Source: Saccharothrix sp. S26
GTDB lineage: Bacteria > Actinomycetota > Actinomycetes > Mycobacteriales > Pseudonocardiaceae
Length of the DNA: 64,000 bases
Assembly: GCF_021390395.1 (NCBI RefSeq)
Contig: NZ_JAJUWT010000005.1
Coordinates: 62,001 to 126,000, forward strand
Reading direction: 5' to 3'
Shown here: piece after piece, positions 1-64,000 of the stretch
Position numbering within the stretch: the first letter of the stretch is position 1
Layout of the letters: the number at the start of each line of letters is the position of its first letter
Notes under the pieces: model-generated
Told to the model about the DNA's origin: nothing
The model's database searches: none
The model's input: the letters and a program-made list of their open reading frames with translations, nothing else
Made by a program: the position numbers and the translations under genes

Positions 1-668
1 TGCACGCCGCGTTCACCTGGCGCGAGGGCGACACCGGCGTGCTGTCCGCGCCCGGCGGCCTGGCCAACCACGACACGGGTTACGTCCACAGCGACGATCG
101 CGGCCGGACCTGGCGCACGAGTGCGGGTGACGTCGTCGCCACCACGGGCGGCACGCCGGTGGGCATCTCCTCCCCCGGCGTCATCGTCGACCACCTGGGC
201 CCCGACCACGCGCTCATGAACCAGGAGAGCCAGGCCGTCGACTCGACCGGCACACCCCACGTGGTGATCAGCTACGTGCCGGAGCGCCTCGTCCCCCGCG
301 TCTCGGACTACGCCGCGCAGCGGGCACGACACGCCCGCACGTTCCACCTGACCCGGGTGGACGGCACGTGGACCAAGCGCGAGATCCCCGTCCCGCCGAA
401 CAGCACCCAACGCACCCGCCTGGTCCTCGACCGCGCCGACAACGCCTACCTGGTGATGCCGCGCGGGCTGATCGTGGCGGCGAGCCGGGCGAGCGGGTGG
501 ACCGACTGGACGACCGCGTTCACGCCGACGTCGCTGCACGCGTTCGGCGAGGTCAACGTCGACACGTCCCGGGTCGCCCTGGACGGCATCCTCTCCGTCC
601 AGTACCAGCAGCTCTCGACGGGCACCACCCCGTCCCCGATCCGCGTGGCGGACTTCCTCCTCTCCTGA
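1..668 (+). CDS. BNR-repeat protein, C-terminal part
   Basis: The reading frame is already open at the left edge (frame starting at base 3) and ends with TGA at 668, so the start lies outside the window. About 221 residues are visible. They show beta-propeller features: a YVHSDDRGRTWR segment typical of BNR/Asp-box sialidase-like repeats, and a closing VRVADFLLS strand. The sequence resembles the BNR_4 type of repeat protein found with polysaccharide lyases and other sugar-binding or sugar-cleaving propellers. A carbohydrate-related role is plausible given the galactan genes nearby, but substrate and catalytic residues cannot be assigned from this fragment. The GTG at 39 is an internal codon rather than a convincing start, because the protein-like sequence continues upstream of it. 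Confidence 0.75.
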   Translation, partial: HAAFTWREGDTGVLSAPGGLANHDTGYVHSDDRGRTWRTSAGDVVATTGGTPVGISSPGVIVDHLGPDHALMNQESQAVDSTGTPHVVISYVPERLVPRVSDYAAQRARHARTFHLTRVDGTWTKREIPVPPNSTQRTRLVLDRADNAYLVMPRGLIVAASRASGWTDWTTAFTPTSLHAFGEVNVDTSRVALDGILSVQYQQLSTGTTPSPIRVADFLLS

Positions 669-793
669 CGGCCCGTCGACCGCGCGTCCGACGGGGTGGA
701 GCGTCCGAACGCGCTTGGCGGATCGCGGGCGGGTCGTGGTGGCCGGCTCTCGGCTCCGCGGGTTGTCGGGGGGTGCCAGCAACGTACCGTGCC

Positions 794-2038
794 ATGCCCC
801 GGCTTGTTCCCCCTCTGCTGCGCGACCCGACGTTCCGCTGGTACTTCATCGCCCGGACCGCCTCCCACTTCGGTGACGGCCTGATCGGCATGGCGCTGGT
901 GTTCGGCTCGTTGCGGCTCGGCGCGTCGCTGACCGAGGTCGGACTGGTGCTGCTCGTCGGCCGGCTGCCGGTGGTGGTGTTCACGCTCGTCGGCGGGGTG
1001 GTGGGCGACGTGGTGTCGCGCCGGGCCGTCATGCTCGCCGCCGACGTCGTCCGCTGCGCCTCCCAGGGCCTGACGGCCGCGCTGCTGATCACCGGCGCCG
1101 GGACGCTGTGGCACCTGGCCGCGTTGCAGGCGGTGGCGGGCGCGGCGAACGCCTTCTTCGCCCCCGCCGCGGCGGGCCTGGTCGTCGACGTGGTGCCCCA
1201 GGAGCAGCGAAGTCAGGCCAACGCGCTGGTCAACGCCGCCCAGAACGCCGCGACGCTCGTCGCCCCGGTGGTCTGCGCGGTGCTGGTGGAGACGGTCGGA
1301 GCGGGCGTGTCGTTCGCCGTGGACGCGGCCACGTTCGCGGTCAGCGCCGCCGCGCTCGTCGCGCTGAACGTCCCGGACAGGCCGGTGCCGCCACGGCCCC
1401 CGCTGCTCGACGCCGCACGGCAGGGGTGGCGCGACTTCCGCGGCCGCCCCTGGTTGCAGGCCATCACGATCCAGGTCGCCGTCATCAACGGCGCCTGCAT
1501 CTCCCCGTTCCTCGTCCTCGCCCCTGTCGTCGCCGACCAGCAGCTGGGTGGCGCTCTGGCCTGGGGTTTCATCGCCAACGGCTACGCCGTCGGCGCGTTG
1601 CTGGGCAGCGTCCTGGCCCTGCGCCGGCGACCCCGGCGCCCGCTGCTGGTGGCCGTGACCATCCCGGTCGCCCTGGCCCCGCTGCCGGCCCTGCTCGCCG
1701 CCGGCGCGCCGGTCCCGGTTCTCGTCGCGGCGGCCGTTCCCGCCGGAGCGCAGGCCGGCCTCTACGCCGTGCTCACCCAGACCGCGCGGCAGATCCACGT
1801 GCCCGCCGACCTGGTCGCCAGGGCCACCGGCCTCTCCACCGTCGTCGGCCTGGCCGCCGCGCCGCTGGGCATGGCCCTGGCCGGACCGGCGGCCGACCTC
1901 ATCGGCACGGACGCCGTGCTCCTCGCCGGCGCCGTGATCGCCGTGCTCAGCGCACCCCTGACGCTCGCCGTGCGCTCCGTCCGGCAACTCCCGGCCGAGC
2001 CCGCACCCGCCCACCCGACCCCTTCGCGCGTCAACTGA
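794..2038 (+). CDS. MFS transporter (EntS/MFS_3-like exporter)
   Basis: A 414-residue integral membrane protein with about twelve hydrophobic segments. The N-terminus (LRDPTFRWYFIARTASHFGDGL) and the following GxxxD-x-SRR loop (VGDVVSRRAVML) match the MFS_3 group of drug and siderophore exporters. ATG 794 is chosen because the conserved N-terminal helix begins right after it; the frame is open upstream to 368, but that part is an arginine- and proline-rich shadow. The gene stands alone between the BNR gene and the sugar operon. Substrate is unknown. A second MFS_3 protein of similar size lies at 50.6 kb. Confidence 0.88.
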   Translation: MPRLVPPLLRDPTFRWYFIARTASHFGDGLIGMALVFGSLRLGASLTEVGLVLLVGRLPVVVFTLVGGVVGDVVSRRAVMLAADVVRCASQGLTAALLITGAGTLWHLAALQAVAGAANAFFAPAAAGLVVDVVPQEQRSQANALVNAAQNAATLVAPVVCAVLVETVGAGVSFAVDAATFAVSAAALVALNVPDRPVPPRPPLLDAARQGWRDFRGRPWLQAITIQVAVINGACISPFLVLAPVVADQQLGGALAWGFIANGYAVGALLGSVLALRRRPRRPLLVAVTIPVALAPLPALLAAGAPVPVLVAAAVPAGAQAGLYAVLTQTARQIHVPADLVARATGLSTVVGLAAAPLGMALAGPAADLIGTDAVLLAGAVIAVLSAPLTLAVRSVRQLPAEPAPAHPTPSRVN

Positions 2039-2136
2039 GGTCAACTGAGCCACAGGGCCTGCTGCTCGCCTTCACCGCGCCCCGCCCGGCCAGGACCTCT
2101 GCTGAAGTCGTTATCAGCCGTGCCTTGCGGACCTCG

Positions 2137-2154
2137 CATGTTTGCGCAAACATG
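2137..2154. promoter_or_regulatory. LacI-type operator O1 (18-bp perfect palindrome)
   Basis: CATGTTTGCGCAAACATG is a perfect 18-bp palindrome with the central CG step typical of LacI/GalR operators. The TGTTTGCGCAAACA core recurs at 2289-2302 and at 7369-7382, in front of the lacI-type gene. Its centre is 150 bp upstream of the centre of O2, which is compatible with looping by a tetrameric repressor. Binding by the regulator at 7450 is inferred from context. Confidence 0.8.
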
Positions 2155-2249
2155 ACCGGCGACCGCTGCGGCACGTGACCTGGGCGACAGGGCCATCGCA
2201 GTGATCGGATGCCGGAAGCTGGTCGGACCTCGCGGTCGACGCGAGGCCC

Positions 2250-2278
2250 TGGACAGGCCCAGGACCGAGGGCTAGCGA
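2250..2278 (+). promoter_or_regulatory. putative promoter of the sugar ABC operon
   Basis: TGGACA (2250-2255) and TAGCGA (2273-2278) are separated by 17 bp and would start transcription near 2285, just before or inside operator O2. A repressor on O2 would then block the start site. The -10 match is modest, so this is a position-based prediction. Confidence 0.4.
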
Positions 2279-2287
2279 CTGCGGCCG

Positions 2288-2303
2288 ATGTTTGCGCAAA
2301 CAT
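2288..2303. promoter_or_regulatory. LacI-type operator O2
   Basis: ATGTTTGCGCAAACAT, a perfect 16-bp palindrome, lies 25 bp before the start codon of the first permease gene. It shares its core with the palindromes at 2137 and 7369. Its position downstream of the putative -10 is classic for a repressor operator. Confidence 0.82.
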
Positions 2304-2328
2304 GTCGTGTGGTTCGACAGGAGTGACG

Positions 2329-3258
2329 ATGACGTCCATCTCGCCGCCGGTGCAGCCTCGGTCGGTTCGGTCGGTCCGTCGTGGGCGCGGTTCGCGGGTG
2401 GAGGGTCGGGGGTGGTTGTTCGTCGCGCCGTTCCTGGTGGTGTTCGCCCTGGTGTTCCTGGCGCCGATCGCGTACGCGGTGTGGCTGAGCCTGTTCCGGG
2501 AGCAGGTGTTCTTCGGTGGTACGGAGTTCGTGGGGCTGGACAACTACGCGGCGGTGTTGGGGGACGGGAAGTTCTGGGAGTCGTTCCTGCGGGTGCTGGT
2601 GTTCCTGGTGGTGCAGGTGCCGGTGATGCTGGGGTTGGCGTTGGTGGCGGCGTTGGCGATCGACAGCGCGCGGTTGCACGCGGCGGGGTTGTTCCGGATC
2701 GTGATCTTCCTGCCCTACGCGGTGCCGGGGGTGGTGGCGGCGTTGATGTGGGGGTTCATCTACGGCGACCACTTCGGGTTGGCGGCCGACCTCAACGAGT
2801 GGCTGGGCCGCAAGGTGGTCGAGCCGTTGTCCGGGGACTGGATCCTCGCCTCGATCGGCAACATCGTGACGTGGGAGTTCGTGGGTTACAACATGTTGAT
2901 CCTGTACTCGGCGCTCAAAGTCGTGCCGCACGACTTGTACGAGGCGGCGGCGATCGACGGGGCGGGGGCGTTGCGGACGGTCGTGAGCGTGAAGCTGCCG
3001 GCGATCCGGGGGGCGTTGATGATCGCGACGATCTTCTCGATCATCGGCAGCTTCCAGTTGTTCAACGAGCCCAACATCCTGCGGTCGTTGGCGCCGAACG
3101 CGATCAGCACCTTCTACACGCCGAACATGTACGCCTACAACCTGTCGTTCGGCGGTCAGCAGTACGACTACTCGGCCACGGTGGCGATCGTGATGGGTGT
3201 GATCACCGCGGTGATCGCCTACGTGGTGCAGTTGCGCGGCTCGCGGAAGGGCGCGTGA
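2329..3258 (+). CDS. carbohydrate ABC transporter permease (MalF/LacF type)
   Basis: A 309-residue inner-membrane subunit of a CUT1 sugar importer. After a basic N-terminus the first membrane helix is GWLFVAPFLVVFALVFLAP. The EAA loop that docks the ATPase is present as YEAAAIDGAGALRTVVSVKLP, in the second half of the protein. ATG 2329 is preferred over the in-frame GTG 2323 because CAGGAG ends at 2322, giving six bases of spacing to the ATG and none to the GTG. It is the first gene of an operon with the second permease, binding protein and beta-galactosidase, behind two LacI-type operators. No ATPase gene is present in the module, so a shared MsiK-like ATPase encoded elsewhere is likely, as in other actinomycetes. 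Confidence 0.93.
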   Translation: MTSISPPVQPRSVRSVRRGRGSRVEGRGWLFVAPFLVVFALVFLAPIAYAVWLSLFREQVFFGGTEFVGLDNYAAVLGDGKFWESFLRVLVFLVVQVPVMLGLALVAALAIDSARLHAAGLFRIVIFLPYAVPGVVAALMWGFIYGDHFGLAADLNEWLGRKVVEPLSGDWILASIGNIVTWEFVGYNMLILYSALKVVPHDLYEAAAIDGAGALRTVVSVKLPAIRGALMIATIFSIIGSFQLFNEPNILRSLAPNAISTFYTPNMYAYNLSFGGQQYDYSATVAIVMGVITAVIAYVVQLRGSRKGA

Positions 3259-3263
3259 ACCCC

Positions 3264-4130
3264 ATGACCACCACGAACTCCGTGCTCAAGCCGCGCAGGT
3301 CCCCGGTTCTCACCGCCGTCATGGCGCTGTACCTGGTGTACACGTTGTTGCCGTTGGCGTGGTTGTTGATCAGCGCGACCAAGACCCAGCAGGACCTGTT
3401 GTCGACGTCGGGGTTGGCGCCCGGTGGGACGTTCGCGTTGTTCGACAACATCGGCCAGACGTTCACCCACGACGACGGGATCTTCCTGCGCTGGCTGGGC
3501 AACACGCTGCTCTACGTCGTGCTGGGCGCGGGTGGTGCGACGGTGCTGGCCACCGCGGCCGGGTACGGTCTGGCCAAGTACCGCTTCCGGGGCCGCCGCG
3601 CGGTGTTCGCGGTGTTGTTGGGTGCGATCGCGATCCCGGGCACGGCGTTGGCGGTGCCGACGTTCCTGATGTTCAGCAACCTGGGCCTGACCAACACCCC
3701 GTGGGCGATCATCATCCCGTCGCTGGTCAGCCCGTTCGGCCTGTACCTGGTGTGGACCTACGCCACCGAGGCGGTGCCCGACGAGCTGCTGGAGGCCGCC
3801 CGCATCGACGGCGCCGGCGAGGTGCGCATCTTCCTCACCGTGACGCTGCGGCTGCTGCTGCCGGGTGTGGTGACAGTGGCGTTGTTCGCGGTGGTGTCGA
3901 CGTGGAACAACTACTTCCTGCCGTTGATCATGCTCAGCGAACCCGACTGGTACCCGCTCACCGTGGGGCTGAACCAGTGGAGCGCGCAGGCCTCCGGGGT
4001 CGGCGCGCAGCCGATCTACCACCTCGTGGTCACCGGCTCGCTCATCACCATCGTCCCGCTGGTCATCGCGTTCCTGCTGCTGCAACGCTTCTGGCAGTCG
4101 GGCCTGACCGCGGGCAGCGTCAAGCAATAA
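3264..4130 (+). CDS. carbohydrate ABC transporter permease (MalG/LacG type)
   Basis: The second permease, 288 residues from ATG 3264, with six predicted helices and the EAA motif LEAARIDGAGEVRIFLTVTL. A GTG at 3255 is also in frame and would overlap the previous stop as GTGA; either start is possible, since GGAAGGG at 3244 is close to the GTG and about 12 bases from the ATG. It forms the membrane channel with the gene at 2329 and receives sugar from the lipoprotein encoded at 4169. Tight spacing indicates cotranscription and probable translational coupling. Confidence 0.92.
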   Translation: MTTTNSVLKPRRSPVLTAVMALYLVYTLLPLAWLLISATKTQQDLLSTSGLAPGGTFALFDNIGQTFTHDDGIFLRWLGNTLLYVVLGAGGATVLATAAGYGLAKYRFRGRRAVFAVLLGAIAIPGTALAVPTFLMFSNLGLTNTPWAIIIPSLVSPFGLYLVWTYATEAVPDELLEAARIDGAGEVRIFLTVTLRLLLPGVVTVALFAVVSTWNNYFLPLIMLSEPDWYPLTVGLNQWSAQASGVGAQPIYHLVVTGSLITIVPLVIAFLLLQRFWQSGLTAGSVKQ

Positions 4131-4168
4131 CCCTCTCTCTTTCTCACCGCCGCGAAAGGATCCCGCCC

Positions 4169-5518
4169 ATGTCACCCACCAGGCGCCGCCGCCAGGTGGC
4201 CCTCGTCCTGGCCACCGCCCTCGCCACCGCGCTGTCCGCCTGTTCCACCGGTGGTGGCGGTACCGCGCCCGCCGGTGGCGCCACCGGCACCCAGGACGCG
4301 GTCGACGCGGCCCTCAAGACCGGCGGCGAGATCACTTACTGGAGCTGGACCCCCTCCGCCAAGGCCCAGGTCGAGGCGTTCCAGCAGGAGTACCCGAACG
4401 TCAAGGTCAACTACGTCAACGCCGGCACCGGCAACGACCACTACACCAAGCTCCAGAACGCCATCAAAGCGGGCTCCGGCGCGCCCGACGTCGCCCAGAT
4501 CGAGTACCAGGCCCTGCCCCAGTTCGCCCTGACCGGCTCACTGGTCGACCTCGGCCAGTACGGCTTCCAGGCGTTCGAGGACGACTACACCCCCTCCACC
4601 TGGAACTCGGTCAAGGTCGGTGGCGGCCTCTACGGCCTGCCCCAGGACTCCGGCCCCATGGCCCTGTTCTACAACAAGCAACTGTTCGACCAGCACGGCA
4701 TCACCGTCCCCAAGACCTGGGCCGAGTACGTGGCCGCGGCGGAGAAGCTGCACGCCGCGGACCCGACCAAGTACATCACCTCCGACACCGGTGACGCGGG
4801 CTTCGCCACCAGCATGATGTGGCAGGCGGGCGCCAAGCCGTTCACCACCGACGGCAAGAACGTCAAGGTCGACCTCCAGGACGACGGCGTCAAGAAGTGG
4901 ACCTCGACCTGGAACCAGCTCGTCGAGAAGAAGCTGGTCTCGTCGATCCCCGGCTGGTCCGACGCCTGGTACAAGGCGTTGGGCGACGGCACCATCGCCA
5001 CCCTGGTGACCGGCGCGTGGATGCCCGGCGTGCTGGAGTCCTCGGTCAAGGACGGCGCCGGCAAGTGGGCCGTCGCGCCGATGCCGACCTACGACGGCGC
5101 AACGCCGATCACCGCGGAGAACGGCGGCGGCGGCCAGTCCGTGCTCAAGCAGAGCGCCAACCCCGCGCTCGCGGCCGCGTTCGTGCGCTGGCTCAACAAC
5201 GGCAACGGCGTCAAGCCGTTCCTCGAGAGCGGCGGTTTCCCCGCCACGAAGGCCGACCTGGCTTCGCCCGCCTTCAAGGACAAGGCGTCGGAGTACTTCG
5301 GCGGCCAGCAGATCAACCAGGTCCTGACCGCCGCCGCGGGCCAGGTCGTGCCGGGCTGGAGCTACCTGCCCTACCAGCTCTACGCCAACAGCATCTTCGG
5401 CGACACGGTCGGCAAGGCCTACGCGGGCGGCACCGCGCTCGACCCCGCGCTGGCCGACTGGCAGAAGGCGCTGGTCGACTACGGCAACCAGCAGGGCTTC
5501 ACGGTCACGACCGGCTGA
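4169..5518 (+). CDS. sugar ABC transporter substrate-binding lipoprotein
   Basis: 449 residues with a lipoprotein signal peptide: RRRR, a hydrophobic stretch, then the lipobox LSAC with the lipidated Cys at about residue 27, followed by a Gly/Thr-rich linker. The mature part is a type-1 extracellular solute-binding protein (ITYWSWTPSAKAQVEAFQQEYPNVKV near the start of the domain), the family that captures oligosaccharides for CUT1 importers. ATG 4169 follows GAAAGGA. Given the GH35 gene just downstream and the GH53 galactanase nearby, galacto-oligosaccharides are the likeliest ligands, but this is inferred from neighbours. It is third in the operon and separated from the enzyme gene by a hairpin. 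Confidence 0.93.
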   Translation: MSPTRRRRQVALVLATALATALSACSTGGGGTAPAGGATGTQDAVDAALKTGGEITYWSWTPSAKAQVEAFQQEYPNVKVNYVNAGTGNDHYTKLQNAIKAGSGAPDVAQIEYQALPQFALTGSLVDLGQYGFQAFEDDYTPSTWNSVKVGGGLYGLPQDSGPMALFYNKQLFDQHGITVPKTWAEYVAAAEKLHAADPTKYITSDTGDAGFATSMMWQAGAKPFTTDGKNVKVDLQDDGVKKWTSTWNQLVEKKLVSSIPGWSDAWYKALGDGTIATLVTGAWMPGVLESSVKDGAGKWAVAPMPTYDGATPITAENGGGGQSVLKQSANPALAAAFVRWLNNGNGVKPFLESGGFPATKADLASPAFKDKASEYFGGQQINQVLTAAAGQVVPGWSYLPYQLYANSIFGDTVGKAYAGGTALDPALADWQKALVDYGNQQGFTVTTG

Positions 5519-5524
5519 CCCGAC

Positions 5525-5554
5525 GGCGGGGCGGCCCGGACCGGCCGTCCCGCC
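5525..5554 (+). terminator. intra-operon hairpin after the binding-protein gene
   Basis: A 12-bp inverted repeat (GGCGGGGCGGCC with GGCCGTCCCGCC, one G-T pair, six-base loop) without a T tract. It sits seven bases after the binding-protein stop and about 50 bases before the GH35 start. Hairpins here often stabilise the upstream message or partly terminate, giving more binding protein than enzyme. Which applies here is not visible. Confidence 0.5.
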
Positions 5555-5602
5555 ACCACACCCGCACGCACCCGTGCCCACCCGGAAGGACCACCCACCC
5601 CC

Positions 5603-7363
5603 GTGCCCGAGTTCAGCATCGGCGAGCGGGACTTCCTGCTCGACGGCAGGCCGTTCCGCATCCTGTCCGGCGCGCTGCACTACTTCCGCGTGCACCCCGA
5701 CCAGTGGGCCGACCGGATCGACAAGGCCCGGCGCATGGGCCTGAACACGATCGAGACCTACGTCGCCTGGAACGCCCACGCGCCCGACCCGGGCACCTTC
5801 GACCTCACCGGCGGGCTCGACCTCGGCCGGTTCCTGCGGCTGGTCGCCGACGCGGGGATGAAGGCCATCGTCCGGCCCGGCCCCTACATCTGCGCCGAGT
5901 GGGACAACGGCGGCCTGCCCGCGTGGCTGTTCCGCGACCCGGAGGTCGGCGTGCGGCGCACCGAGCCCAAGTACCTGGCCGCGGTGCGCGCCTACCTCGA
6001 CCGCGTCTACGAGGTCGTCGCGCCGTTGCAGGTCCAGCACGGCGGGCCGGTCATCCTGGTGCAGGTCGAGAACGAGTACGGCGCGTTCGGCGACGACAAG
6101 ACCTACCTCAAGGCGTTGGCCGAGCACACCCGCGACGCCGGCATCACCGTGCCGCTGACGACCATCGACCAGCCGACCGACGCGATGCTCGAGGCGGGGA
6201 GCCTGGAAGGGCTGCACCGGACCGCGTCCTTCGGGTCGCGCGCCACCGAGCGGTTGGCCGCGCTGCGCCGCCACCAGCCGACCGGGCCGTTGATGTGCGC
6301 GGAGTTCTGGAACGGCTGGTTCGACCACTGGGGCAGCCACCACCACACCACCTCGGCCGCCGACAGCGCGGCCGAGCTCGACGCCCTGCTCGCCGCGGGC
6401 GCGTCGGTCAACTTCTACATGTTCCACGGCGGCACGAACTTCGGGTTCACCAGCGGCGCCAACGACAAGGGCACCTACCAGCCCACCATCACGTCCTACG
6501 ACTACGACGCGCCGCTGGACGAGGCGGGCAACCCGACCGCGAAGTACCACGCGTTCCGCGAGGTGATCGCCCGCTACCACGACGTGCCCGGCGAACCGCC
6601 GCCCCCGGCGCGACCGGCCCCGACGTTCACCGCGGCGTTGGCCGACCCCGTCGGCCTGCTGGAGGTGGCGGGGCGGTGGGACGGCTGGCAGCGCCACGAC
6701 ACCGTGCCAACGCTGGACGAGCTGGACGGCGCGCCGCGGTTGGCGCTGGCGACCACGCGGGTCGACGCCCCCGGCCCGGCCGTGCTGTGCTTCGGCGAGG
6801 TGCGCGACCACGCCACGGTGTTCCTGGACCACCAGCCGGTCGGCGCCCTGCTGCGCGAGCACCACCAGCGCGCGCTCGGGCTGCACCGCGCCGTCGGCGC
6901 GTTGACGGTTTTGGTCGAGGACCACGGTCGGGTGAACTACGGTCCGCGCATCGGCGAGCCGAAGGGCCTGATCGGCGAGGCGACCCTCGACGGCCGCCCG
7001 CTGACCGGGTGGGAAGTCCTGCCGCTGGCCCTGGACACCCCGCCGCCGGCGTGGGCCGACCACGACCTCACCGCTCCGGTCACGGGACCGGTCGGCGGCC
7101 CGGTGTTCCTGCGCTCCCGGTTCGACCTCGACCAGCCGGCCGACCTCCACCTCGACACCGGTGGCTGGGGTCGGGGCGTGGTGTGGGTCAACGGCTTCGG
7201 CCTCGGCCGGTACTCCTCGCGCGGCCCGCAGCGCACGCTGTACGTGCCGGGCCCGGTGCTGCGCGCCCGCGGCAACGAGCTGGTCGTGCTGGAGCTGGCG
7301 GCGCTGACCGAGCCCACCGCCCGGTTCGTGCCCGGACCGCTGCTGGGCCACACGGAGGCATGA
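5603..7363 (+). CDS. beta-galactosidase, GH35 family
   Basis: A 586-residue glycosyl hydrolase family 35 enzyme that removes terminal beta-galactose. The N-terminal TIM barrel begins with the family signature (GRPFRILSGALHYFRVHPDQW). The acid/base Glu is in VENEYG (about Glu158) and the nucleophile in CAEFWNGWFDHWG (about Glu234). C-terminal beta domains follow, with the GWGRGVVWVNGFGLGRY strand seen in this family. No signal peptide is present, so it acts in the cytoplasm on sugars brought in by the preceding ABC transporter. Start GTG 5603 follows GGAAGGA at 5583 with a rather long spacer. Its stop lies six bases before the third LacI-type operator. Confidence 0.95.
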   Translation: MPEFSIGERDFLLDGRPFRILSGALHYFRVHPDQWADRIDKARRMGLNTIETYVAWNAHAPDPGTFDLTGGLDLGRFLRLVADAGMKAIVRPGPYICAEWDNGGLPAWLFRDPEVGVRRTEPKYLAAVRAYLDRVYEVVAPLQVQHGGPVILVQVENEYGAFGDDKTYLKALAEHTRDAGITVPLTTIDQPTDAMLEAGSLEGLHRTASFGSRATERLAALRRHQPTGPLMCAEFWNGWFDHWGSHHHTTSAADSAAELDALLAAGASVNFYMFHGGTNFGFTSGANDKGTYQPTITSYDYDAPLDEAGNPTAKYHAFREVIARYHDVPGEPPPPARPAPTFTAALADPVGLLEVAGRWDGWQRHDTVPTLDELDGAPRLALATTRVDAPGPAVLCFGEVRDHATVFLDHQPVGALLREHHQRALGLHRAVGALTVLVEDHGRVNYGPRIGEPKGLIGEATLDGRPLTGWEVLPLALDTPPPAWADHDLTAPVTGPVGGPVFLRSRFDLDQPADLHLDTGGWGRGVVWVNGFGLGRYSSRGPQRTLYVPGPVLRARGNELVVLELAALTEPTARFVPGPLLGHTEA

Positions 7364-7368
7364 CGGAA

Positions 7369-7407
7369 TGTTTGCGCAAACAACGATCGGCGCGCACGGG
7401 CTATAGT
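7369..7407 (+). promoter_or_regulatory. LacI-type operator O3 and promoter of the regulator gene
   Basis: TGTTTGCGCAAACA (7369-7382) is the third copy of the module's palindrome. A good -10 hexamer, TATAGT (7402-7407), lies 19 bp downstream, so the operator covers the -35 region. This arrangement predicts autorepression of the downstream lacI-type gene. Confidence 0.78.
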
Positions 7408-7449
7408 GGCACCGCGTCAAGACGGCCGCCGGGGGAAGGAGCCCTAGAC

Positions 7450-8508
7450 GTGACAGCGGAGTCCACGTCCGGGACGCCCCGGCCGCCGGCCACCCGGCGC
7501 GCACCCGCCCGCCGGGTGTCCATGGCCGACGTGGCCCGCCTGGCCGGCGTGTCGGCCCAGACCGTGTCCCGGGTGTCCAACGGCCACCCCAGCGTGGTGG
7601 GCTCCACGCGCGAGCAGGTGCTCGACGCCATGCGCCGCCTGGGCTACCGGCCCAACAGCGCGGCGCGCGCCCTGAAGTACGGCGAGTTCCGCACCATCGG
7701 CGTCATCCTCTTCACGCTCTCCACGGTCGGCAACAGCCGCACCCTGGAGGCCATCGTGGACCACGCCGCGCACGAGGGTTACGCCATCACGCTGATCCCG
7801 GTGGCCGTGCCGACCCAGGACGGCGTGCTCGGCGCGTTCACCCGGCTGGGCGAGCTCGCCGTGGACGCGGTCATCGTGATCATGGAGGTCCACCTCCTCG
7901 ACGCCGCCACGATGACCCTCCCGCTGGGCATCCCGGCCGTGGTCGTGGACTCCAACGGCGGCGACCGCTACACCGTCGTGGACACCGATCAGGCCGACGG
8001 CGCGCGCCAGGCCGTGCGCCACCTGCTCGACCTCGGCCACCGCACCGTCTGGCACGTCGCCGGCCCCGAGGACTCCTACGCCGCCGAACGCCGGGCCGAG
8101 GCGTGGCGGGACGCGCTGGCCGAGGAGGGCTTGGAAGTGCCCCGGATGTGGCGCGGCGACTGGTCGGCCGACTCCGGGTACCGGGCCGGGCTGGAGCTGG
8201 CCGACGAGCCGGGCTGCACGGCCGTGTTCGCGGCCAACGACCAGATGGCGCTGGGCCTGCTGCGGGCGTTCCACGAGAAGGGCCGGGTCGTGCCGCGCGA
8301 CATCAGCGTGGTCGGGTTCGACGACATCCCCGACGGCACCTCCTTCATCCCGCCGCTGACCACGGTCCACCAGGACTTCACCGAGGTCGGCCGCCGCTGC
8401 GTCGAACGCGTGCTGCGCCAGGTCCACCACCGGCGCACCAAGCCGGGCACCACCCTGGTGCCGACCCGCCTGGTGGTGCGCGCCAGCACCGCGCCGCCGC
8501 CCGCCTGA
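7450..8508 (+). CDS. LacI-family transcriptional regulator
   Basis: 352 residues: a short disordered N-terminal tail, the LacI helix-turn-helix and hinge (SMADVARLAGVSAQTVSRVSNG, about residues 24-45, then GYRPNSAARAL), and a periplasmic-binding-protein-like effector domain ending in the FDDIPDG...TTVHQDF region usual in the family. Start GTG 7450 has AGGAG at 7437-7441. It follows the beta-galactosidase gene and its own operator; the same palindrome stands twice before the ABC operon. By family analogy it represses until a galactoside binds. The effector identity (galactose, galactobiose or lactose) is inferred from the enzymes only. Confidence 0.93.
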   Translation: MTAESTSGTPRPPATRRAPARRVSMADVARLAGVSAQTVSRVSNGHPSVVGSTREQVLDAMRRLGYRPNSAARALKYGEFRTIGVILFTLSTVGNSRTLEAIVDHAAHEGYAITLIPVAVPTQDGVLGAFTRLGELAVDAVIVIMEVHLLDAATMTLPLGIPAVVVDSNGGDRYTVVDTDQADGARQAVRHLLDLGHRTVWHVAGPEDSYAAERRAEAWRDALAEEGLEVPRMWRGDWSADSGYRAGLELADEPGCTAVFAANDQMALGLLRAFHEKGRVVPRDISVVGFDDIPDGTSFIPPLTTVHQDFTEVGRRCVERVLRQVHHRRTKPGTTLVPTRLVVRASTAPPPA

Positions 8509-8543
8509 CGGCCCTGGTCACCGCCTGTCCACATCGGACAGGC

Positions 8544-8573
8544 TTGCGCGTCGTGCCCAGCGGCGGCTATGCT
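8544..8573 (+). promoter_or_regulatory. putative promoter of the rho-like gene
   Basis: TTGCGC (8544-8549), an 18-bp spacer and TATGCT (8568-8573) give a good vegetative-type promoter. Transcription would start near 8580, leaving an untranslated leader of about 160 nt before the TTG start at 8743. That is long enough for leader-based control, although no clear attenuator was recognised. Confidence 0.5.
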
Positions 8574-8742
8574 GCACGACATCTCGTTCCCGTGGACGCA
8601 GGCGGCTCGGCCCCACCCACGGAGTCTCGCGAAATCCCCGGACCGACCGGACGTGGCTCGCACAGCCTTCCCCGACGTGTCACCGGGTCGTCACCGCGGC
8701 TGCGCCGCGCATCCCACCATTCCCGAAATCAGGGAGAAACCC

Positions 8743-9870
8743 TTGAACCACAACGACATTCCCGACACCCGGCTCACCTCCGGCGTCCTCGACCTGGTGG
8801 ACCGCCGGGCCGTGCTGCGCGTCGACGGCTACCTGCCCGGACCGCACGACGTCGCGGTCGCGCCGCACCTGGTGGCCGAGCACGGCCTGCGGCGCGGCGA
8901 CGAGGTGCACGGCCGGGTCGCGCCCGCGCCCCGCGGCGGCAAGGCGCCGTCGCTGGTCTCGGTCGAGGCCGTCAACGGCGCGCACCCGCGCCACTCCCCC
9001 ACCAGGCGGGGGTTCACCGACCTGGTGCCCACCCACCCGGACGAGCGGCTGCGGCTGGAGACCGAGCCGCACGAGCTGACCACGCGCGTGATCGACCTGC
9101 TGATGCCCCTGGGCAAAGGACAACGCGCGTTGGTCGTCGCACCGCCCAAGGCGGGCAAGACGACCGTGCTGCGGTCGATCGCGCACGGCATCGCCAAGAA
9201 CCACCCGGAGTGCCACCTGATGCTGGTCCTGGTCGGCGAACGCCCGGAGGAGGTCACCGACCTGGCGCGGGCCGTGCCGGCCGAGGTCCTCGCGGCCACG
9301 TTCGACCACCCGCCCCGCGACCACACCGCGCTCGCCGAGCTGGCCCTCGAACGGGCCAAGCGACTGGTCGAGCTGGGCCGCGACGTGGTGGTGCTGCTGG
9401 ACTCCGCGACCCGGCTGGGCCGCGCCTACAACCTCGCCGCGCCGACCGGCGGGCGGACCCTGTCCGGTGGCGTGGACGCCGGCGCCCTCACCGCGCCCAA
9501 GCGGTTCCTGGGCGCGGCGCGCAACGTCGAGGGCGGTGGTTCGCTCACCGTCATCGCCACGGCGCTGGTCGACACCGGCTCCGCGGGCGACACGCTGCTG
9601 TTCGAGGAGTACAAGGGCACCGGCAACGCCGAGCTGCGGCTGGACCGCCGCAGCGCCGCACGGCGGGTCTTCCCCGCCGTGGACGTCCACCAGTCGAGCA
9701 CCCGCCGCGACGACCTCCTGCTCACGCCCGGCGAGGGCGTCGCCACCCGGCTGCTGCGCCGCGTCCTGGCGGGTCAGGAGGACGCGATCGACGTGCTGCT
9801 CGACGGCCTGCGCAAGACCGGTGACAACGCCGAGTTCCTCGCCCGCCTCACCGCGACCACCCCTCGTTGA
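8743..9870 (+). CDS. short Rho-like transcription termination factor paralogue
   Basis: A 375-residue RecA-type ATPase clearly homologous to Rho: Walker A APPKAGKTT at about 133-141, GERPEEVTD with the catalytic Glu, Walker B VVVLLDSATRLGRAYN, then PKRFLGAARNVEGGGSLT. Start TTG 8743 is chosen for AGGGAG at 8731-8736; upstream in-frame codons (from 8569) are not protein-like. It lacks the long N-terminal extension of actinobacterial Rho. Against E. coli Rho recalled from memory, the RNA-binding DGFGFLR becomes DRRAVLR, losing both Phe residues, and the R-loop TGSKMDE becomes TGSAGDT, losing the key Lys. The Arg region STRRDD is kept. It may be a specialised ATPase rather than the housekeeping terminator. 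Confidence 0.88.
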   Translation: MNHNDIPDTRLTSGVLDLVDRRAVLRVDGYLPGPHDVAVAPHLVAEHGLRRGDEVHGRVAPAPRGGKAPSLVSVEAVNGAHPRHSPTRRGFTDLVPTHPDERLRLETEPHELTTRVIDLLMPLGKGQRALVVAPPKAGKTTVLRSIAHGIAKNHPECHLMLVLVGERPEEVTDLARAVPAEVLAATFDHPPRDHTALAELALERAKRLVELGRDVVVLLDSATRLGRAYNLAAPTGGRTLSGGVDAGALTAPKRFLGAARNVEGGGSLTVIATALVDTGSAGDTLLFEEYKGTGNAELRLDRRSAARRVFPAVDVHQSSTRRDDLLLTPGEGVATRLLRRVLAGQEDAIDVLLDGLRKTGDNAEFLARLTATTPR

Positions 9871-9903
9871 CCCCGGTGTGGACTGTCGCGTCGGGACGGT
9901 CGG

Positions 9904-10485
9904 TCAGGTGAGCCGGACCGCGTCGGTGACGAACGCGCCGACCGGCGAGGTGCCGCCCCGGAGGGTCACGGCGACGTCCAGCCTGGTGTAGTACGGGACG
10001 CCGAACATCAGGGGGCCGGGTGTCGTGCTGGAGCACGACGGGGTGGTCCGGCCGGACGAGCACGACTTGTGCGAGACCTCCGTGCCGGGCAGGTACGGGT
10101 TGTACTCGCCCTGGAAGACGCGCACGTCCATCAGGACGAACTCGATGTCCGGCGCGGGCAGGCTCGGGTTCGCCAGGCTGCGGCAGTCGAGCGACCAGGT
10201 GCCGGTGGCCGTCCGGTCGGCGCCGATCTGCGGCCAGACCACGCTCACGTAGCAGAACGACTCCGGCGGGGTCGCCGCCGCCCGGATCACCACTTCGCCG
10301 ACCGTGACCCGGTGGCCCAGGTCGACCACGCCCGGGTCGGCGACGAAGCCGCCGGCCGCGATGCGGGTCGGTCGGTCGGGCCCTGGTGACGCGGCAGCCG
10401 GAGCCGCCGCCAGTGCCGCTGCCACGGCCAGTGCCGCGGCCACGGCGACCGGGCGTCGGAGCGGGCGAAATCGCCAGCGGTGCAT
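9904..10485 (-). CDS. secreted protein of unknown function
   Basis: 193 residues with a clear Sec signal peptide: a basic MHRWRFRPLRRP start followed by an Ala/Val-rich hydrophobic core and cleavage near AAAPAAA-SPG. The mature part is about 155 residues, beta-rich in appearance, with four Cys residues (FCYVS, LDCRS, KSCSS, PSCSS), suggesting two disulfides. ATG 10485 follows GAAAGGGG on the minus strand; longer in-frame starts are less likely. It converges on the rho-like gene with 33 bases between the stops. No family was recognised. Confidence 0.75.
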   Translation of the reverse strand: MHRWRFRPLRRPVAVAAALAVAAALAAAPAAASPGPDRPTRIAAGGFVADPGVVDLGHRVTVGEVVIRAAATPPESFCYVSVVWPQIGADRTATGTWSLDCRSLANPSLPAPDIEFVLMDVRVFQGEYNPYLPGTEVSHKSCSSGRTTPSCSSTTPGPLMFGVPYYTRLDVAVTLRGGTSPVGAFVTDAVRLT

Positions 10486-10565
10486 CGTGTCCCCTTTCTC
10501 GTGAGGCGGTGACAACCCGAAGTCTCGACAGCCGCTCTGGACGGGGACTGGACTCGGAGTGGACG

Positions 10566-10581
10566 CTGTGCACGTTCACAG
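10566..10581. promoter_or_regulatory. inverted repeat upstream of the galactanase gene
   Basis: CTGTG-CACGTT-CACAG, five-base arms with a six-base spacer, lies 40 bp before the GH53 start. It is a possible operator. It does not match the TGTTTGCGCAAACA palindrome of the ABC operon, so GH53 may be controlled by a different regulator. Confidence 0.3.
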
Positions 10582-10621
10582 TCCTCCGCCGCCGCACCGA
10601 CCGTCGATCAAAGGAGATCGG

Positions 10622-11731
10622 ATGTCCGGATCCCACCGGGCGGCCCGGGCCGTCCTGGCCCTGGCGACCGCCGTGCTGCCGCTCACCGCGCTCACCCCGA
10701 CCGTGTCCGCGGCCGGCACGCTGACCATGCTCGGAGCCGACGTCTCGACCGCGCAGCGCGCGCTGGACCTCGGGGCGAAGTACTACGACGCGGCCGGTGT
10801 CGCCCGCGACCCGCTCGACATCCTCAAGGGCGCGGGCGTCAACTACATCCGGCTGCGGGTCTGGCACAACCCCAGGAGCGGCTACAACAACAAGGCGAAG
10901 GTGCTGGCCTACGCCAAGGCCGTGAAGGCCAGGGGCCTCAAGCTGCTGGTCGACTTCCACTACTCCGACACGTGGGCCGACCCGGGCAAGCAGTACAAGC
11001 CCGCCGCCTGGGCCGACCACGGCATCGGCCAGTTGCAGACCGACGTCTACAACCACACCTTCGACGTGTGCACCAGCCTGAAGGCCCAGGGCACCACGCC
11101 TGACAGCGTGCAGATCGGCAACGAGATCAACGTCGGCATGCTGTGGAACGACGGCAAGGTCGTGAACAACGACTTCACCAACCTCAGCCTGCTGCTCAAG
11201 GCCGGCTACAACGCCACCAAGGCGTGCAACGGCGGCACCCAGGTCATGGTCCACACGGCGAACGCCGACAGCCTCGACCACGCCCGCTGGTTCTACGACG
11301 GCATCAGGTCCAAGGGCGTCGCCTGGGACATCACCGCCCTGTCGTACTACTGCATGTGGCACGGCACGCTGGCCAACCTCTACAACGTGATCTCCGACGT
11401 GCGCACGCGGTACGGCAAGAACGTCGTGCTCGCCGAGACGGCCTACCCGTTCACCAACGGCAACGCCGACAGCACGGGCAACTCCATCACCACCGGGTGC
11501 GACGGCTACCCGCTGACGTGGACGGGCCAGGCCACCAACTTCGCCCACGTGCAGAACACCGCGCGCAACGCCGGGGCCATCGGCGTCTTCTACTGGGAGC
11601 CGACCTGGTACGCCGTCCCCGGCAACGGCTGGGACCCCGCCGACATCGACCACAGCGGCAACGGCTGGGACAACATGGCGGTCTTCAACTGGTCCGGCCG
11701 GGTCAACCCCGAGGTCCGCTGGACGCCGTGA
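10622..11731 (+). CDS. secreted endo-beta-1,4-galactanase, GH53
   Basis: 369 residues with a signal peptide (SHRAARAVLALATAVLPL, cleavage near SAAG). The catalytic domain is GH53: it opens with MLGADVSTAQRALDLGAKYYD, has the acid/base Glu in QIGNEINVGMLW (about Glu168) and the nucleophile in VLAETAYPF (about Glu272), and the closing FYWEPTWY. The enzyme cuts beta-1,4-galactan or arabinogalactan outside the cell to galacto-oligosaccharides. These fit import by the ABC system at 2.3-5.5 kb and cleavage by the GH35 enzyme. ATG 10622 has AGGAG at 10612. No carbohydrate-binding module follows the catalytic domain. Confidence 0.95.
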   Translation: MSGSHRAARAVLALATAVLPLTALTPTVSAAGTLTMLGADVSTAQRALDLGAKYYDAAGVARDPLDILKGAGVNYIRLRVWHNPRSGYNNKAKVLAYAKAVKARGLKLLVDFHYSDTWADPGKQYKPAAWADHGIGQLQTDVYNHTFDVCTSLKAQGTTPDSVQIGNEINVGMLWNDGKVVNNDFTNLSLLLKAGYNATKACNGGTQVMVHTANADSLDHARWFYDGIRSKGVAWDITALSYYCMWHGTLANLYNVISDVRTRYGKNVVLAETAYPFTNGNADSTGNSITTGCDGYPLTWTGQATNFAHVQNTARNAGAIGVFYWEPTWYAVPGNGWDPADIDHSGNGWDNMAVFNWSGRVNPEVRWTP

Positions 11732-11741
11732 CGCGACCCGT

Positions 11742-11771
11742 GGGCGGGGCCACCACCCGGCGGTCCCGCCC
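11742..11771 (+). terminator. terminator hairpin after GH53
   Basis: A ten-base stem (GGGCGGGGCC with GGTCCCGCCC, one G-T pair) with a ten-base loop lies ten bases after the GH53 stop and just before the convergent kinase gene. It has no T run, as is common in high-GC actinomycetes. Confidence 0.6.
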
Positions 11772-11780
11772 GAGCACCGC

Positions 11781-12425
11781 TCACCGCCGCCACTCCACCA
11801 CCGGCCCACCGCCGCCCACCGGTCCGGCGTCCGCGAGGTCCGCGCCCAGCAGGCCCCGGTCGACCAGGGCCGTGACCACGGCCCGGTAGGTCGCCCGCGC
11901 GCCCAGCTCGGCCTGCTCGACGGTCGCCTCCGGGATCTGCGCCGAGCAGTCCACGACCAGGTCGAACGGGCGGCGGTCGGTGAACAGGTCGAACCCCCAG
12001 TTGGCCAGGAACACCGCGCGGCTCTTCGCGTCCTTGGCGTCCAGGATCGAGGCGCATTCCTCGGAGGTCTTCGGCGCACCCCGCTGCACGTACGAGACGT
12101 GGCACTTGCGCAGGCGGCTGGCGCGGTCGGACTCCAGCCAGATCCGGATCGCCGGCTCGTCGGAGTACCAGGGCAGGCCCCACGAGTCGAACACCCCCGC
12201 GTCGCGCTCGCGCAGGGCGCTGCGCACCGCCGCGTCGACCGCACGTTCCACCGACAATTCCGTGCGCTTCTCGTCGAGTTGCGGCGTCCATTCCGCGCCC
12301 GCGTCGGACAGGTGTTCGGCCAGTATCCGGGACGCGCTCAGGAACGGCAGGCCCAGGCCGGCCGCCAAACGGCGGCACAGGGTCGTCTTCCCGGCTGCGG
12401 TCAAGCCGGACACGATAATCCTCAC
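11781..12425 (-). CDS. cytidylate-kinase-like P-loop protein
   Basis: 214 residues. The N-terminus MRIIVSGLTAAGKTTLCRRL is a Walker A motif (GLTAAGKTT). The rest resembles CMP/dCMP and shikimate-type kinases: VFDSWGLPWYSD, DAKDAKSRAVFLANWGFD and FDLVVDCS, the last two typical of the cytidylate-kinase-like group with its lid arginines. Start GTG 12425 follows GTGGGG; the frame is open further upstream but not protein-like. It is divergent from the Nudix/radical SAM pair across about 270 bp. The substrate is probably a nucleoside monophosphate or a modified nucleotide, which cannot be fixed from sequence. A housekeeping cmk is expected elsewhere. Confidence 0.75.
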   Translation of the reverse strand: MRIIVSGLTAAGKTTLCRRLAAGLGLPFLSASRILAEHLSDAGAEWTPQLDEKRTELSVERAVDAAVRSALRERDAGVFDSWGLPWYSDEPAIRIWLESDRASRLRKCHVSYVQRGAPKTSEECASILDAKDAKSRAVFLANWGFDLFTDRRPFDLVVDCSAQIPEATVEQAELGARATYRAVVTALVDRGLLGADLADAGPVGGGGPVVEWRR

Positions 12426-12696
12426 GACCAACCCCACAGGTGTTCGGCGACTATTCCGGTCCGAATGGCCGACGGTACCCGAACCGACCCGCCACCCAGG
12501 TCCGGCGATCCATTCGGCAGCAACCGATCGCCCCACCGGTCCGAGTCGTCCGCAATATTGCGGGCGATTGCGCCACAACATTTCGGAACGGCGTAGTGGG
12601 TTCACTCGAAGATGTGGTTCACTGGCACTTCCGCCGTTGCCGACCGCGCTGACCCGCTAACCTCTGCCGCCGAGGGGACGACCGGGAGGGTATTCC

Positions 12697-13107
12697 ATGC
12701 AAGAGGTGCAACTGGCCGGATGCGTGATCACCGACGACCGCGGCCGCGTGCTGCTGCTCCACCGGAACACACCTGACCTGCAACAATGGGAAATACCTGG
12801 TGGCAAGCTCGATCCCGGCGAGGATCCCCGGACCACCGCGGTCCGAGAACTGCGGGAAGAGATGGGCGTCGAAGTCACCGTCGACCGGAATCTCGGTACG
12901 CGCACGTTCGTCGAAAACGGGCGCACGATGGTCTACACGTGGTTCCTCGCCCAGATCACGGCCGGCGAACCGCGCGTGCTCGAGCACCACATCCACGACA
13001 ACTGCGGCTACCACGACGTGGACGAACTCGCCGCGATGCCGGAAGAGCTGTCGCCGAACACCCGGAACTTCCTGCACGAGATAAGCCAGGGCAACATCCG
13101 CTTCTGA
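12697..13107 (+). CDS. Nudix hydrolase
   Basis: 136 residues with a full Nudix box: GGKLDPGEDPRTTAVRELRE followed by EMGV, at about residues 34-57, carrying the metal-binding REx2EE pattern. The family hydrolyses nucleoside diphosphates linked to another moiety. The size and the WEIPGGKLD strand resemble MutT and CTP/dCTP-type pyrophosphatases. ATG 12697 is preceded by GGGAGG. The gene is followed after 15 bases by the radical SAM gene, so the two form an operon. The context of kinase-like and deoxyribosyltransferase-like genes suggests a nucleotide substrate. Confidence 0.9.
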   Translation: MQEVQLAGCVITDDRGRVLLLHRNTPDLQQWEIPGGKLDPGEDPRTTAVRELREEMGVEVTVDRNLGTRTFVENGRTMVYTWFLAQITAGEPRVLEHHIHDNCGYHDVDELAAMPEELSPNTRNFLHEISQGNIRF

Positions 13108-13122
13108 CCCGGCGAGGATTCC

Positions 13123-14481
13123 ATGCGGATAGTAGTGGACGAGCCTTCCACCCGCACCCGGCTGACCGAGTCGATCGCCGCGGACACGCGCGCCGACTAC
13201 GTCTACTCCTACCCGCCCCGGCAGGCTTACCGGCCGTTCGACGAACCGACCGCGGCGGCCGTACCGGACCTGATCGCCCGTTCGCTGCGCCGGTTCACCG
13301 ATCTGAACCTGTACGTGCACGTGCCGTTCTGCCGCCAGATCTGCCGGTTCTGCAACCTCTACGCCGTCGCGGACCCGAACGCCGACCTGGACGGCTACGT
13401 CGACGCGGTGCTGGCCGAGGCCGCGGGCCTGGCCGGGCTGACCGACCGCAAGGACGTCACGACCCTCTACGTCGGCGGCGGCACCCCGTCCATCATGGCG
13501 CCCGCCCAACTGGAACGACTCCTCCGATCCCTGCTGGACCGGTTCTCGACCGACCCGGACCGGCCGCCGCCGGAGACCGCCCTGGAGGTGGACCCGGCGA
13601 CGGTCGACGCGGCCGGGCTGCGCGACCTGCGCGCGGTCGGGTTCACCCGGATCAACCTCGGCTACCAGTCGATGGTCGACGGTGAGGTGCGCGGCCTGGG
13701 CAGGCGACGGCCCGCGAGCGCCGGGCTGTCGTTGCTGGAGCAGGCGCTGGCCGTGGGCTTCACCGACGTGTGCGTGGACCTGATCTACGGGTTGGCCGGG
13801 CAGACCGACGAGGGGTGGCTGGACTCGCTGCGGCGGGTCGCCGCACTGGCCCCGCCGACGGTGTGCGCCTACCCGCTCACGCTCCGGCCGTTCACCGGCT
13901 ACCACAAGCTCGGCTACTCGTCCGTGGACGGCGCGACCCTGTACCGGCGCTACGAGACCGCGGACCACGTGCTGCGCGAGGCCGGGTACCGCCAGGAGAC
14001 GCACGTCCGGTGGGTCCGCGACGGCGGCGGGTACCGGCAGAAGGTGAACCACTGGGGGCTGCGCAACGTGCTGGGCCTGGGCGCGGGCGCGCGGAGCTAC
14101 CTGTGGGAGGCCGACCTGCGCAACGGCTACTCGGTCCGCTCGCGCGGCTCGGTGCTGCGGTCCTACGTGGACCGGATCGGCGCGGGCGGCACGGCGGTCA
14201 CCGACGGCTTCGTCATGTCCGACGACGAGCGGCAGCGCAAGGCGACCGCGCTCAACCTGATGGCGCTGGACCGCGGGTGGGCGCGCGAGGTGCTCGACTT
14301 CGACCCTGTGACGCGGTTCGCGGACGAGTTCGCGCTGTTCGCGGAGCTGGGGCTGGGCGAGGTCGGCCCGGACCGCGTGACGCTGACGCGCGAGGGCGTG
14401 AAGTACCGGGACCTGTTGTCCCAGGCCCTGTTCAGCCGCGAGGTGCGCGCACGGGTCAGGGAGTTCGGCTATGACGAGTAG
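13123..14481 (+). CDS. HemN/HemW-like radical SAM protein
   Basis: 452 residues. The [4Fe-4S] motif is CRQICRFC in LYVHVPFCRQICRFCNLYA (about residues 65-83), as in coproporphyrinogen III oxidase (HemN), HemW and class C radical SAM methylases. YVGGGTPSIM binds SAM, and a HemN C-terminal-like region is present (TALNLMALDRGW). HemN proper needs extra N-terminal residues; HemW is shorter and often solitary. Here the gene is paired with a Nudix gene and flanked by nucleotide kinases, which is unlike heme loci. A radical modification of a nucleotide or small molecule is possible. Its 3' end overlaps the convergent kinase gene by 26 bp. Confidence 0.85.
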   Translation: MRIVVDEPSTRTRLTESIAADTRADYVYSYPPRQAYRPFDEPTAAAVPDLIARSLRRFTDLNLYVHVPFCRQICRFCNLYAVADPNADLDGYVDAVLAEAAGLAGLTDRKDVTTLYVGGGTPSIMAPAQLERLLRSLLDRFSTDPDRPPPETALEVDPATVDAAGLRDLRAVGFTRINLGYQSMVDGEVRGLGRRRPASAGLSLLEQALAVGFTDVCVDLIYGLAGQTDEGWLDSLRRVAALAPPTVCAYPLTLRPFTGYHKLGYSSVDGATLYRRYETADHVLREAGYRQETHVRWVRDGGGYRQKVNHWGLRNVLGLGAGARSYLWEADLRNGYSVRSRGSVLRSYVDRIGAGGTAVTDGFVMSDDERQRKATALNLMALDRGWAREVLDFDPVTRFADEFALFAELGLGEVGPDRVTLTREGVKYRDLLSQALFSREVRARVREFGYDE

Positions 14482-15112
14482 GCGGGCCGAGCGCGGCCAC
14501 GGCCGCCACGGCGTCGGACAGGACGGCCCGCGGTGACCGGCCCGCGTCGATGGTGGTCACGCGCAGCGCGGGCGTCCCGGCCGACCGGCGTAAGGCGGCG
14601 CGGTGGGCTCGTTCCATGAAGGCCAGGCGCGCGTCGTCGCAGTACCCGTCGCGCGCCACGAGCCGTTCCCGCAGCACGCCCCGGGGCGCCACCAGGTGCA
14701 GGGTCAGGTCCGGGGTGGGGAGGTGGCGGAACACGCCGTCCAGCAGCTCCCGGGCGGCGGTCTCGCCGAGGTCCGCGCCGAGCACGACGTCCTGGTAGGC
14801 GTACTTGCTCAGGTACCCGCGATCGCTGACGACCGTGGCGCCAGCGGCGACCAGCGGTGCGACCGCGGAGGCGTGCACCTCGTAGAAGTCGCCCAGGAAC
14901 ACCAACGACTGCCCGATCCCGCTGGCGGCGATGAGGTGCGGGGTCTCGCGCACCGCGTCGGCCAGCGCCCGCCCGAACGACGCCGCGGAGAACTCCGGCG
15001 CCAGGTGCGCGCCGTACGCGTCGGCCAACGCGCGGGCGATCGTCGTCTTGCCGACGCCCTCGACGCCGTCGACGCAGATCCACCGGCCGCGCTCGGGGGA
15101 TTCACCGGCCAT
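14456..15112 (-). CDS. thymidylate-kinase-like protein
   Basis: 218 residues. WICVDGVEGVGKTTIARAL is the P-loop of dTMP kinases (about residues 11-29). VVSDRGYLSKYAYQD matches the DRY/DRx-S-YAYQ substrate loop of the family, and LTLHLVAPRGVLRERLVARD resembles the lid region. The SAASFGRAL segment replaces the usual EPGGT/TREPG sequence, so the acceptor nucleotide may differ from dTMP. ATG 15112 is preceded by GGAAGG. It is divergent from the deoxyribosyltransferase-like gene and convergent with the radical SAM gene. Probably a second, specialised nucleoside-monophosphate kinase. Confidence 0.8.
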   Translation of the reverse strand: MAGESPERGRWICVDGVEGVGKTTIARALADAYGAHLAPEFSAASFGRALADAVRETPHLIAASGIGQSLVFLGDFYEVHASAVAPLVAAGATVVSDRGYLSKYAYQDVVLGADLGETAARELLDGVFRHLPTPDLTLHLVAPRGVLRERLVARDGYCDDARLAFMERAHRAALRRSAGTPALRVTTIDAGRSPRAVLSDAVAAVAALGPPTRHSRTP

Positions 15113-15334
15113 GAACGGCCCACCTTCCGTGCGTGGAGTTGTGCCGGGCCGATCCCGGCGGGTGCCCGACGCGGTGGTGCGCCGACCGCGCGGGTTCCGG
15201 TGAGGTGGCAGCGCGAAGTGCCTGCCACCCGGGAGGTTACCGCGCTCGGACCGCGCCGGCGTGTCCGCGCCGGGCGGCGGGTGGGCCGTGCCATCGTGAT
15301 CGTCGGACGCCGTCCGGCGAGGGAGGAGTGACGC

Positions 15335-15907
15335 ATGCACAAGCCCGCGTTGTCCGCCGCACTCCAGGCGTTCGCGTCCATCGAGCTGAGGGACGCGGTC
15401 TACGTCGCGTGCGCCGTCAGCTCGGGCCGCCGCGAGCTGGACCTGATGCTGGCGGCGTCGCAGTTCGACCGCGCGGTGCTGCGGGCGCAGCTGGTCCACC
15501 GGTGGGTGCGGGACGTGCTGGAGCCCAACCGCGCCGACGCCCGTGCGGCCGCGACCCGGACGAGGGCGCGCTACCCCGGCCGCAGCGTGATCAACCCGTC
15601 GGAGTTCGACATCGACGGCCTGGACCAGCCGGGCTACGACGTGCTGTGCGAGCGGATCATCCGGGGGCACGTGACCCGGATCGTGCTGGCCGACGGGTGG
15701 GAGTTCAGCCGGGGCGCGCGGGTGGAGGCCGCGCTCGGCGCGGAGCTGGGGCTGGCGATGGAGGACGGCGCCGGGCGTCGGATGACCGAGCACGACGTGT
15801 GGGCCACGTGCGAGAAGTCCGAGGCCGCGCTCGTCGAGGCGGGGTTCCCGGAACACCGGGTGCGGGAGCTGCTGCCGCCCACGACCGGCGCGGCCGCGAC
15901 GCGCTGA
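15335..15907 (+). CDS. nucleoside 2-deoxyribosyltransferase-like protein
   Basis: 190 residues. The fold signs are a first strand DAVYVACAVSSGRREL, a later TRIVLADGWEFSRGARVEAA and GAELGLAMEDG. These parallel deoxyribosyltransferase/DUF4406 proteins, where an Asp-Gly after a hydrophobic strand and a following Glu (here in RVEAA) form the nucleoside site. Family members move or hydrolyse the base of deoxynucleosides; relatives hydrolyse CMP-type nucleotides in nucleoside antibiotic pathways. GGAGGAG with six-base spacing sets ATG 15335. It sits between the dTMP-kinase-like gene and the cyclase-NACHT gene. The fold assignment is by eye and the activity is unproven. Confidence 0.6.
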   Translation: MHKPALSAALQAFASIELRDAVYVACAVSSGRRELDLMLAASQFDRAVLRAQLVHRWVRDVLEPNRADARAAATRTRARYPGRSVINPSEFDIDGLDQPGYDVLCERIIRGHVTRIVLADGWEFSRGARVEAALGAELGLAMEDGAGRRMTEHDVWATCEKSEAALVEAGFPEHRVRELLPPTTGAAATR

Positions 15908-15919
15908 CCCCGCGCCGCG

Positions 15920-18397
15920 TCACGGCCCGGTCGGCGCCACCAGCTTCCGCATGGCGTCGAGTTCGCGCAGCAGGGTCGGGTCGAGGTCCGGGTCGCGCAG
16001 CAACGCCGTCTCCGCGGCGCGCAACGCGCGGCCGTCCTGCTCCGCCAACGCTTCCTCCCGCCAGATGGCGTAGTCGTAGAACGTGTAGAGGTCGAGGTAG
16101 CGCCGGGCGGCGGCGATGCGGTGCGGGTAGTCCGGCGCGGTCATCAACGCGATCGTGCGCTCCCGCGTGCGGGTCCAGCCGCGCAGCTTGTCCGAGTCGA
16201 CGTGCGGCGGTTCCTCGCGGTGGTCGATGTCGCCGTAGTAGTACATGAGGTAGCCGCGGTTCCAGGCGCGCCACTCGGTCGACTCGCGGCCCCGGTCCAC
16301 GAAGATCCGCAACGCCTCCCGGTCGCCGAGGTGGCACAGCCCCCACAGCACTGCCTGTTCGAGGAAGATGTCGTCCTCGTCGTGGAACAGCCGCCACAGC
16401 GCGGCCCGACCGTCCGGTGCGGCCCGCGACAGCAGGTAGGCCACGAGGTTGCCGGTGACGCGGACGCGGGCCACGTCGTCGCCCGCCGAGCGGACGTGGC
16501 GGAACGCGGCTTCGAGCACGTCGCCGAGACCCGGCACGGGCGTGATGCGCAGCTCGTCCACGAGGAAGTGGCGCACCTCCGGCGTGGGGTCCACGTGCAG
16601 GCACGCGGCGAGCCGGCCGACCTCTCCGGAGGTCAGCGCGGCCTCGATCTCGCGCACGTAGTGCCTGCTCACCAGGTACTCGAAGAACGAGTAGTGGATG
16701 AAGCTGCCCCACACCCGCCCGGACGACCGCCACCGGTTGCACAGTTGGCTGAGCGCGCGTTGGGTGCAGCGGGCCGACTCGGCGCGGCCGGAGGAGAGCA
16801 GCGCGCTGACGGCGCCGAAGTCGAAGCGGTCCTCGTGGATCGCCGCGCGCTGGAACACCAGCCACGCGGCGTCGATCCAGACCTCGATCGACGCGCCCGC
16901 GCGGGCGCAGCCGGCCCGGGCGAGGGCGGCGTCGCTGACGGCCGCGAGCCGGTCGATGTACTCCGCGTACAGGGCCGACACGTTGCCGACGTCGGACAGC
17001 CCTTCGTGCCCGAGGAAGGTGACCATCCGCGCGTACAGCGGCCGGGTGACCATCCTCGACAGGTCGGGTGAGCCGCGCACGAGGTCGAGCAGGCGGTCCG
17101 ACGGCAGCAGCCCGCCCGCGACCAGGCGGCGGACGAAGTCGGTGAAGTGGTCGTCGAGGGTCCACCCGCCGATGGCGTAGATCGAGTCGAACGTGTCGCC
17201 GTCCATCGACGGCGCGAGGTTGTCCTCGAACTCCCGGTGGCGGCACGTGACGACGACGGCGAACCTCTCCCGCGCCTGGCGGAGCAGCTCGGACAGGTCC
17301 GCGGGCGAGTCGAACTCGCCGAGGCTCTCGTCCAGCCCGTCGATCAGCAGCGCCGGGCGGGGTGAGCCGCCCGGCCCGGTGTCGGGTGGCGGGTGCTGCG
17401 CGTGGGCGGCGATCATGCGGCGCAGCTCGGAGGCGCGCACGGCCAGCGCCGGCGTGGAGTCGCGCAGCCGTCGCAGCACCGCGTAGGCGGCGACGCTCTT
17501 GCCGCTGCCCGGCTCGCCCAGGATGAGCACCGAGCCGTTGCCCGCGACCTCGGCCGCGATGTCGTCGACGGCGAACCGCCGGTCGCCGTGCCCGGTCTTG
17601 GCGAACGCGGCGGGCACGTACAGGCCGCGGTCGTGCAGTTCGGCGATGCTGAGGTCCACCGGGTAGGCGGTGCGGCGGCTGCCCAGCCGCCGCACCGAGT
17701 CGGCGGAGGCCCGCCACAGGTCGGCCGCGGTTTTCCCGCGGTCGCGGACGGCATTGCGCACCGTTTCCGCGCGGCGCGGTTCGGGCACTTCCGGCCCGGT
17801 GTGGACCCACGCGGTCGAATCGGTCTCTTTCATGACCACTTCGACGCTGCGGAATCGTCGCGCGTCCACCGCGAGCGAATGCCGGACGACCTCCTCGAAG
17901 AACCAGTCCGAGACCATCAGGGCGACCGCGCCGGGCGCGTCGGCGAGCGCGCGGCGCAGCGGGTCGGAGTCGACCAGCCGGCACACGTGGTTGACCGCGT
18001 GGCCGACCACGCCGTCACCGTCGGGGTAGACCTCACCGGCGTGCACGGCGACGCGCAGCCTGATGCGCTCCGGCGGCTCGTGCCTGCTGTTGTGCTCGTC
18101 CAGGTGCGCGGCCAGGGCCGTCGGCAGGCGTTCCACGAAGAGGCTCTTCGCCACTTCCGGTGGCACGAGCACGAGGATCCCGTCGCCGCGGTCCTGGCGC
18201 AGCCACGAGGTCCAGTCCACGCCGATGTCGGTGAACGCGGCCTCCATGGCCCGGTACAGCGCCTGGCGGACGACCAGCCGGTTCGGGTTCGTCCGGCCGT
18301 GGTCGCTGAACCGCTCGATGTCCACGACCACCATGGTCCGGTGCACGGCGACTCGGACCGGGTCGTCGGCCGAGCCGTGCACCGCCTCGCCGCTCAT
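15920..18397 (-). CDS. nucleotide-cyclase-like domain fused to a NACHT NTPase
   Basis: 825 residues. Residues about 20-200 form a class III cyclase-like domain: MVVVDIERFS (Asp26) and DRGDGILV (Asp72) match the metal-binding aspartates, and GHAVNHVCRL (Asn136, Arg140) the transition-state pair, so the catalytic set looks complete. A linker leads to a STAND/NACHT NTPase, with Walker A LILGEPGSGKSVAAYAVL and Walker B ALLIDGLDES. The C-terminal 350 residues are alpha-helical and sensor-like. NACHT proteins of this build occur in bacterial immunity and signalling. ATG 18397 has GGGAGG three bases upstream. The gene stands alone, convergent with the deoxyribosyltransferase-like gene (12-bp gap). 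Role in defence or developmental signalling is inference. Confidence 0.85.
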   Translation of the reverse strand: MSGEAVHGSADDPVRVAVHRTMVVVDIERFSDHGRTNPNRLVVRQALYRAMEAAFTDIGVDWTSWLRQDRGDGILVLVPPEVAKSLFVERLPTALAAHLDEHNSRHEPPERIRLRVAVHAGEVYPDGDGVVGHAVNHVCRLVDSDPLRRALADAPGAVALMVSDWFFEEVVRHSLAVDARRFRSVEVVMKETDSTAWVHTGPEVPEPRRAETVRNAVRDRGKTAADLWRASADSVRRLGSRRTAYPVDLSIAELHDRGLYVPAAFAKTGHGDRRFAVDDIAAEVAGNGSVLILGEPGSGKSVAAYAVLRRLRDSTPALAVRASELRRMIAAHAQHPPPDTGPGGSPRPALLIDGLDESLGEFDSPADLSELLRQARERFAVVVTCRHREFEDNLAPSMDGDTFDSIYAIGGWTLDDHFTDFVRRLVAGGLLPSDRLLDLVRGSPDLSRMVTRPLYARMVTFLGHEGLSDVGNVSALYAEYIDRLAAVSDAALARAGCARAGASIEVWIDAAWLVFQRAAIHEDRFDFGAVSALLSSGRAESARCTQRALSQLCNRWRSSGRVWGSFIHYSFFEYLVSRHYVREIEAALTSGEVGRLAACLHVDPTPEVRHFLVDELRITPVPGLGDVLEAAFRHVRSAGDDVARVRVTGNLVAYLLSRAAPDGRAALWRLFHDEDDIFLEQAVLWGLCHLGDREALRIFVDRGRESTEWRAWNRGYLMYYYGDIDHREEPPHVDSDKLRGWTRTRERTIALMTAPDYPHRIAAARRYLDLYTFYDYAIWREEALAEQDGRALRAAETALLRDPDLDPTLLRELDAMRKLVAPTGP

Positions 18398-18801
18398 CCG
18401 CCCTCCCGCTCGAGCGCCCGCTTGCCGTCAGCGTAAAGCAGTGTGACGGACTCGTGGCGTTTTCCCCGGGCGTTCGGACTCGCCGGTCCGGCGCAAGGTC
18501 AGATGACGCAGTCCGGCGGAGGAATTCGCGTTCGGCGGCCGTCGCGCGGGCCTGGGGACGGATGCGGAAAACGTGGGGTCCACACATTTCGGAAATGATC
18601 GCGGTACGCGCTCCACAATGGACACGAAAGTGGACACGAGGGTGGGATTCCGGTGTCGGACGGCACCGGGATCCCACCCGTTCGGCGCAACGCTGATCAC
18701 CCGGGTCGACCACCGCGGGCACCTCGACGCGGCAGCGCGCGCTGCGCCACGCACGGCGACGCTTGGGGATCAGCCGTGCCCGGTGTCCGCGGGGACGTCG
18801 G
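18398..18801. other. intergenic region upstream of the cyclase-NACHT gene
   Basis: About 400 bp with no convincing gene. It holds two direct TGGACACGA copies (18619-18627 and 18631-18639), one copy of a GTCCATTGTGGA motif on the minus strand (18612-18624) that recurs twice elsewhere in the window, and a strong hairpin at 18641-18678. Promoter elements for the NACHT gene should lie here, but none is obvious. Confidence 0.5.
18641..18678 (-). terminator. hairpin downstream of the membrane-protein gene
   Basis: A 15-bp inverted repeat, GGTGGGATTCCGGTG with CACCGGGATCCCACC (one G-T pair), with an eight-base loop. It lies about 120 bp past the stop of the 18802 gene and 240 bp before the cyclase-NACHT start, in their shared direction of transcription. 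It may terminate the upstream operon; there is no T tract. Confidence 0.5.
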
Positions 18802-20163
18802 TCAGAGGTAGCCGAACACCGGCGGGAAGACCAGCACGACCACCCACGCCCACACCGCGTACACCGGCAGGTACGCGGTCTGCCAGCGCTCCAGGGCGGC
18901 GAACGGCGTGCGGCGGCGGACCAGGCCCAGCATCAGCCAGGCCGACCAGGCCAGGTTGGCCAGCAGGACCACGTTCTCGCCCAGCGCCGCCGCCTTGTTG
19001 GGCGTGGTGCCGAACTCGCTGATCCGGCCGGTGATCTCCACCAGCACCAGCACGTCGATGACCAGGGCGCTGACCACGAGCGCGAGCTGGAGCCGGTCGA
19101 ACACGCCGGGCGGGGCCAGCGGGTCGCGGGCCGAGGCGGAGTAGAGCAGCAGGCCCAGCACCACGACCAGCAGCAGGTCGAACAGGATCAGCGCTTCCCG
19201 CTCCACGTCGATCCCGCCGGTGGTGACGCCCCACGTGACCAGGAACGCCAGCAGCACCACCGTGAACAGCGGCGTGAACAGGCGCGTCAGCACCGGCGCG
19301 ATGTTCTCGACCACGCCCTGCTTGGCCTCGACCAGCCACCCCGCCACCACGATCGCGGCCGCCGCACCGCACGGCACCACCCACTGCGAGATCACCGTCT
19401 CCGGCGAGACGCCGATCGCCTCGAACGTGCCGAACACGAACCCGACCAGCACACCGCCGCCCAGGGCGATCAGCACGTAGTAGATGAAGCACTCGCCGGT
19501 GAAGCGGATGAAGTCCATCCAGCGGCGCGAGGCGCGCGGGTCGTCGGACGCGTAGGCCACGCCGACCGCGAACCACAGGGCGATGGGCAGGTGCAGGCTG
19601 GTCAGCACGATCGACTGGGACTGCGCGGTGAGCGGGTGGACGTTCGCGCCCACCGCGCCGAGCCCGAACAACGCCACCAGCACGCCGATCAGCCCGACCG
19701 GGGCACGACGCCGCCACGCCAGGAAACCCGCGAGCCACGGCAGCACGAGCAGGCCGGCGTTGAGCGGGTAGAAGGTGCTGCCGTCGGCCAGGCTCGCGCC
19801 GAGCAGCTCCGGCACCTTCACCGACGCCGCCGCGCCCAGCGCGCAGCCCACCATCACGACCAGGTCCCGCCGCGACCGGGTGACCGGGCCGTCCGGCCCG
19901 CCGGTCAGCACGAGCTGCTTCCACAACCGCTCGGAGTGCTCGCGGGCGAACTCGCGGGACAGCTCGTCGAGGCTGCCCATGCGCTTGACCGCCACCAGGA
20001 ACGCCTCGTCGGCGCGCAGCCCGGCGGCCATCAGGTCGTCCACCGAGCCGCGCAGGTGGTCCTCGAGCTCGTCCGCGTCGGCCTGCCGCAGCTCGCGCCG
20101 GCGCTGCACGTAGTGGCGCCACTGGGCGAACTGCGCCTCCAGCCCGTCCTGGTCGTCGGTCAT
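18802..20163 (-). CDS. polytopic membrane protein with N-terminal permease-prefix domain
   Basis: 453 residues. Residues 1-85 (LEAQFAQWRHYVQRRREL, then ADELEDHLRGSVDDLMAAGL and FLVAVKRMGSLDELSREFA) match the permease prefix domain often encoded with PadR-type regulators. About ten hydrophobic helices follow, ending in VVVLVFPPVFGYL. No transport motif was seen. ATG 20163 overlaps the PadR stop by four bases, so the pair is translationally coupled. Likely a membrane-stress or antimicrobial-response protein under PadR control, by analogy with similar pairs. Confidence 0.82.
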   Translation of the reverse strand: MTDDQDGLEAQFAQWRHYVQRRRELRQADADELEDHLRGSVDDLMAAGLRADEAFLVAVKRMGSLDELSREFAREHSERLWKQLVLTGGPDGPVTRSRRDLVVMVGCALGAAASVKVPELLGASLADGSTFYPLNAGLLVLPWLAGFLAWRRRAPVGLIGVLVALFGLGAVGANVHPLTAQSQSIVLTSLHLPIALWFAVGVAYASDDPRASRRWMDFIRFTGECFIYYVLIALGGGVLVGFVFGTFEAIGVSPETVISQWVVPCGAAAAIVVAGWLVEAKQGVVENIAPVLTRLFTPLFTVVLLAFLVTWGVTTGGIDVEREALILFDLLLVVVLGLLLYSASARDPLAPPGVFDRLQLALVVSALVIDVLVLVEITGRISEFGTTPNKAAALGENVVLLANLAWSAWLMLGLVRRRTPFAALERWQTAYLPVYAVWAWVVVLVFPPVFGYL

Positions 20164-20528
20164 GCGAAGCCTCCCCGGGGGAACGTGGTCAACGGCTGAG
20201 GCCGGTCGGGCCAGATCTCCTTGAGCGCGCCCACGACCGTGTCCCACTGGCGTCGCTGCTCGGCCAGCTCGGCCAGCCCGCCGCGGGTGATGCGGTAGTA
20301 CTTGCGCCGCCGCTCCCCCGCGACCGAACGCCAGCTCGACTCGACGTGACCGAGGCGCTCCAGCCGGTGCAACAACGGGTAGAGCAGCCCTTCGGTCCAG
20401 TCCAGCTCGCCGCCGGACAGCTCGTTGATCCGCCGGAGGATGGCGTAGCCGTAGCTGTCCTCCTCGGCGAGGATGCCCAGCACCATCGGCGTCGCCGAGG
20501 CGGCCACGAGATCCTTGGCGACCTTCAC
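20160..20528 (-). CDS. PadR-family transcriptional regulator
   Basis: 122 residues of a winged-helix PadR domain: MVLGILAEEDSYGYAILRRI, then WTEGLLYPLLHRLERLG and RRRKYYRITRGGLAEL. A short C-terminal helix follows, typical of small PadR proteins. GTG 20528 is chosen for GGGGAGG five bases upstream. It is the promoter-proximal gene of a two-gene operon with the membrane protein and probably represses it. An AT-rich promoter precedes the gene. Confidence 0.92.
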   Translation of the reverse strand: MKVAKDLVAASATPMVLGILAEEDSYGYAILRRINELSGGELDWTEGLLYPLLHRLERLGHVESSWRSVAGERRRKYYRITRGGLAELAEQRRQWDTVVGALKEIWPDRPQPLTTFPRGGFA

Positions 20529-20566
20529 GACGACCTCCCCGACGGCGTACCCTAGATGTGCAAGGC

Positions 20567-20596
20567 ATAGTAGTTCTAGGTATCGCGTCGTAGCAA
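20567..20596 (-). promoter_or_regulatory. promoter of the PadR operon
   Basis: On the minus strand TTGCTA (20596-20591), an 18-bp spacer and TACTAT (20572-20567) form a good promoter. It is an AT-rich island in GC-rich DNA. CTAGAACTACTATG and a nearby CTAGGG suggest room for a PadR operator, but no clean palindrome was found. Confidence 0.6.
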
Positions 20597-20696
20597 ACAG
20601 CGCGGAACGGACCATCTGGGACGCAAGCGGCGGAACCCCGATGGCAGGCGGTCGCATCACGTTGACCGCACCCCCGGAAGTGGGATTCTGGTCGAC

Positions 20697-21386
20697 GTGC
20701 AGGGTGACCCCGGATCCTGGCCGGCCCACTGCTTCCGGTTGCTGCTGGTCGAGGACGACCGCGAACTCGTGGAGTTGCTGGCCGCCGCGCTGCGCGGCGA
20801 GGGGTACACCGTGGACGTCGCACTGGACGGGCACCGGGGCCTGCACCTGGCGCTCACCCGCCCGTACGACGTGGTGGTCATCGACCGCGGCCTGCCCGCG
20901 CTGGACGGGCTGGACCTCTTGGTGCGGCTGCGCGCGCGGTCGGTGCGGGCGCGGGCGTTGATCCTGACCGCGCTGGGCACCGTGCACGACCGGATCGACG
21001 GGCTCGACGCGGGTGCGGACGACTACCTGGTCAAGCCGTTCGACCTGGACGAGCTGAGCGCGCGGCTGCGGGCGCTGTGCCGCCGGTCGGCGGAACTGGC
21101 CGACGCGCTGCGGATCGGCGCGGGACACTTGGACGTGGGTCAGCGGGAAGTCGTGCTGCCCGACGGCGGACGCGTGCCGCTCACCACCCGGGAGTTCACG
21201 CTCCTGCGCGTGCTCGCCAGCCACCCGGAGACGGTGCACACGCGGGCGTCGTTGCGGCGGGTGGTGTTCCCCGACGCGTCGGCGACGTCCATTGTGGACA
21301 CTTACATGTACTACCTGCGGACCAAGATCGACCGTTCGGTGGTGCAGACCGTGCAAGGACTCGGGTACCGCTTGGGGGCGCTGTGA
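20697..21386 (+). CDS. OmpR/PhoB-type response regulator
   Basis: 229 residues: a receiver domain (LLLVEDDRELVELL with the acidic pair, phospho-acceptor Asp in VVVIDRGLPALDG, conserved Thr in LILTALG, Lys in DDYLVKPFD) and a C-terminal winged helix (LTTREFTLLRVLASHPE, then VQTVQGLGYRL). GTG 20697 is taken because the receiver starts about 12 residues later; the ribosome site is weak. The stop overlaps the kinase start as GTGA. One GTCCATTGTGGACA sequence occurs within the coding region, using the ATT codon that is otherwise rare here. Confidence 0.92.
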   Translation: MQGDPGSWPAHCFRLLLVEDDRELVELLAAALRGEGYTVDVALDGHRGLHLALTRPYDVVVIDRGLPALDGLDLLVRLRARSVRARALILTALGTVHDRIDGLDAGADDYLVKPFDLDELSARLRALCRRSAELADALRIGAGHLDVGQREVVLPDGGRVPLTTREFTLLRVLASHPETVHTRASLRRVVFPDASATSIVDTYMYYLRTKIDRSVVQTVQGLGYRLGAL

Positions 21387-22644
21387 GTCGATCGTGGGCC
21401 GAGGCGGAACGCGCGGTCGTCCGGCGGGCACGCCTGCGGATCGGCGTGCTGGTGGCGCTGGCGGTCACGGTGCTGGTCGCGTTCGTCGGCGGCATCGCCT
21501 ACGTCGTGATGGCGCGGCGCAGGTGGCCCAGGCCAAGCGCGAGCTCTGGTACAACGCCACCTTCGGCGCGCCGTCGACGCCTCCGGGGTGCACGTGGCTG
21601 TTCTTCCTCGATGACGACGTGCTCGACGACGGCCCGCTGAAGGTGCCGCCGGGTTTCCCGCTCCACGACGACCTCCACGCGGTGCGGGCGTCGGGCGGGA
21701 CGGTCGAGCGCGACTTCGAGCTCAACGGCACGCGGTACCTGGTGCTGACCCAGCGCGGCGCGGGCGACCGGACCGCGCAGGCGGTGTTCGACATGCGCTA
21801 CCAGCTCGCCGACCGGCGGCACCTGCTGCTGGCGCTGGCGATCGCGGAGCTGGGCGGGCTGCTCGCGGCGGCGGCGCTGGGGCTGTGCGTGGGGCGCGGC
21901 ACGGTCGCGCCGCTGGCGGAGGCGCTGGCCCGGCAGCGGCGGTTCGTCACGGACGCGAGCCACGAGCTGCGGACCCCTATCGCGCGGGCGTACACGCGGG
22001 CGCAGGTGCTGGCGCGGTGGGCCAGGTCGGCGGACCTGCCCGACGACCACCGCCACAGCCTCGACCAGCTCGCCAGCACCATCCGCGGGCTCGGCGACGT
22101 GGTGGACGACCTGTTGCTGTCGGCGCGGCTGAGCCGGGGGTCCGAGGGTCCGGCCGGCCGGCCGGTGGACCTGGCCGCGCTGGCGGAGTCCGCGGTGGCG
22201 ACGGAGGACGAGCGGGCGGCCGAGCGGCGGATCACGCTGACCGTCGCGCGCCCGGCGGATCCGGTGGTGGTGATCGGCGTGGAGACCGCGTTGCGGCGCG
22301 CGGTGGACGAGCTGCTGGCCAACGCGGTGCGCCACACGCCGGAGGGCGGCCGGATCGACGTGCGCCTGGGGGTGCGGGGCGGGCAGGTTGAGCTGACGGT
22401 CGAGGACACGGGCGAAGGTTTCGACCAGGTGGAGGCCGAGCGGCTGTTCGACCGGTTCCACCGGGGGCCCGGTGACCAGGAGCGGCGGTTCGGCTTGGGG
22501 TTGGCGCTGCTGCGCGAGGTGGTGACCGGCCACGGCGGGACGGTGGAGGCGGCGGGCCACCCGGGCGAGGGTGCGCGGTTCACCCTGCGGCTGCCGGCGG
22601 CCGGTGCCGTGGGCGGCACGGCGTTGAGCACCGGCGGGCGCTGA
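21383..22644 (+). pseudogene. sensor histidine kinase gene with a frameshift
   Basis: Translation from GTG 21383 gives a good kinase N-terminus with a membrane helix (RLRIGVLVALAVTVLVAFVG), then becomes nonsense after about residue 43. The sensible protein continues in the -1 frame from about 21510-21525 (AQVAQAKRELWYNATF). It has a sensor domain, a second helix, the phospho-acceptor His in DASHELRTPIARAY, the N box NAVRHTPEGG and a G box. One base is therefore missing near GGCGCGGCGCAGG, by mutation or sequencing error. A GTG at 21523 could start a truncated kinase lacking the first helix. It partners the response regulator just upstream. Confidence 0.75.
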
Positions 22645-22833
22645 CGTCGCCGCCCCCGTTACCGGCGATCGGCCGGCGGAGAAGGACCGGCGACGACGGC
22701 CGCCGCGCCGATCCTCGACCGACCGGCGGTGACGGTCGCCGCTCCCGCCGACCAGTCGGCGGTGCCGGGAGCCGCGCCCACGACCGGTCAGCCGTACCGG
22801 AAGCCCCGCCCACGGTCAGCACTGCCGGGAGCC

Positions 22834-22879
22834 GCGGCCGACCTGGTCACCACCGGCCGGTGGTGACCAGGTCGGCCGC
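22834..22879. terminator. 46-bp perfect palindrome between convergent genes
   Basis: The two 23-base halves are exact reverse complements with no spacer (centre at CCGG|CCGG, 22856/22857). The left half carries the last codons and TGA of the ammonia-lyase gene, since that stop is at 22847-22849. It lies between the kinase gene and the ammonia-lyase gene, which converge, so a bidirectional terminator is likeliest. The preceding 190 bp (22645-22833) is GC-rich with short repeats such as CCGGGAGCCGCG twice, and holds no gene. Confidence 0.65.
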
Positions 22880-24328
22880 CACCCGCACGTCGACGTCCAG
22901 CGGCCGGTCCGGGTCGACCGGCGGGATCGCGTCGGCCAGGGCGTCGAGCAGCGCGGCGCAGCGGGGCGCGGTCGGCCTCCGCCCGCCCACGTGAACGGCT
23001 TGCCGCAGGCCGAGGGCCAGTGAGCCGCACAGCAGCCGCAGCAGCTCGGCCAGGTCGTAGGACCGCAGCGCGGCCTGCGTCCCGAACGGCACCACGTCCT
23101 GGTTGTGCAGGTTCGTCGGCAGGCTCTGGGTGCTCGCGGGCACGGCCGCGCGGCGGATCTCGGCGACGAGCGCCGTCGTGGCCAACTGCACGCCCTGCAA
23201 CCCGTGCTGCCGACCGGGCCCGGCGGCCAGCATCGGCGGCAGGCCCGTGTTTCGGGCCGGGTCGACCAGCAGGTCCAGCTGCCGTTCCGCGAGGTTGCCC
23301 ACCGACGCGGTCACCACGGCGAGCACGTCGGCGGCGAACGCGGCCGGTTGACCGAAGAAGTTGCCGCCGTGCGCCACGAGGTCGTCGTCCGGGAAGAACA
23401 GCGGGTTGTCGCTCACACCGCCCAGATCCGCCGCGACGACACCGTCGACGTAGCGCAACGCGTCCTCGGCCGCGCCGAGCAACTGCGGCGAGCACCGGAT
23501 GCTGTAGGGCTCCTGGAGCGCGCGCTTCCCGCTCGGGATCGTGCCGACCAGCGTGGCGCGCATGTGCTCGGCGACGGCGGCCGCGCCGGGGTGGCCGTAG
23601 GCGGTGATCAGGCGTGGCTCCAGGAAACCGGGGTCCGCGCCGAGGACGTCCACGAGCAGGCACGTCAGGTCCCGCACGGCCCGGTGGGAGGCGCGCACGC
23701 CGCGCAACGCCAGCGCCGTGGCGGCGGTCGTCACCGACGTGCCGTTGACCAGCGCCAGCGCGTCCCGCCCGTCGAGGGTGAGCGGCGTGAGCCCGGCCCG
23801 GCGCAACGCGTCGCCCGCGGGCATCCGCTCGCCGTCCACGTAGGCGTGGCCGCGGCCGCGCAGCGCCTGCGTCGCGTAGGCGAGCGGGATGAGGTCGCCG
23901 CTCGCGCCGACCGAGCCGTGCCGCGGGATCGCCGGGACGAACGTGGTCGCGAACATCGCCGCCAACCCGTCCACGACGTGCGCGGAGACCCCGGAGAACC
24001 CCCGGGCCAGCGACCACGTCCGCACGAGCAGGGCCGCGCGGGCGATGTCGGCGGGCAGGTCGGGCCCCTGGCCCGCGCCGAGGTGTGCCAGGGTGTTGTC
24101 GCACTGGTCGGCGTCGTCGGCACGGCCCGCGTAGCCGATGAGCGCGCCGAACCCGGTCTTCGCGCCGTAGACGGGCCGTTCGTCGTCGGCCAGCACGCCG
24201 CGCAGGTGCTCGCGGCCCCGCTCCACCCGCTCCCGCACGGAGGGGCCGACCAGCACGGGCAGCGGCGTCGCGGCACGGACGAGGTCGTCGCCGGTCAGCG
24301 GTGCGTCGAGGTCCACGGAATCGGTCAC
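22847..24328 (-). CDS. MIO-type aromatic amino acid ammonia-lyase (tyrosine-type?)
   Basis: 493 residues of the histidine/phenylalanine/tyrosine ammonia-lyase family. The MIO cofactor forms from Ala142-Ser143-Gly144 (GSVGASGDLIPL). The catalytic Tyr is in VYGAKTGFG (Tyr54), and Asn in LVNGTS and the SDNPLFF, YSIRCSPQ motifs are present. At the selectivity position NTLAHLGAG has His82-Leu83, the pair seen in tyrosine ammonia-lyases, not the Ser-His of histidine lyases. Aminomutases share the fold, so a beta-amino acid product is possible. GTG 24328 starts it. It is divergent from the flavoprotein operon across 63 bp containing a palindrome, and no hut genes are near, which argues against histidine breakdown. 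Confidence 0.85.
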   Translation of the reverse strand: MTDSVDLDAPLTGDDLVRAATPLPVLVGPSVRERVERGREHLRGVLADDERPVYGAKTGFGALIGYAGRADDADQCDNTLAHLGAGQGPDLPADIARAALLVRTWSLARGFSGVSAHVVDGLAAMFATTFVPAIPRHGSVGASGDLIPLAYATQALRGRGHAYVDGERMPAGDALRRAGLTPLTLDGRDALALVNGTSVTTAATALALRGVRASHRAVRDLTCLLVDVLGADPGFLEPRLITAYGHPGAAAVAEHMRATLVGTIPSGKRALQEPYSIRCSPQLLGAAEDALRYVDGVVAADLGGVSDNPLFFPDDDLVAHGGNFFGQPAAFAADVLAVVTASVGNLAERQLDLLVDPARNTGLPPMLAAGPGRQHGLQGVQLATTALVAEIRRAAVPASTQSLPTNLHNQDVVPFGTQAALRSYDLAELLRLLCGSLALGLRQAVHVGGRRPTAPRCAALLDALADAIPPVDPDRPLDVDVRVAADLVTTGRW

Positions 24329-24348
24329 GGCACCGACGGTAGGCAGCC

Positions 24349-24370
24349 GATCTCAGAGAGTTCTGAGATC
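24349..24370. promoter_or_regulatory. 22-bp palindromic operator shared by divergent biosynthetic genes
   Basis: GATCTCAGA-GAGT-TCTGAGATC: perfect nine-base arms around a four-base spacer, centred in the 63-bp gap between the ammonia-lyase and the first flavoprotein gene. It is the only AT-balanced stretch there. A dimeric regulator bound here could control both directions. No regulator gene is adjacent to it. Confidence 0.6.
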
Positions 24371-24391
24371 CGGTGCGTAGCTTCCTGGCCC

Positions 24392-25942
24392 ATGGCGCAC
24401 GACTACCTGATCATCGGCGCGGGGCCGGCCGGGTTGCAGCTCGCCGCCCTGCTGGAGCGCGACGGTCGCGACTACGCCGTCCTCGAACGCGGCTCCGGTC
24501 CGGGCACGTTCTTCACCCGCTACCCCCGGCACCGGACGCTCATCTCCATCAACAAGGTCCACACCGGGCACACCGACCCGGAACGGCGGCTGCGGATGGA
24601 CTGGAACTCGCTGCTGTCCGACGACCCGCGGCTGCTGTTCACCCGCTACAGCGGCCGGTACTTCCCGGACGCCGACGACCTGGTCCGCTACCTGGCCGAC
24701 TTCGCCGAGGCCACCGGGGCGCGGGTGCACTACGACACCGAGGTCACCCGGATCTCCCGCGACGACGAGGGGTTCGCCGTGCTCGACCGCGGCGGGCGGA
24801 CCTGGCGGGCCGCCCGGGTCGTGGTGGCGACCGGGGTCTCCCAGCTGCACCTGCCGCCGATCCCGGGCATCGAGCACGCCGAGCGCTACGACACGTTCGA
24901 CACCGACCCGGAGTCGTTCACCGGCCTGCGGGTGCTGGTGATCGGCAAGGGCAACTCGGGGTTCGAGACCGCCGACGCCCTGGTCGAGCACGCGGCCGTC
25001 ATCCACGTGGCCGGGCCGCACTCGGTGCGGCTGGCGTGGCAGACGCACTACGTCGGGCACCTGCGCGCGGTGAACAACAACTTCCTCGACACCTACCAGC
25101 TCAAGTCGGAGAACGCGGTCCTGGACGGCACGGTGGAGCTGATCGAGCCGCGCCCCGGTGGCGGGTTCCGCGTCCTGTTCCGCTACGCCCGCACGGTCGA
25201 GTCGTTGCGGGAGCTGGAGTACGACCGGATCGTGGCGTGCACCGGCTTCCGGTTCGACGCCTCGGTGTTCGACGACGGCTGCCGGCCCGCGCTGGCGATC
25301 GACGACCGGTTCCCCGAGCAGACCTCCGCCTACGAGTCGACCACCGTGCCCGGCCTGCACTTCGCGGGCACGCTCACCCAGCAGCGCGACTTCAAGAAGT
25401 CCACCAACGGGTTCATCCACGGCTTCCGCTACGGCGTGCGCGCCCTGCACCGCATCCTCGCCGCCCGCCACCACGGCGTGCCGTGGCCCTCGGCGGAGCT
25501 GCCCGCGTCACCGGAGGCGATCAGCGACGCGCTGGTGGCCAGGGTGAACCGGTCGTCCGCGTTGTGGCAGCAGTTCGCGGTGATCGGCGACGTGGTGACG
25601 GTCGACGGTGGCACGGCGCGGTACGAGGAGGAGGTGCCGGTCGCGTACGTCGCCGACGGCGGCCTCGGCCCGGCCGGGCACCGGTTCGTCGCCACGCTGG
25701 AGTACGGGCCCGACCACGACACCGTCGACCCGTTCGACATCACCGTCCCGCGCGTGGCGGAGAACGACGCGGCCAACGCCCACGACGCCAGCTACCTGCA
25801 CCCGGTGGTGCGCTACTACCGCGACGGCGCGCTCGCCGGGACGCACCACCTGGCCGAGAACCTGGAGAACCAGTGGGACCTGCCGGCGGTGCACCAGCAG
25901 CCGCTGGCCGCGTTCGTGAAGGAGTGCCTTGCCGGCGCGTGA
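24392..25942 (+). CDS. FAD/NAD(P)-dependent oxidoreductase, FOXRED2-like (first copy)
   Basis: 516 residues. An N-terminal FAD-binding Rossmann motif (YLIIGAGPAGLQLAALLERD) is followed by the FOXRED2-like signature FTRYPRHRTLISINKVHTG and DWNSLLSDD. A second nucleotide motif (VIGKGNSGFETADAL) lies near residues 185-200, and IVACTGFRFDASVF closes the flavoprotein core. The layout is that of flavin monooxygenases. It is the first gene of the plus-strand operon and overlaps the ligase start by 14 bp. It is closely related to the protein encoded at 27378, with long shared stretches such as RAVNNNFLDTYQLKS. Substrate unknown; oxidation of an amino-acid-derived group is plausible from context. Confidence 0.88.
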   Translation: MAHDYLIIGAGPAGLQLAALLERDGRDYAVLERGSGPGTFFTRYPRHRTLISINKVHTGHTDPERRLRMDWNSLLSDDPRLLFTRYSGRYFPDADDLVRYLADFAEATGARVHYDTEVTRISRDDEGFAVLDRGGRTWRAARVVVATGVSQLHLPPIPGIEHAERYDTFDTDPESFTGLRVLVIGKGNSGFETADALVEHAAVIHVAGPHSVRLAWQTHYVGHLRAVNNNFLDTYQLKSENAVLDGTVELIEPRPGGGFRVLFRYARTVESLRELEYDRIVACTGFRFDASVFDDGCRPALAIDDRFPEQTSAYESTTVPGLHFAGTLTQQRDFKKSTNGFIHGFRYGVRALHRILAARHHGVPWPSAELPASPEAISDALVARVNRSSALWQQFAVIGDVVTVDGGTARYEEEVPVAYVADGGLGPAGHRFVATLEYGPDHDTVDPFDITVPRVAENDAANAHDASYLHPVVRYYRDGALAGTHHLAENLENQWDLPAVHQQPLAAFVKECLAGA

Positions 25943-27362
25943 CACCGAGCCGTTCCCGCGCGCGGTGCTCGACGTGCTCGACGCCGCCGCGGACCGGCCG
26001 GTGTTCGAACACGGCACGCGCGTGGTGACCGGCGCGGAGCTGCTCGACCTGGTCGCGCGGATCGCGGCCGGGCTGCGGCGCGAGGGCCTCGGCCCGGGTG
26101 ACGGCGTCGCGCTGCTGCTGGGCGTGAACCCGGAGGCGTTCGCCACGATCCTCGCCGCGCACGCGGTCGGCGCGAGGGTGATCGGTGTGCGGCCGGGGCT
26201 GCCCGCCGACCAGGTGCGCCACCTGCTCGACCTCGACGTCGCCGCGGTGGTCACCGAGACGGGCGGGCTCACCGTCGACTCGTTGCGCGCGACCCGCGCG
26301 GCCGGTCCGGTGTCGTGCGCCGGCCGGCCGGACGACGTGGCGCGGCTGATCCACACCAGCGGCAGCACGGGCACGCCCAAGGCGTGCGCGCAGACCTACG
26401 CCGCGATGACCGCCGCGTGGACCGCGCGCCCGGCCGCGTGGCCGCCCGCGATCCGCGAGCTGGCGTCCCGGCTGGACCGCCACCTGGTGTTCGGGACGCT
26501 GTCGAGCCAGGTCGTGTTCGAGTACGCCGTGCTGGCCATCACCGCGGGCGGCACGGCGGTCGTCGCGGAGCGGCCCGACCTGCCCGACGCGATCACCCGC
26601 CACCGGGCGTCGGCGAGCGTGATCACGGTGCCACGTCTGGTCAGGCTCGTCGCCGGGCAGCGCCGCGCGCCCGCCGACCTGTCGACGCTGCGGGCGCTGG
26701 TCGTGTCCGGGTCGCCGCTGACCGACGACCGGCACCGCGAGGCATTGGACGTGCTGGGACCGGTCGTGTTCCACGGCTACGGCCAGACGGAGACGGGCAC
26801 GATCTCGATGGCGACCCCGGCCGACCCGCCCGGCACGGTGGGCGTGCCGCCGCCCGCGGTGCGCGTCGAGGTCCGCGACGCGGACGGCGTGCCCGTGCCG
26901 GCCGGTGTCGACGGCGAGCTGTTCGTCCGCACCCCGGCGCAGGCCGTCGGGTACTGGGCGGACCCGGAGCGGTCGGCCGAGGTGTTCACCGACGGCTGGG
27001 TGCGCACGCGCGACCTGGGCCGCTTCGACGCCGGCGGCCGGCTGCGGCTGACCGGGCGGACCCGGGACGTGGTGATCGTCAACGCCACCCCGTACTACGC
27101 CGGCCCGATCGAGCGCGTCCTGGCCGAGCACCCCGACGTCGCCGAGGCGTACGTGGTCGCCGTGCCGGACGACGACACCGGCGAAGCGGTGCACGCGTTC
27201 GTCGTGCCGGCCGGCGAGCGGGAGCCCGACCTCGCCGCGCTGCGCGCGTGGGTGACCGCCCGCCTGGGCGCGGCGTGCGCGCCCGCGCACGTGACCGCGA
27301 TCGCGGCACCGCCGCTCGCCCCGAGCGGCAAGCCGGACAAGCGCCTGCTGCCCCCTTCCTGA
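25929..27362 (+). CDS. AMP-forming acyl/aryl ligase (ANL superfamily)
   Basis: 477 residues. The phosphate-binding loop is LIHTSGSTGTPKACAQT (about residue 140). HGYGQTETG is the A5 motif, GWVRTRDLGRFD the A7 motif, and PSGKPDKRLLP carries the A10 Lys close to the C-terminus. It is short and lacks a carrier domain, as in acyl-CoA ligases or stand-alone adenylation enzymes. TTG 25929 is supported by AAGGAG four bases upstream, inside the end of the flavoprotein gene. With an aromatic ammonia-lyase next door, a cinnamate- or coumarate-type acid is a reasonable substrate guess, but no specificity code was read. Confidence 0.85.
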   Translation: MPARDTEPFPRAVLDVLDAAADRPVFEHGTRVVTGAELLDLVARIAAGLRREGLGPGDGVALLLGVNPEAFATILAAHAVGARVIGVRPGLPADQVRHLLDLDVAAVVTETGGLTVDSLRATRAAGPVSCAGRPDDVARLIHTSGSTGTPKACAQTYAAMTAAWTARPAAWPPAIRELASRLDRHLVFGTLSSQVVFEYAVLAITAGGTAVVAERPDLPDAITRHRASASVITVPRLVRLVAGQRRAPADLSTLRALVVSGSPLTDDRHREALDVLGPVVFHGYGQTETGTISMATPADPPGTVGVPPPAVRVEVRDADGVPVPAGVDGELFVRTPAQAVGYWADPERSAEVFTDGWVRTRDLGRFDAGGRLRLTGRTRDVVIVNATPYYAGPIERVLAEHPDVAEAYVVAVPDDDTGEAVHAFVVPAGEREPDLAALRAWVTARLGAACAPAHVTAIAAPPLAPSGKPDKRLLPPS

Positions 27363-27377
27363 CGTGAGGAGAAAGTC

Positions 27378-28955
27378 GTGTCCAGCGAGGTTTCGACGGA
27401 CTGTCTCGTGATCGGCGCCGGCCCGGCGGGGCTGCAGGCGTCGTACCTGCTCACCCGCGCCGGGCGGGACCACCTGGTGCTGGAGGCCGGTGACGCCCCC
27501 GGCGCGTTCTTCACCCGGTTCCCCCGCCACCGCACGCTGATCTCGATCAACAAGCCCAACACCGGGTGGGACGACCCGGAGCTGAACCTGCGCACCGACT
27601 GGAACTCGCTGCTGTCCGACGACCCGTCGCTGCTGTTCACCCGCTACACGCCCCGCTACTTCCCGCACGCCGACGACATGCTGCGCTACCTCGGCGACTT
27701 CGCCGCGCGGCACGACCTGCCGATCCGCTACCGCACGTCCGCGGTGGAGGTGACCCGGCCGGACGACTTCGTGGTGCGCGACCAGCACGGCGGCACGTAC
27801 CGGGCACGTCGGCTCATCGTGGCCACCGGGGTGTCCAAGCCGCACGTGCCGCCGATCGACGGGGTGGAACTCGCCGAGCGGTACGAGGACGTGTCCGTGG
27901 ACCCGGCCGACTTCACCGGGCAACGGGTGCTGATCATCGGGCGCGGCAACTCGGCGTTCGAGACCGCCGACAACCTGGTCGAGACGGCGGCGGTCATCCA
28001 CCTGGTCGGGCCGGGCTCGCTGAAGCTGGCGTGGCAGACGCACTTCGTCGGCCACCTGCGCGCGGTGAACAACAACTTCCTGGACACCTACCAGCTCAAG
28101 TCGCAGAACGCCCTGCTGGACGGCCGGGTGGTGGACATCCGCCGCGACGGCGACGGCTACCTGGTGCGGGTCAGCTTCGCCCGGGTCGCCGAACGGGTGA
28201 AGGAGATCCGCTACGACCGGGTGATCCTCGCGACCGGGTTCCGGTTCGACGCGTCGGTCTTCGCGCCCGGGTGCCGGCCGCGGCTGACGATCGACGACCG
28301 GTTCCCCGACCAGACCGCGGCCTGGGAGTCGGTGAACGTGCCCGACCTGTTCTTCGCCGGCACCATCACGCAGGCCAGGGACTTCAAGAAGTCGACCAGC
28401 GGGTTCATCCACGGCTTCCGGTACGGGGTGCGGGCCCTGCACCACATCCTGGAACACCGCTACCACGGCGTGCCGTGGCCGAGCCGGGACATCGCCCGCG
28501 ACGCCGCGGCCGACGCCGTGCTGGAGCGGGTCAACCGCACCTCGGCGTTGTGGCAGCTGTTCGGGTTCCTGGCCGACGCGGTGCTCGTCGGGCCGGACGG
28601 CGCCCTGCGCTACGCCGAGGAGGTGCCGGTGGCGCACCTGCACGAGGCGGTCGCGCGCGGCGACTTCGGCGACGTCGACTCCTACCTGACCGTGACGCTG
28701 GAGTACGGCGCGGACCACGACAAGGTCAACCCGTTCGACATCACCGCGGGCCGGGTGTCGCAGGAGGACACCAGCGGGCTCGACGGGCGCTACCTGCACC
28801 CGGTGGTCCGGCACTTCCGCGGCGGCGCGCCGCTCGGCGAGCACCACCTCACCGAGAACCTGGAGAACGAGTGGGACAGCGAGGACGTGCACCGGGCGCC
28901 GCTGCTGGCGTTCCTGCGCGCCCGGCTGGACCGCGCCGCGGTGGGCCCGGCGTGA
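27378..28955 (+). CDS. FAD/NAD(P)-dependent oxidoreductase, FOXRED2-like (second copy)
   Basis: 525 residues with the same architecture as the gene at 24392: CLVIGAGPAGLQASYLL, FTRFPRHRTLISINKPNTG, DWNSLLSDD, LIIGRGNSAFETADNL and VILATGFRFDASVF. The two look like tandem paralogues that flank the ligase gene, and whole blocks are identical. GTG 27378 follows GAGGAG six bases upstream. Its stop overlaps the next start as GTGA. Two related oxygenases in one operon suggest successive or alternative oxidations of the same scaffold, or a heterodimer. Confidence 0.88.
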   Translation: MSSEVSTDCLVIGAGPAGLQASYLLTRAGRDHLVLEAGDAPGAFFTRFPRHRTLISINKPNTGWDDPELNLRTDWNSLLSDDPSLLFTRYTPRYFPHADDMLRYLGDFAARHDLPIRYRTSAVEVTRPDDFVVRDQHGGTYRARRLIVATGVSKPHVPPIDGVELAERYEDVSVDPADFTGQRVLIIGRGNSAFETADNLVETAAVIHLVGPGSLKLAWQTHFVGHLRAVNNNFLDTYQLKSQNALLDGRVVDIRRDGDGYLVRVSFARVAERVKEIRYDRVILATGFRFDASVFAPGCRPRLTIDDRFPDQTAAWESVNVPDLFFAGTITQARDFKKSTSGFIHGFRYGVRALHHILEHRYHGVPWPSRDIARDAAADAVLERVNRTSALWQLFGFLADAVLVGPDGALRYAEEVPVAHLHEAVARGDFGDVDSYLTVTLEYGADHDKVNPFDITAGRVSQEDTSGLDGRYLHPVVRHFRGGAPLGEHHLTENLENEWDSEDVHRAPLLAFLRARLDRAAVGPA

Positions 28956-30031
28956 GCACCCGGCTCGCCGAGCTGCACGAGCGGGCCCGCGCGGTGCTCG
29001 ACCCCGTGCACTACGACTACTACGCGGGCGGGGTCGGCGACGAGGTGGTGCTCGCCGAGAACGAGGCCGCGTTCCGGCGGCTGGCGCTGCTGCCCAGGGT
29101 GCTGCGCGGCCGGGAGACCCGCGACCTCGCGGTCGACCTGCCGGGCGGCCGGCTGGACCTGCCGGTGCTGGTCGCGCCGACCGCGTTCCACCGGCTCGCC
29201 CACCCCGAGGGCGAGCTGGCGACGGCGCGGGCCGCCGCGGCGGCGGGGACGGTGCTCGTGTCCGGCGTGGCCTCGACGGTGGCGATCGGCGAGGTGGTGG
29301 CCGCGGCGCGCTCGGTCGACCCGGGCGCGTCGGTGTGGTTCCAGCTCTACCCGCAGCCCGACGACGCCGTGACCGCGTGCCTGGTGGAGCGGGCGGAACG
29401 GGCCGGCTGCACGGCGCTGGTGGTGACGGCCGACTCGCCGGTGTTCGGCCGGCACCGGCGCGACGCCGAGCACGGTTTCCACGACCTGCCCGCCGGGTTG
29501 GCGGCGGAGAACATGCGGGACCTGCCCGGCGGTGTGCGGGACATCGTGATGTCACCCGCCGTGTCGTGGGAGCACCTGGACCGGCTGCGGGAGCTGACGT
29601 CGCTGCCGTTGTGGCTCAAGGGGGTGCTCCACCCGCGTGACGCGGTGCTGGCGGTGCGGCGTGGTGCGGCCGGGATCGTGGTGTCCAACCACGGCGGCCG
29701 CCAGTCCGACCTCGCGCCGGCGGCGGTGGAGGCGTTGCCCGCGGTGGTCGACGCCGTCGCGGGCCGCGTCCCCGTGGTGCTCGACGGCGGTGTCCGCGGC
29801 GGTGGGGACGTCGCCGTGGCGCTCGCGCTGGGCGCGGCGGCCGTCGGCGTCGGCAGGCCGGTGCTGTGGGGCCTGGCCGCCGACGGCGAGGCCGGGGTGG
29901 CGGGGGTGCTCGCCGTGCTGCGCGACGAGTTCGACCACGTCCTGGCGCTGTGCGGCGGGCGCGACCCGGCCGACCTGACCCGCGACCTGGTCGTGGCGCG
30001 CGGGACGGGGGTGTGCGCGCGGTGTGGGTGA
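28952..30031 (+). CDS. FMN-dependent alpha-hydroxy acid oxidase/dehydrogenase
   Basis: 359 residues of the lactate/glycolate oxidase and mandelate dehydrogenase family. Signs are HYDYYAGGVGDE near the N-terminus, VLVAPTAFHRLAHPEGE, the conserved Lys in LPLWLKGVLHP, the catalytic His and Arg in IVVSNHGGRQSD, and PVVLDGGVRGGGDV for the phosphate site. GTG 28952 overlaps the previous stop by four bases. In a biosynthetic operon such enzymes oxidise an aryl or amino-acid-derived hydroxy acid to a keto acid (compare hydroxymandelate oxidase). Substrate not visible. Confidence 0.9.
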   Translation: MSTRLAELHERARAVLDPVHYDYYAGGVGDEVVLAENEAAFRRLALLPRVLRGRETRDLAVDLPGGRLDLPVLVAPTAFHRLAHPEGELATARAAAAAGTVLVSGVASTVAIGEVVAAARSVDPGASVWFQLYPQPDDAVTACLVERAERAGCTALVVTADSPVFGRHRRDAEHGFHDLPAGLAAENMRDLPGGVRDIVMSPAVSWEHLDRLRELTSLPLWLKGVLHPRDAVLAVRRGAAGIVVSNHGGRQSDLAPAAVEALPAVVDAVAGRVPVVLDGGVRGGGDVAVALALGAAAVGVGRPVLWGLAADGEAGVAGVLAVLRDEFDHVLALCGGRDPADLTRDLVVARGTGVCARCG

Positions 30032-31407
30032 CCGGGGTGCTCGCCGCCGCAGCGGTGCTGACCGCGCCCCGGTGGCTGCCCGCGCGGGTGGTGGCGCTGC
30101 GCGCCAAGGTGTTCGAGAAGGTCAACGGGGACCACGCGATCACGTTCCCGAACGCCGACGTCGGGCCGGACCGGTTCGAGGAGGTCTACGGGCACCCCGC
30201 GGCGAACGGCCGCAGCCGCGGCGCGGGGCTGTCGGACCTGTTCTGGTACTGGCTCTCCCCCGGCCCCGAGGTGCACCAGGAGCACCTGGAGGCCGGCCCG
30301 CGCTACGACGACGTGGCGCGCACGACCCGCGCGCTGCTGTCCGGGCCGGGCGAGGTGCTGGCGGAGGCGGCGGCCCGCTGCACCGGGCGGGTGCTCGACG
30401 AGGTGGTCACCGGGCCGGTCACGCTGGTCCGCTTGCGCGACCTGATGATGCCGGTGTGGGCGGAGTACTTCCACGAGCTGGTGTTCGGCGAGCCGTGCCC
30501 GCGCGAGGCGCGAGACCTGATCGTGGGGCACGCAGACGACGTGGTGACGTCGCTGAAGTGCACCGGCCTGCGCCACCCCGCCCGGCGCGCCCGGTTGACC
30601 CGCTACCTGGCGCGGCGGGTCGCGGCGGGCGACGTGCGGCGGCCGTTGCCGTCGAGCCTGTCGCCCACCGAGCAGGTGCACTACCTGCAAGGCACGTTCT
30701 TCAACACCGCCGTGGTGCAGATGTCCGAGGCGATGGCGCACCTGCTGCTGGCGCTGGCGCGGCACCCGCACGTGGCGGCCCGGCTCGCGGGCGGCGACGA
30801 GCGCTACTTCGCGCACGTGCTGGACGAGACGCTGCGGCTGTACCCGCTGTTCGGCATCGCGCACCGCATCACCACCGCCGACCTCGCGCTGGACGAGCGC
30901 ACCACGCTGCCCGCCGGGTCGGTGCTGTGCTTCAGCTACCCCGACTACCACGCCCGCGGCCACGCGCGGCCCGACGTGTTCGACCCGGACCGCTGGACGC
31001 GCCCCGGTGCCCGCGCGCACCACATCCCGTTCGGCGTGGCCGCGAACCGGCCGTGCCCGGCGTGGCGGCTGTCCCCGCTGGCGCTGCGCGCGGCGACGTT
31101 CGAGGTGCTGCGCCGCGTGACGCCGCGCTCCACCGTCACGCACACCCGGTCGTTGCCGAGCCGGGGTCCGTGCCTGCTGGTGCGGGTGGGCGAGTCGCCG
31201 CGCGGGCTGGCGGCGCTCGACGCGTTCCTGCGCGTGCGCGACCGGTGGGAGGACGTGTGGCGCAGCGTGGTCCAGCTCGTGCTGGGCACGGTCATGGTGC
31301 TGCACGCCCGCCGCCTGCGCCTGGCCGGGCGCTACTTCGACACGCACGACACCCAGGGTCGTCCGGTGCGGCGTCAGCCGCCTTCCACCGAGGAGATCAC
31401 CGAGTGA
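30028..31407 (+). CDS. cytochrome P450, membrane-anchored type
   Basis: 459 residues. A hydrophobic N-terminal segment (TGVLAAAAVLTAPRWL) precedes the P450 core. The ExxR motif is DETLRLYPL; the PERF-like region is FDPDRW; the heme loop HIPFGVAANRPCPAW carries the axial Cys but departs from the usual FxxGxxxC spacing. There is no AGxxT at the expected I-helix place (FFNTAVVQMSEAMAH), so oxygen activation may be unusual. GTG 30028 overlaps the upstream stop as GTGA; GTG 30022 is an alternative. A C-terminal extension of about 80 residues follows the heme loop. The cytoplasmic actinobacterial P450 norm is near 400 residues. Confidence 0.75.
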   Translation: MTGVLAAAAVLTAPRWLPARVVALRAKVFEKVNGDHAITFPNADVGPDRFEEVYGHPAANGRSRGAGLSDLFWYWLSPGPEVHQEHLEAGPRYDDVARTTRALLSGPGEVLAEAAARCTGRVLDEVVTGPVTLVRLRDLMMPVWAEYFHELVFGEPCPREARDLIVGHADDVVTSLKCTGLRHPARRARLTRYLARRVAAGDVRRPLPSSLSPTEQVHYLQGTFFNTAVVQMSEAMAHLLLALARHPHVAARLAGGDERYFAHVLDETLRLYPLFGIAHRITTADLALDERTTLPAGSVLCFSYPDYHARGHARPDVFDPDRWTRPGARAHHIPFGVAANRPCPAWRLSPLALRAATFEVLRRVTPRSTVTHTRSLPSRGPCLLVRVGESPRGLAALDAFLRVRDRWEDVWRSVVQLVLGTVMVLHARRLRLAGRYFDTHDTQGRPVRRQPPSTEEITE

Positions 31408-32690
31408 ACCAGATCCAGTTCGCGTTGCGGGTGTTCGCCGCGCTGGCGGTCGTGCTCGCCGCGACGACGTTGTGCGGGCGCCTGGCCACGCTGGTCAGGC
31501 AGCCGCGGGTGGTCGGCGAGATGGTCGCCGGCGTCCTGCTCGGACCGGCCCTGCTGGGCGCGGTCGCGCCGGGGGTCCAGGCCCAGCTGTTCCCGGCGGA
31601 CGTCAAGGACACGCTGTACGTGCTGAGCACGATCGGGTTGACGTTCTACATGTTCCTGGTCGGGTCGTCGCTCGACCACGGCCTGGCCGCCGGGCGCAAC
31701 ATGCGGCGGGCGTCGGCGCTCGCGGTGTCGGGCATCGTGCCGACGTTCGCGCTGGGCGCGGGCGCCGCGGCGCTGTTCTTCGGGTCGCTGAGCCCCGACG
31801 GCGCGACCCGGTGGGAGTTCATGCTGTTCGTCGGCGGCGCGCTGTCGATCACCGCGTTCCCCATGCTGGCGCGGATCCTCCAGGAGCGCGGGATCGCGAA
31901 CACGCCCATCGGCGGCCTGACCCTGGTCGCGGCGGCGATCGACGACGCGGCGGCGTGGGTGATCCTGGCGGTGATCATCGCCGTCGCGGCGGCGGGCAGC
32001 CCGTTCGACGCGGTGGGCACGGTGGCGGGCGCGGCGGTGTTCGCCCTGCTGATGCTCACGGTGGGGCGCGCGCTGTTCGCCAGGCTGGGCGCGCGGGTGG
32101 AGCGCGAGGGCCGGATGGGCCGCGACGTGATGGCCCTCGTGCTGCTCGTCGTGCTGGTGGCCGGGTGGTTCACCGACTTCATCGGGGTGTTCTCGGTGTT
32201 CGGCGGGTTCGTCACCGGGTTGGCGATGCCGCAGTCGGCGGTGGTGCGCCGGGAGCTGGAGATGCGGCTGACGGACCTGAACTCGATCCTGCTGCTGCCG
32301 GTGTTCTTCGCGTTCAGCGGGTTGAACACGCAGGTGTCCGGGTTCGGCGCGGGCGGCGGCCTGTGGTGGCCGCTGGTGGTGGTCATGGCGGCGGCGTTCG
32401 CGGGCAAGTACCTCGGCTGCGCGGTGGTCGTGCGCGTCCAGGGCTTCTCGTGGCGCTACGCCTCGGCGGTGGGCGGGCTGATGAACGCGCGCGGCCTGAT
32501 GATCCTGATCTTCATCAACATCGGCCTCGCGCACGGCCTGGTGACGCCGGAGCTGTTCGCGATCCTCGTCGCGGTCGCGATCGTGACCACCGCCGCCGCG
32601 CTGCCGATCTACCGCGCGTCGCTGCCGGAGAGCCTGGAGCGCGGGACGACCGAGTTCATCCCGCCCGCGGTGGCCGCGCGCGAGCCGTGA
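31404..32690 (+). CDS. cation/H+ antiporter (CPA2 family)
   Basis: 428 residues, 11-13 hydrophobic helices. RQPRVVGEMVAGVLLGPALLG is the opening of the Na+/H+ exchanger domain, and AAAIDDAAAWVILAV carries the Asp-Asp ion-binding pair of CPA2 proteins. No cytoplasmic TrkA domain follows. GTG 31404 overlaps the P450 stop as GTGA. As last gene of the operon it may export a product or protect against a proton or cation load. Several BGCs contain such a protein, but its exact task is unknown. Confidence 0.9.
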   Translation: MNQIQFALRVFAALAVVLAATTLCGRLATLVRQPRVVGEMVAGVLLGPALLGAVAPGVQAQLFPADVKDTLYVLSTIGLTFYMFLVGSSLDHGLAAGRNMRRASALAVSGIVPTFALGAGAAALFFGSLSPDGATRWEFMLFVGGALSITAFPMLARILQERGIANTPIGGLTLVAAAIDDAAAWVILAVIIAVAAAGSPFDAVGTVAGAAVFALLMLTVGRALFARLGARVEREGRMGRDVMALVLLVVLVAGWFTDFIGVFSVFGGFVTGLAMPQSAVVRRELEMRLTDLNSILLLPVFFAFSGLNTQVSGFGAGGGLWWPLVVVMAAAFAGKYLGCAVVVRVQGFSWRYASAVGGLMNARGLMILIFINIGLAHGLVTPELFAILVAVAIVTTAAALPIYRASLPESLERGTTEFIPPAVAAREP

Positions 32691-32699
32691 GCCGGTGGC

Positions 32700-32730
32700 G
32701 GCCTCGTCCCGCAGGGCGTGGGGCGAGGCC
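32700..32730. terminator. bidirectional terminator hairpin
   Basis: An 11-bp stem, GGCCTCGTCCC with GGGGCGAGGCC (one G-T pair), around a nine-base loop, lies in the 48-bp gap between the convergent antiporter and folE genes. It marks the right end of the biosynthetic operon. Confidence 0.65.
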
Positions 32731-32738
32731 GGCCCGGT

Positions 32739-33359
32739 CTACCCCTGGACGCCGGTCAGGGCGAAGAACTCCTGGCGGGTCCGGGCGTCGTCGCGCAGGG
32801 CGCCCAGCATGGCGGAGGTGACGGTGCGCGAGCCGGCGGCCCGCACGCCCCGCAGCGACATGCACAGGTGCTCGGCCTCCACGACCACGCCGACGCCTCG
32901 GGGCGCGAGGTGCTCCAGCAGCCAGTCCGCCACCTGCTTGGTCAGCCGTTCCTGCACCTGCAGGTCGCGGGCGAACAGCTCGACCACGCGCGCGAGCTTC
33001 GACAGGCCCAGGATCCGCTCCCCCGGCAGGTAGCCCACGTGGGCGACGCCCTGGAACGGCAGCATGTGGTGCTCGCACAGCGACTGCACCGGGATGCCGC
33101 GGGCCAGGACTAGCTCGTCGTAGCCCTCCTCGTTGGGGAACGTGGTCAGGTCGAACTCACGCGGGGTGAGCATCTCGGCGTAGGCGTGGGCGACCCGTCG
33201 TGGCGTGTCGGCCAGGTGCTCCGACGACGGGTCCTTGCCCAGGGCGGCCAGCAGGTCGGCCACGGCCCGCCGCGCGGCTTCCAGGTCCACGCCCGCGCGC
33301 CCGTCGACCGGGTACAGCCGCCGGTAGGAGCCCGCGGGCGACGGTGCCAGACCGCTCAC
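32739..33359 (-). CDS. folE: GTP cyclohydrolase I
   Basis: 206 residues, normal length. It converts GTP to dihydroneopterin triphosphate, the first step to folate and pterins. SLCEHHMLPF provides Cys95 and His98 and EAEHLCMSLRG the second Cys of the zinc site; GYLPGERILGLSKLARV and LTKQVADWL are also family motifs. GTG 33359 overlaps the DoxX stop as GTGA, so the two are coupled. This copy sits away from other folate genes and with a redox-type regulator, so it may be a second, stress-related enzyme or supply a pterin for a local pathway. Confidence 0.92.
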   Translation of the reverse strand: MSGLAPSPAGSYRRLYPVDGRAGVDLEAARRAVADLLAALGKDPSSEHLADTPRRVAHAYAEMLTPREFDLTTFPNEEGYDELVLARGIPVQSLCEHHMLPFQGVAHVGYLPGERILGLSKLARVVELFARDLQVQERLTKQVADWLLEHLAPRGVGVVVEAEHLCMSLRGVRAAGSRTVTSAMLGALRDDARTRQEFFALTGVQG

Positions 33360-33793
33360 CGCCCCCTCCCGCCGCGCGCCGGCGCGTACCGCACCGCCAG
33401 TCGCGACAGGGCGACGGCGGCCACGAACAGGCCGAAGTCGCGCAGCGCGATGTCGTAGTACGCCGGGATGGTCAGCAGGTTCACGATGATCCCGGCCAAC
33501 CAGGCCGCGACGAGCAGGCCGCCGAAGCGCGGCGCCACCGCGACCACGATCCCCGCCGCGATCTCCACCACGCCCACGGCGTACATGGCCTGTTGCGCGG
33601 TGCCCGGCACGATCCCGTCGATCCACGGGGCCAGGTACCGCGGCCAGTCCACGAGCAGGTTGACGAACTTGTCGAGCCCGAACAGCACCGGCGCCACCGT
33701 GAACACGGTGCGCAGGAGCAGGAACGCCTGGTGGGCCGGGTCGGACCGCGACGCCCGACCGGCCGGCTGGACGCCGGACACCTCGGTGGCCAT
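33356..33793 (-). CDS. DoxX-family membrane protein
   Basis: 145 residues with four predicted helices (FLLLRTVFTVAPVLFGLDKF, MYAVGVVEIAAGIVVAV, LLVAAWLAGIIVNLL, FGLFVAAVALSRLAV). The pattern fits DoxX/DoxD-like small quinone-linked or redox membrane proteins. ATG 33793 lies just behind the shared promoter region. It is the first gene of a two-gene operon with folE and is divergent from the HTH regulator at 33875. Confidence 0.82.
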   Translation of the reverse strand: MATEVSGVQPAGRASRSDPAHQAFLLLRTVFTVAPVLFGLDKFVNLLVDWPRYLAPWIDGIVPGTAQQAMYAVGVVEIAAGIVVAVAPRFGGLLVAAWLAGIIVNLLTIPAYYDIALRDFGLFVAAVALSRLAVRYAPARGGRGR

Positions 33794-33803
33794 GACGCAC
33801 TCC

Positions 33804-33835
33804 CTTCTAAAGACAACCTCGGCTAACCTTAGAAG
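33804..33835. promoter_or_regulatory. AT-rich inverted repeat between doxX and the HTH gene
   Basis: CTTCTAA (33804-33810) and TTAGAAG (33829-33835) form a perfect seven-base inverted repeat with an 18-bp spacer. Further TTTAG copies follow at 33846-33850 and 33865-33869. The 81-bp gap is much more AT-rich than its surroundings. It is a likely operator for the divergent regulator, controlling itself and doxX-folE. Confidence 0.5.
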
Positions 33836-33874
33836 CCAGCCCGAGATTTAGTCAACCGAAGTGGGTTTTAGAAA

Positions 33875-34570
33875 ATGGGTGACGCCAGCCAGCCCGAGGC
33901 GCACATCTCGGCCGTCGCGGCGCTCGACGAGCCGACCCGCCGCCGGCTGTACGACTTCGTGGTGCGCCGACCCGCGCCGGTGAGCCGGGACGAGGCCGCC
34001 GAGGCCGTGGGCGTCCCGCGCACCACGGTCGCGTTCCACCTCGACCGCCTGGTCGCCGAAGGACTGCTGGAGGTGGTCCGCGAACGCCGCACCGGCCGCA
34101 CCGGTCCCGGCGCGGGACGGCCCTCGAAGCTGTACCGGCGGTCGGCCGAGCAGATCGCCGTCTCGCTGCCCGACCGGCGCTACGAGCTGGCCGGCCTCCT
34201 GCTCGCCGACGCCCTGGCCGAGGCCGAGACCTCCGGCGAGCCGCCGCGACTGGTGCTCCAGCGCCGTGCCCGCGACGTGGGCAAGGACCTGGGCGAGGCG
34301 GCCCGTGCCACCCAGGACGGCAGGCCCGGCGTGCTGCGCGCGCTGGAGAGCTTCGGCTTCGAGCCGCGCGCCGAGGAGCCGGACGCCTCGATCGTGCTGG
34401 CCAACTGCCCGTTCCACACCCTGGCCCGGCAGCACACCGAACTGGTGTGCGGCATGAACCTGTGCCTGCTCGACGGCCTGCTCGACGGCCTCGCCGCCAC
34501 CGACCTGACCGCCCGCCTCGCCCCCTCCGCCGACCACTGCTGCGTGCGCCTCGACCCGACCGACCACTGA
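33875..34570 (+). CDS. HTH regulator with C-terminal cysteine cluster (SufR/COG2345-like)
   Basis: 231 residues. The winged helix lies at about residues 12-85 (VSRDEAAEAVGVPRTTVAFHLDRL, wing RPSKLYRRS). The C-terminal part has ANCPFHTLARQHTELVCGMN, a C/H pattern like the Fe-S-binding ligands of SufR-type repressors, and further Cys residues in DHCCVRL. ATG 33875 has no obvious ribosome site but is close to the AT-rich region. A redox- or iron-sulfur-sensing repressor of the divergent doxX-folE operon is likely. The cofactor is inferred from the cysteine pattern. Confidence 0.83.
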   Translation: MGDASQPEAHISAVAALDEPTRRRLYDFVVRRPAPVSRDEAAEAVGVPRTTVAFHLDRLVAEGLLEVVRERRTGRTGPGAGRPSKLYRRSAEQIAVSLPDRRYELAGLLLADALAEAETSGEPPRLVLQRRARDVGKDLGEAARATQDGRPGVLRALESFGFEPRAEEPDASIVLANCPFHTLARQHTELVCGMNLCLLDGLLDGLAATDLTARLAPSADHCCVRLDPTDH

Positions 34571-34932
34571 CCCCACCCGCCGGACCCGATCGCCGAATCC
34601 GGGCGGGCCAGTCGTGTTCGGAATCGGCGCGGTGGTGGCGCCGGCCGCCGGCCGGGACGTACTGCGGGCAGCCAGTCTGCGGCCGGCCGGCCCACCGGCA
34701 GGTGCAACCGGTGCAGCTCGCCGGACAACGCCCGGACCGGCCCTTCGGACACGTCCGGTCGCGGCAGTGCTCCCACGACGACGGGTAGGACTCCCGGCAC
34801 CGCGATCGCCGGGATTCGGGTCGGATTCACCTTGTTGGCCCCTCGACCCGGACTTGCCGGAACGGCAAGTTCCCGTGCCGAACCCGGTGGCGCGTGGCGA
34901 GACTGGCCCCAGCCCACCCGAAGGGAGCACCG
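34571..34932. other. intergenic region before the DinB-like gene
   Basis: About 360 bp without a credible gene; the frames open here are shadows. Near 34576-34609 an imperfect repeat (CCCGCCGGA and TCCGGGCGGG) could terminate the regulator transcript. Several GGCCGGC-type repeats follow, and a clean inverted repeat stands at 34852-34870. Confidence 0.5.
34852..34870. promoter_or_regulatory. inverted repeat upstream of the DinB-like gene
   Basis: ACTTGCCG-GAA-CGGCAAGT, perfect eight-base arms around three bases, ends 62 bp before the start codon. The size and symmetry suit a dimeric regulator (a TetR- or MarR-sized site). No adjacent regulator gene can be assigned to it. Confidence 0.4.
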
Positions 34933-35490
34933 ATGCCCACGCCCGCCGCCTCCCACCGCACCCACCGCGACCAACCACCACCCCGGACCCACCGCGATCA
35001 ACCACCGCAGCGCACCCACCGCGATCAACCACCGCCCCGCACCGGCGGCGGCGAGGCCGAGACGCTGCGCGGGTTCCTCGACTACCTGCGCGCCTCGATC
35101 GAGGCGAAGGTCCGCGACGCCCCGGAGCCTCAGGTGCGGACGTCCGCGGTGCCGTCGGGCACCACGCTGCTCGGCCTGGTCGGGCACCTCACGGCGGTGG
35201 AGCGCGCGACCTTCCTCGGCGAGGACGTCGCCGACTGGCGGGCGACCTTCCACCCCTCGCCGCGCGACGGCGTCGCCGACGTCCTGGCCCGCTACCGTGA
35301 GGCGGTCGACCTCGCCGACGACGTCCTCGACCGGTGCGCCGACCTCTCCGCGCCGATCCCCACCGCACGGCCGCGACGGCGCGCGCCCAGCGCCCGCTGG
35401 GCGCTCACCCACCTGATCGAGGAAACCGGTCGCCACGCGGGCCACGCCGACATCCTGCGCGAACTGGCCGACGGGGTCACCGGGCGCTGA
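34933..35490 (+). CDS. DinB-like/DUF664 protein
   Basis: 185 residues. The body is a four-helix DinB/DUF664 domain: TLRGFLDYLRASIEAKV, the LLGLVGHLTAVERATFL helix with the first metal His, and WALTHLIEETGRHAGHADILREL with the later His residues. Members are often mycothiol-dependent transferases in actinomycetes. ATG 34933 has AAGGGAG upstream. Odd feature: residues 10-36 are three nine-residue repeats of the THRDQPPxR type, from a 27-bp tandem repeat, giving a basic proline-rich tail not usual in the family. Confidence 0.85.
   Translation: MPTPAASHRTHRDQPPPRTHRDQPPQRTHRDQPPPRTGGGEAETLRGFLDYLRASIEAKVRDAPEPQVRTSAVPSGTTLLGLVGHLTAVERATFLGEDVADWRATFHPSPRDGVADVLARYREAVDLADDVLDRCADLSAPIPTARPRRRAPSARWALTHLIEETGRHAGHADILRELADGVTGR
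34960..35040 (+). repeat. 27-bp tandem repeat, three copies, in coding sequence
   Basis: Units at 34960-34986, 34987-35013 and 35014-35040 begin ACCCACCGCGAYCAACCACC and differ only at a few bases. Each encodes THRDQPP plus two variable residues. The unit is a multiple of three, so copy-number change keeps the frame. Confidence 0.9.
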
Positions 35491-35590
35491 TCCGCCCGAG
35501 ATCTTCCGTCGGTGATCCACGAGCACGCCGTCGTGCCGGATACTCGGGGGTCGACGGTGGCCGTCCACCCGAGCACGGAGGAGCAACCGC

Positions 35591-36610
35591 ATGCCAGGGT
35601 CGTCCCGGGTCGGGCGTTCGGCGGAGGAGCTGCCGGCGGCGGCACGGGCCGGGGACGGGGAGGCGTTCCGGGAGCTGGTCGAGCCGTACCGGCGCGAGCT
35701 GCACGTGCACTGCTACCGGATGCTGGGTTCGGTGCAGGACGCCGAGGACCTGGTGCAGGAGACGCTGCTGGCGGCGTGGCGCGGCATCGGCGGGTACGAG
35801 GAGCGCGCGTCGGTGCGGACCTGGCTGTACCGGATCGCGACCAACCGCTGCCTCAACGCCCTGCGCGCGGTGTCCCGGCGGCCCCGCGAGCAGCCGGAGG
35901 TCGAGTTCCCGGAGCCGTCCCACCACCGGGCCGAGCCGTTGTGGCTGGAGCCCTACCCCGACGTGCTGCTCGACGAGGTCGCCGACCAGGTGCCCGGGCC
36001 GGAGGCGCGGTACGAGGTCCGGGAGTCGGTGTCGCTGGCGTTCCTGGCGGCGGTGCAGCAGTTGCCGCCGCGGCAGCGGGCCGTGCTGATGCTGCGCGAC
36101 GTGCTGCAGTTCCGCGCGGGCGAGGTCGCGGCCATGCTCGGCACCACCGAGGACGCCGTGACCGGCGCCCTCAAGCGGGCGCGCGGCGCGTTGGCCCGCG
36201 AGCTGCCCGGACCGGACCGCGACAGCGCGCCGTTGCCGGGCTCGCCGCGCGAACGGCAGGTCGTGGACGACTTCGCCCGCGCGTTCCAGGCCGGTGACGT
36301 CGAGGCGGTGGTGGCGATGCTGACCGGCGACGTGCGGCTGACCATGCCGCCGCTGCCGCAGGAGTACGTCGGCCCGGAGGCCGTCGGGCGGGTCCTGGCC
36401 GCGGTGGCGCTGCGCGACGGCCGCCGCCACGAGCTGGTGCCGACCCGGGCCAACGGCCAGCCCGCGTTCGGCCTCTACGTGCGCGACCCGGCGACGGCGG
36501 TCCCGCACGCGCACGGGCTGCTGGTGCTGACCCTGGCCGGCGACCGGGTCGCCGCGCTGACCCGCTTCCACGACAACTCGCTGCCGGCCGCCTTCGGGCT
36601 CGACGCCTGA
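35591..36610 (+). CDS. ECF sigma-70 factor with C-terminal SnoaL-like domain
   Basis: 339 residues. Region 2 is YRRELHVHCYRMLGSVQDAE with DLVQETLLAAWRG; region 4 is LPPRQRAVLMLRDVLQFRAGEVAAMLGT with SxxRARxxL-type continuation. The last 110 residues (VVDDFARAFQAGDVEAVVAMLT, then PHAHGLLVLTLAGDRVAALTRFHD) form a SnoaL/NTF2-like domain. This matches the TIGR02960-type 300-340 residue sigma factors, whose extra domain is thought to replace an anti-sigma factor. AGGAG precedes ATG 35591. No anti-sigma gene is adjacent. Targets are unknown. Confidence 0.9.
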   Translation: MPGSSRVGRSAEELPAAARAGDGEAFRELVEPYRRELHVHCYRMLGSVQDAEDLVQETLLAAWRGIGGYEERASVRTWLYRIATNRCLNALRAVSRRPREQPEVEFPEPSHHRAEPLWLEPYPDVLLDEVADQVPGPEARYEVRESVSLAFLAAVQQLPPRQRAVLMLRDVLQFRAGEVAAMLGTTEDAVTGALKRARGALARELPGPDRDSAPLPGSPRERQVVDDFARAFQAGDVEAVVAMLTGDVRLTMPPLPQEYVGPEAVGRVLAAVALRDGRRHELVPTRANGQPAFGLYVRDPATAVPHAHGLLVLTLAGDRVAALTRFHDNSLPAAFGLDA

Positions 36611-36653
36611 CCGTCCCACCCGCCGGCAGCCCACCCCGTCGAGACCGGTTGTC

Positions 36654-36666
36654 CTAGTACTAGAAT
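36654..36666 (+). promoter_or_regulatory. palindrome over the -10 of the PadR gene
   Basis: CTAGTACTAG (36654-36663) is a perfect ten-base palindrome. It overlaps TAGAAT (36661-36666), a good -10 whose start point would be about 36673, at or next to the GTG start codon 36674. The gene would then have a leaderless message repressed by its own product. Confidence 0.55.
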
Positions 36667-36673
36667 AATCCGC

Positions 36674-37264
36674 GTGACCCCGGACCTGACGCCCGCCGAG
36701 CTGACCCTGCTGGGCCTGCTCGTGGAGAAACCCCGGCACGGCTACGAACTGGAGGAGGTGATCACCGCCCGCGGCCTGAGGGAGTGGACCGAGATCGGGT
36801 TCAGCTCCATCTACTACCTGCTGGCCAAGCTGCGCGACCGCGGCCTGGTGGCCGAGGTGGACGGGCTGGACGGGCTGGACGGGGTGGACCGGCCGGGGTC
36901 GGGGCGCGGCAAGGCCCGCAAGGTCTTCGGCCCCACGACCGAGGGACGCCACGCGTGCGCGCGGGCCGCCGAAGCCGCGGTGGCCGAGCTGCGGCCGGTG
37001 CACCCGCCGGTCCTCGTCGGGCTGGCCAACCAGCCCGTCATCCCGCCACGACGGCTGCGCGCCGCGCTCGACCGCCGGGCCGCCGCGGTGGCCGGGAAGA
37101 TCGCCGAGCTGCGCGCGGCCGTCGCCGCCCAACCGCACGCGCCCCGCTTCGCCCGCGCGATCTTCGACTACTCGCTGGCCCAGCTCGAGGCCGAACAGCG
37201 CTGGCTGTCCGACTACCGGGCCGAACTGACCGCAGCACCCGACCAGGAGGACGACCGGCCGTGA
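36674..37264 (+). CDS. PadR-family transcriptional regulator (large type)
   Basis: 196 residues. The winged helix lies at about 8-100 (TLLGLLVEKPRHGYELEEVI, WTEIGFSSIYYLLAKLRDRG, then KARKVFGPTTEG). A Vir-type C-terminal helical domain follows (IFDYSLAQLEAEQRWL). The wing holds a short DGLDGLDGVD repeat. GTG 36674 has no ribosome site but a -10 just upstream, as in leaderless genes. The stop overlaps the next start as GTGA. It probably controls itself and the GyrI-like gene in response to a ligand, perhaps one bound by that protein. Confidence 0.9.
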   Translation: MTPDLTPAELTLLGLLVEKPRHGYELEEVITARGLREWTEIGFSSIYYLLAKLRDRGLVAEVDGLDGLDGVDRPGSGRGKARKVFGPTTEGRHACARAAEAAVAELRPVHPPVLVGLANQPVIPPRRLRAALDRRAAAVAGKIAELRAAVAAQPHAPRFARAIFDYSLAQLEAEQRWLSDYRAELTAAPDQEDDRP

Positions 37265-37875
37265 GCACCGACCGCTACGACGTCAAGCGCGAGCTCAAGC
37301 AGCTCTACGCGCCCAAGAACACCGACTGGGCGCTCGTCGACGTGCCCGAGCAGCAGTTCCTCGCCGTCGACGGCCGCGGCGACCCCAACACCAGCGCCGC
37401 GCACGCCCACGCCGTCGAAGCGCTCTACTCGGTGGCCTACACGATCAAGTTCGCGAGCAAGCGCGAGGGCCGCGACCTCGTCGTCGCACCGCTGGAGGGC
37501 CTGTGGTGGGCCGACGACCCGGAGGTCTTCACCACGCGCGCCAAGGAGTCGTGGCACTGGCGAATGCTCATCTGCCAACCCGACTGGATCACCGAGGAGG
37601 CGATCGAGGACGCCAAGCGGGCCGTCGCGGCCAGGAAGGAGCTGCCCGCGCTCGCCGACGTCCGTCGCGAAGTCCTGCACGAAGGGCTCAGCGCCCAGGC
37701 CCTGCACATCGGCCCCTACGACGACGAAGGACCGATCCTGGCCAGGCTGCACGACGAGTGGCTGCGCGCGAACGACCTGCGGATGACCGGCCTGCACCAC
37801 GAGGTCTACCTCGGCGACCCGCGCCGGACCGAGCCCGCGAAGCTCCGGACCGTGCTGCGCCAACCCGTCCGGTGA
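37261..37875 (+). CDS. GyrI-like small-molecule-binding protein
   Basis: 204 residues matching stand-alone GyrI-like proteins (COG4832 type): YDVKRELKQLYAPKNTDWALVDVP, then EALYSVAYTIKFA, and C-terminal LHEGLSAQALHIGPYDDEGPIL with GLHHEVYLGDPRRTEPAKLRT. The fold binds amphipathic or cationic compounds; some members hydrolyse cyclopropanoid toxins. It overlaps the PadR gene by four bases. Pairing of a PadR sensor with a GyrI-like protein suggests xenobiotic sensing or detoxification. Confidence 0.9.
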   Translation: MSTDRYDVKRELKQLYAPKNTDWALVDVPEQQFLAVDGRGDPNTSAAHAHAVEALYSVAYTIKFASKREGRDLVVAPLEGLWWADDPEVFTTRAKESWHWRMLICQPDWITEEAIEDAKRAVAARKELPALADVRREVLHEGLSAQALHIGPYDDEGPILARLHDEWLRANDLRMTGLHHEVYLGDPRRTEPAKLRTVLRQPVR

Positions 37876-38151
37876 CTCCGCGTGCGCCAGCCTGTCGCGC
37901 CGAGGTGTCGCCGAAATGACGTAATGTGGCACGGCGAATTTCACGTTCCGCCGCCGGAAACGGCATCGTGCGCTCTTTCGTGTCGCGTTTCCGGGTGATC
38001 TCGCGCACTGCTTCGCCCCGCGGAGCCGGGAATCAGGGCGCGCTCGACTCGAACAGGTGACGCCCACTCCACCTGAACAGGGCTAACCGTTGCCGCGATT
38101 GACGCGATAGACCTCTTGGTGTTCCTCGGCATCCCGCAGAATGAGGTCACC

Positions 38152-39522
38152 ATGAGTTTGCAGCGCGTCATCACCGATGAGCGAGACGTGCAGGTCGCTC
38201 CCGTTTTCGCGCAGCGGATCGACGAGGACGTGATCCCCAAGGGCAGGCTGCCGGAGAACCCGATCCCCGCGGGTGTCGCGGCGGGCATCGTGCACTCGCG
38301 GCTGCTGCTCGACGGCCGGGCCGCCCTCAACCTGGCCACGTTCTGCACCACGTCGGCCGAGCCGGAGCTGGAGCGGATCTACGCCGACACCGCCGCGATC
38401 AACCTCATGAACCGCGAGGAGTACCCGGCCAGCTCCGACATCGAGCAGGAGTGCATCAACGCGCTGGCGGGCCTCTGGCACGAGGACGACGGCCGGTTCA
38501 TCGGCTGCTCCACCAGCGGCAGCTCGGAAGCGGCCATGCTCGCCGGGCTGGCCATGCTGCGCCGCTGGCGCGAGCGCGGCGGCACGGGCACGCCGAACAT
38601 GGTGTTCGGCAGCCACGTCCACGTCTGCTGGCCGAAGTTCTGCAACTTCTGGGACGTGGAGGCCCGCGTGGTGCCGCTGGAAGAGGGCCGCACGACGCTC
38701 GACCCGGCGCTCACCGCCGAGGCGGTGGACGGCAACACCATCGGCGTCGTCGCGGTGCTCGGCAGCACCCAGGACGGGCGCTACGACCCGGTCGCGGAGA
38801 TCGCCGCCGCGCTCGACGCCGTCGCGGCCGACCGGGGCGTGGACGTGCCGCTGCACGTCGACGCGGCCAGCGGCGGGTTCGTCGCGCCGTTCCTCGACGT
38901 CGACATCGCCTGGGACTTCGCGCTGCCCCGGGTGGTGTCGATCAACGCGTCCGGCCACAAGTTCGGCCTCGTCTACCCCGGGTCGGGGTGGTGCCTGTGG
39001 CGCGATCCCGAGTACCTGCCCGAGTCGCTGGTCTTCGACTGCAACGTGCTCGGCGGCCACCACCCGACGTTCACGCTGAACTTCTCCCGGCCCGCCTCCG
39101 GCGTGATCGCGCAGTACTACCAGTTCCTGCGCAACGGGATGGCCGGCTACCGGATGATCGCGCAGCGGTGCCAGGAGGTCGCGCGGCACGTCGCCAAGGG
39201 CATCGAGGCCGCCGGGCCGTTCGAGATCGTCGGCGACGGCGAGGACCTGCCGGTGGTGGCGTTCCGCCTGCGCGACCCGAAGGCCGTCGGCTTCACGGTG
39301 TACCACCTGTCCGAGGCGCTCAGGGGCGACGGCTGGCACGTGCCCGCGTACAGCCTGCCGCCGAACCTGGAGCACGTGCACGTGCTGCGCGTGGTGTGCC
39401 GGCAGGGGTTCACGCTCGACCTCGCGGCGAAGTTCCTGGAGAGCTTGGCCAAGCACACCGAGAAGCTGGGCAGCCACCCGTTCCCGCTGCCCGAGGCGAC
39501 CGCCCCGTCGTTCACGGACTGA
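38152..39522 (+). CDS. glutamate decarboxylase (PLP-dependent)
   Basis: 456 residues, the normal length of GadB. It converts glutamate to GABA with proton uptake. Motifs: NLATFCTTSAEPELERI, EYPASSDIEQECINALAGLWH, STSGSSEAAMLAGLAM, the substrate region VDAASGGFVAPF, and the PLP Lys in NASGHKFGLVYPG (about Lys270). ATG 38152 follows GAGG; an upstream in-frame extension to 38116 is not conserved-looking. No glutamate/GABA antiporter is nearby, so the role may not be acid resistance. The next gene, a P450, begins four bases after the stop and is almost certainly cotranscribed. Confidence 0.93.
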   Translation: MSLQRVITDERDVQVAPVFAQRIDEDVIPKGRLPENPIPAGVAAGIVHSRLLLDGRAALNLATFCTTSAEPELERIYADTAAINLMNREEYPASSDIEQECINALAGLWHEDDGRFIGCSTSGSSEAAMLAGLAMLRRWRERGGTGTPNMVFGSHVHVCWPKFCNFWDVEARVVPLEEGRTTLDPALTAEAVDGNTIGVVAVLGSTQDGRYDPVAEIAAALDAVAADRGVDVPLHVDAASGGFVAPFLDVDIAWDFALPRVVSINASGHKFGLVYPGSGWCLWRDPEYLPESLVFDCNVLGGHHPTFTLNFSRPASGVIAQYYQFLRNGMAGYRMIAQRCQEVARHVAKGIEAAGPFEIVGDGEDLPVVAFRLRDPKAVGFTVYHLSEALRGDGWHVPAYSLPPNLEHVHVLRVVCRQGFTLDLAAKFLESLAKHTEKLGSHPFPLPEATAPSFTD

Positions 39523-39526
39523 CACC

Positions 39527-40705
39527 GTGGTCACGATCAGGGAACTGGAGACCGACCCCTACCCCGTGTACGCGCGCCTGCGCCGCGAGGAGCCGGTCAC
39601 CTGGGTGCCGGACGCGCGCCAGTGGCTGGTCACCCGCTGGCGCGACGTGCGCACCGTGCTGACCGACACCGAGCGGTTCACCACGGAACAGCCGTCGTCG
39701 CCGCTGCACGCGCTGTGCGGCGGCGCGCCCATGCTGTTCCGGGAGGGGCCGTCGCACCGGGACGTGCGGGAGGCGTTCCGGCACGACTACGACCCCCACC
39801 GGGTGACGGACTACGTCGACACCATCGCCCGGCCGATCGCGCACCGCGTGGCCGACGACCTGGCCCCGACCGGCGGCGCCGACCTGGCCGCGGACTACTT
39901 CGAGCCGGTCACCGCGATCGCCATGGCCGCGCACCTCGGCGCCGGGCCGGAAGGGGCGGACGAGTTGCGGCGGTGGGGGAAGGTGCTCACCGACGTGGCG
40001 AACAACTTCGGGCGCGACCCGGCGGTGGACGCCGAGGCGGCCGGGGTGATGGCCGACGACGTGGCGGTGACCGCGCTCGTCCGCGGGCTGCGCGAGCGCC
40101 CGGACCGGTCGGTGATCTCGCACCTGCTGCACGCGAACCGGCGCGGCCAGGGCGCCCGGCCGGACGCCGACGTGCTGCCGGTGCTCAAGCACCTCGGGCT
40201 GAGCGTGATCGAGCCCGGGTGGTTGGCGGCCTGGACGCTGGTGGCGCTGTGGTCGGAGCCGGACCAGCTCGCCGCGGTCCGCGCCGACCGGGCGCTGCTG
40301 GGCGCGGCGGTGTACGAGGCGTTGCGGTGGAGCGGACCGGTCGGCGTGCTGGGCAGGCGCACGACCCGGGACGTGACGCTGGGCGGCCGGGACATCCCGG
40401 CGGACAGCGTGATCGCCGCCGCCATCGCCTCGGCCAACCGGGACGAGGAGGAGTTCACCGACCCCGACCGGTTCGACCTGCACCGCGACGTCCGCACGCA
40501 CCTGGGCTTCGGCGTCGGTCCGCACGGCTGCCCGGCGCACCCGCTGGTCACCGCCGCGGCACGGACCGCGCTGGACGTGCTGCTGGAGCGGATGCCCGGC
40601 GTGCGGCCGGCGCAGGGGACGCGGGGCACGCCGCACGGCTGGAAGCTGCGCCTCACCGGACCGCTCCACGCCGTGTGGGACGTGGCGGCCAGAAAGGTGT
40701 CCTGA
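39527..40705 (+). CDS. cytochrome P450 with atypical I-helix
   Basis: 392 residues, cytoplasmic bacterial P450 size. The heme loop is LGFGVGPHGCPAHPL with the axial Cys; the ExxR motif is YEALRWSGPVG; PDRFDLHRD follows. The I-helix reads LGLSVIEPGWLAAWT in place of AGxET, so the usual acid-alcohol pair is missing. GTG 39527 lies four bases after the glutamate decarboxylase gene. Such P450s can use peroxide, substrate-assisted oxygen activation or catalyse non-oxygenase reactions. A joint role with the decarboxylase is inferred from the operon. Confidence 0.9.
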   Translation: MVTIRELETDPYPVYARLRREEPVTWVPDARQWLVTRWRDVRTVLTDTERFTTEQPSSPLHALCGGAPMLFREGPSHRDVREAFRHDYDPHRVTDYVDTIARPIAHRVADDLAPTGGADLAADYFEPVTAIAMAAHLGAGPEGADELRRWGKVLTDVANNFGRDPAVDAEAAGVMADDVAVTALVRGLRERPDRSVISHLLHANRRGQGARPDADVLPVLKHLGLSVIEPGWLAAWTLVALWSEPDQLAAVRADRALLGAAVYEALRWSGPVGVLGRRTTRDVTLGGRDIPADSVIAAAIASANRDEEEFTDPDRFDLHRDVRTHLGFGVGPHGCPAHPLVTAAARTALDVLLERMPGVRPAQGTRGTPHGWKLRLTGPLHAVWDVAARKVS

Positions 40706-40715
40706 CGGGTGCGCC

Positions 40716-40757
40716 GCGCGTGCGGCGGTGTTCGGCTGTGAGGGCCGCCGCACGCGC
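40716..40757 (+). terminator. terminator hairpin after the GAD-P450 operon
   Basis: A perfect 13-bp stem, GCGCGTGCGGCGG with CCGCCGCACGCGC, with a 16-base loop, begins 11 bases after the P450 stop. There is no T tract. The remaining 170 bp to the convergent acetyltransferase gene show nothing else recognisable. Confidence 0.65.
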
Positions 40758-40931
40758 AGCACACCGGTCCGCATCGGGAGCGTGAACGCGCCGCGCCCGG
40801 TTCGGGGCGACTCGACGGTCCGCTCGCGCGCAGTCCGGCCGGTGCTCGGCACAGGCGGCAGCCGCCGTGCCGGACACCGATCCCGACGCCTCGCGCTCCT
40901 CCACCGCGTTCCCCTGGTCGGCGACGCCGGT

Positions 40932-41564
40932 TCAGGGCGCCGCCGGCTCCGGGAGGTGCGCCGCGACGACGTCCGAGTCGACCCGCCACCCGAGCGACTC
41001 GTACAGGTGACGCCCCTCGACCGTGCTGACGAGGACCGCGACGCCGGCACCGAGGTCCGCCGCCCGCGCGCCGATCGTGCTCATCACGTGCCGCCCCAGC
41101 CCGAGCCGCCGGTGCGCGGGCTCCGTCTCGACCTGGTCCACCACCGCCGCGCCACCGTGCACCGCGAACCGGCCCCGTGCGGCCCGATCACCGTCCGGAC
41201 CGGTCACGACCACCTGGGCGAACCCGCGCTCGCGCACGACGGCGGTCCGGTACCCGTCCGGCGCGGACGTGACGACACCGCCTCCCAGGGCACAGCTCAT
41301 CAAGAACTCCGGGTCGCCCACCACCCACTTCCGACCGAACAACGGCACCGCCTCCGCCCGCGGCGCGCAGACCTTGAGCCAGGTTCCCGGCCCCGTCAGC
41401 TCCGTCGCCCGCGCGCGCACCGACGCCGTGCCGACCAGCACGAACCGCACGCGGTGCCCCGGCGTGCCGACGTCGATCCGGAACCCGTCGGGCTCCTCCA
41501 CCGGCTCCGGCGTGCCGCGGCACGCCGACCAGCCCCTCACCCACTCCCGCACGCGTCGTTCCAC
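40932..41564 (-). CDS. GNAT-family N-acetyltransferase
   Basis: 210 residues. The acetyl-CoA site is VETEPAHRRLGLGRHVMSTI (motif A, R-x-x-G-x-G), and VSTVEGRHLYESLGW is the usual C-terminal motif B. The N-terminal half (residues 1-120) is less typical and may shape the acceptor site. GTG 41564 is the annotated start, with a weak ribosome site. The gene stands alone between convergent and divergent neighbours. The acceptor is unknown. Confidence 0.85.
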   Translation of the reverse strand: MERRVREWVRGWSACRGTPEPVEEPDGFRIDVGTPGHRVRFVLVGTASVRARATELTGPGTWLKVCAPRAEAVPLFGRKWVVGDPEFLMSCALGGGVVTSAPDGYRTAVVRERGFAQVVVTGPDGDRAARGRFAVHGGAAVVDQVETEPAHRRLGLGRHVMSTIGARAADLGAGVAVLVSTVEGRHLYESLGWRVDSDVVAAHLPEPAAP

Positions 41565-41973
41565 GAGATCAGCACCCTAGCCGGAGGCCGTGCACGGGAT
41601 CGTCGAACGGCCGCCTGCCCGGCGCGGTCGCACCCCGGCCGTACCGTCCGCCGCCACCTGCGAATTCGCGGCGAAAGCGCACGACAGCCACCATTGCGAA
41701 CCGCGGAACGGCATCGTGGTGACTCCGATTCGGCACCGCGCGAATTGATGCTGGTCAGCCCGCGTGAAATTGCGTCCAGGACGCCGCGCGAGAGCGCCGA
41801 CCACCCCCTGCATCCATTGTCCATTGTGGACATATGGTAGTGCTTTTCCCCGACGGTTGCTCCATTGGAGGGAGACTGCGGCTGCCACTTGGCGTCCGAC
41901 GAAACCCCGTGATAAAGATCAGAGCTCTGCTGGCGCACTGGTATCCGGCAGCTCGCCCGCACCCGAGGGATTG
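41565..41973. other. intergenic region upstream of the conservon
   Basis: About 410 bp with no convincing gene. It is noticeably less GC-rich than the coding DNA, especially 41700-41900, and should contain the conservon promoter. It carries the TGTCCATTGTGGACA inverted repeat at 41818-41832, flanked by CCAT and ATGG. Confidence 0.5.
41818..41832. promoter_or_regulatory. TGTCCATTGTGGACA inverted repeat
   Basis: A six-base inverted repeat around TTG, 142 bp before cvnA. The 12-base core GTCCATTGTGGA recurs at 21287 (inside the response-regulator gene) and at 18612-18624 on the other strand. It partly resembles a DnaA box (TTGTCCACA) but is not an exact one. Confidence 0.4.
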
Positions 41974-43230
41974 ATGGACCGACAAACACTCGCGATGGCG
42001 TTCTGGGTTCTGCTCGCCATCGTGCTGATCGCCGTGTTCCTGCTGGTACGCCAACACCGCACGACCCGCGCGTTGCGGTCCAGAGCCGAGGCCGCCGAGG
42101 CCGCGGCGCGGACGGTGGCCGAGGAGGAGCGCCACCTGGTCGAGGTCCGGCTCCCGGCGCTGGCCGAGTCGCTGGACCACAGGCCCGTCGAGGTGCCCGG
42201 CCCGAGGAGCCCGGAGGCGGCCGAGACCCACGACCGGGTGCTCGCGCTGTTCGCCCACTCCGTCCGGCAGGCGACCGAGCGGGGCGAGCAGTCGGCCCGC
42301 GCCACGCTCAAGTCGATGATGCGCGCCGTGCAGAGCCTGTCCAACGAGCAGCAGGTCGCGATCTCGGCCATGCAGGAGCGGCACGACGACCCGGACGTGC
42401 TCGCCGGCCTCATGCGGGTCGACCACATGAACTCCCAGCTCAACCGGCGCGCCCAGGCCACCGCCGTGCTCTGCGGCTCCTGGCCCGGCCAGCAGCGGTC
42501 GGCGTCGGCGCTGACCGACGTGGTGCGCGGCGCCACCTCGCGGATCCGGGACTACCTGCGCGTCAACCTGCCCGCCGAGTCCGACGTCGCGGTGGTCAGC
42601 CGCGCGGTCGAGCCGGTCGTGCTGGCCGTGGCCGAGCTGCTCGACAACGCCGCACGGCACTCGCCGCCCAACACCAGCGTCGAGGTCAACTTCCAGCAGG
42701 CGCACAACGGCATGGTCGTGATGATCGACGACGGCGGCGTCGGCATGACCGTCGAGGAGCTCAACCGCGCGGCCCGCCTCCTGGCCGGCACCGGGTCCAA
42801 CGACATCAACCGGCTCGGCGACCCTCCGCAGGTCGGTTTCGCGGTCATCGGCGTGCTGGCCCGGCGCTACGGCTTCCGCGTCTCGGTGGACACGCGCTCC
42901 CCGTACGGCGGTGTACGCGCGGTGGTGTTCCTGCCGACCGAGCTGCTCACCCGCGTCAGCAAGCCCACCATGCCCGACAACGCCGTCGCGCTCCCCCCGG
43001 AGCAGCGCCGGCAGCCGCGACCGGACGCGGACGACGCCGCGCCGGGGCGCACCCCCGGCGGCCTGCCCAGACGACGGCGGACCCAACCCGCCGACCAGGG
43101 CTCCGCCGTCGTCCCGGCACCGGCCACCCAGCGGGTCCCGACCGGGCTGGCCGCCTGGAAGCGCGGGACCGACTCGGGCCGGGCCACCACCCCACCGCCG
43201 CCAGTCGCTGAAGGGAACACCCAGGCATGA
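41974..43230 (+). CDS. cvnA: conservon sensor ATPase CvnA
   Basis: 418 residues. One N-terminal membrane helix (MAFWVLLAIVLIAVFLLV) is followed by a coiled coil, then a histidine-kinase-like HATPase domain (AVAELLDNAARHSPPNTSVEV, MIDDGGVGMT). There is no phospho-acceptor His box, and the proline-rich tail is disordered. This is the sensor component of actinomycete conservons, which signal through a Ras-like GTPase. ATG 41974 follows GAGGGA; TTG 41971 is in frame. Stop and next start overlap (ATGA). It begins a five- or six-gene operon. Confidence 0.92.
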   Translation: MDRQTLAMAFWVLLAIVLIAVFLLVRQHRTTRALRSRAEAAEAAARTVAEEERHLVEVRLPALAESLDHRPVEVPGPRSPEAAETHDRVLALFAHSVRQATERGEQSARATLKSMMRAVQSLSNEQQVAISAMQERHDDPDVLAGLMRVDHMNSQLNRRAQATAVLCGSWPGQQRSASALTDVVRGATSRIRDYLRVNLPAESDVAVVSRAVEPVVLAVAELLDNAARHSPPNTSVEVNFQQAHNGMVVMIDDGGVGMTVEELNRAARLLAGTGSNDINRLGDPPQVGFAVIGVLARRYGFRVSVDTRSPYGGVRAVVFLPTELLTRVSKPTMPDNAVALPPEQRRQPRPDADDAAPGRTPGGLPRRRRTQPADQGSAVVPAPATQRVPTGLAAWKRGTDSGRATTPPPPVAEGNTQA

Positions 43231-43652
43231 ACACTTTGGGCTGGATGCTCGACGACGCCCTGGCGATGCCGGAGACGCGGCACGCCGTCCTGCTGTCGGC
43301 CGACGGGCTGCTGATGGCGCACTCCGCCGGCATCGACCGCGACGACGCCGAACGGCACGCCGCCGCGATGTCCGCGTTGCAGTCGCTGGCCCGCGCCACC
43401 GCCGAGTTCTGCGGCCAGACCGGCGCCGACTGGCAGCAGACGGTCAGCGAGTTCGTCGGCGGCTACGTGTTCCTGGCCGCCGCGGGGCCGGGCGCGTACC
43501 TGGCCGTGTCGGCGACCGAGCGGGTGGACATGGAGGCGGTGTCCTTCCGGATCCAGGAGCTGGTCCAACGGCTGGGCAAGGAGCTCACCAGCCCGCCGCG
43601 GCAGACCGGGCCCGCCGGCCCGCCGCAGCGAGGGGCGGGCGGCCCGGCGTGA
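43227..43652 (+). CDS. cvnB: conservon roadblock/LC7 protein CvnB
   Basis: 141 residues of a roadblock/LC7 domain (LGWMLDDALAMPETRHAVLLSADGLLMAHS), with a short Pro/Gly-rich tail. In conservons it acts as a regulatory partner of the small GTPase. It overlaps cvnA and cvnC by four bases each (ATGA, GTGA). Confidence 0.95.
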   Translation: MNTLGWMLDDALAMPETRHAVLLSADGLLMAHSAGIDRDDAERHAAAMSALQSLARATAEFCGQTGADWQQTVSEFVGGYVFLAAAGPGAYLAVSATERVDMEAVSFRIQELVQRLGKELTSPPRQTGPAGPPQRGAGGPA

Positions 43653-44002
43653 GCGCCGACAGGCGGTTGCAGGGCCTGGTGCGGCCGTACGTGGTGACCG
43701 GTGGCCGCGCCCACGCCAGCCGCAACACCTTCGACGCCGTCACGGTGGTGATCGCCACCCGCGAGCAGGTCGCCGGGTTGTCGCCGGAGAAGAAGCGGCT
43801 GATGGAGCTGTGCCGCGGCGGCGCGCTGTCGGTGGCCGAGATCGCCGCCCACCTCTCGCTGCCGATCAGCGTGACCAAGGTGCTGCTGTCCGACCTGGTC
43901 GACAGCGGTCACATCGCCACCCACGCCGCGGTCTCGCACGCCGCCCGCCCCGACATGAAGCTGCTGAAGGACGTGCTCGATGGCCTCCGTGCTCGCCTCT
44001 GA
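43649..44002 (+). CDS. cvnC: conservon DUF742 protein CvnC
   Basis: 117 residues. RLQGLVRPYVVTGGRAHAS opens the DUF742 domain, and a winged-helix-like segment follows (LSVAEIAAHLSLPISVTKVLLSDLVD). GTG 43649 overlaps the cvnB stop. Its 3' end overlaps cvnD by 23 bp. It is an adaptor of the conservon complex, of unknown detailed role. Confidence 0.94.
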   Translation: MSADRRLQGLVRPYVVTGGRAHASRNTFDAVTVVIATREQVAGLSPEKKRLMELCRGGALSVAEIAAHLSLPISVTKVLLSDLVDSGHIATHAAVSHAARPDMKLLKDVLDGLRARL

Positions 44003-44624
44003 CGGGCCCGCCTCCCCGAACGGACCGGCCCCGAACAGACCGGCCGACGCCGGCGTGTACCTGCGCGACACCGTGCGGACGGCGGTGAAGCTGCTGGTCG
44101 TCGGTCCCTTCGCGGTCGGCAAGACCACCTTCGTCGGCACCCTCTCCGAGATCAGGCCGCTGCGCACCGAGGAGACGATGACGCAGGCGGGCGCCCTCGT
44201 CGACGACCTCGCCGGGGTCGAGGGCAAGTCCACCACCACGGTGGCGCTCGACTTCGGCCGGCTGACCCTCAGCGACGAGCTGGTGCTCTACCTGTTCGGC
44301 GCGCCCGGCCAGCAGCGGTTCACCAGCATCTGGAAGGACATCGCCCACGGCGCGCTCGGCGCGCTCGTGCTGGTCGACACCCGCCGCCTGGACCAGTCCT
44401 TCGAGGTCATGGACCTGCTGGAGGAGCTGCGCATCCCGTACGCGGTGGCGGTCAACACCTTCGACGGCGCGCCCCCGTTCCCCCCCGACGAGCTGCGGGA
44501 CGCGCTGGACCTGCTGCCCGAGACACCCCTGATGTCCTGCGACGCCCGTGACGCGACCTCGTCCACGCGGGCGCTCGTCACCCTCGTCGAGTACCTGCTC
44601 ACCCGCACCCAGGAGAACGCGTGA
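43980..44624 (+). CDS. cvnD: conservon Ras-like GTPase CvnD
   Basis: 214 residues. G1 is VVGPFAVGKTTFVG (about residue 42), the G3-like site is FGAPGQQRF, and AVNTFDG replaces the NKxD G4 motif, as is usual for CvnD/MglA-like proteins. It is the output switch of the conservon. ATG 43980 lies within the end of cvnC. The stop overlaps the P450 start (GTGA at 44621). Confidence 0.95.
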   Translation: MASVLASDGPASPNGPAPNRPADAGVYLRDTVRTAVKLLVVGPFAVGKTTFVGTLSEIRPLRTEETMTQAGALVDDLAGVEGKSTTTVALDFGRLTLSDELVLYLFGAPGQQRFTSIWKDIAHGALGALVLVDTRRLDQSFEVMDLLEELRIPYAVAVNTFDGAPPFPPDELRDALDLLPETPLMSCDARDATSSTRALVTLVEYLLTRTQENA

Positions 44625-45997
44625 CCTCGCAAGCCGCCCCCGGGCAGGCATGTCCCGCACACCACGGCCGCACGCCCCTGTACGGCCCCGAGTTCGCCGC
44701 CGACCCGGCCGCGACCTACCAGGCCCTGCGCGAGCACGGGCCGGTCGCGCCGGTCGAGCTGGCGCCCGGTGTGCCCGCCAGCCTCGTCGTGGGCTACTCG
44801 GCCGCGCTGGAAGTCCTGCGCAACCCCAGCGCGTTCCCGCGCGACCCGCGCCAGTGGCAGGCGAAGATGCCACCGGACTGCCCGGTGCTGCCGATGATGA
44901 TGTACCGGCCCAACTGCCTGTTCACCGACGGTGCGCAGCACGCGCGGCTGCGTGCCGTGGTCACCGACAGCCTGGCCCGGGTGGACGCGAACGCGTTGCG
45001 CGCCAACGTCGAGCGGACCGCGGACCGGCTGATCGCCCGGTTCGCCCCCGACGGGGAGGCCGACCTGCTCGCCCAGTACGCGCGGCTGCTGCCGTTGATG
45101 ATCTACAACCACCTCTACGGCTGCCCGCCGCAGCTGGGTGACCGGCTGGTGGCCGCCATGCGCGCCGTCTTCGACATGGTCGAGCCGGAGAAGGCCAACG
45201 CCGAGCTGACCCGGTGCATGGTGGAGCTGGTGGCGCTCAAGCGACGGCAGCCCGACCAGGACATGCCCTCGTGGATGATGGCCCACCCGGCCCGGCTCAC
45301 CGACGAGGAGCTGATCCACCAGCTCGTCCTGCTGATGGGCGCGGGCACCGAGCCCGAGCAGAACCTGATCGCCAACGGCATCCGGCTGCTGCTGTCCGAC
45401 GACCGGTTCGCGGGCAGCCTCTCCGGCGGCAGCCTGCCGGTCGAGGAGGCGCTGGACGAGGTGCTGTGGACCGACCCGCCGATGGCGAACTACTCGGCGA
45501 GCTACCCGGTCGAGGACACCGACTTCGCGGGCGTCCGGCTGCCCGCCGCCGAACCGGTGGTGATCAGCTTCGCGGCGGCCAACAACGACCCCGCGCTGGC
45601 CGGCCAGCAGCGCTCGGGCAACCGCGCCCACCTCGCGTGGAGCGCGGGCGTGCACTCGTGCCCGGCCCAGCAGCCCGCCCGGCTGATCGCGTCGGTGGCG
45701 ATGGAGAAGATCCTCGACGCCCTGCCCGACATGCGGCTGGCCGTCCCGGTCGAGGAGCTCGTCTGGCGGCCTGGCCCGTTCCACCGCGCGCTCGACGCGC
45801 TCCCCGTGCGTTTCACCCCGGTAGCCGTGCCCGTCCCGTCCGACGAGTCACCTGGAGAAACCCGATGGAACGCACAGCCGACCCCGTCGTCCTCGACCCC
45901 ACCGGCCGTGACATCCACGCCGAGTCCGCCGCCCTCGCCGCACGGGGCCCGGCGACGCTGGTGGAGCTCCCTGGCCGGGTGGTTGCGTGGGCGGTGA
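44621..45997 (+). CDS. cvnE: conservon cytochrome P450 CvnE, with C-terminal overrun
   Basis: 458 residues. The heme loop SAGVHSCPAQQPARL has the axial Cys. The I-helix LLMGAGTEPEQNLIANG lacks the usual Thr, and ExxR is not obvious. The conserved body ends near DALPVRFTPVAVPVP. The last 50 residues (from about 45850) are read out of frame through the first 133 bp of the next P450 gene and look like a shadow, so an earlier stop seems to have been lost. Conservon P450s follow cvnD in many actinomycetes. Confidence 0.87.
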   Translation: MTSQAAPGQACPAHHGRTPLYGPEFAADPAATYQALREHGPVAPVELAPGVPASLVVGYSAALEVLRNPSAFPRDPRQWQAKMPPDCPVLPMMMYRPNCLFTDGAQHARLRAVVTDSLARVDANALRANVERTADRLIARFAPDGEADLLAQYARLLPLMIYNHLYGCPPQLGDRLVAAMRAVFDMVEPEKANAELTRCMVELVALKRRQPDQDMPSWMMAHPARLTDEELIHQLVLLMGAGTEPEQNLIANGIRLLLSDDRFAGSLSGGSLPVEEALDEVLWTDPPMANYSASYPVEDTDFAGVRLPAAEPVVISFAAANNDPALAGQQRSGNRAHLAWSAGVHSCPAQQPARLIASVAMEKILDALPDMRLAVPVEELVWRPGPFHRALDALPVRFTPVAVPVPSDESPGETRWNAQPTPSSSTPPAVTSTPSPPPSPHGARRRWWSSLAGWLRGR

Positions 45998-47085
45998 CCC
46001 ACCAGGACACCCTGCGCGACCTGCTCGCCGACCCGCGGGTCTCCAAGGACCCCCGGCAGCACTGGCCCGCGTACACCAGCGGCGCGATCTCCGAGGACTG
46101 GCCGCTGCACGTGTGGGTGTCGGTGCAGAACATGTTCACCGCGTACGGCGCCGACCACCGCCGCCTGCGGTCGCTGGTGTCCAAGGCGTTCACGCCGCGG
46201 CGGGTGGCGGCGATGCGGCCGTGGATCGAGGAGATCACCCACCGGCTGCTGGACGAGCTGGACGCCGCCGAGCAGCCGGTCGACCTGCGGGAGCGCTTCG
46301 CCTACCCGATCCCGATCGAGGTCATCTGCCAGTTGTTCGGCGTGCCCGCGCAGGCGAGGTCGCAGCTGCGGAAGGTGGTCGACGGCGTCTTCGACACCAC
46401 GGTCACCGCCGAGGCGGCCCAGGCGAACGTCGTGCAGCTCTACGGGATCATGCACGAGCTGGTCGCGGCGAAGCGGGAGGACCCCGGTGACGACCTGACC
46501 AGCGGCCTGATCGCGGTGCGCGAGGACGACGGCTCGAAGCTGGAGGAGGCCGAGCTGGTCGACACCCTGATCCTGGTGATCTCCGCGGGCTACGAGACCA
46601 CGGTGAACTTATTGGACCAGGCGATCACGGCCCTGCTGACCCACCCGGAGCAGCTCGCCGCGGTGCGGGCGGGCACGAGCGGCTGGGGTGACGTGATCGA
46701 GGAGACCCTGCGCTGGCAGGCGCCGATCGCGAACCTGCCCCTGCGCTACGCCGTGGAGGACATCGAGATCGGCGACGGCGTCGTCATCGCCAAGGGCGAC
46801 GCGATCCTGGCGGCCTACGCGGCGGCGGGCCGCGACCGGTCGGTCCACGGCGACACCGCCGACCGGTTCGACATCACCAGGGCGGACAAGGCGCACCTGG
46901 CGTTCGGGCACGGCGCGCACTACTGCCTGGGTTCGCCGCTGGCCCGGATGGAAGCGGAGATCGCCCTGCCCGCGCTGTTCGCCCGGTTCCCCGACCTGCG
47001 GTTGGCCGTCGAGCCGCACGAGCTGAGGCCGGGCCAGTCCTTCATCTCCAACGGCCACGAATCGCTGCCGGTGACGCTGAAGTAG
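45865..47085 (+). CDS. second conservon-linked cytochrome P450 (CvnF-type)
   Basis: 406 residues, CYP105/107-like. I-helix VISAGYETTVNLL has a full acid-alcohol pair, ExxR is EETLRWQAP, and the heme loop FGHGAHYCLGSPLARMEAEIAL is canonical. ATG 45865 has GGAG eight bases upstream. Its first 133 bp overlap the end of the preceding P450 in another frame. It is probably a functional monooxygenase. The redox partner is not in the window. Confidence 0.93.
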   Translation: MERTADPVVLDPTGRDIHAESAALAARGPATLVELPGRVVAWAVTHQDTLRDLLADPRVSKDPRQHWPAYTSGAISEDWPLHVWVSVQNMFTAYGADHRRLRSLVSKAFTPRRVAAMRPWIEEITHRLLDELDAAEQPVDLRERFAYPIPIEVICQLFGVPAQARSQLRKVVDGVFDTTVTAEAAQANVVQLYGIMHELVAAKREDPGDDLTSGLIAVREDDGSKLEEAELVDTLILVISAGYETTVNLLDQAITALLTHPEQLAAVRAGTSGWGDVIEETLRWQAPIANLPLRYAVEDIEIGDGVVIAKGDAILAAYAAAGRDRSVHGDTADRFDITRADKAHLAFGHGAHYCLGSPLARMEAEIALPALFARFPDLRLAVEPHELRPGQSFISNGHESLPVTLK

Positions 47086-47093
47086 CCGCGGCC

Positions 47094-47122
47094 GGGGCGC
47101 GGGACCACCGGTGTCGCGCCCC
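47094..47122. terminator. terminator hairpin after the conservon
   Basis: An eight-base stem, GGGGCGCG with CGCGCCCC, and a 13-base loop begin nine bases after the P450 stop. Adjacent GGC and GCC bases could extend it. It also faces the end of the minus-strand pseudogene. Confidence 0.5.
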
Positions 47123-47124
47123 GC

Positions 47125-48224
47125 CCTCGGCGTACTGCGGCGTCACGAGGAAGACGAACTCGTGCACCCGGTCGGCTCGGAGACGACGGAGGTCTCCCGG
47201 TCCGGGTGCCGTGGCGCATCAGCAGTTCCTGGTGCACGGGGGGTCACGCCGCCGTCGTCGTTGACCGGGTCGCCGAACACCTCCAGCGCTCACGTGTCGC
47301 CGCCGACGACGGCCGGCCGGAACCGCGCGAGCCACCGCGCAGGTAGGTGCCGGGCATCCCCTTCGCGCCCCCCGCGCGATGTCCGCCGGGTCGCGACGGG
47401 CCGGCAACCCCTTCCAGCCGGTGTGGAGCAGCACCACGTCACCCGGTTCGACGGCGCGGATCCCGCCGAACTCCATGGCGTCCTCGACGGTGGTGCGGTG
47501 GTCCTCGCGCAGCGGCGGTTGGCCGTTGCTCGCCGGCTCCGCCAGGTCCCGCACGCGGCCGCGGGCCGGCTTCACGCCCAGGACGTCCGGCAGCACGCCA
47601 CGCGTGACGATCGGCCCCACGTGCTCGGCGCCCGGCTTCGCGGTGCCGTGGGCGCGGGCGGTAGGTCGTGGCCGGCGGTCCGGGGTGCGCCGGGGAGGTC
47701 TCCGCCTCGAACCGCTCCTCGTGCGCGCCGGCCCGGTTGACGCCCAGCGGCTCGGTCCCGATCACGATGCCGCCCGCGTCCCGCGACCCCGGCGGCGGCC
47801 TGTGCCCCGAGACCGTGAGCCGTTGCTGGTAGGTGCCCGGGCGTTGCATCCGCATGGCCGGGAAGCCGTTCCACCTCAGCTCGCCCAGGTCGTAGGTCTG
47901 CACGTCGTGGTGACGGCGCAGCAGCGCGAGCGCCGACGCCGTCTTGGCCGGGGTCACCTCGTTCAGCGCACCGCGCTGGTACCCCGGCCCGTAGCGGCCG
48001 GGCGGGGGTGGCCGGGTCGGCGCAGTCGACCAGCGCGTCGTCGGCCGCGGCGGCGCTCGCGGGCGTCGTGCCGACCAGGGCGGCCCGGCCGCGGACCGCC
48101 CCGCCCGGAACACCGGGTCGAAGTGGTTCTTCCAGGCCGCGCCGGCGGCCCCGGCCGTCGCGAGCACCTCCCGCCGGCCGACGTGGTGCCTGGTGAAGCA
48201 GTCGCGCAACTGGTCGGGGTCCAT
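47125..48224 (-). pseudogene. cyclase-family (kynurenine formamidase-like) gene, multiply frameshifted
   Basis: A good start, ATG 48224 with GGAAGGAG, gives a Tat-like leader (TRHHVGRREVLATAGAAGAAW) and then NEVTPAKTASALALLRRHHDVQTYDLG, FPAMRMQRPGTYQQRL and GGIVIGTEPLGVNRAGAHEE. The frame then shifts: GPIVTRGVLPDVLGVKPARG and EPGDVVLLHTGWKG are in another frame, and YLRWLARFRP, GDTWALEVFG and VHQELLMRHG in further ones. At least three or four frameshifts are needed to rebuild the protein, so this is a real relic and not one sequencing error. Intact relatives are secreted metal-dependent amidases or cyclases. Confidence 0.8.
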
Positions 48225-48360
48225 GTGGCGACTCCTTCCCCGCAGGGTGAACGGCCAACCACCTGGAGGAGGCAACGGCGCGCTGCCGTCAGCGCTTTGG
48301 CGACCACCGGGTCCGCTGTGGTTTCCTCGGCATCCCCCGGTGACGGACAGGAGGCTCGCG

Positions 48361-49032
48361 GTGGCGGAGACGACGGTGGCCGAGGTGATGGCCGAGCTGT
48401 CCGCGCTCGAGGACCCGAGGGCCCGCGCGGTCAACGAGAAGCACGGTGACGACCACGGCGTGAACCTCGGCGAGCTGCGCGCGCTGGCGAAGCGGCTGAA
48501 GACCCAGCAGGAGCTCGCGCGGCGGCTGTGGGAGACCGGTGACACGGCGGCGAGGCTGCTGGCGCTCCTCGTCTGCCGGCCGAAGGCGTTCGCGCGGGAC
48601 GAGCTGGACGCCATGCTCCGCGAGGCGCGCACGCCCAAGGTGCACGACTGGCTGGTGAACTACGTGGTGAAGAAGAGCCCGTTCGCCGAAGAGCTGCGCC
48701 TGGCGTGGTCGGCCGACCCGGATCCGGTGGTCGCGAGCGCCGGGTGGGCGCTGACCACCGAGCGGGTGGCCAGGACGCCCGAGGGGCTCGACCTCGCGGC
48801 CCTGCTCGACGTCGTCGAAGCCGAGATGAGGACCGCGCCGGACCGCCTCCAGTGGGCGATGAACCACTGCCTGGCCCAGATCGGCATCGACCACCCCGAG
48901 CACCGGGCGCGTGCGATCGACATCGGCGAACGCCTCGGAGTGCTGAAGGACTACCCGACTCCCCGGAACTGCACCTCCCCGTTCGCGCCGGTCTGGATCA
49001 CGGAGGTGGTCCGCCGCCGAGCCGCCGGGTAG
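48361..49032 (+). CDS. AlkD-like DNA alkylation repair protein
   Basis: 223 residues, all-helical HEAT-like repeats. ALEDPRARAVNEKHGDDHGVNLGELRALAKRL opens the AlkD-type domain, with later ARDELDAML, VHDWLVNYVVKKSPFAEEL and WAMNHCLAQIGIDHPEHRARAIDI segments. AlkD proteins excise positively charged alkylated bases without base flipping. GTG 48361 has AGGAGG six bases upstream; the longer frame from 48193 is not real. A strong hairpin follows 26 bases after the stop. Confidence 0.85.
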   Translation: MAETTVAEVMAELSALEDPRARAVNEKHGDDHGVNLGELRALAKRLKTQQELARRLWETGDTAARLLALLVCRPKAFARDELDAMLREARTPKVHDWLVNYVVKKSPFAEELRLAWSADPDPVVASAGWALTTERVARTPEGLDLAALLDVVEAEMRTAPDRLQWAMNHCLAQIGIDHPEHRARAIDIGERLGVLKDYPTPRNCTSPFAPVWITEVVRRRAAG

Positions 49033-49057
49033 GCGGCCACGACCCGTGCGGCGTCGC

Positions 49058-49090
49058 GGCCCGGCCGCCGTGCGGGGTGGCGGCCGGGCC
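49058..49090. terminator. bidirectional terminator
   Basis: A perfect 12-bp stem, GGCCCGGCCGCC with GGCGGCCGGGCC, and a nine-base loop. It lies between the convergent AlkD-like gene (ends 49032) and the small peptide gene (ends 49100), so it can serve both. Its presence supports the small gene being transcribed. Confidence 0.75.
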
Positions 49091-49099
49091 GGTTCGGGG

Positions 49100-49180
49100 T
49101 CAGCGACGCCAGTCGTTCGGCCGGCCGGTGCGCCAGTCGTTGGGGCGGGTGGAGCCGGCGTTGGTCGTGATGGTGCTCAT
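49100..49180 (-). CDS. 26-residue peptide gene with RPNDWR repeat
   Basis: On the minus strand, CCAGGAG stands seven bases before ATG 49180, and a 26-codon frame ends in TGA at 49102-49100. The peptide begins MSTITTNAGST and ends RPNDWRTGRPNDWRR, so the hexapeptide RPNDWR occurs twice within 15 residues. No family was recognised. The gene is divergent from a diguanylate cyclase gene across 78 bp and ends at a bidirectional terminator. It could be a signalling or leader peptide, or a precursor peptide, but no modifying enzyme is adjacent. It is too short for ordinary gene finding; the strong ribosome site and internal repeat are the grounds for calling it. Confidence 0.55.
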   Translation of the reverse strand: MSTITTNAGSTRPNDWRTGRPNDWRR

Positions 49181-49258
49181 GCTGCTCTCCTGGGGTGCTC
49201 GACTGACTGTGATGGCTTGGTTACGGTGTCATCACCTGTTGGGAGGCGGTGACACCTC

Positions 49259-50554
49259 ATGGTCGCGGGGGAACGACGAGGGCGCGCGTCCCCTCTCGCC
49301 CGGTGTCGCGGCTGGTCGCTGTGGCGGCTGCCGCGAGCCGTGCTGGTCTACGTGCTGGCCGTGGAGGCCGTGGCGGTGGTCGCGGTGGCGGCCGTGGCCG
49401 GGCTGACGCCGGTGACCGGTCGCCACTGGGCGTGGTTCGGGGTGCTCGCGGCCGCGGCCGTGGTGCACTTCGAGGCGGCGCGCGGGCTGGAACGGGTGCG
49501 CGAGGTGGCCGCGGAGGGCAGCCCGTACGCGCACCCGCAGTCGATCTGGCTGTTCGCGGGCGTGCTGGTGCTGCCGCCGCCGCTGGTGGCCGCGTTGGTC
49601 GCGGTGAGCTACGGCTACGGGTGGCTGCGGATCTACCGGCGCAGCCCGCTGCACCGCAAGGTCTTCTCCGCCGCCACGGTGCTGCTGGCCTGCTGGTCGG
49701 CGGGCGCGATCCTGCTCGTCGCCCACCCGGACCCGGCGCTGCCGCACGCCGCGCAGCTGACCGGCCCGGTCGACCTGGGCGCGCTGGTGGCGGCCGGGGT
49801 GACGTACTGGCTGGTCAACCTCGCGCTGGTGGTGGGCGCGATCCTGCTGTCCACGCCGGCGCGGCCGGGGCGCGACGTGCTGGGGCCGCTGAGCCAGCAG
49901 TTGGTCATCGCGGCGTCGATCGGCCTGGGCACGGGCCTGGCGGTGGTGCTGGTGACGGCCCCGTGGGTGGTGCCGGTGCTGGTGGTGACCATGCTCGGGA
50001 TGCACCTGGGGCTGCTGCTGCCGGTCTACCGCACCGCCGCGCGGGTGGACGGCAAGACCGGCGCGCTGACCTCGGTGGCGTGGACCGAGCGCGCCGCCGC
50101 CGAGCTGGCCCGGTCGGCGGCGACCGGCGCGCCGATGGCGGTGCTGCTGCTCGACCTCGACCACTTCAGCGACATCAACAACACGCGCGGGCACCTGGCC
50201 GGTGACCACGCGCTGCGCGCGGTGGCCGCCGAGCTGCGCCGCCAGGTGCGTGACGACGACCTGGTGGGCAGGTGGGGCGGCGAGGAGTTCGTGGTGCTGC
50301 TGCCGGGCGCGGACGCGACCGCCGCCCGGCAGGCCGCCGAACGCATCCGCGCCGCGGTCAGGACGCCGTTGACCGACGTGCCCGCCACCGGTGGCCGGGA
50401 CGTGGACGACCTGCGGATCACCGCGTCGCTGGGCGTGGCCGCGTACCCGGTCCACGGCGACACGGTCGACCGGCTGCTGCTGGCCGCCGACACCGCGCTG
50501 TACCGGGCGAAGAACAACGGCCGGGACCGGGTCGAGACCGCGCCGGCCGGCTGA
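49259..50554 (+). CDS. membrane diguanylate cyclase (GGDEF)
   Basis: 431 residues. About six N-terminal helices (residues 25-260, a MASE-like sensor) precede a GGDEF domain: DLDHFSDINNTRGHLAGD, the active-site loop GRWGGEEFVVLLPGAD, and ASLGVAAYPVHGD. The inhibitory I-site RDDD lies five residues before GGEEF, so product feedback by c-di-GMP is expected. No EAL domain is present, so it makes c-di-GMP from two GTP. The start codon ATG 49259 lies 78 bp from the divergent RPNDWR peptide gene. In actinomycetes c-di-GMP holds back development. Confidence 0.94.
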   Translation: MVAGERRGRASPLARCRGWSLWRLPRAVLVYVLAVEAVAVVAVAAVAGLTPVTGRHWAWFGVLAAAAVVHFEAARGLERVREVAAEGSPYAHPQSIWLFAGVLVLPPPLVAALVAVSYGYGWLRIYRRSPLHRKVFSAATVLLACWSAGAILLVAHPDPALPHAAQLTGPVDLGALVAAGVTYWLVNLALVVGAILLSTPARPGRDVLGPLSQQLVIAASIGLGTGLAVVLVTAPWVVPVLVVTMLGMHLGLLLPVYRTAARVDGKTGALTSVAWTERAAAELARSAATGAPMAVLLLDLDHFSDINNTRGHLAGDHALRAVAAELRRQVRDDDLVGRWGGEEFVVLLPGADATAARQAAERIRAAVRTPLTDVPATGGRDVDDLRITASLGVAAYPVHGDTVDRLLLAADTALYRAKNNGRDRVETAPAG

Positions 50555-50559
50555 CCCGG

Positions 50560-51786
50560 ATGGTGGCGGCGGACGGCGGGCGGGTGCGGTACCGCGAGGT
50601 GTTCTCCTCCGGCGAGTTCCGGGCGTTGTTCGCCGCGCACACCGTCTCCACCGTCGGCGACCAGTTCGCCCGGGTCGCGCTCACCGTGCTGGTGTTCCGC
50701 GACACCGGCTCCCCCGCGTGGGCGGCGATCACGTACGCGTTGACGTTCCTGCCCGACCTCGTGGGCGGCCCCCTGCTGGCGGGACTGGCCGACCGCCATC
50801 CCCGACGCGCGGTGATGGTGTGCTCCGACGTCGTGCGCGCCCTGCTGGTCGCGCTGATGGCCGTGCCGGTCCTGCCGTGGCCGGTGGTGTGCGGGCTGCT
50901 GGTGCTGCTGCAGCTGGCGGGCGCGCCCGCGGTCCCGGCCCGGACCGCCCTGCTGCCGCACGTGCTGCCCGGTCCGGCGTTCCGCGCGGGCGCGGCCGCG
51001 CTGTCCACCGTGAGCCAGGCCGCCCAGGTCGCCGGGTTCGCCGCCGGCGGTGTCCTGGTCCTCGCGATCGGCACGGGCGGCGTGCTGCTGCTGGACGCCG
51101 CGTCGTTCGCGGTGTCGGCGGCCGTGGTGGCGTGGCGAGTTCGGGCCCGGCCCAGGCCCGGTGGCGACGGCGTGGCCCGGCCGGGGTGGTGGCGGGCGAC
51201 GGCGGCCGGCGCGGTCCTGGTGTGGCGTGACCGGCGGCTCCTCGCGCTGGTCGGCTTCGCGGCGCTGTCGGCGTTCTACATCAGCGGCGAGGCGCTGGCC
51301 GTGCCGCTGGCCGACCAGCTCGGCGGCGGGCCGGTCGCGGCCGGGCTGCTGTTCGCCGCCTACCCGGCGGGGTGCGCGGTGGCGAGCCTGGTCGTGGCCA
51401 CCCGCCCGGAGGCCGTCCAACTGCGCGCCCTGCCCGTGCTGGCGGTGGCGACCAGCGCGGTGCTGGTCGCCTGCGCGCTGCGGCCCGGCCTGCCGGTCCT
51501 GGTGCTGCTGTTCGCCGCGTCCGGCGCCGCGTCGAGCTACCACGCCATCGCCTCGCCGACGTTCGCGCTGTGGACCCCGGACGAGGCCCGCGGCCAGGTC
51601 TACGGCCTGGCCGTCACCGCGCTCAAGATCGCGCAGGGCCTCGGCGTCGCCGCCGCCGGCCTCGCCGCCGAGCACGTGCCGCCGCACCAGGTGGTCGCGG
51701 CGGGCGGTGTGCTGGGTGTGCTCGCGGCCCTGGGCGTCGGCGTGCTGTGGCGGCGCAGCGGCGTCCGCCGCCTCGTCAGGGACTGA
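50560..51786 (+). CDS. MFS transporter (MFS_3-like)
   Basis: 408 residues with about twelve helices. FSSGEFRALFAAHTVSTVGDQFARVAL and GLADRHPRRAVMVCSD are MFS_3 features, related in type to the transporter at 794. ATG 50560 begins five bases after the diguanylate cyclase stop, so it is probably cotranscribed. Its end overlaps the convergent LysR gene by 11 bp. Substrate unknown. Confidence 0.9.
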   Translation: MVAADGGRVRYREVFSSGEFRALFAAHTVSTVGDQFARVALTVLVFRDTGSPAWAAITYALTFLPDLVGGPLLAGLADRHPRRAVMVCSDVVRALLVALMAVPVLPWPVVCGLLVLLQLAGAPAVPARTALLPHVLPGPAFRAGAAALSTVSQAAQVAGFAAGGVLVLAIGTGGVLLLDAASFAVSAAVVAWRVRARPRPGGDGVARPGWWRATAAGAVLVWRDRRLLALVGFAALSAFYISGEALAVPLADQLGGGPVAAGLLFAAYPAGCAVASLVVATRPEAVQLRALPVLAVATSAVLVACALRPGLPVLVLLFAASGAASSYHAIASPTFALWTPDEARGQVYGLAVTALKIAQGLGVAAAGLAAEHVPPHQVVAAGGVLGVLAALGVGVLWRRSGVRRLVRD

Positions 51787-52678
51787 CCTGGGTCAGGGCG
51801 GCCCGGGCGAGGTCGCGCAGCCAGGCGTGGGCGGGGTCGGTGTCGTGGCGCTGGTGCCACGACAGGTACACCGGGGCGGGCGGCAGGTCCAGCGGCAGCG
51901 GGAGCAGGGCCAGGTCGGGACCGGCCGCCGTCGCGCGGGCGGTGGCTTCGGGGACGGTGACGACGAGGTCCGACTCGCGCGCGAAGGCGAAAGCGGCGGC
52001 CTCGGTGGGCACGGCGGCCACCACCCGCCTGGTCAGCCCCAGCCGCGCGAGGGTGTCGTCGAGCGCGTTGGCCAACCGGCCGCGCCGTGACACGGTGATG
52101 TGCTCCGCGGCGGCGTACCGCGCGGCGGTGACGGTCTGGACGCGGGTCAGCGGGTGGTCGCGCCGCACGGCGAGCACGTGACGCGTCTCGGCCACCCGTT
52201 CGGCGCGCAGGTCGGCCGCGGTCGGACGGCTCGCGTTCGCCTCCAGGTCGACCTCGCCGCGCCGCAGCCCGGGTGTGTCGGTGCTCGACTCGGCGATGAA
52301 GCGCAACCGCACGCCCGGCGCGCGGTCGCGCACGGCCGTGAGCAGGGCGGGACCGGCGAGCGCGACGAGCGAGTCGTGCCAGCGCAGCGTGAACGTGCGG
52401 TCGAGCGTGGCGAGGTCGAGCTCACGGCTCGGTGCGAGCACGCCTTGAACCTGCCGGAGCAGCTCGTGCACCTGCTCCCGGACGGAGAGCGCGTACGGCG
52501 TCGGCGTCATCGTCCGCCCGGTGCGCACCAGGATCTGGTCACCCGTCGTGCGCCGGATCCGGCCGAGGCTGCGGCTCATCGCGGGTGCGGTGACGTGCAT
52601 GCGCTCGGCCGCCCCCGCCACGCTGCCCTCTTCGAGCAGGGCGTCGAGCGCGGCGAGCAGGTTCAAATCCAAGTGCAT
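51776..52678 (-). CDS. LysR-family transcriptional regulator
   Basis: 300 residues. The winged HTH is at the N-terminus (LNLLAALDALLEEGSVAGAAERMHVTAPAMSRSLGRIR), followed by a substrate-binding domain of normal length. ATG 52678 sets a standard LysR start (MHLDLNLL). It is divergent from the inositol-monophosphatase-like gene, the usual LysR arrangement, and probably controls it and the following reductase-like gene. Effector unknown. Confidence 0.92.
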   Translation of the reverse strand: MHLDLNLLAALDALLEEGSVAGAAERMHVTAPAMSRSLGRIRRTTGDQILVRTGRTMTPTPYALSVREQVHELLRQVQGVLAPSRELDLATLDRTFTLRWHDSLVALAGPALLTAVRDRAPGVRLRFIAESSTDTPGLRRGEVDLEANASRPTAADLRAERVAETRHVLAVRRDHPLTRVQTVTAARYAAAEHITVSRRGRLANALDDTLARLGLTRRVVAAVPTEAAAFAFARESDLVVTVPEATARATAAGPDLALLPLPLDLPPAPVYLSWHQRHDTDPAHAWLRDLARAALTQVSP

Positions 52679-52682
52679 GTGA

Positions 52683-52703
52683 GTAATGCTAGCCGTGTTT
52701 TAC
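52683..52703. promoter_or_regulatory. possible LysR binding site
   Basis: GTAA (52683-52686) and TTAC (52700-52703) form a short inverted repeat with a 13-bp gap, right before the lysR start in the 124-bp divergent region. The region is AT-rich. The match to a LysR box is loose. Confidence 0.3.
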
Positions 52704-52802
52704 CTGCACTTGCTGTTAATCCACAGCCCGAATACCGTCGGATCACCGGGCCGGGACAACTCGCCCGATCACCTTTCACCCCTGTTCAGACGGGACATCG
52801 TC

Positions 52803-53600
52803 ATGCCTGGAACAACCCGGGACGCGGAGCTGCTCGCCCAGACCGCGAACGCCGTGCGCGCGGCCGGTTCGGTGCTGCTCGAATGCTTCGGCGAGGTGGT
52901 GCGCCACCGGACCCGCGACGAGCTGGTGCGTGCGCTCGCGGCGAACGACAACGCGGCCCTCGACGTCCTGCGGCCCCGCCTCACGGACCTGCGCCCGGAC
53001 GCCCGCTGGGTGGCCGACGAACTCGCCGGCGGCGCGCTGCCGCCCGGCGAGTGGTGGGTGGTCGACCCCGCCGAGGGCAACGTCAACCACCTGCGCGGCC
53101 TGCCGGACTGGGCGGTCACCGCCACCCTGGTGCGCGACAACCAGCCCGTGCTCACCGCGGTCCACGTGCCGACGACCGGTGAGACCTACACCGCGCTCGC
53201 GGGCGGCGGCGCGCACGTCGACGGCCGCCCGTTGCGCGTGTCCGACACCGCGGACCTCGGCCTGGCCGTCGTCGCCACCAGCCAGGCCAGGCCGGACGAG
53301 GCCGAGGAGGTCGTGCGGCGGGTCGGCGCCTCGATCACCTCGATGCTGCGCGACGCGCTCGTCGTGCGCACGTCCGTGCCCGCGACCCTGCACCTGCTGA
53401 CCGTGGCGGCCGGCCGGGTCGACGCCTTCTGGCAGTTCGCCGGCGCCCGCGCGGACCTGCTGCCCGGCGCGTTGCTCGTGGCCGAGGCGGGCGGGCGGAT
53501 CTCCGATGCGCAAGGCCGACCGTGGACCCCGGACGCCGAGGGCTTCCTCGCCGCCGCGCCGGGCGTGCACGCCGCGGCCGTCACCACGCTCTCCCGTTGA
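52803..53600 (+). CDS. inositol monophosphatase family protein
   Basis: 265 residues of the Li+-sensitive phosphatase fold. WVADEL is in the place of the metal-binding xxEE motif, WWVVDPAEGNVNHLRG matches WxVDPxDGTxN with Glu for the second Asp, and RADLLPGALLVAEAGGRISD ends the domain. The changed metal ligands may alter or weaken activity. ATG 52803 lies 124 bp from the divergent LysR gene. It is followed by a reductase-like gene after 32 bp. Confidence 0.85.
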   Translation: MPGTTRDAELLAQTANAVRAAGSVLLECFGEVVRHRTRDELVRALAANDNAALDVLRPRLTDLRPDARWVADELAGGALPPGEWWVVDPAEGNVNHLRGLPDWAVTATLVRDNQPVLTAVHVPTTGETYTALAGGGAHVDGRPLRVSDTADLGLAVVATSQARPDEAEEVVRRVGASITSMLRDALVVRTSVPATLHLLTVAAGRVDAFWQFAGARADLLPGALLVAEAGGRISDAQGRPWTPDAEGFLAAAPGVHAAAVTTLSR

Positions 53601-53632
53601 GCACCCGTGAACACCGGAAAGGACCACCGATC

Positions 53633-54223
53633 ATGACCACGATCGCCGTGCTCGGGAACGGCCGCGTCGGCGGCGCGCTCGCCGCCGCCCTCACCGACGC
53701 CGGCCACGAGGTGGCGGTGGTCGGCCGGGGCGCGGCCGCCAGAGCCGTCGCCGGCGCACAGGTCGTCATCAACGCCACCCCCGGTGCGGGCTCGCTCGAC
53801 CGGCTCGCCGCGCTGCGCGCGCAGTTGCGGGACAAGGTGCTGGTCGACGTCTCCAACGCCACCACCGACGGACCGGACGGGCTGCCGGCCGACCTGATCT
53901 ACCCGGGGTCGAGCCTGGCGGAGCACCTGCAGGACGCGCTGCCCGACACGCGGGTGGTCAAGACCCTCAACACGATGCTGCACCCCGTGATGACCGCGCC
54001 CGCCTCGCTCGCCCAACCGCCGACCGCGTTCCTCTCCGGTGACGACCCGGGGGCCAAGCGGGTCGTGCGCGGCCTCCTGGCCGACCTCGGCTGGCGCGAG
54101 GAGTGGATCACCGACCTCGGTCCGATCACGACCGCGCGGGCCACCGAAGCCGCGATCCTGTTCGTGCCGCACGTGATCCGGTCCGCCGGCCTGAGCCCCT
54201 TCGCGATCTCGATCGCCCGCTGA
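53633..54223 (+). CDS. NAD(P)-binding protein, F420:NADPH oxidoreductase-like
   Basis: 196 residues. MTTIAVLGNGRVGGALAAALTDAGHEVAVVGR is a Rossmann motif. VVINATPGAGSLDRLAAL and KVLVDVSNATTDGPDG, then VVKTLNTMLHPVMTAP, resemble the NADPH-dependent F420 reductase/coenzyme F420 group. ATG 53633 has GGAAAGGA upstream. The gene is in an operon with the phosphatase-like gene under probable LysR control. Cofactor identity is inferred. Confidence 0.85.
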   Translation: MTTIAVLGNGRVGGALAAALTDAGHEVAVVGRGAAARAVAGAQVVINATPGAGSLDRLAALRAQLRDKVLVDVSNATTDGPDGLPADLIYPGSSLAEHLQDALPDTRVVKTLNTMLHPVMTAPASLAQPPTAFLSGDDPGAKRVVRGLLADLGWREEWITDLGPITTARATEAAILFVPHVIRSAGLSPFAISIAR

Positions 54224-54253
54224 CGGGGGCGCGGTGTGACACGGGCGACAGGG

Positions 54254-54287
54254 CTAATTTTGATTAATTCCAGTCTTGGGCTCTAAG
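54254..54287 (+). promoter_or_regulatory. furA promoter and likely FurA box
   Basis: TAATTTTGATTAATTCC (54255-54271) is an AT-rich partial dyad and is followed by TCTAAG (54282-54287) about 16 bp after TTGATT. The start point would fall at about 54294-54296, on the GTG start codon, so the message may be leaderless. A self-regulating FurA site here is usual in actinobacteria. Confidence 0.5.
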
Positions 54288-54295
54288 GTCGTGGT

Positions 54296-54745
54296 GTGAC
54301 ACCCGACTTCGAGGCGCAGCTCCGGGCGGTCTCGTTGCGCGTGACCCGGCCTCGATTGGCGGTGCTCGCCGCGCTGCGCGACCACCCGCACGTCGACACC
54401 GAGACGGTCATCTCCCTGGTGCGGGCGGACCTGCCCGCGGTGTCGCACCAGGCCGTCTACGACGTGCTGCGGGCGTTGACCAACGCCGGCCTGGTGCGGC
54501 GCATCGAGCCCGCCGGCGCGACCGCCCGCTACGAGACCCGGGTCGGGGACAACCACCACCACGTCGTGTGCCGCTCGTGCGGCGCCATCGCGGACGTCGA
54601 CTGCGTCGTCGGTCACAGCCCTTGTCTCACCGCCTCGAACGACCACGGCTTCGCGGTCGACGAGGCGGAGGTCGTCTTTTGGGGCACCTGCCCCGACTGC
54701 GCGGCCGAACACACCGCCCATGAACCGCCAGTTGGAAGGAAGTAG
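54296..54745 (+). CDS. furA: Fur-family peroxide-sensing repressor FurA
   Basis: 149 residues. The winged helix includes LPAVSHQAVYDVLRALTNAGLVRR. Metal ligands are in HHHVVCRSCGAI, and CPDC closes the structural zinc site. Start GTG 54296; the TAG stop is followed immediately by the katG ATG. FurA proteins next to katG repress both genes until peroxide oxidises the metal site. The gene pair and order match mycobacterial furA-katG and Streptomyces furS-cpeB. Confidence 0.93.
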   Translation: MTPDFEAQLRAVSLRVTRPRLAVLAALRDHPHVDTETVISLVRADLPAVSHQAVYDVLRALTNAGLVRRIEPAGATARYETRVGDNHHHVVCRSCGAIADVDCVVGHSPCLTASNDHGFAVDEAEVVFWGTCPDCAAEHTAHEPPVGRK

Positions 54746-57022
<2,277 letters not shown>

Positions 57023-57038
57023 TCACCTCGCGAGCAGT

Positions 57039-57082
57039 GGGAGAGCCCGGCCGGTCCGTTGGTGGGCCGGCCGGGCTCTCCC
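57039..57082 (+). terminator. katG terminator
   Basis: A perfect 16-bp stem, GGGAGAGCCCGGCCGG with CCGGCCGGGCTCTCCC, and a 12-base loop start 17 bases after the katG stop. It is one of the strongest hairpins in the window, without a T tract. Confidence 0.85.
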
Positions 57083-57148
57083 CGCTCCACCGTCACCTGG
57101 CGTGACCCCGGTGATGCGCGGTCCGGTGATCACCTGCACTATCGGGGT

Positions 57149-57820
57149 ATGCGCAGCTCACTGTTCCACCACGCCGAGCGGTCCGTCGAGCCCGGCAGCT
57201 TCCAGCTCCAGAACGACCGCATGCTGAAGGTGGACCTCACCGGCAGCGGCGGGTTCTTCTTCGCCAAGCAGGGGTCGATGGTCGCCTACCAGGGTGACGT
57301 CGACTTCGCCTACGAGGGCGCGGGCGGCCTCGGCAAGCTGTTCAAGAAGGCGTTCACCGGCGAGGGCATGTCGTTGATGAAGGTGTCGGGCAGCGGGGAC
57401 GTGTTCCTCGCCCAGGACGCCGACGAGATCTTCGTGCTCTACCTGGAGGACGAGAGCGTGACCGTCAACGGCAAGAACGTCCTCGCCTTCGAGTCCACCC
57501 TGAAGTGGGACATCAACCGCGTCGAAGGCGCCTCCATGCTGACCGGCGGCCTGTTCAACACCACCTTCACCGGCACGGGAGCCCTCGCCGTGACCGCCTA
57601 CGGCACCCCGGTCGTGCTGAACGTCGACGTGCCGACCTACGTCGACATGCAGGCCGCCGTCCTGTGGTCCACCACCCTCCAGTCCTCGATCCGCAAGACC
57701 GCCAAACTGGGCGCCGTCATCGGCCGCGGCTCGGGCGAGGCCTACCAGCTCGCGCTGTCGGGTCAGGGCATCGTCGTCGTCCAAGCCTCCGAGGGCCACC
57801 CCACGCCACAGGCGCAGTGA
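57149..57820 (+). CDS. AIM24-family protein
   Basis: 223 residues, all-beta. MLKVDLTGSGGFFFAKQGSMVAYQGDV, the LMKVSGSGDVFLAQDADEIFVLYL repeat and GGLFNTTFTGTGALAVTAYG are typical of the AIM24/TIGR00266 family. No signal peptide or membrane helix. Function is poorly known in bacteria; the mitochondrial relative affects inner-membrane organisation. ATG 57149 is chosen; a -10-like CACTAT (57137-57142) stands just before it, so a very short leader is possible. Confidence 0.85.
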   Translation: MRSSLFHHAERSVEPGSFQLQNDRMLKVDLTGSGGFFFAKQGSMVAYQGDVDFAYEGAGGLGKLFKKAFTGEGMSLMKVSGSGDVFLAQDADEIFVLYLEDESVTVNGKNVLAFESTLKWDINRVEGASMLTGGLFNTTFTGTGALAVTAYGTPVVLNVDVPTYVDMQAAVLWSTTLQSSIRKTAKLGAVIGRGSGEAYQLALSGQGIVVVQASEGHPTPQAQ

Positions 57821-57828
57821 CCACGTCC

Positions 57829-57875
57829 CAGGCGGTCACGGCGTGCACCACACTCAGGCACGCCGTGACCGCCTG
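57829..57875. terminator. bidirectional terminator between AIM24 and SUKH genes
   Basis: A perfect 18-bp stem, CAGGCGGTCACGGCGTGC with GCACGCCGTGACCGCCTG, and an 11-base loop. It is in the 111-bp gap between the convergent genes and separates the toxin locus from the rest. Confidence 0.85.
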
Positions 57876-57931
57876 CGATACGCGGCCCGCGTCCGACGAC
57901 AAGTCGCCGTACGGGGTGGTGGTCGCCTCGG

Positions 57932-58423
57932 TCAGGAGGGGTACCGGTCGCCGTGGAGCCGCAACCCCGACACCGCGGATGCCCCCTCGGCCTCGCGCCA
58001 CAGGTACTCGATGAGCGTCGCGCCCACCACGACCGGTTCCTCATCGCCCTCGGTGTAGAGGAAGACCTCGCCCGGGTGGTCCCGGTCGAAGAAGTAGAAC
58101 TGGTAACCCTGGTGCATCGCGAAGAAGAACCGGCCCTCCGTGCGCAGGTCCGGTGCGGCGTCGGCGATGAACTCCGCCGTCGCCGCGGGCACCCGCAGCA
58201 CGTCCGGGTAGAAGAAGGTGGTGCCCAGGAGCAACCGCCCGGCTTCCCGGCCGAGCCTGCGCAGGAACGCGAGGTAGTGCTCCGGCAGGGGGAAGCCGTT
58301 CGCCGACTCGACCACCTGGGCGACATCGTCCTCGCCGCACCCACGCAGCTGGTGCGGGTAGGCCAGCTTCATCTCCACCAGCGCGGTGGCGAACTCCTCG
58401 ACGTCCACCGTCGGCTCACCCAT
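57932..58423 (-). CDS. SMI1/KNR4 (SUKH) immunity protein
   Basis: 163 residues. GCGEDDVAQVVESANGFPLPEHYLAFLRRLG is the SUKH opening, then LGTTFFYPDV and QGYQFYFFDRDHPGEVFLYTEG, which follow the family strand pattern. ATG 58423 lies inside the RHS gene; ATGGGTGA gives an eight-base overlap with the toxin stop, so immunity is translated together with the toxin. SUKH proteins commonly neutralise nuclease and deaminase toxins, which fits the C-terminal domain of the RHS protein. Confidence 0.9.
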   Translation of the reverse strand: MGEPTVDVEEFATALVEMKLAYPHQLRGCGEDDVAQVVESANGFPLPEHYLAFLRRLGREAGRLLLGTTFFYPDVLRVPAATAEFIADAAPDLRTEGRFFFAMHQGYQFYFFDRDHPGEVFLYTEGDEEPVVVGATLIEYLWREAEGASAVSGLRLHGDRYPS

Positions 58424-61400
58424 ACGTCATGACCACCTTGATGCCGGTAGCTTCCTCGAACTGGCGCCCAACGCTGACGCACGCGGCGCAGTTCTCGGTC
58501 GCGTGGTCCGCGTGGATCCTAATCGTCCCCGTCGCGCCGGGCGGGAGATCCTTGGCGAGCTGCTCGAGGATCTTGTACTCGGCGTCGTACGGGCGCACGA
58601 CGGCTCCCGCCTGCGGGGTGAACCGCGGGTTGTCGGGTGCACCGACGGTGCCCTCTTTGGACTTCGCGCCGCTGTGCGCGATCAGCCTGCCCTCTTCCCC
58701 GTTGATCTCGAACCTGGCGACCGCGACGGTGGCATCAGAGCGGACCGTCCGCCCGGTTCTGGCCAGTTCCGCACGCACCTCCCGTACCTCGGCCGCGCCG
58801 TCCCAGTCTTTCAGCCACTTCGGCATGCCGCCCTTGCCCACGAGCTTGCCCAGCTTCGGCAGCTTGGCCACCAGACCGCCGCCGCCGACGATCTCCACCG
58901 CGGCCCACAGGCTGCGGCCGATGGCCCGTCCGTAGTTGCCCTGCGCCAGCTCGTCCTCGGTGGGCTTGGTGATGGCACCCCAGAGCGCCCAGGCGGAACC
59001 GAGGGGATCGCTGAGGATCGATTGGGCCGTGCTCGCCGCTCCGAGACCGCATTCCAACAGATCTCCGACGCACTCCCGAGCCGAGTCGTACGCCGCCACG
59101 GCGCTGTCCTTCGCCGCCTCGCCGAACCCCATCACGACCCCGCCGGCCTGGCAGACCCACGTCCAGGCCCAGCAGTCCGAGCTCGACTGCTGCGTCAGCC
59201 AGGCCGGCGACTGCAACGTCGCCGACACGTTCTGGATCACGGAGCCGTTCTGCTCCAGCAGGTTCGCGTACACCGCCGAGTACGAGCTGTTCACGTCATC
59301 GACCGGGTTGGCGTAGACGGCCACTTGTTGGGAAGCGACGTTCGGGGACGACGACACCGGCGGGGTGTTGTCGGTGCCGTACAGCGGTTGGGTCAGGGCC
59401 TGGGGCACGGGCAGCGGGTTCTTGCTCCCGAACTCCTTGGCCTGCTGGCGGGCGATGTCGGTCGGGCTGGGGCCGGCCTGGGCCGAGCCGCCCGGCTTGC
59501 CGCCACCGGGCTTGCCGCTGCCACCCGGCTTCACGGTCCCACCGACCTGCGACGTCTGCCCCGGCGGCGGTGGTGTGTAGCCCTGCGACGGTGAGTCGCC
59601 GTCGGGCTTCATCCCGCACCGCGAGCAGGGCGAGAACCGCTCCGGCTGCGGGGCGGGCCCTGCCTTCCCGGCCACGTAGGACGAGCCGACGGCGATGCCG
59701 ACGACAGCGGCCACCACGCCGACGATGAGCCACGGGAAGTGACCGTCCGGGTCGGCGTAGTCCAGAGGTGAGCCCAGGCCGTAGGCGTAGCGGTTGGACA
59801 GGCCGGACGGGGAGCTGGACAGCGGGTAGTCGTCGCGGGAGGCGAAGGTGCCGCTGCCCGGGCTGTACCAGCGAGCGGTCATGTTGACCTGGCCCGAGTC
59901 CGGGTCGGTCCAGTCGCCCTGGAAGCCGATGGACTGCTTGGTGCCCGTGGTGGCGACCGGGCGGCCGAACGGGTCGAAGGTCGCGGTGTCCGCGGGCGCG
60001 GTCATCGGGCCGGTCGGGTCCAGCGTGGCGACCAGGTCGCCGTGCCGGTCGCTCACGGTCAGGCGTTCGACCTCGCCCCGGCCGATGGCCAGCAGTTGGT
60101 CGCCCCCGCCGCGCGAGTAGGTCGACGTGCCGTCGGAGACCAGTTCGTTGGACCGGCCGCCGTAGGTGAAGACCTGGCCGTTGCGGGTGGCAACGCGGTC
60201 GAGGCCGTCGTAGGCGTAGTTCCGCGCGCCCTGCCGGGTCATGCGGTCGAACGCGTCGAAGGAGAACGTCTCGCCGCCCGCCTTCGACGCCAGGGTGCCC
60301 CGCGCGCTGTGGGTGTAGGACTGCGAGCCCTCGGTCAGCAGGCGGTTGCGCTCGTCGTAGGTGGACGTCTGGTCGCCCGCCTTCATGCGGTTGCCCGCCG
60401 CGTCCCACTCGTAGGCGACCGTGCCGGTGGGCGAGGTCCACGACGTGAGCCGGTTCGCGTGGTCGTAGCCGTAGGTGTTCGCGCCGGCCGGGGTGGTCTT
60501 GGCGGTCAGCCGGTTCTTCTTGTCGTAGCCGTAGGTGGTCTGGCGGCCGGCGACGGTGTCGGACGCGAGGCGGCCGGCGTCGTCGTAGCCGAACACCCGC
60601 TCGCGCCCCGCGCCGTACCCGATCTTCTCCAGTTGGTCGGCGGCGTTGTAGCCGTAGGTCTGGGTCAGGCCGGTCAGGCCGTCGGTGACGGTCGCCGGAC
60701 GTCCCTTGTCGTAGGTCGTCACGGTGGTGCCCGACGCGTCGGTGCGGGAGGTGGGCAGGCCGTCCGCGTCGTACTGGCGCGTCGACGCGCCACCGGGCCC
60801 GGCCGCGGTGAGCAGCGCGCCGCGGTCGTTGTAGGTGAAGGTGTTCTCGCCGCCGACGCCCTGCACGCCGACCAGGCGGCCCAGCACGTCGTAGCGGAAC
60901 GCGCGGTCGGCGGTGGCGGCCTCGGCGCCCGCGCCGGTCTCCAGGGTCAGCCTGCCCAGCGCGTCGAACGTGCGCGCACGCGTGACGCCGCCGGGCGCCC
61001 GCAGGCCCACCGCGTCGCCGGCCGCGTTGTAGGTGGTCGTCCACGTCCGGTCCGCCGGGTCCGGGTGGGCCGCGGTGGCGGGCTCGACCACGGACTCGTT
61101 CAGACCCAGTGCGTTCACCGTGTAGACGGTCTTGTTGCCGCGACCGTCGGTGAACCGGGTGGTGTGGCCCGCCGCGTCGTAGCCGAACGTGGTGGTGATC
61201 GCCTGCCCGTCGGCGACCGGCTCGACCTGCCGCACGAGCCGTCCGAGGGCGTCACGGGTGTAGGTGGTCTGCCGGTTCAACGGGTCGGTGGACGTGACGA
61301 GGTTGTCGTCGGCGTCGTAGCCGAACGAGCTGCGGCCGATCAGCGTGCCGCTCGCGCCGAGCTGCCGGGTGGACGTGAGCCGGCCCGCGGTGTCGTAACC

Positions 61401-64000
61401 GGACCGGGAGGTGCGGCCGAGCGCGTCGGAGACGCGGACCACCCGACCCGTCAGGTCGTAGCCGTACTGCGTGGTCACGCCCGCCGCCGTGGTGGAGCGG
61501 ACCACCTGCCCGAGCACGTCGTACTCCAGCGTCGCCGCGTTGCGCCCCGGCGAGGTGACCTTGACCGGCCGCCCGGCGTCGTCGTACTCGTAGTCGCTGG
61601 TCAGCGTGGTCGCCGGGTACCGCTCCAGCACGCTGGAGGTGATCCGGCGGCCGAAGCCGTCGTAGGTGGACTCGGTGCGCCCGCCGGACGGGTCCACCGT
61701 GGACAGCGGCTCGCCGGTGCGGGTGTAGGTGTGCAGCCACGAGCCGGCGGACTCGGTGGGCGCGTCGGCCTTCGGCTGGGTCCGCTCGACCAGGCGGTCG
61801 AGCTGGTCGTAGCGGAACCGCGTGACCGCGCCACGGGGGTCGGTGGTGCGGACCACGTTGCCCACCGGGTCGTAGGCGATCTCGCTGGAGGCGGTGATCG
61901 CCGTGGTCTGGCCCGGCGGCGTGTAGCCGGGGCTGTGGGCGCGCACCACGCGGCCGAGGCGGTCGACCTCGAACCGGGTGACGTTGCCGTTGGCGTCACG
62001 CGACTCGGTGACCTGGCCGAACGCGTTGTACCCGGTCTTGGACTCCGGACGGGTGACGACCGGGTCGCCGCCGCCGGACTCCACCGCCACCGGCGGCTGC
62101 TGGACGCCGACCAGCCGGCTGGCCGCGTCGTAGCTGAACGAGGTGGTGTACGCGGCCGGGTCGGCGCCGGTCTCGTTGCCGCGCGGCGAGGTCACCGACG
62201 TGATCAGGCCGCGCTGGTCGTAGCCGTACCTGGTGACCAGCGAGGAGGTGCCCAGCCGGGTGGCCTCGCCGGTGCGGCGGCCCGCGATGTCGTAGGTGTA
62301 GTCGACGACCTCGGCCTCGCCGCTGCCGGTGGTGCCGGTGTTGGAGTCGTTGCCGGTGCGGGTGACCCGCTTGACCTTGCCGTTGCGGTCGTACTCCAGC
62401 GCCGTGCGCCGGTTGAGCCCGGTCGGGTCGGCGGTGGACGCGGTCCGGCGGCCCACCGCGTCGTACTCATAGGTCGTCACCAGGCCGCCGGCCACGCGCT
62501 GCTCGGTCAGGTTGCCGGCGGCGTCGTAGGTGTTGCGCTCGAGCTCGATCTGGGGCTTGGTGCCGCCGGGCGGTGCGTAGCCGAGGATCTTGCGCGAGCG
62601 GAGCAGGTCGTCGTCGTAGTACTCGCGGACCTCGGTGCGCTGCATGGCGTCGGTGGTGCGCACCAGCCTGCCCGCGCCGTCGTAGGTGCGGGACTCCAGC
62701 ACGAGGTAGCCGTCCGGCAGGGCCGGCGCGCCTTCGGGGTCGCCGTTCCAGCCGCGCAGGCGCACCTCCGACAGCGCGTTGCGGGCGGTGTAGGCGAACT
62801 CGTGGCGCACGCCGTTGGCGTTGACGGTCCAGGTGACGTTGCCGAACGCGTCGTAGCCGTGGCTGGTCTCACCGCCCGCCGGGTCGGTGATCCGCTCGAC
62901 CCGGCCGTGCCGGTCGTAGGAGACGGTGTTGACGCGGGGCTCGTCGCCCCCGCTGAGGTCGCTGACCTCGATGCGGACCTGGCGGCCGTCGGCGTCGTAC
63001 TCGACGTCGGTGCGGCGGGTGTGGGTGACGCCGGTGATCGCGTTGACCGTCGGCGGCTCGGTGACGCGGACCACGCGCGACAGCTCGTCGTAGACGTGGG
63101 TGGCGGTCACGCCCTGCGGGTGGGCGTCGGAGAACACCTTGGTGGTGAGCAGCCGCCCCACGGCGTCGTAGGTGTGCACGGTCCGCAGCCCGGACGGCGC
63201 GCGGACCTCGGCCAGGTCACCGGTGCGGTAGTAGGAGTAGCGGGTCTCGCCGCCCTCGGCGTCGCGGCTGGTCTTGACCAGGCCGGGCGGCTGGTTGCCG
63301 CCGTCGAAGCCCGGTTCGCCGCCGTCGGTGTAGGTGTGGGACACCACGCCGCCGTCCGCGGTGGTCTGCGAGACCAGGTCGCCGCGCGTGGTGTAGGCGT
63401 AGGCGGTGCGATAGCGGTTGTCGGTCGGGCCCGACGAGCGGGCGTCGCGGTGTTCGAGCAGGCGGTCGTTGCGGGGGTCGGTGGCGTCGTTGGGGTTCAG
63501 GTAGTAGCTGTAGTGCGCGGTCTGGCAGTTGCCGATGGCGCGGCAGGTCTTGCGGGACTTGACGTTGCCGCGGTCGTCGTGGGCCAGCACGATCTGCCGG
63601 CCGGTCTCGTCGGTGATCGTGGTCTGGAAGCCGGACTCGTCGTAGCCGAAGGTGCGCACGCCCTGGAACTCGACGTCGACGAACCCGCCGCCACCGCCGA
63701 TGGGGACGTCGCAGAAGCTGCCGCCCGGCACCGGCGCGCACGTCGTCGTGGTGGTGGGTGGCGCGGTGGTGTCGGGCGGGGTGTCCTCGGACCTGGTGGA
63801 GATGCCCAACGGTGAGAGCTGGCGCAGGACGCGGCCGCGCAGCGGGTCGAAGTCGTAGAAGTGGTTGCGGTTGCCCGGGTCGGTCACCCGCACGGTGCGC
63901 ACCAGGTTGGTGTCGTTGCCGGTGATGACCGGTGTGCCGAACTTCCAGGTGCCGCCGTCGCCGTCGAGGTACTCGACCACGCGGTCCTGCGCGGTGTCGT
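58416..64000 (-). CDS. RHS-repeat polymorphic toxin with deaminase-like C-terminus, partial
   Basis: About 1860 residues are visible; the N-terminus lies beyond the right edge. Some 1200 residues are YD/RHS repeats (many YDxxGRxxxxxx units), which form the toxin-encapsulating shell. The core ends with MTARWYSPGSGTFASRDDYP and NRYAYGLGSPLDYADPDGH, followed by a membrane helix (WLIVGVVAAVVGIAVGSSYV) and a Pro/Gly-rich linker. The last 150 residues are the variable tip. They contain DAEYKILEQLAKDLP and ENCAACVSVGRQFEE, like the (H/C/D)xE and CxxC zinc motifs of nucleic-acid deaminase toxins. It is followed by a coupled SUKH immunity gene. The deaminase call is by motif only; the RHS part is certain. 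Confidence 0.92.
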   Translation of the reverse strand, partial: DTAQDRVVEYLDGDGGTWKFGTPVITGNDTNLVRTVRVTDPGNRNHFYDFDPLRGRVLRQLSPLGISTRSEDTPPDTTAPPTTTTTCAPVPGGSFCDVPIGGGGGFVDVEFQGVRTFGYDESGFQTTITDETGRQIVLAHDDRGNVKSRKTCRAIGNCQTAHYSYYLNPNDATDPRNDRLLEHRDARSSGPTDNRYRTAYAYTTRGDLVSQTTADGGVVSHTYTDGGEPGFDGGNQPPGLVKTSRDAEGGETRYSYYRTGDLAEVRAPSGLRTVHTYDAVGRLLTTKVFSDAHPQGVTATHVYDELSRVVRVTEPPTVNAITGVTHTRRTDVEYDADGRQVRIEVSDLSGGDEPRVNTVSYDRHGRVERITDPAGGETSHGYDAFGNVTWTVNANGVRHEFAYTARNALSEVRLRGWNGDPEGAPALPDGYLVLESRTYDGAGRLVRTTDAMQRTEVREYYDDDLLRSRKILGYAPPGGTKPQIELERNTYDAAGNLTEQRVAGGLVTTYEYDAVGRRTASTADPTGLNRRTALEYDRNGKVKRVTRTGNDSNTGTTGSGEAEVVDYTYDIAGRRTGEATRLGTSSLVTRYGYDQRGLITSVTSPRGNETGADPAAYTTSFSYDAASRLVGVQQPPVAVESGGGDPVVTRPESKTGYNAFGQVTESRDANGNVTRFEVDRLGRVVRAHSPGYTPPGQTTAITASSEIAYDPVGNVVRTTDPRGAVTRFRYDQLDRLVERTQPKADAPTESAGSWLHTYTRTGEPLSTVDPSGGRTESTYDGFGRRITSSVLERYPATTLTSDYEYDDAGRPVKVTSPGRNAATLEYDVLGQVVRSTTAAGVTTQYGYDLTGRVVRVSDALGRTSRSGYDTAGRLTSTRQLGASGTLIGRSSFGYDADDNLVTSTDPLNRQTTYTRDALGRLVRQVEPVADGQAITTTFGYDAAGHTTRFTDGRGNKTVYTVNALGLNESVVEPATAAHPDPADRTWTTTYNAAGDAVGLRAPGGVTRARTFDALGRLTLETGAGAEAATADRAFRYDVLGRLVGVQGVGGENTFTYNDRGALLTAAGPGGASTRQYDADGLPTSRTDASGTTVTTYDKGRPATVTDGLTGLTQTYGYNAADQLEKIGYGAGRERVFGYDDAGRLASDTVAGRQTTYGYDKKNRLTAKTTPAGANTYGYDHANRLTSWTSPTGTVAYEWDAAGNRMKAGDQTSTYDERNRLLTEGSQSYTHSARGTLASKAGGETFSFDAFDRMTRQGARNYAYDGLDRVATRNGQVFTYGGRSNELVSDGTSTYSRGGGDQLLAIGRGEVERLTVSDRHGDLVATLDPTGPMTAPADTATFDPFGRPVATTGTKQSIGFQGDWTDPDSGQVNMTARWYSPGSGTFASRDDYPLSSSPSGLSNRYAYGLGSPLDYADPDGHFPWLIVGVVAAVVGIAVGSSYVAGKAGPAPQPERFSPCSRCGMKPDGDSPSQGYTPPPPGQTSQVGGTVKPGGSGKPGGGKPGGSAQAGPSPTDIARQQAKEFGSKNPLPVPQALTQPLYGTDNTPPVSSSPNVASQQVAVYANPVDDVNSSYSAVYANLLEQNGSVIQNVSATLQSPAWLTQQSSSDCWAWTWVCQAGGVVMGFGEAAKDSAVAAYDSARECVGDLLECGLGAASTAQSILSDPLGSAWALWGAITKPTEDELAQGNYGRAIGRSLWAAVEIVGGGGLVAKLPKLGKLVGKGGMPKWLKDWDGAAEVREVRAELARTGRTVRSDATVAVARFEINGEEGRLIAHSGAKSKEGTVGAPDNPRFTPQAGAVVRPYDAEYKILEQLAKDLPPGATGTIRIHADHATENCAACVSVGRQFEEATGIKVVMTYG

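Follow-up and report, generated by a model that had tools for sequence, protein, structure and literature searches.

Very short tryptophan-containing peptide genes, fused or arrayed as minigenes, lie divergent to a family of membrane diguanylate cyclases in actinobacteria

The window analysed here is a stretch of 64,000 nucleotides from Saccharothrix sp. S26, in which a reading of the sequence alone had singled out a 26-residue peptide gene with a strong ribosome site, a clean stop and a duplicated RPNDWR motif, divergent across 78 bp from a diguanylate cyclase (DGC). The open reading frame with its AGGAGAG, ATG and TGA, both repeats and the cyclase are all borne out, and a transporter gene follows the cyclase (coordinates are those of the window):

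49058 to 49090, no strand: 12-bp perfect inverted repeat without a T-tract, 3' of the peptide gene
49100 to 49180 (stop included), minus strand: 26-residue peptide gene MSTITTNAGSTRPNDWRTGRPNDWRR, ATG start and TGA stop, conserved in the genus
49106 to 49123, minus strand: second RPNDWR repeat (codons 20-25)
49130 to 49147, minus strand: first RPNDWR repeat (codons 12-17)
49185 to 49191, minus strand: Shine-Dalgarno-like AGGAGAG, ending 4 nt before the peptide ATG
49220 to 49256, minus strand: upstream inverted-repeat element GGTGTCACC ... TGACACCGTAAC, from orthologue comparison by eye
49259 to 50554, plus strand: divergent membrane DGC of 431 residues (Pfam PF00990, 1.3e-38) with GGEEF and an RxxD I-site
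49259 to 50041, plus strand: N-terminal membrane sensor domain of the DGC (model pLDDT 83.5, pTM 0.80)
50560 to 51786, plus strand: MFS transporter (PF07690, 1.2e-25 for 50557 to 51783)

The 78 bp between the peptide start and the cyclase ATG at 49259 contain an element formed by the inverted repeat GGTGTCACC / TGACACC followed by GTAAC, which by eye is largely kept in orthologues and altered in two of them (L042 and L044). This element is possibly a promoter or operator, and its inverted repeat may be an operator common to the peptide gene and the DGC; the CGTAAC within it we take to resemble the -35 element of ECF sigma factors. On the 3' side, the structure that had been described as a perfect bidirectional terminator is indeed a perfect 12-bp stem, which folds slightly better than shuffles (z -1.9) and has a comparable counterpart in seven of seven orthologues (by eye), but it is not called by intrinsic-terminator prediction. 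Rfam at gathering cut-offs gave no match, a tRNA search found none, and no signal peptide is apparent in the encoded peptide. The earlier failure to recognise a family for it is matched by searches against Pfam and NCBIfam, where four peptides tested gave nothing above cut-off and a single weak Pfam match at E 0.71. As to the surroundings, a DNA-alkylation-repair protein (48193 to 49032, plus strand; PF08713, 1.7e-21) lies convergent with the peptide gene, and its family is found near the peptide in two of seven genomes, the window's and one more in which the distance differs; an apparent cytochrome P450 frame (by eye, about 45900 to 47085, plus strand) lies about 2 kb from the peptide gene and is not a recurring neighbour.

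The sequence-only reading had staked its case on a similar short ORF at the same locus in close relatives. Of the 24 other genomes examined from the genus, six encode one there (E<1e-3), with two to three repeats and in every case adjoining the same DGC and MFS transporter. Because these genomes encode the peptide, the repeat is beyond chance, as had been supposed. Across the seven peptide-bearing genomes, the window included, the order is peptide, DGC, MFS; only the latter two are kept beside the peptide in all, and the remaining flanking genes differ. Comparison within the genus shows the signature of selection at the level of the peptide: among five equal-length orthologues of the seven, the codons of the repeats hold four synonymous and no amino-acid-changing variable sites, and those of the leader and linker one synonymous and eight amino-acid-changing. 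A strict DNA pattern scan of genome contigs returned 11 stretches, three of them in Saccharothrix (luteola, sp. NRRL B-16348 and carnea) and eight in Lachnospiraceae, Spirochaetaceae, Bacteroidales and Verrucomicrobia that we read as unrelated repeats or frames; none of the diverged relatives was reached by it. Overall, there is strong support for a genuine short gene that is linked to the DGC beside it. The comparisons extend beyond the earlier view to a peptide class spanning several families, minigene arrays, an MFS partner and a peptide type that varies in step with the membrane half of the cyclase.

To follow the locus beyond the genus, we used the membrane domain of the window's DGC as bait. 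Matches were found in at least 238 of 297 genomes drawn from the family (E<=1e-8, many of them distant), in at least 37 of 394 drawn from the class (E<=1e-10) and in 18 of the 22 genomes of family f34 (E<=1e-20); a phylum-wide draw yielded the sensor domain in at least one of 296 genomes, that one being the window's own. We then examined 139 DGC loci, comprising the 59 best-scoring matches and 80 picked from the matches listed (L086-L165; the first 60 nearly in listed order, the last 20 selected), with a motif detector whose rules were fixed after seeing examples. At 105 of them it found at least two divergent copies of a short Trp peptide, as repeats within one ORF (76 loci) or as arrays of separate minigenes (29); ten more loci had a single copy and 24 none. 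Chance may account for single-copy calls, among them MRTNEIW, MSSTQWG and MSSGVQWI. By eye the motif is present at five of the 24 detector-negative loci, with at least two copies at L066 (in a shifted frame), L121, L127 and L183 and one at L163, leaving 19 of the 139 without a recognisable peptide. The cores comprise RPNDW; RPTDW or LPTDW (2-10 copies); RPSEW, RPAEW and RPADW; STDWTF (6 copies), GNEW (3-7), GSEWH (4), SNNW (4) and DSNWH (3-8); and RENTW, RDNNW, RDTTW, RDNTW, RDKIW, RGNSW, RANSW and others, with Trp kept in every core counted, as the search rule itself required. Fused forms contain 2-10 peptide copies in one ORF of up to 113 residues and show no obvious processing sites. The window's genome carries a second such locus, with three MRDKIW minigenes (G000:C21). 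It also holds two distant relatives of the sensor (G000:C24:67275-67979, loci L268 and L301, and G000:C38:10356-10976, loci L264 and L302), neither with a recognised W-peptide upstream.

Across 640 kb of flanks, scanned with a looser rule than the detector's, 40 of 43 regions have hits divergent to the DGC, 45 in all, and a further 12 hits lie elsewhere on either strand, one of the 12 (L234) being the MRSVQWA array of L187 in the wrong orientation and one of the 45 (L233, RRW) being spurious; the 43 regions were chosen after peptides had been seen at most of them, so that the 139-locus count is the better one. As a control, 164 kb of strand upstream of 20 of 25 GGDEF matches in the window's genome, also scanned with a looser rule, gave one unrelated hit; two of the 20 stretches (L268 and L264) come from distant members of the sensor family. 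Comparison of these loci shows a divergent linkage of the peptides to this DGC family, to which we consider the peptide family almost certainly tied.

In the arrays, up to 14 separate minigenes of 6-10 codons, each with its own Shine-Dalgarno sequence and stop, follow one another at a median spacing of 72 nt, as exemplified by MRDTTWS, MRDNNWTR and MRDKIW; MRDTTW(S/R) occurs 13 times at L168 and an MRDNNW-type unit 14 times at L162. The units are ORFs in their own right and not parts of one frame, since the distance from one start to the next is no multiple of three in 56 of 108 cases. Diverged arrays (L160, L162 and L177) conserve the Shine-Dalgarno sequence, the start, the core and mostly the stop, and not the linkers; many of the linkers at L168 are near-identical, as recent duplication would leave them. 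Locus L285 is intermediate, with four readable minigenes that each fuse two copies and one further minigene that is partly masked. That the same motif occurs both fused and as minigenes argues that the translated peptide, supplied in many copies, is the part that counts. The L285 locus (G556), otherwise readable, has masked or unresolved bases inside its array, and arrays may thus be under-counted in draft genomes. On the sense strand of 12 loci of genus g8 (L073, L074, L076-L081, L084, L089, L093 and L102), a conserved ORF of 11 codons, MRSPTWSHDF(A/P/T), with a Shine-Dalgarno sequence lies 72-84 nt before the start of the DGC match; possibly it is a DGC leader ORF, or else a frame that overlaps the N-terminus of the cyclase.

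In the cyclases themselves, GG[DE]EF and the RxxD I-site are intact in all 59 full-length DGC genes. The sensor domain has no counterpart above cut-off in Pfam or NCBIfam, and a sensor profile matched no PDB sequence. AlphaFold2 models of the window's sensor (pLDDT 83.5) and of a relative from f34 (87.3), built from alignments that share members, both adopt a helical bundle. In Foldseek searches one model placed RibU first by E-value, which is weak (E 0.27, probability 0.97, TMt 0.55), and the other placed ThiT second by an equally weak E-value (E 0.29, probability 0.99, TMt 0.62), behind an unrelated receptor with probability 0.21. The modelled domain thereby weakly resembles ECF S-components, which take ligands from outside, and this likeness hints that the sensor binds a small ligand. 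Its conserved charged residues E78, R79, R81 and R133 are probably on the cytosolic side, as judged by eye from charge, a position that would suit an intracellular ligand.

The MFS transporter is a third recurrent member of these loci. Protein clustering of the 43 flanks placed the DGC in 39 regions through the gene finder (43 of 43 with tblastn) and the MFS in 34, one more being recognised by Pfam, for a total of at least 35; no other family occurs in more than six flanks by clustering. All ten neighbours tested carry an MFS domain above the Pfam cut-off, one of them outside the MFS cluster, and the eight flanks without an MFS of this kind include some that are short or poorly gene-called. 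Across the flanks the genes usually run from the MFS through the peptide, which is encoded on the other strand, to the DGC. By this comparison the MFS is a recurrent genomic partner of the peptide/DGC loci.

The identity of the peptide follows the sensor. On a tree of 115 sensor sequences, which has few columns and many weak forks, the core changes 29 times as against a shuffled mean of 83 and minimum of 76, and the residue before Trp switches between acidic and other twice as against 38 times in shuffles. A closer view is afforded by genus g8, where the locus is orthologous by its neighbours in three species with long flanks (L201, L207 and L208) and where the peptide at 22 loci is STDWTF, RPNDW, RPTDW or RPNEW. 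Identity of the membrane half is 0.92-0.98 within a peptide type and 0.71-0.79 between types, compared with 0.885-0.972 and 0.85-0.93 for the GGDEF half. Among the three larger types (leaving out L069, where the ORF was not found), fixed differences occupy 26 of 244 columns of the membrane half and 0 of 178 of the GGDEF half, with a sharp step in type-linked variation at the domain border; the MFS has none in 326 columns, three of the 22 loci having no MFS match (L089, L077 and L081). With GGDEF distance controlled for, membrane distance and motif difference have a partial correlation of 0.92 (22 sequences), a value reached by none of 5000 shuffles, which ignore phylogeny in a comparison that rests on few independent switches; the MFS gives -0.07 (19 sequences). 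The GGDEF half and the MFS, being from the same genomes, act as controls for these phylogeny-blind shuffles. Within the loci compared, peptide type in g8 thus co-varies with the membrane half of the DGC and with that half only, which is how a peptide and its receptor should behave; recombination that swapped peptide and sensor as one block would leave an identical picture, and would be equal evidence that they move together. Finally, the 20 genomes that carry two or three loci of this kind all have a different core at each (the cores of 16 loci being entered by hand), which is partly expected because cores follow DGC clades.

We judge it probable that the peptide acts through the membrane half of the DGC. 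For the module as a whole, the explanation that accounts best for these observations, and to which we give an even chance, is that the active unit is a Trp-containing penta- to octapeptide signal, repeated by in-frame fusion or in rows of minigenes to raise its yield, that the neighbouring MFS most likely exports it, and that the N-terminal membrane domain of the divergent DGC would be its cognate receptor, converting peptide level into c-di-GMP. With export by the MFS, the module would work like polymorphic (pherotype) peptide signalling, with a cyclase in place of a kinase as output. We infer translation in vivo, MFS export, binding by the membrane domain, the direction of the effect and any processing of fused forms. 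Of the roles that had been put forward for the peptide, signal, leader or regulator of the cyclase gene, signal or regulator fits best; a leader or attenuator would share the transcript of the gene it regulates and lie upstream of it, and this role is rejected because the DGC is encoded on one strand and the peptide cores on the other. Export and sensing from outside have even odds in our estimate. The lack of a signal peptide, the probable cytosolic residues, the eight flanks without such an MFS, the absence of MFS co-variation and the weakness of the structure matches speak against a secreted signal. Against peptide signalling in general are the 19 of 139 loci and the two distant sensor relatives that have no peptide, and MRSPTWSHDF is left unexplained by it. 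In its fullest form, with secreted polymorphic Trp-minipeptide autoinducers made from fused repeats or minigenes and read by ECF-S-like DGC domains in insulated channels, the proposal has somewhat less than an even chance.

The strongest rival, unlikely in our view, is that the peptide stays inside the cell and binds the membrane domain of the DGC from the cytosol as a dedicated small-protein inhibitor or activator, the MFS having some other substrate. It predicts the same membrane-half co-variation, and is in keeping with the peptide's lack of a signal sequence, the conserved polar sensor residues in probable cytosolic segments (side assigned by eye), the fused forms of up to 113 residues without obvious processing sites and the indifference of the MFS to peptide type; against it stand the recurrence of the MFS, copy numbers that suggest a need for much product, and the weak likeness to S-components, whose ligands come from outside. 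Distinctly less probable is that the peptides serve as precursors for a small modified, RiPP-like product, exported by the MFS and with its production regulated or sensed by the DGC. Minimal, multi-copy precursors have precedent (in the part of PMC13417212 consulted), and a Trp in every core counted, though demanded by the search rule, and an MFS neighbour would both suit such a product. No modifying-enzyme family recurs in the 43 flanks, however, by clustering and by Pfam on some neighbours, and peptide type tracks the sensor half of the DGC rather than the transporter. A role of the element as RNA or DNA, through minigene translation, tRNA trapping or regulator binding sites, is very improbable: minigenes with a strong Shine-Dalgarno sequence each could act by being translated, and many L168 linkers are near-identical as well, but the repeats in the window's genus vary synonymously only, long fused ORFs occupy the same place, linkers in diverged arrays are unconserved and the motif tracks the sensor half. 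Least credible of all is direct binding of c-di-GMP by the peptide, as sponge or effector, through its RPND, which fits the RxxD motif of c-di-GMP binding and is encoded next to a gene whose enzyme makes c-di-GMP, an idea dropped because most other cores (RPSEW, GNEW, STDW, RDNNW, RDKIW) do not have the conserved RxxD.

The module can be compared with several known systems. Like yeast alpha-factor-like precursors, the fused forms hold several copies of a short signal, but no secretion signal is seen here, and the copies also occur as separate minigenes with ribosome sites. Like membrane-sensor DGCs of the MASE type and others, the cyclases fuse a membrane sensor to an intact GGDEF domain, but their sensor has no Pfam or NCBIfam match and a dedicated peptide gene lies beside it; our search of the open-access literature found no dedicated peptide gene for a membrane-sensor DGC. 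In ComQXPA of Bacillus, as described in the part of PMC4008528 consulted, a variable Trp-containing peptide likewise lies beside its receptor, and the N-terminal membrane half of ComP is variable and the rest conserved; in g8, too, the membrane half varies with the peptide and the cytoplasmic half is conserved. Here, however, the peptide is multi-copy (fused or as minigenes), divergent and partnered by an MFS, and the output is a GGDEF cyclase instead of a histidine kinase. With no kinase and no recurring isoprenyl-transferase-like neighbour in the 43 flanks (by clustering, and Pfam on some neighbours), the module is not a ComQXPA member. The biarylitide genes (BytA/BytO) are as short as 18 bp and present in several copies in some strains, with an MxYxY/H-type aromatic pattern and a P450 partner, according to the part of PMC13417212 consulted. 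The present genes are likewise extremely short (21 bp and up) but have neither trait; because the motif is wrong and no P450 family recurs in the 43 flanks by clustering, they are not biarylitides.

A polymorphic peptide paired with its receptor is a principle already known. What is apparently undescribed is this large class of very short Trp peptides in actinobacteria, which we call new since none of the described families tested is matched by the peptide, by the sensor domain or by the gene architecture. We found no paper on such a peptide/DGC system in the open-access literature, where the core motif strings are also absent except for PTDWT and GNEWF in papers unrelated by title. With peptides of 6-10 codons in many species and no model for them among the family collections tried, the gene class may be missing from annotation. 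To our knowledge, the stimulus of most membrane diguanylate cyclases is an open question, and as each cyclase of this family seemingly has its own encoded partner peptide, it becomes directly testable. Arrays of minigenes with a ribosome site each are an unusual means of multiplying a peptide. If the module signals, it would provide peptide-to-c-di-GMP channels in actinomycetes with a possible role in governing development, together with a naturally diverse collection of peptide/sensor pairs for engineering; some cells would hold two or three mutually insulated channels of this kind.

Two of the loci differ in the integrity of their repeats. At L066 the RPSEW repeats are out of frame with the usual start, and L067 has one degenerate and one intact repeat; both are possibly decayed copies, for which a pseudogene and a sequencing error fit alike.
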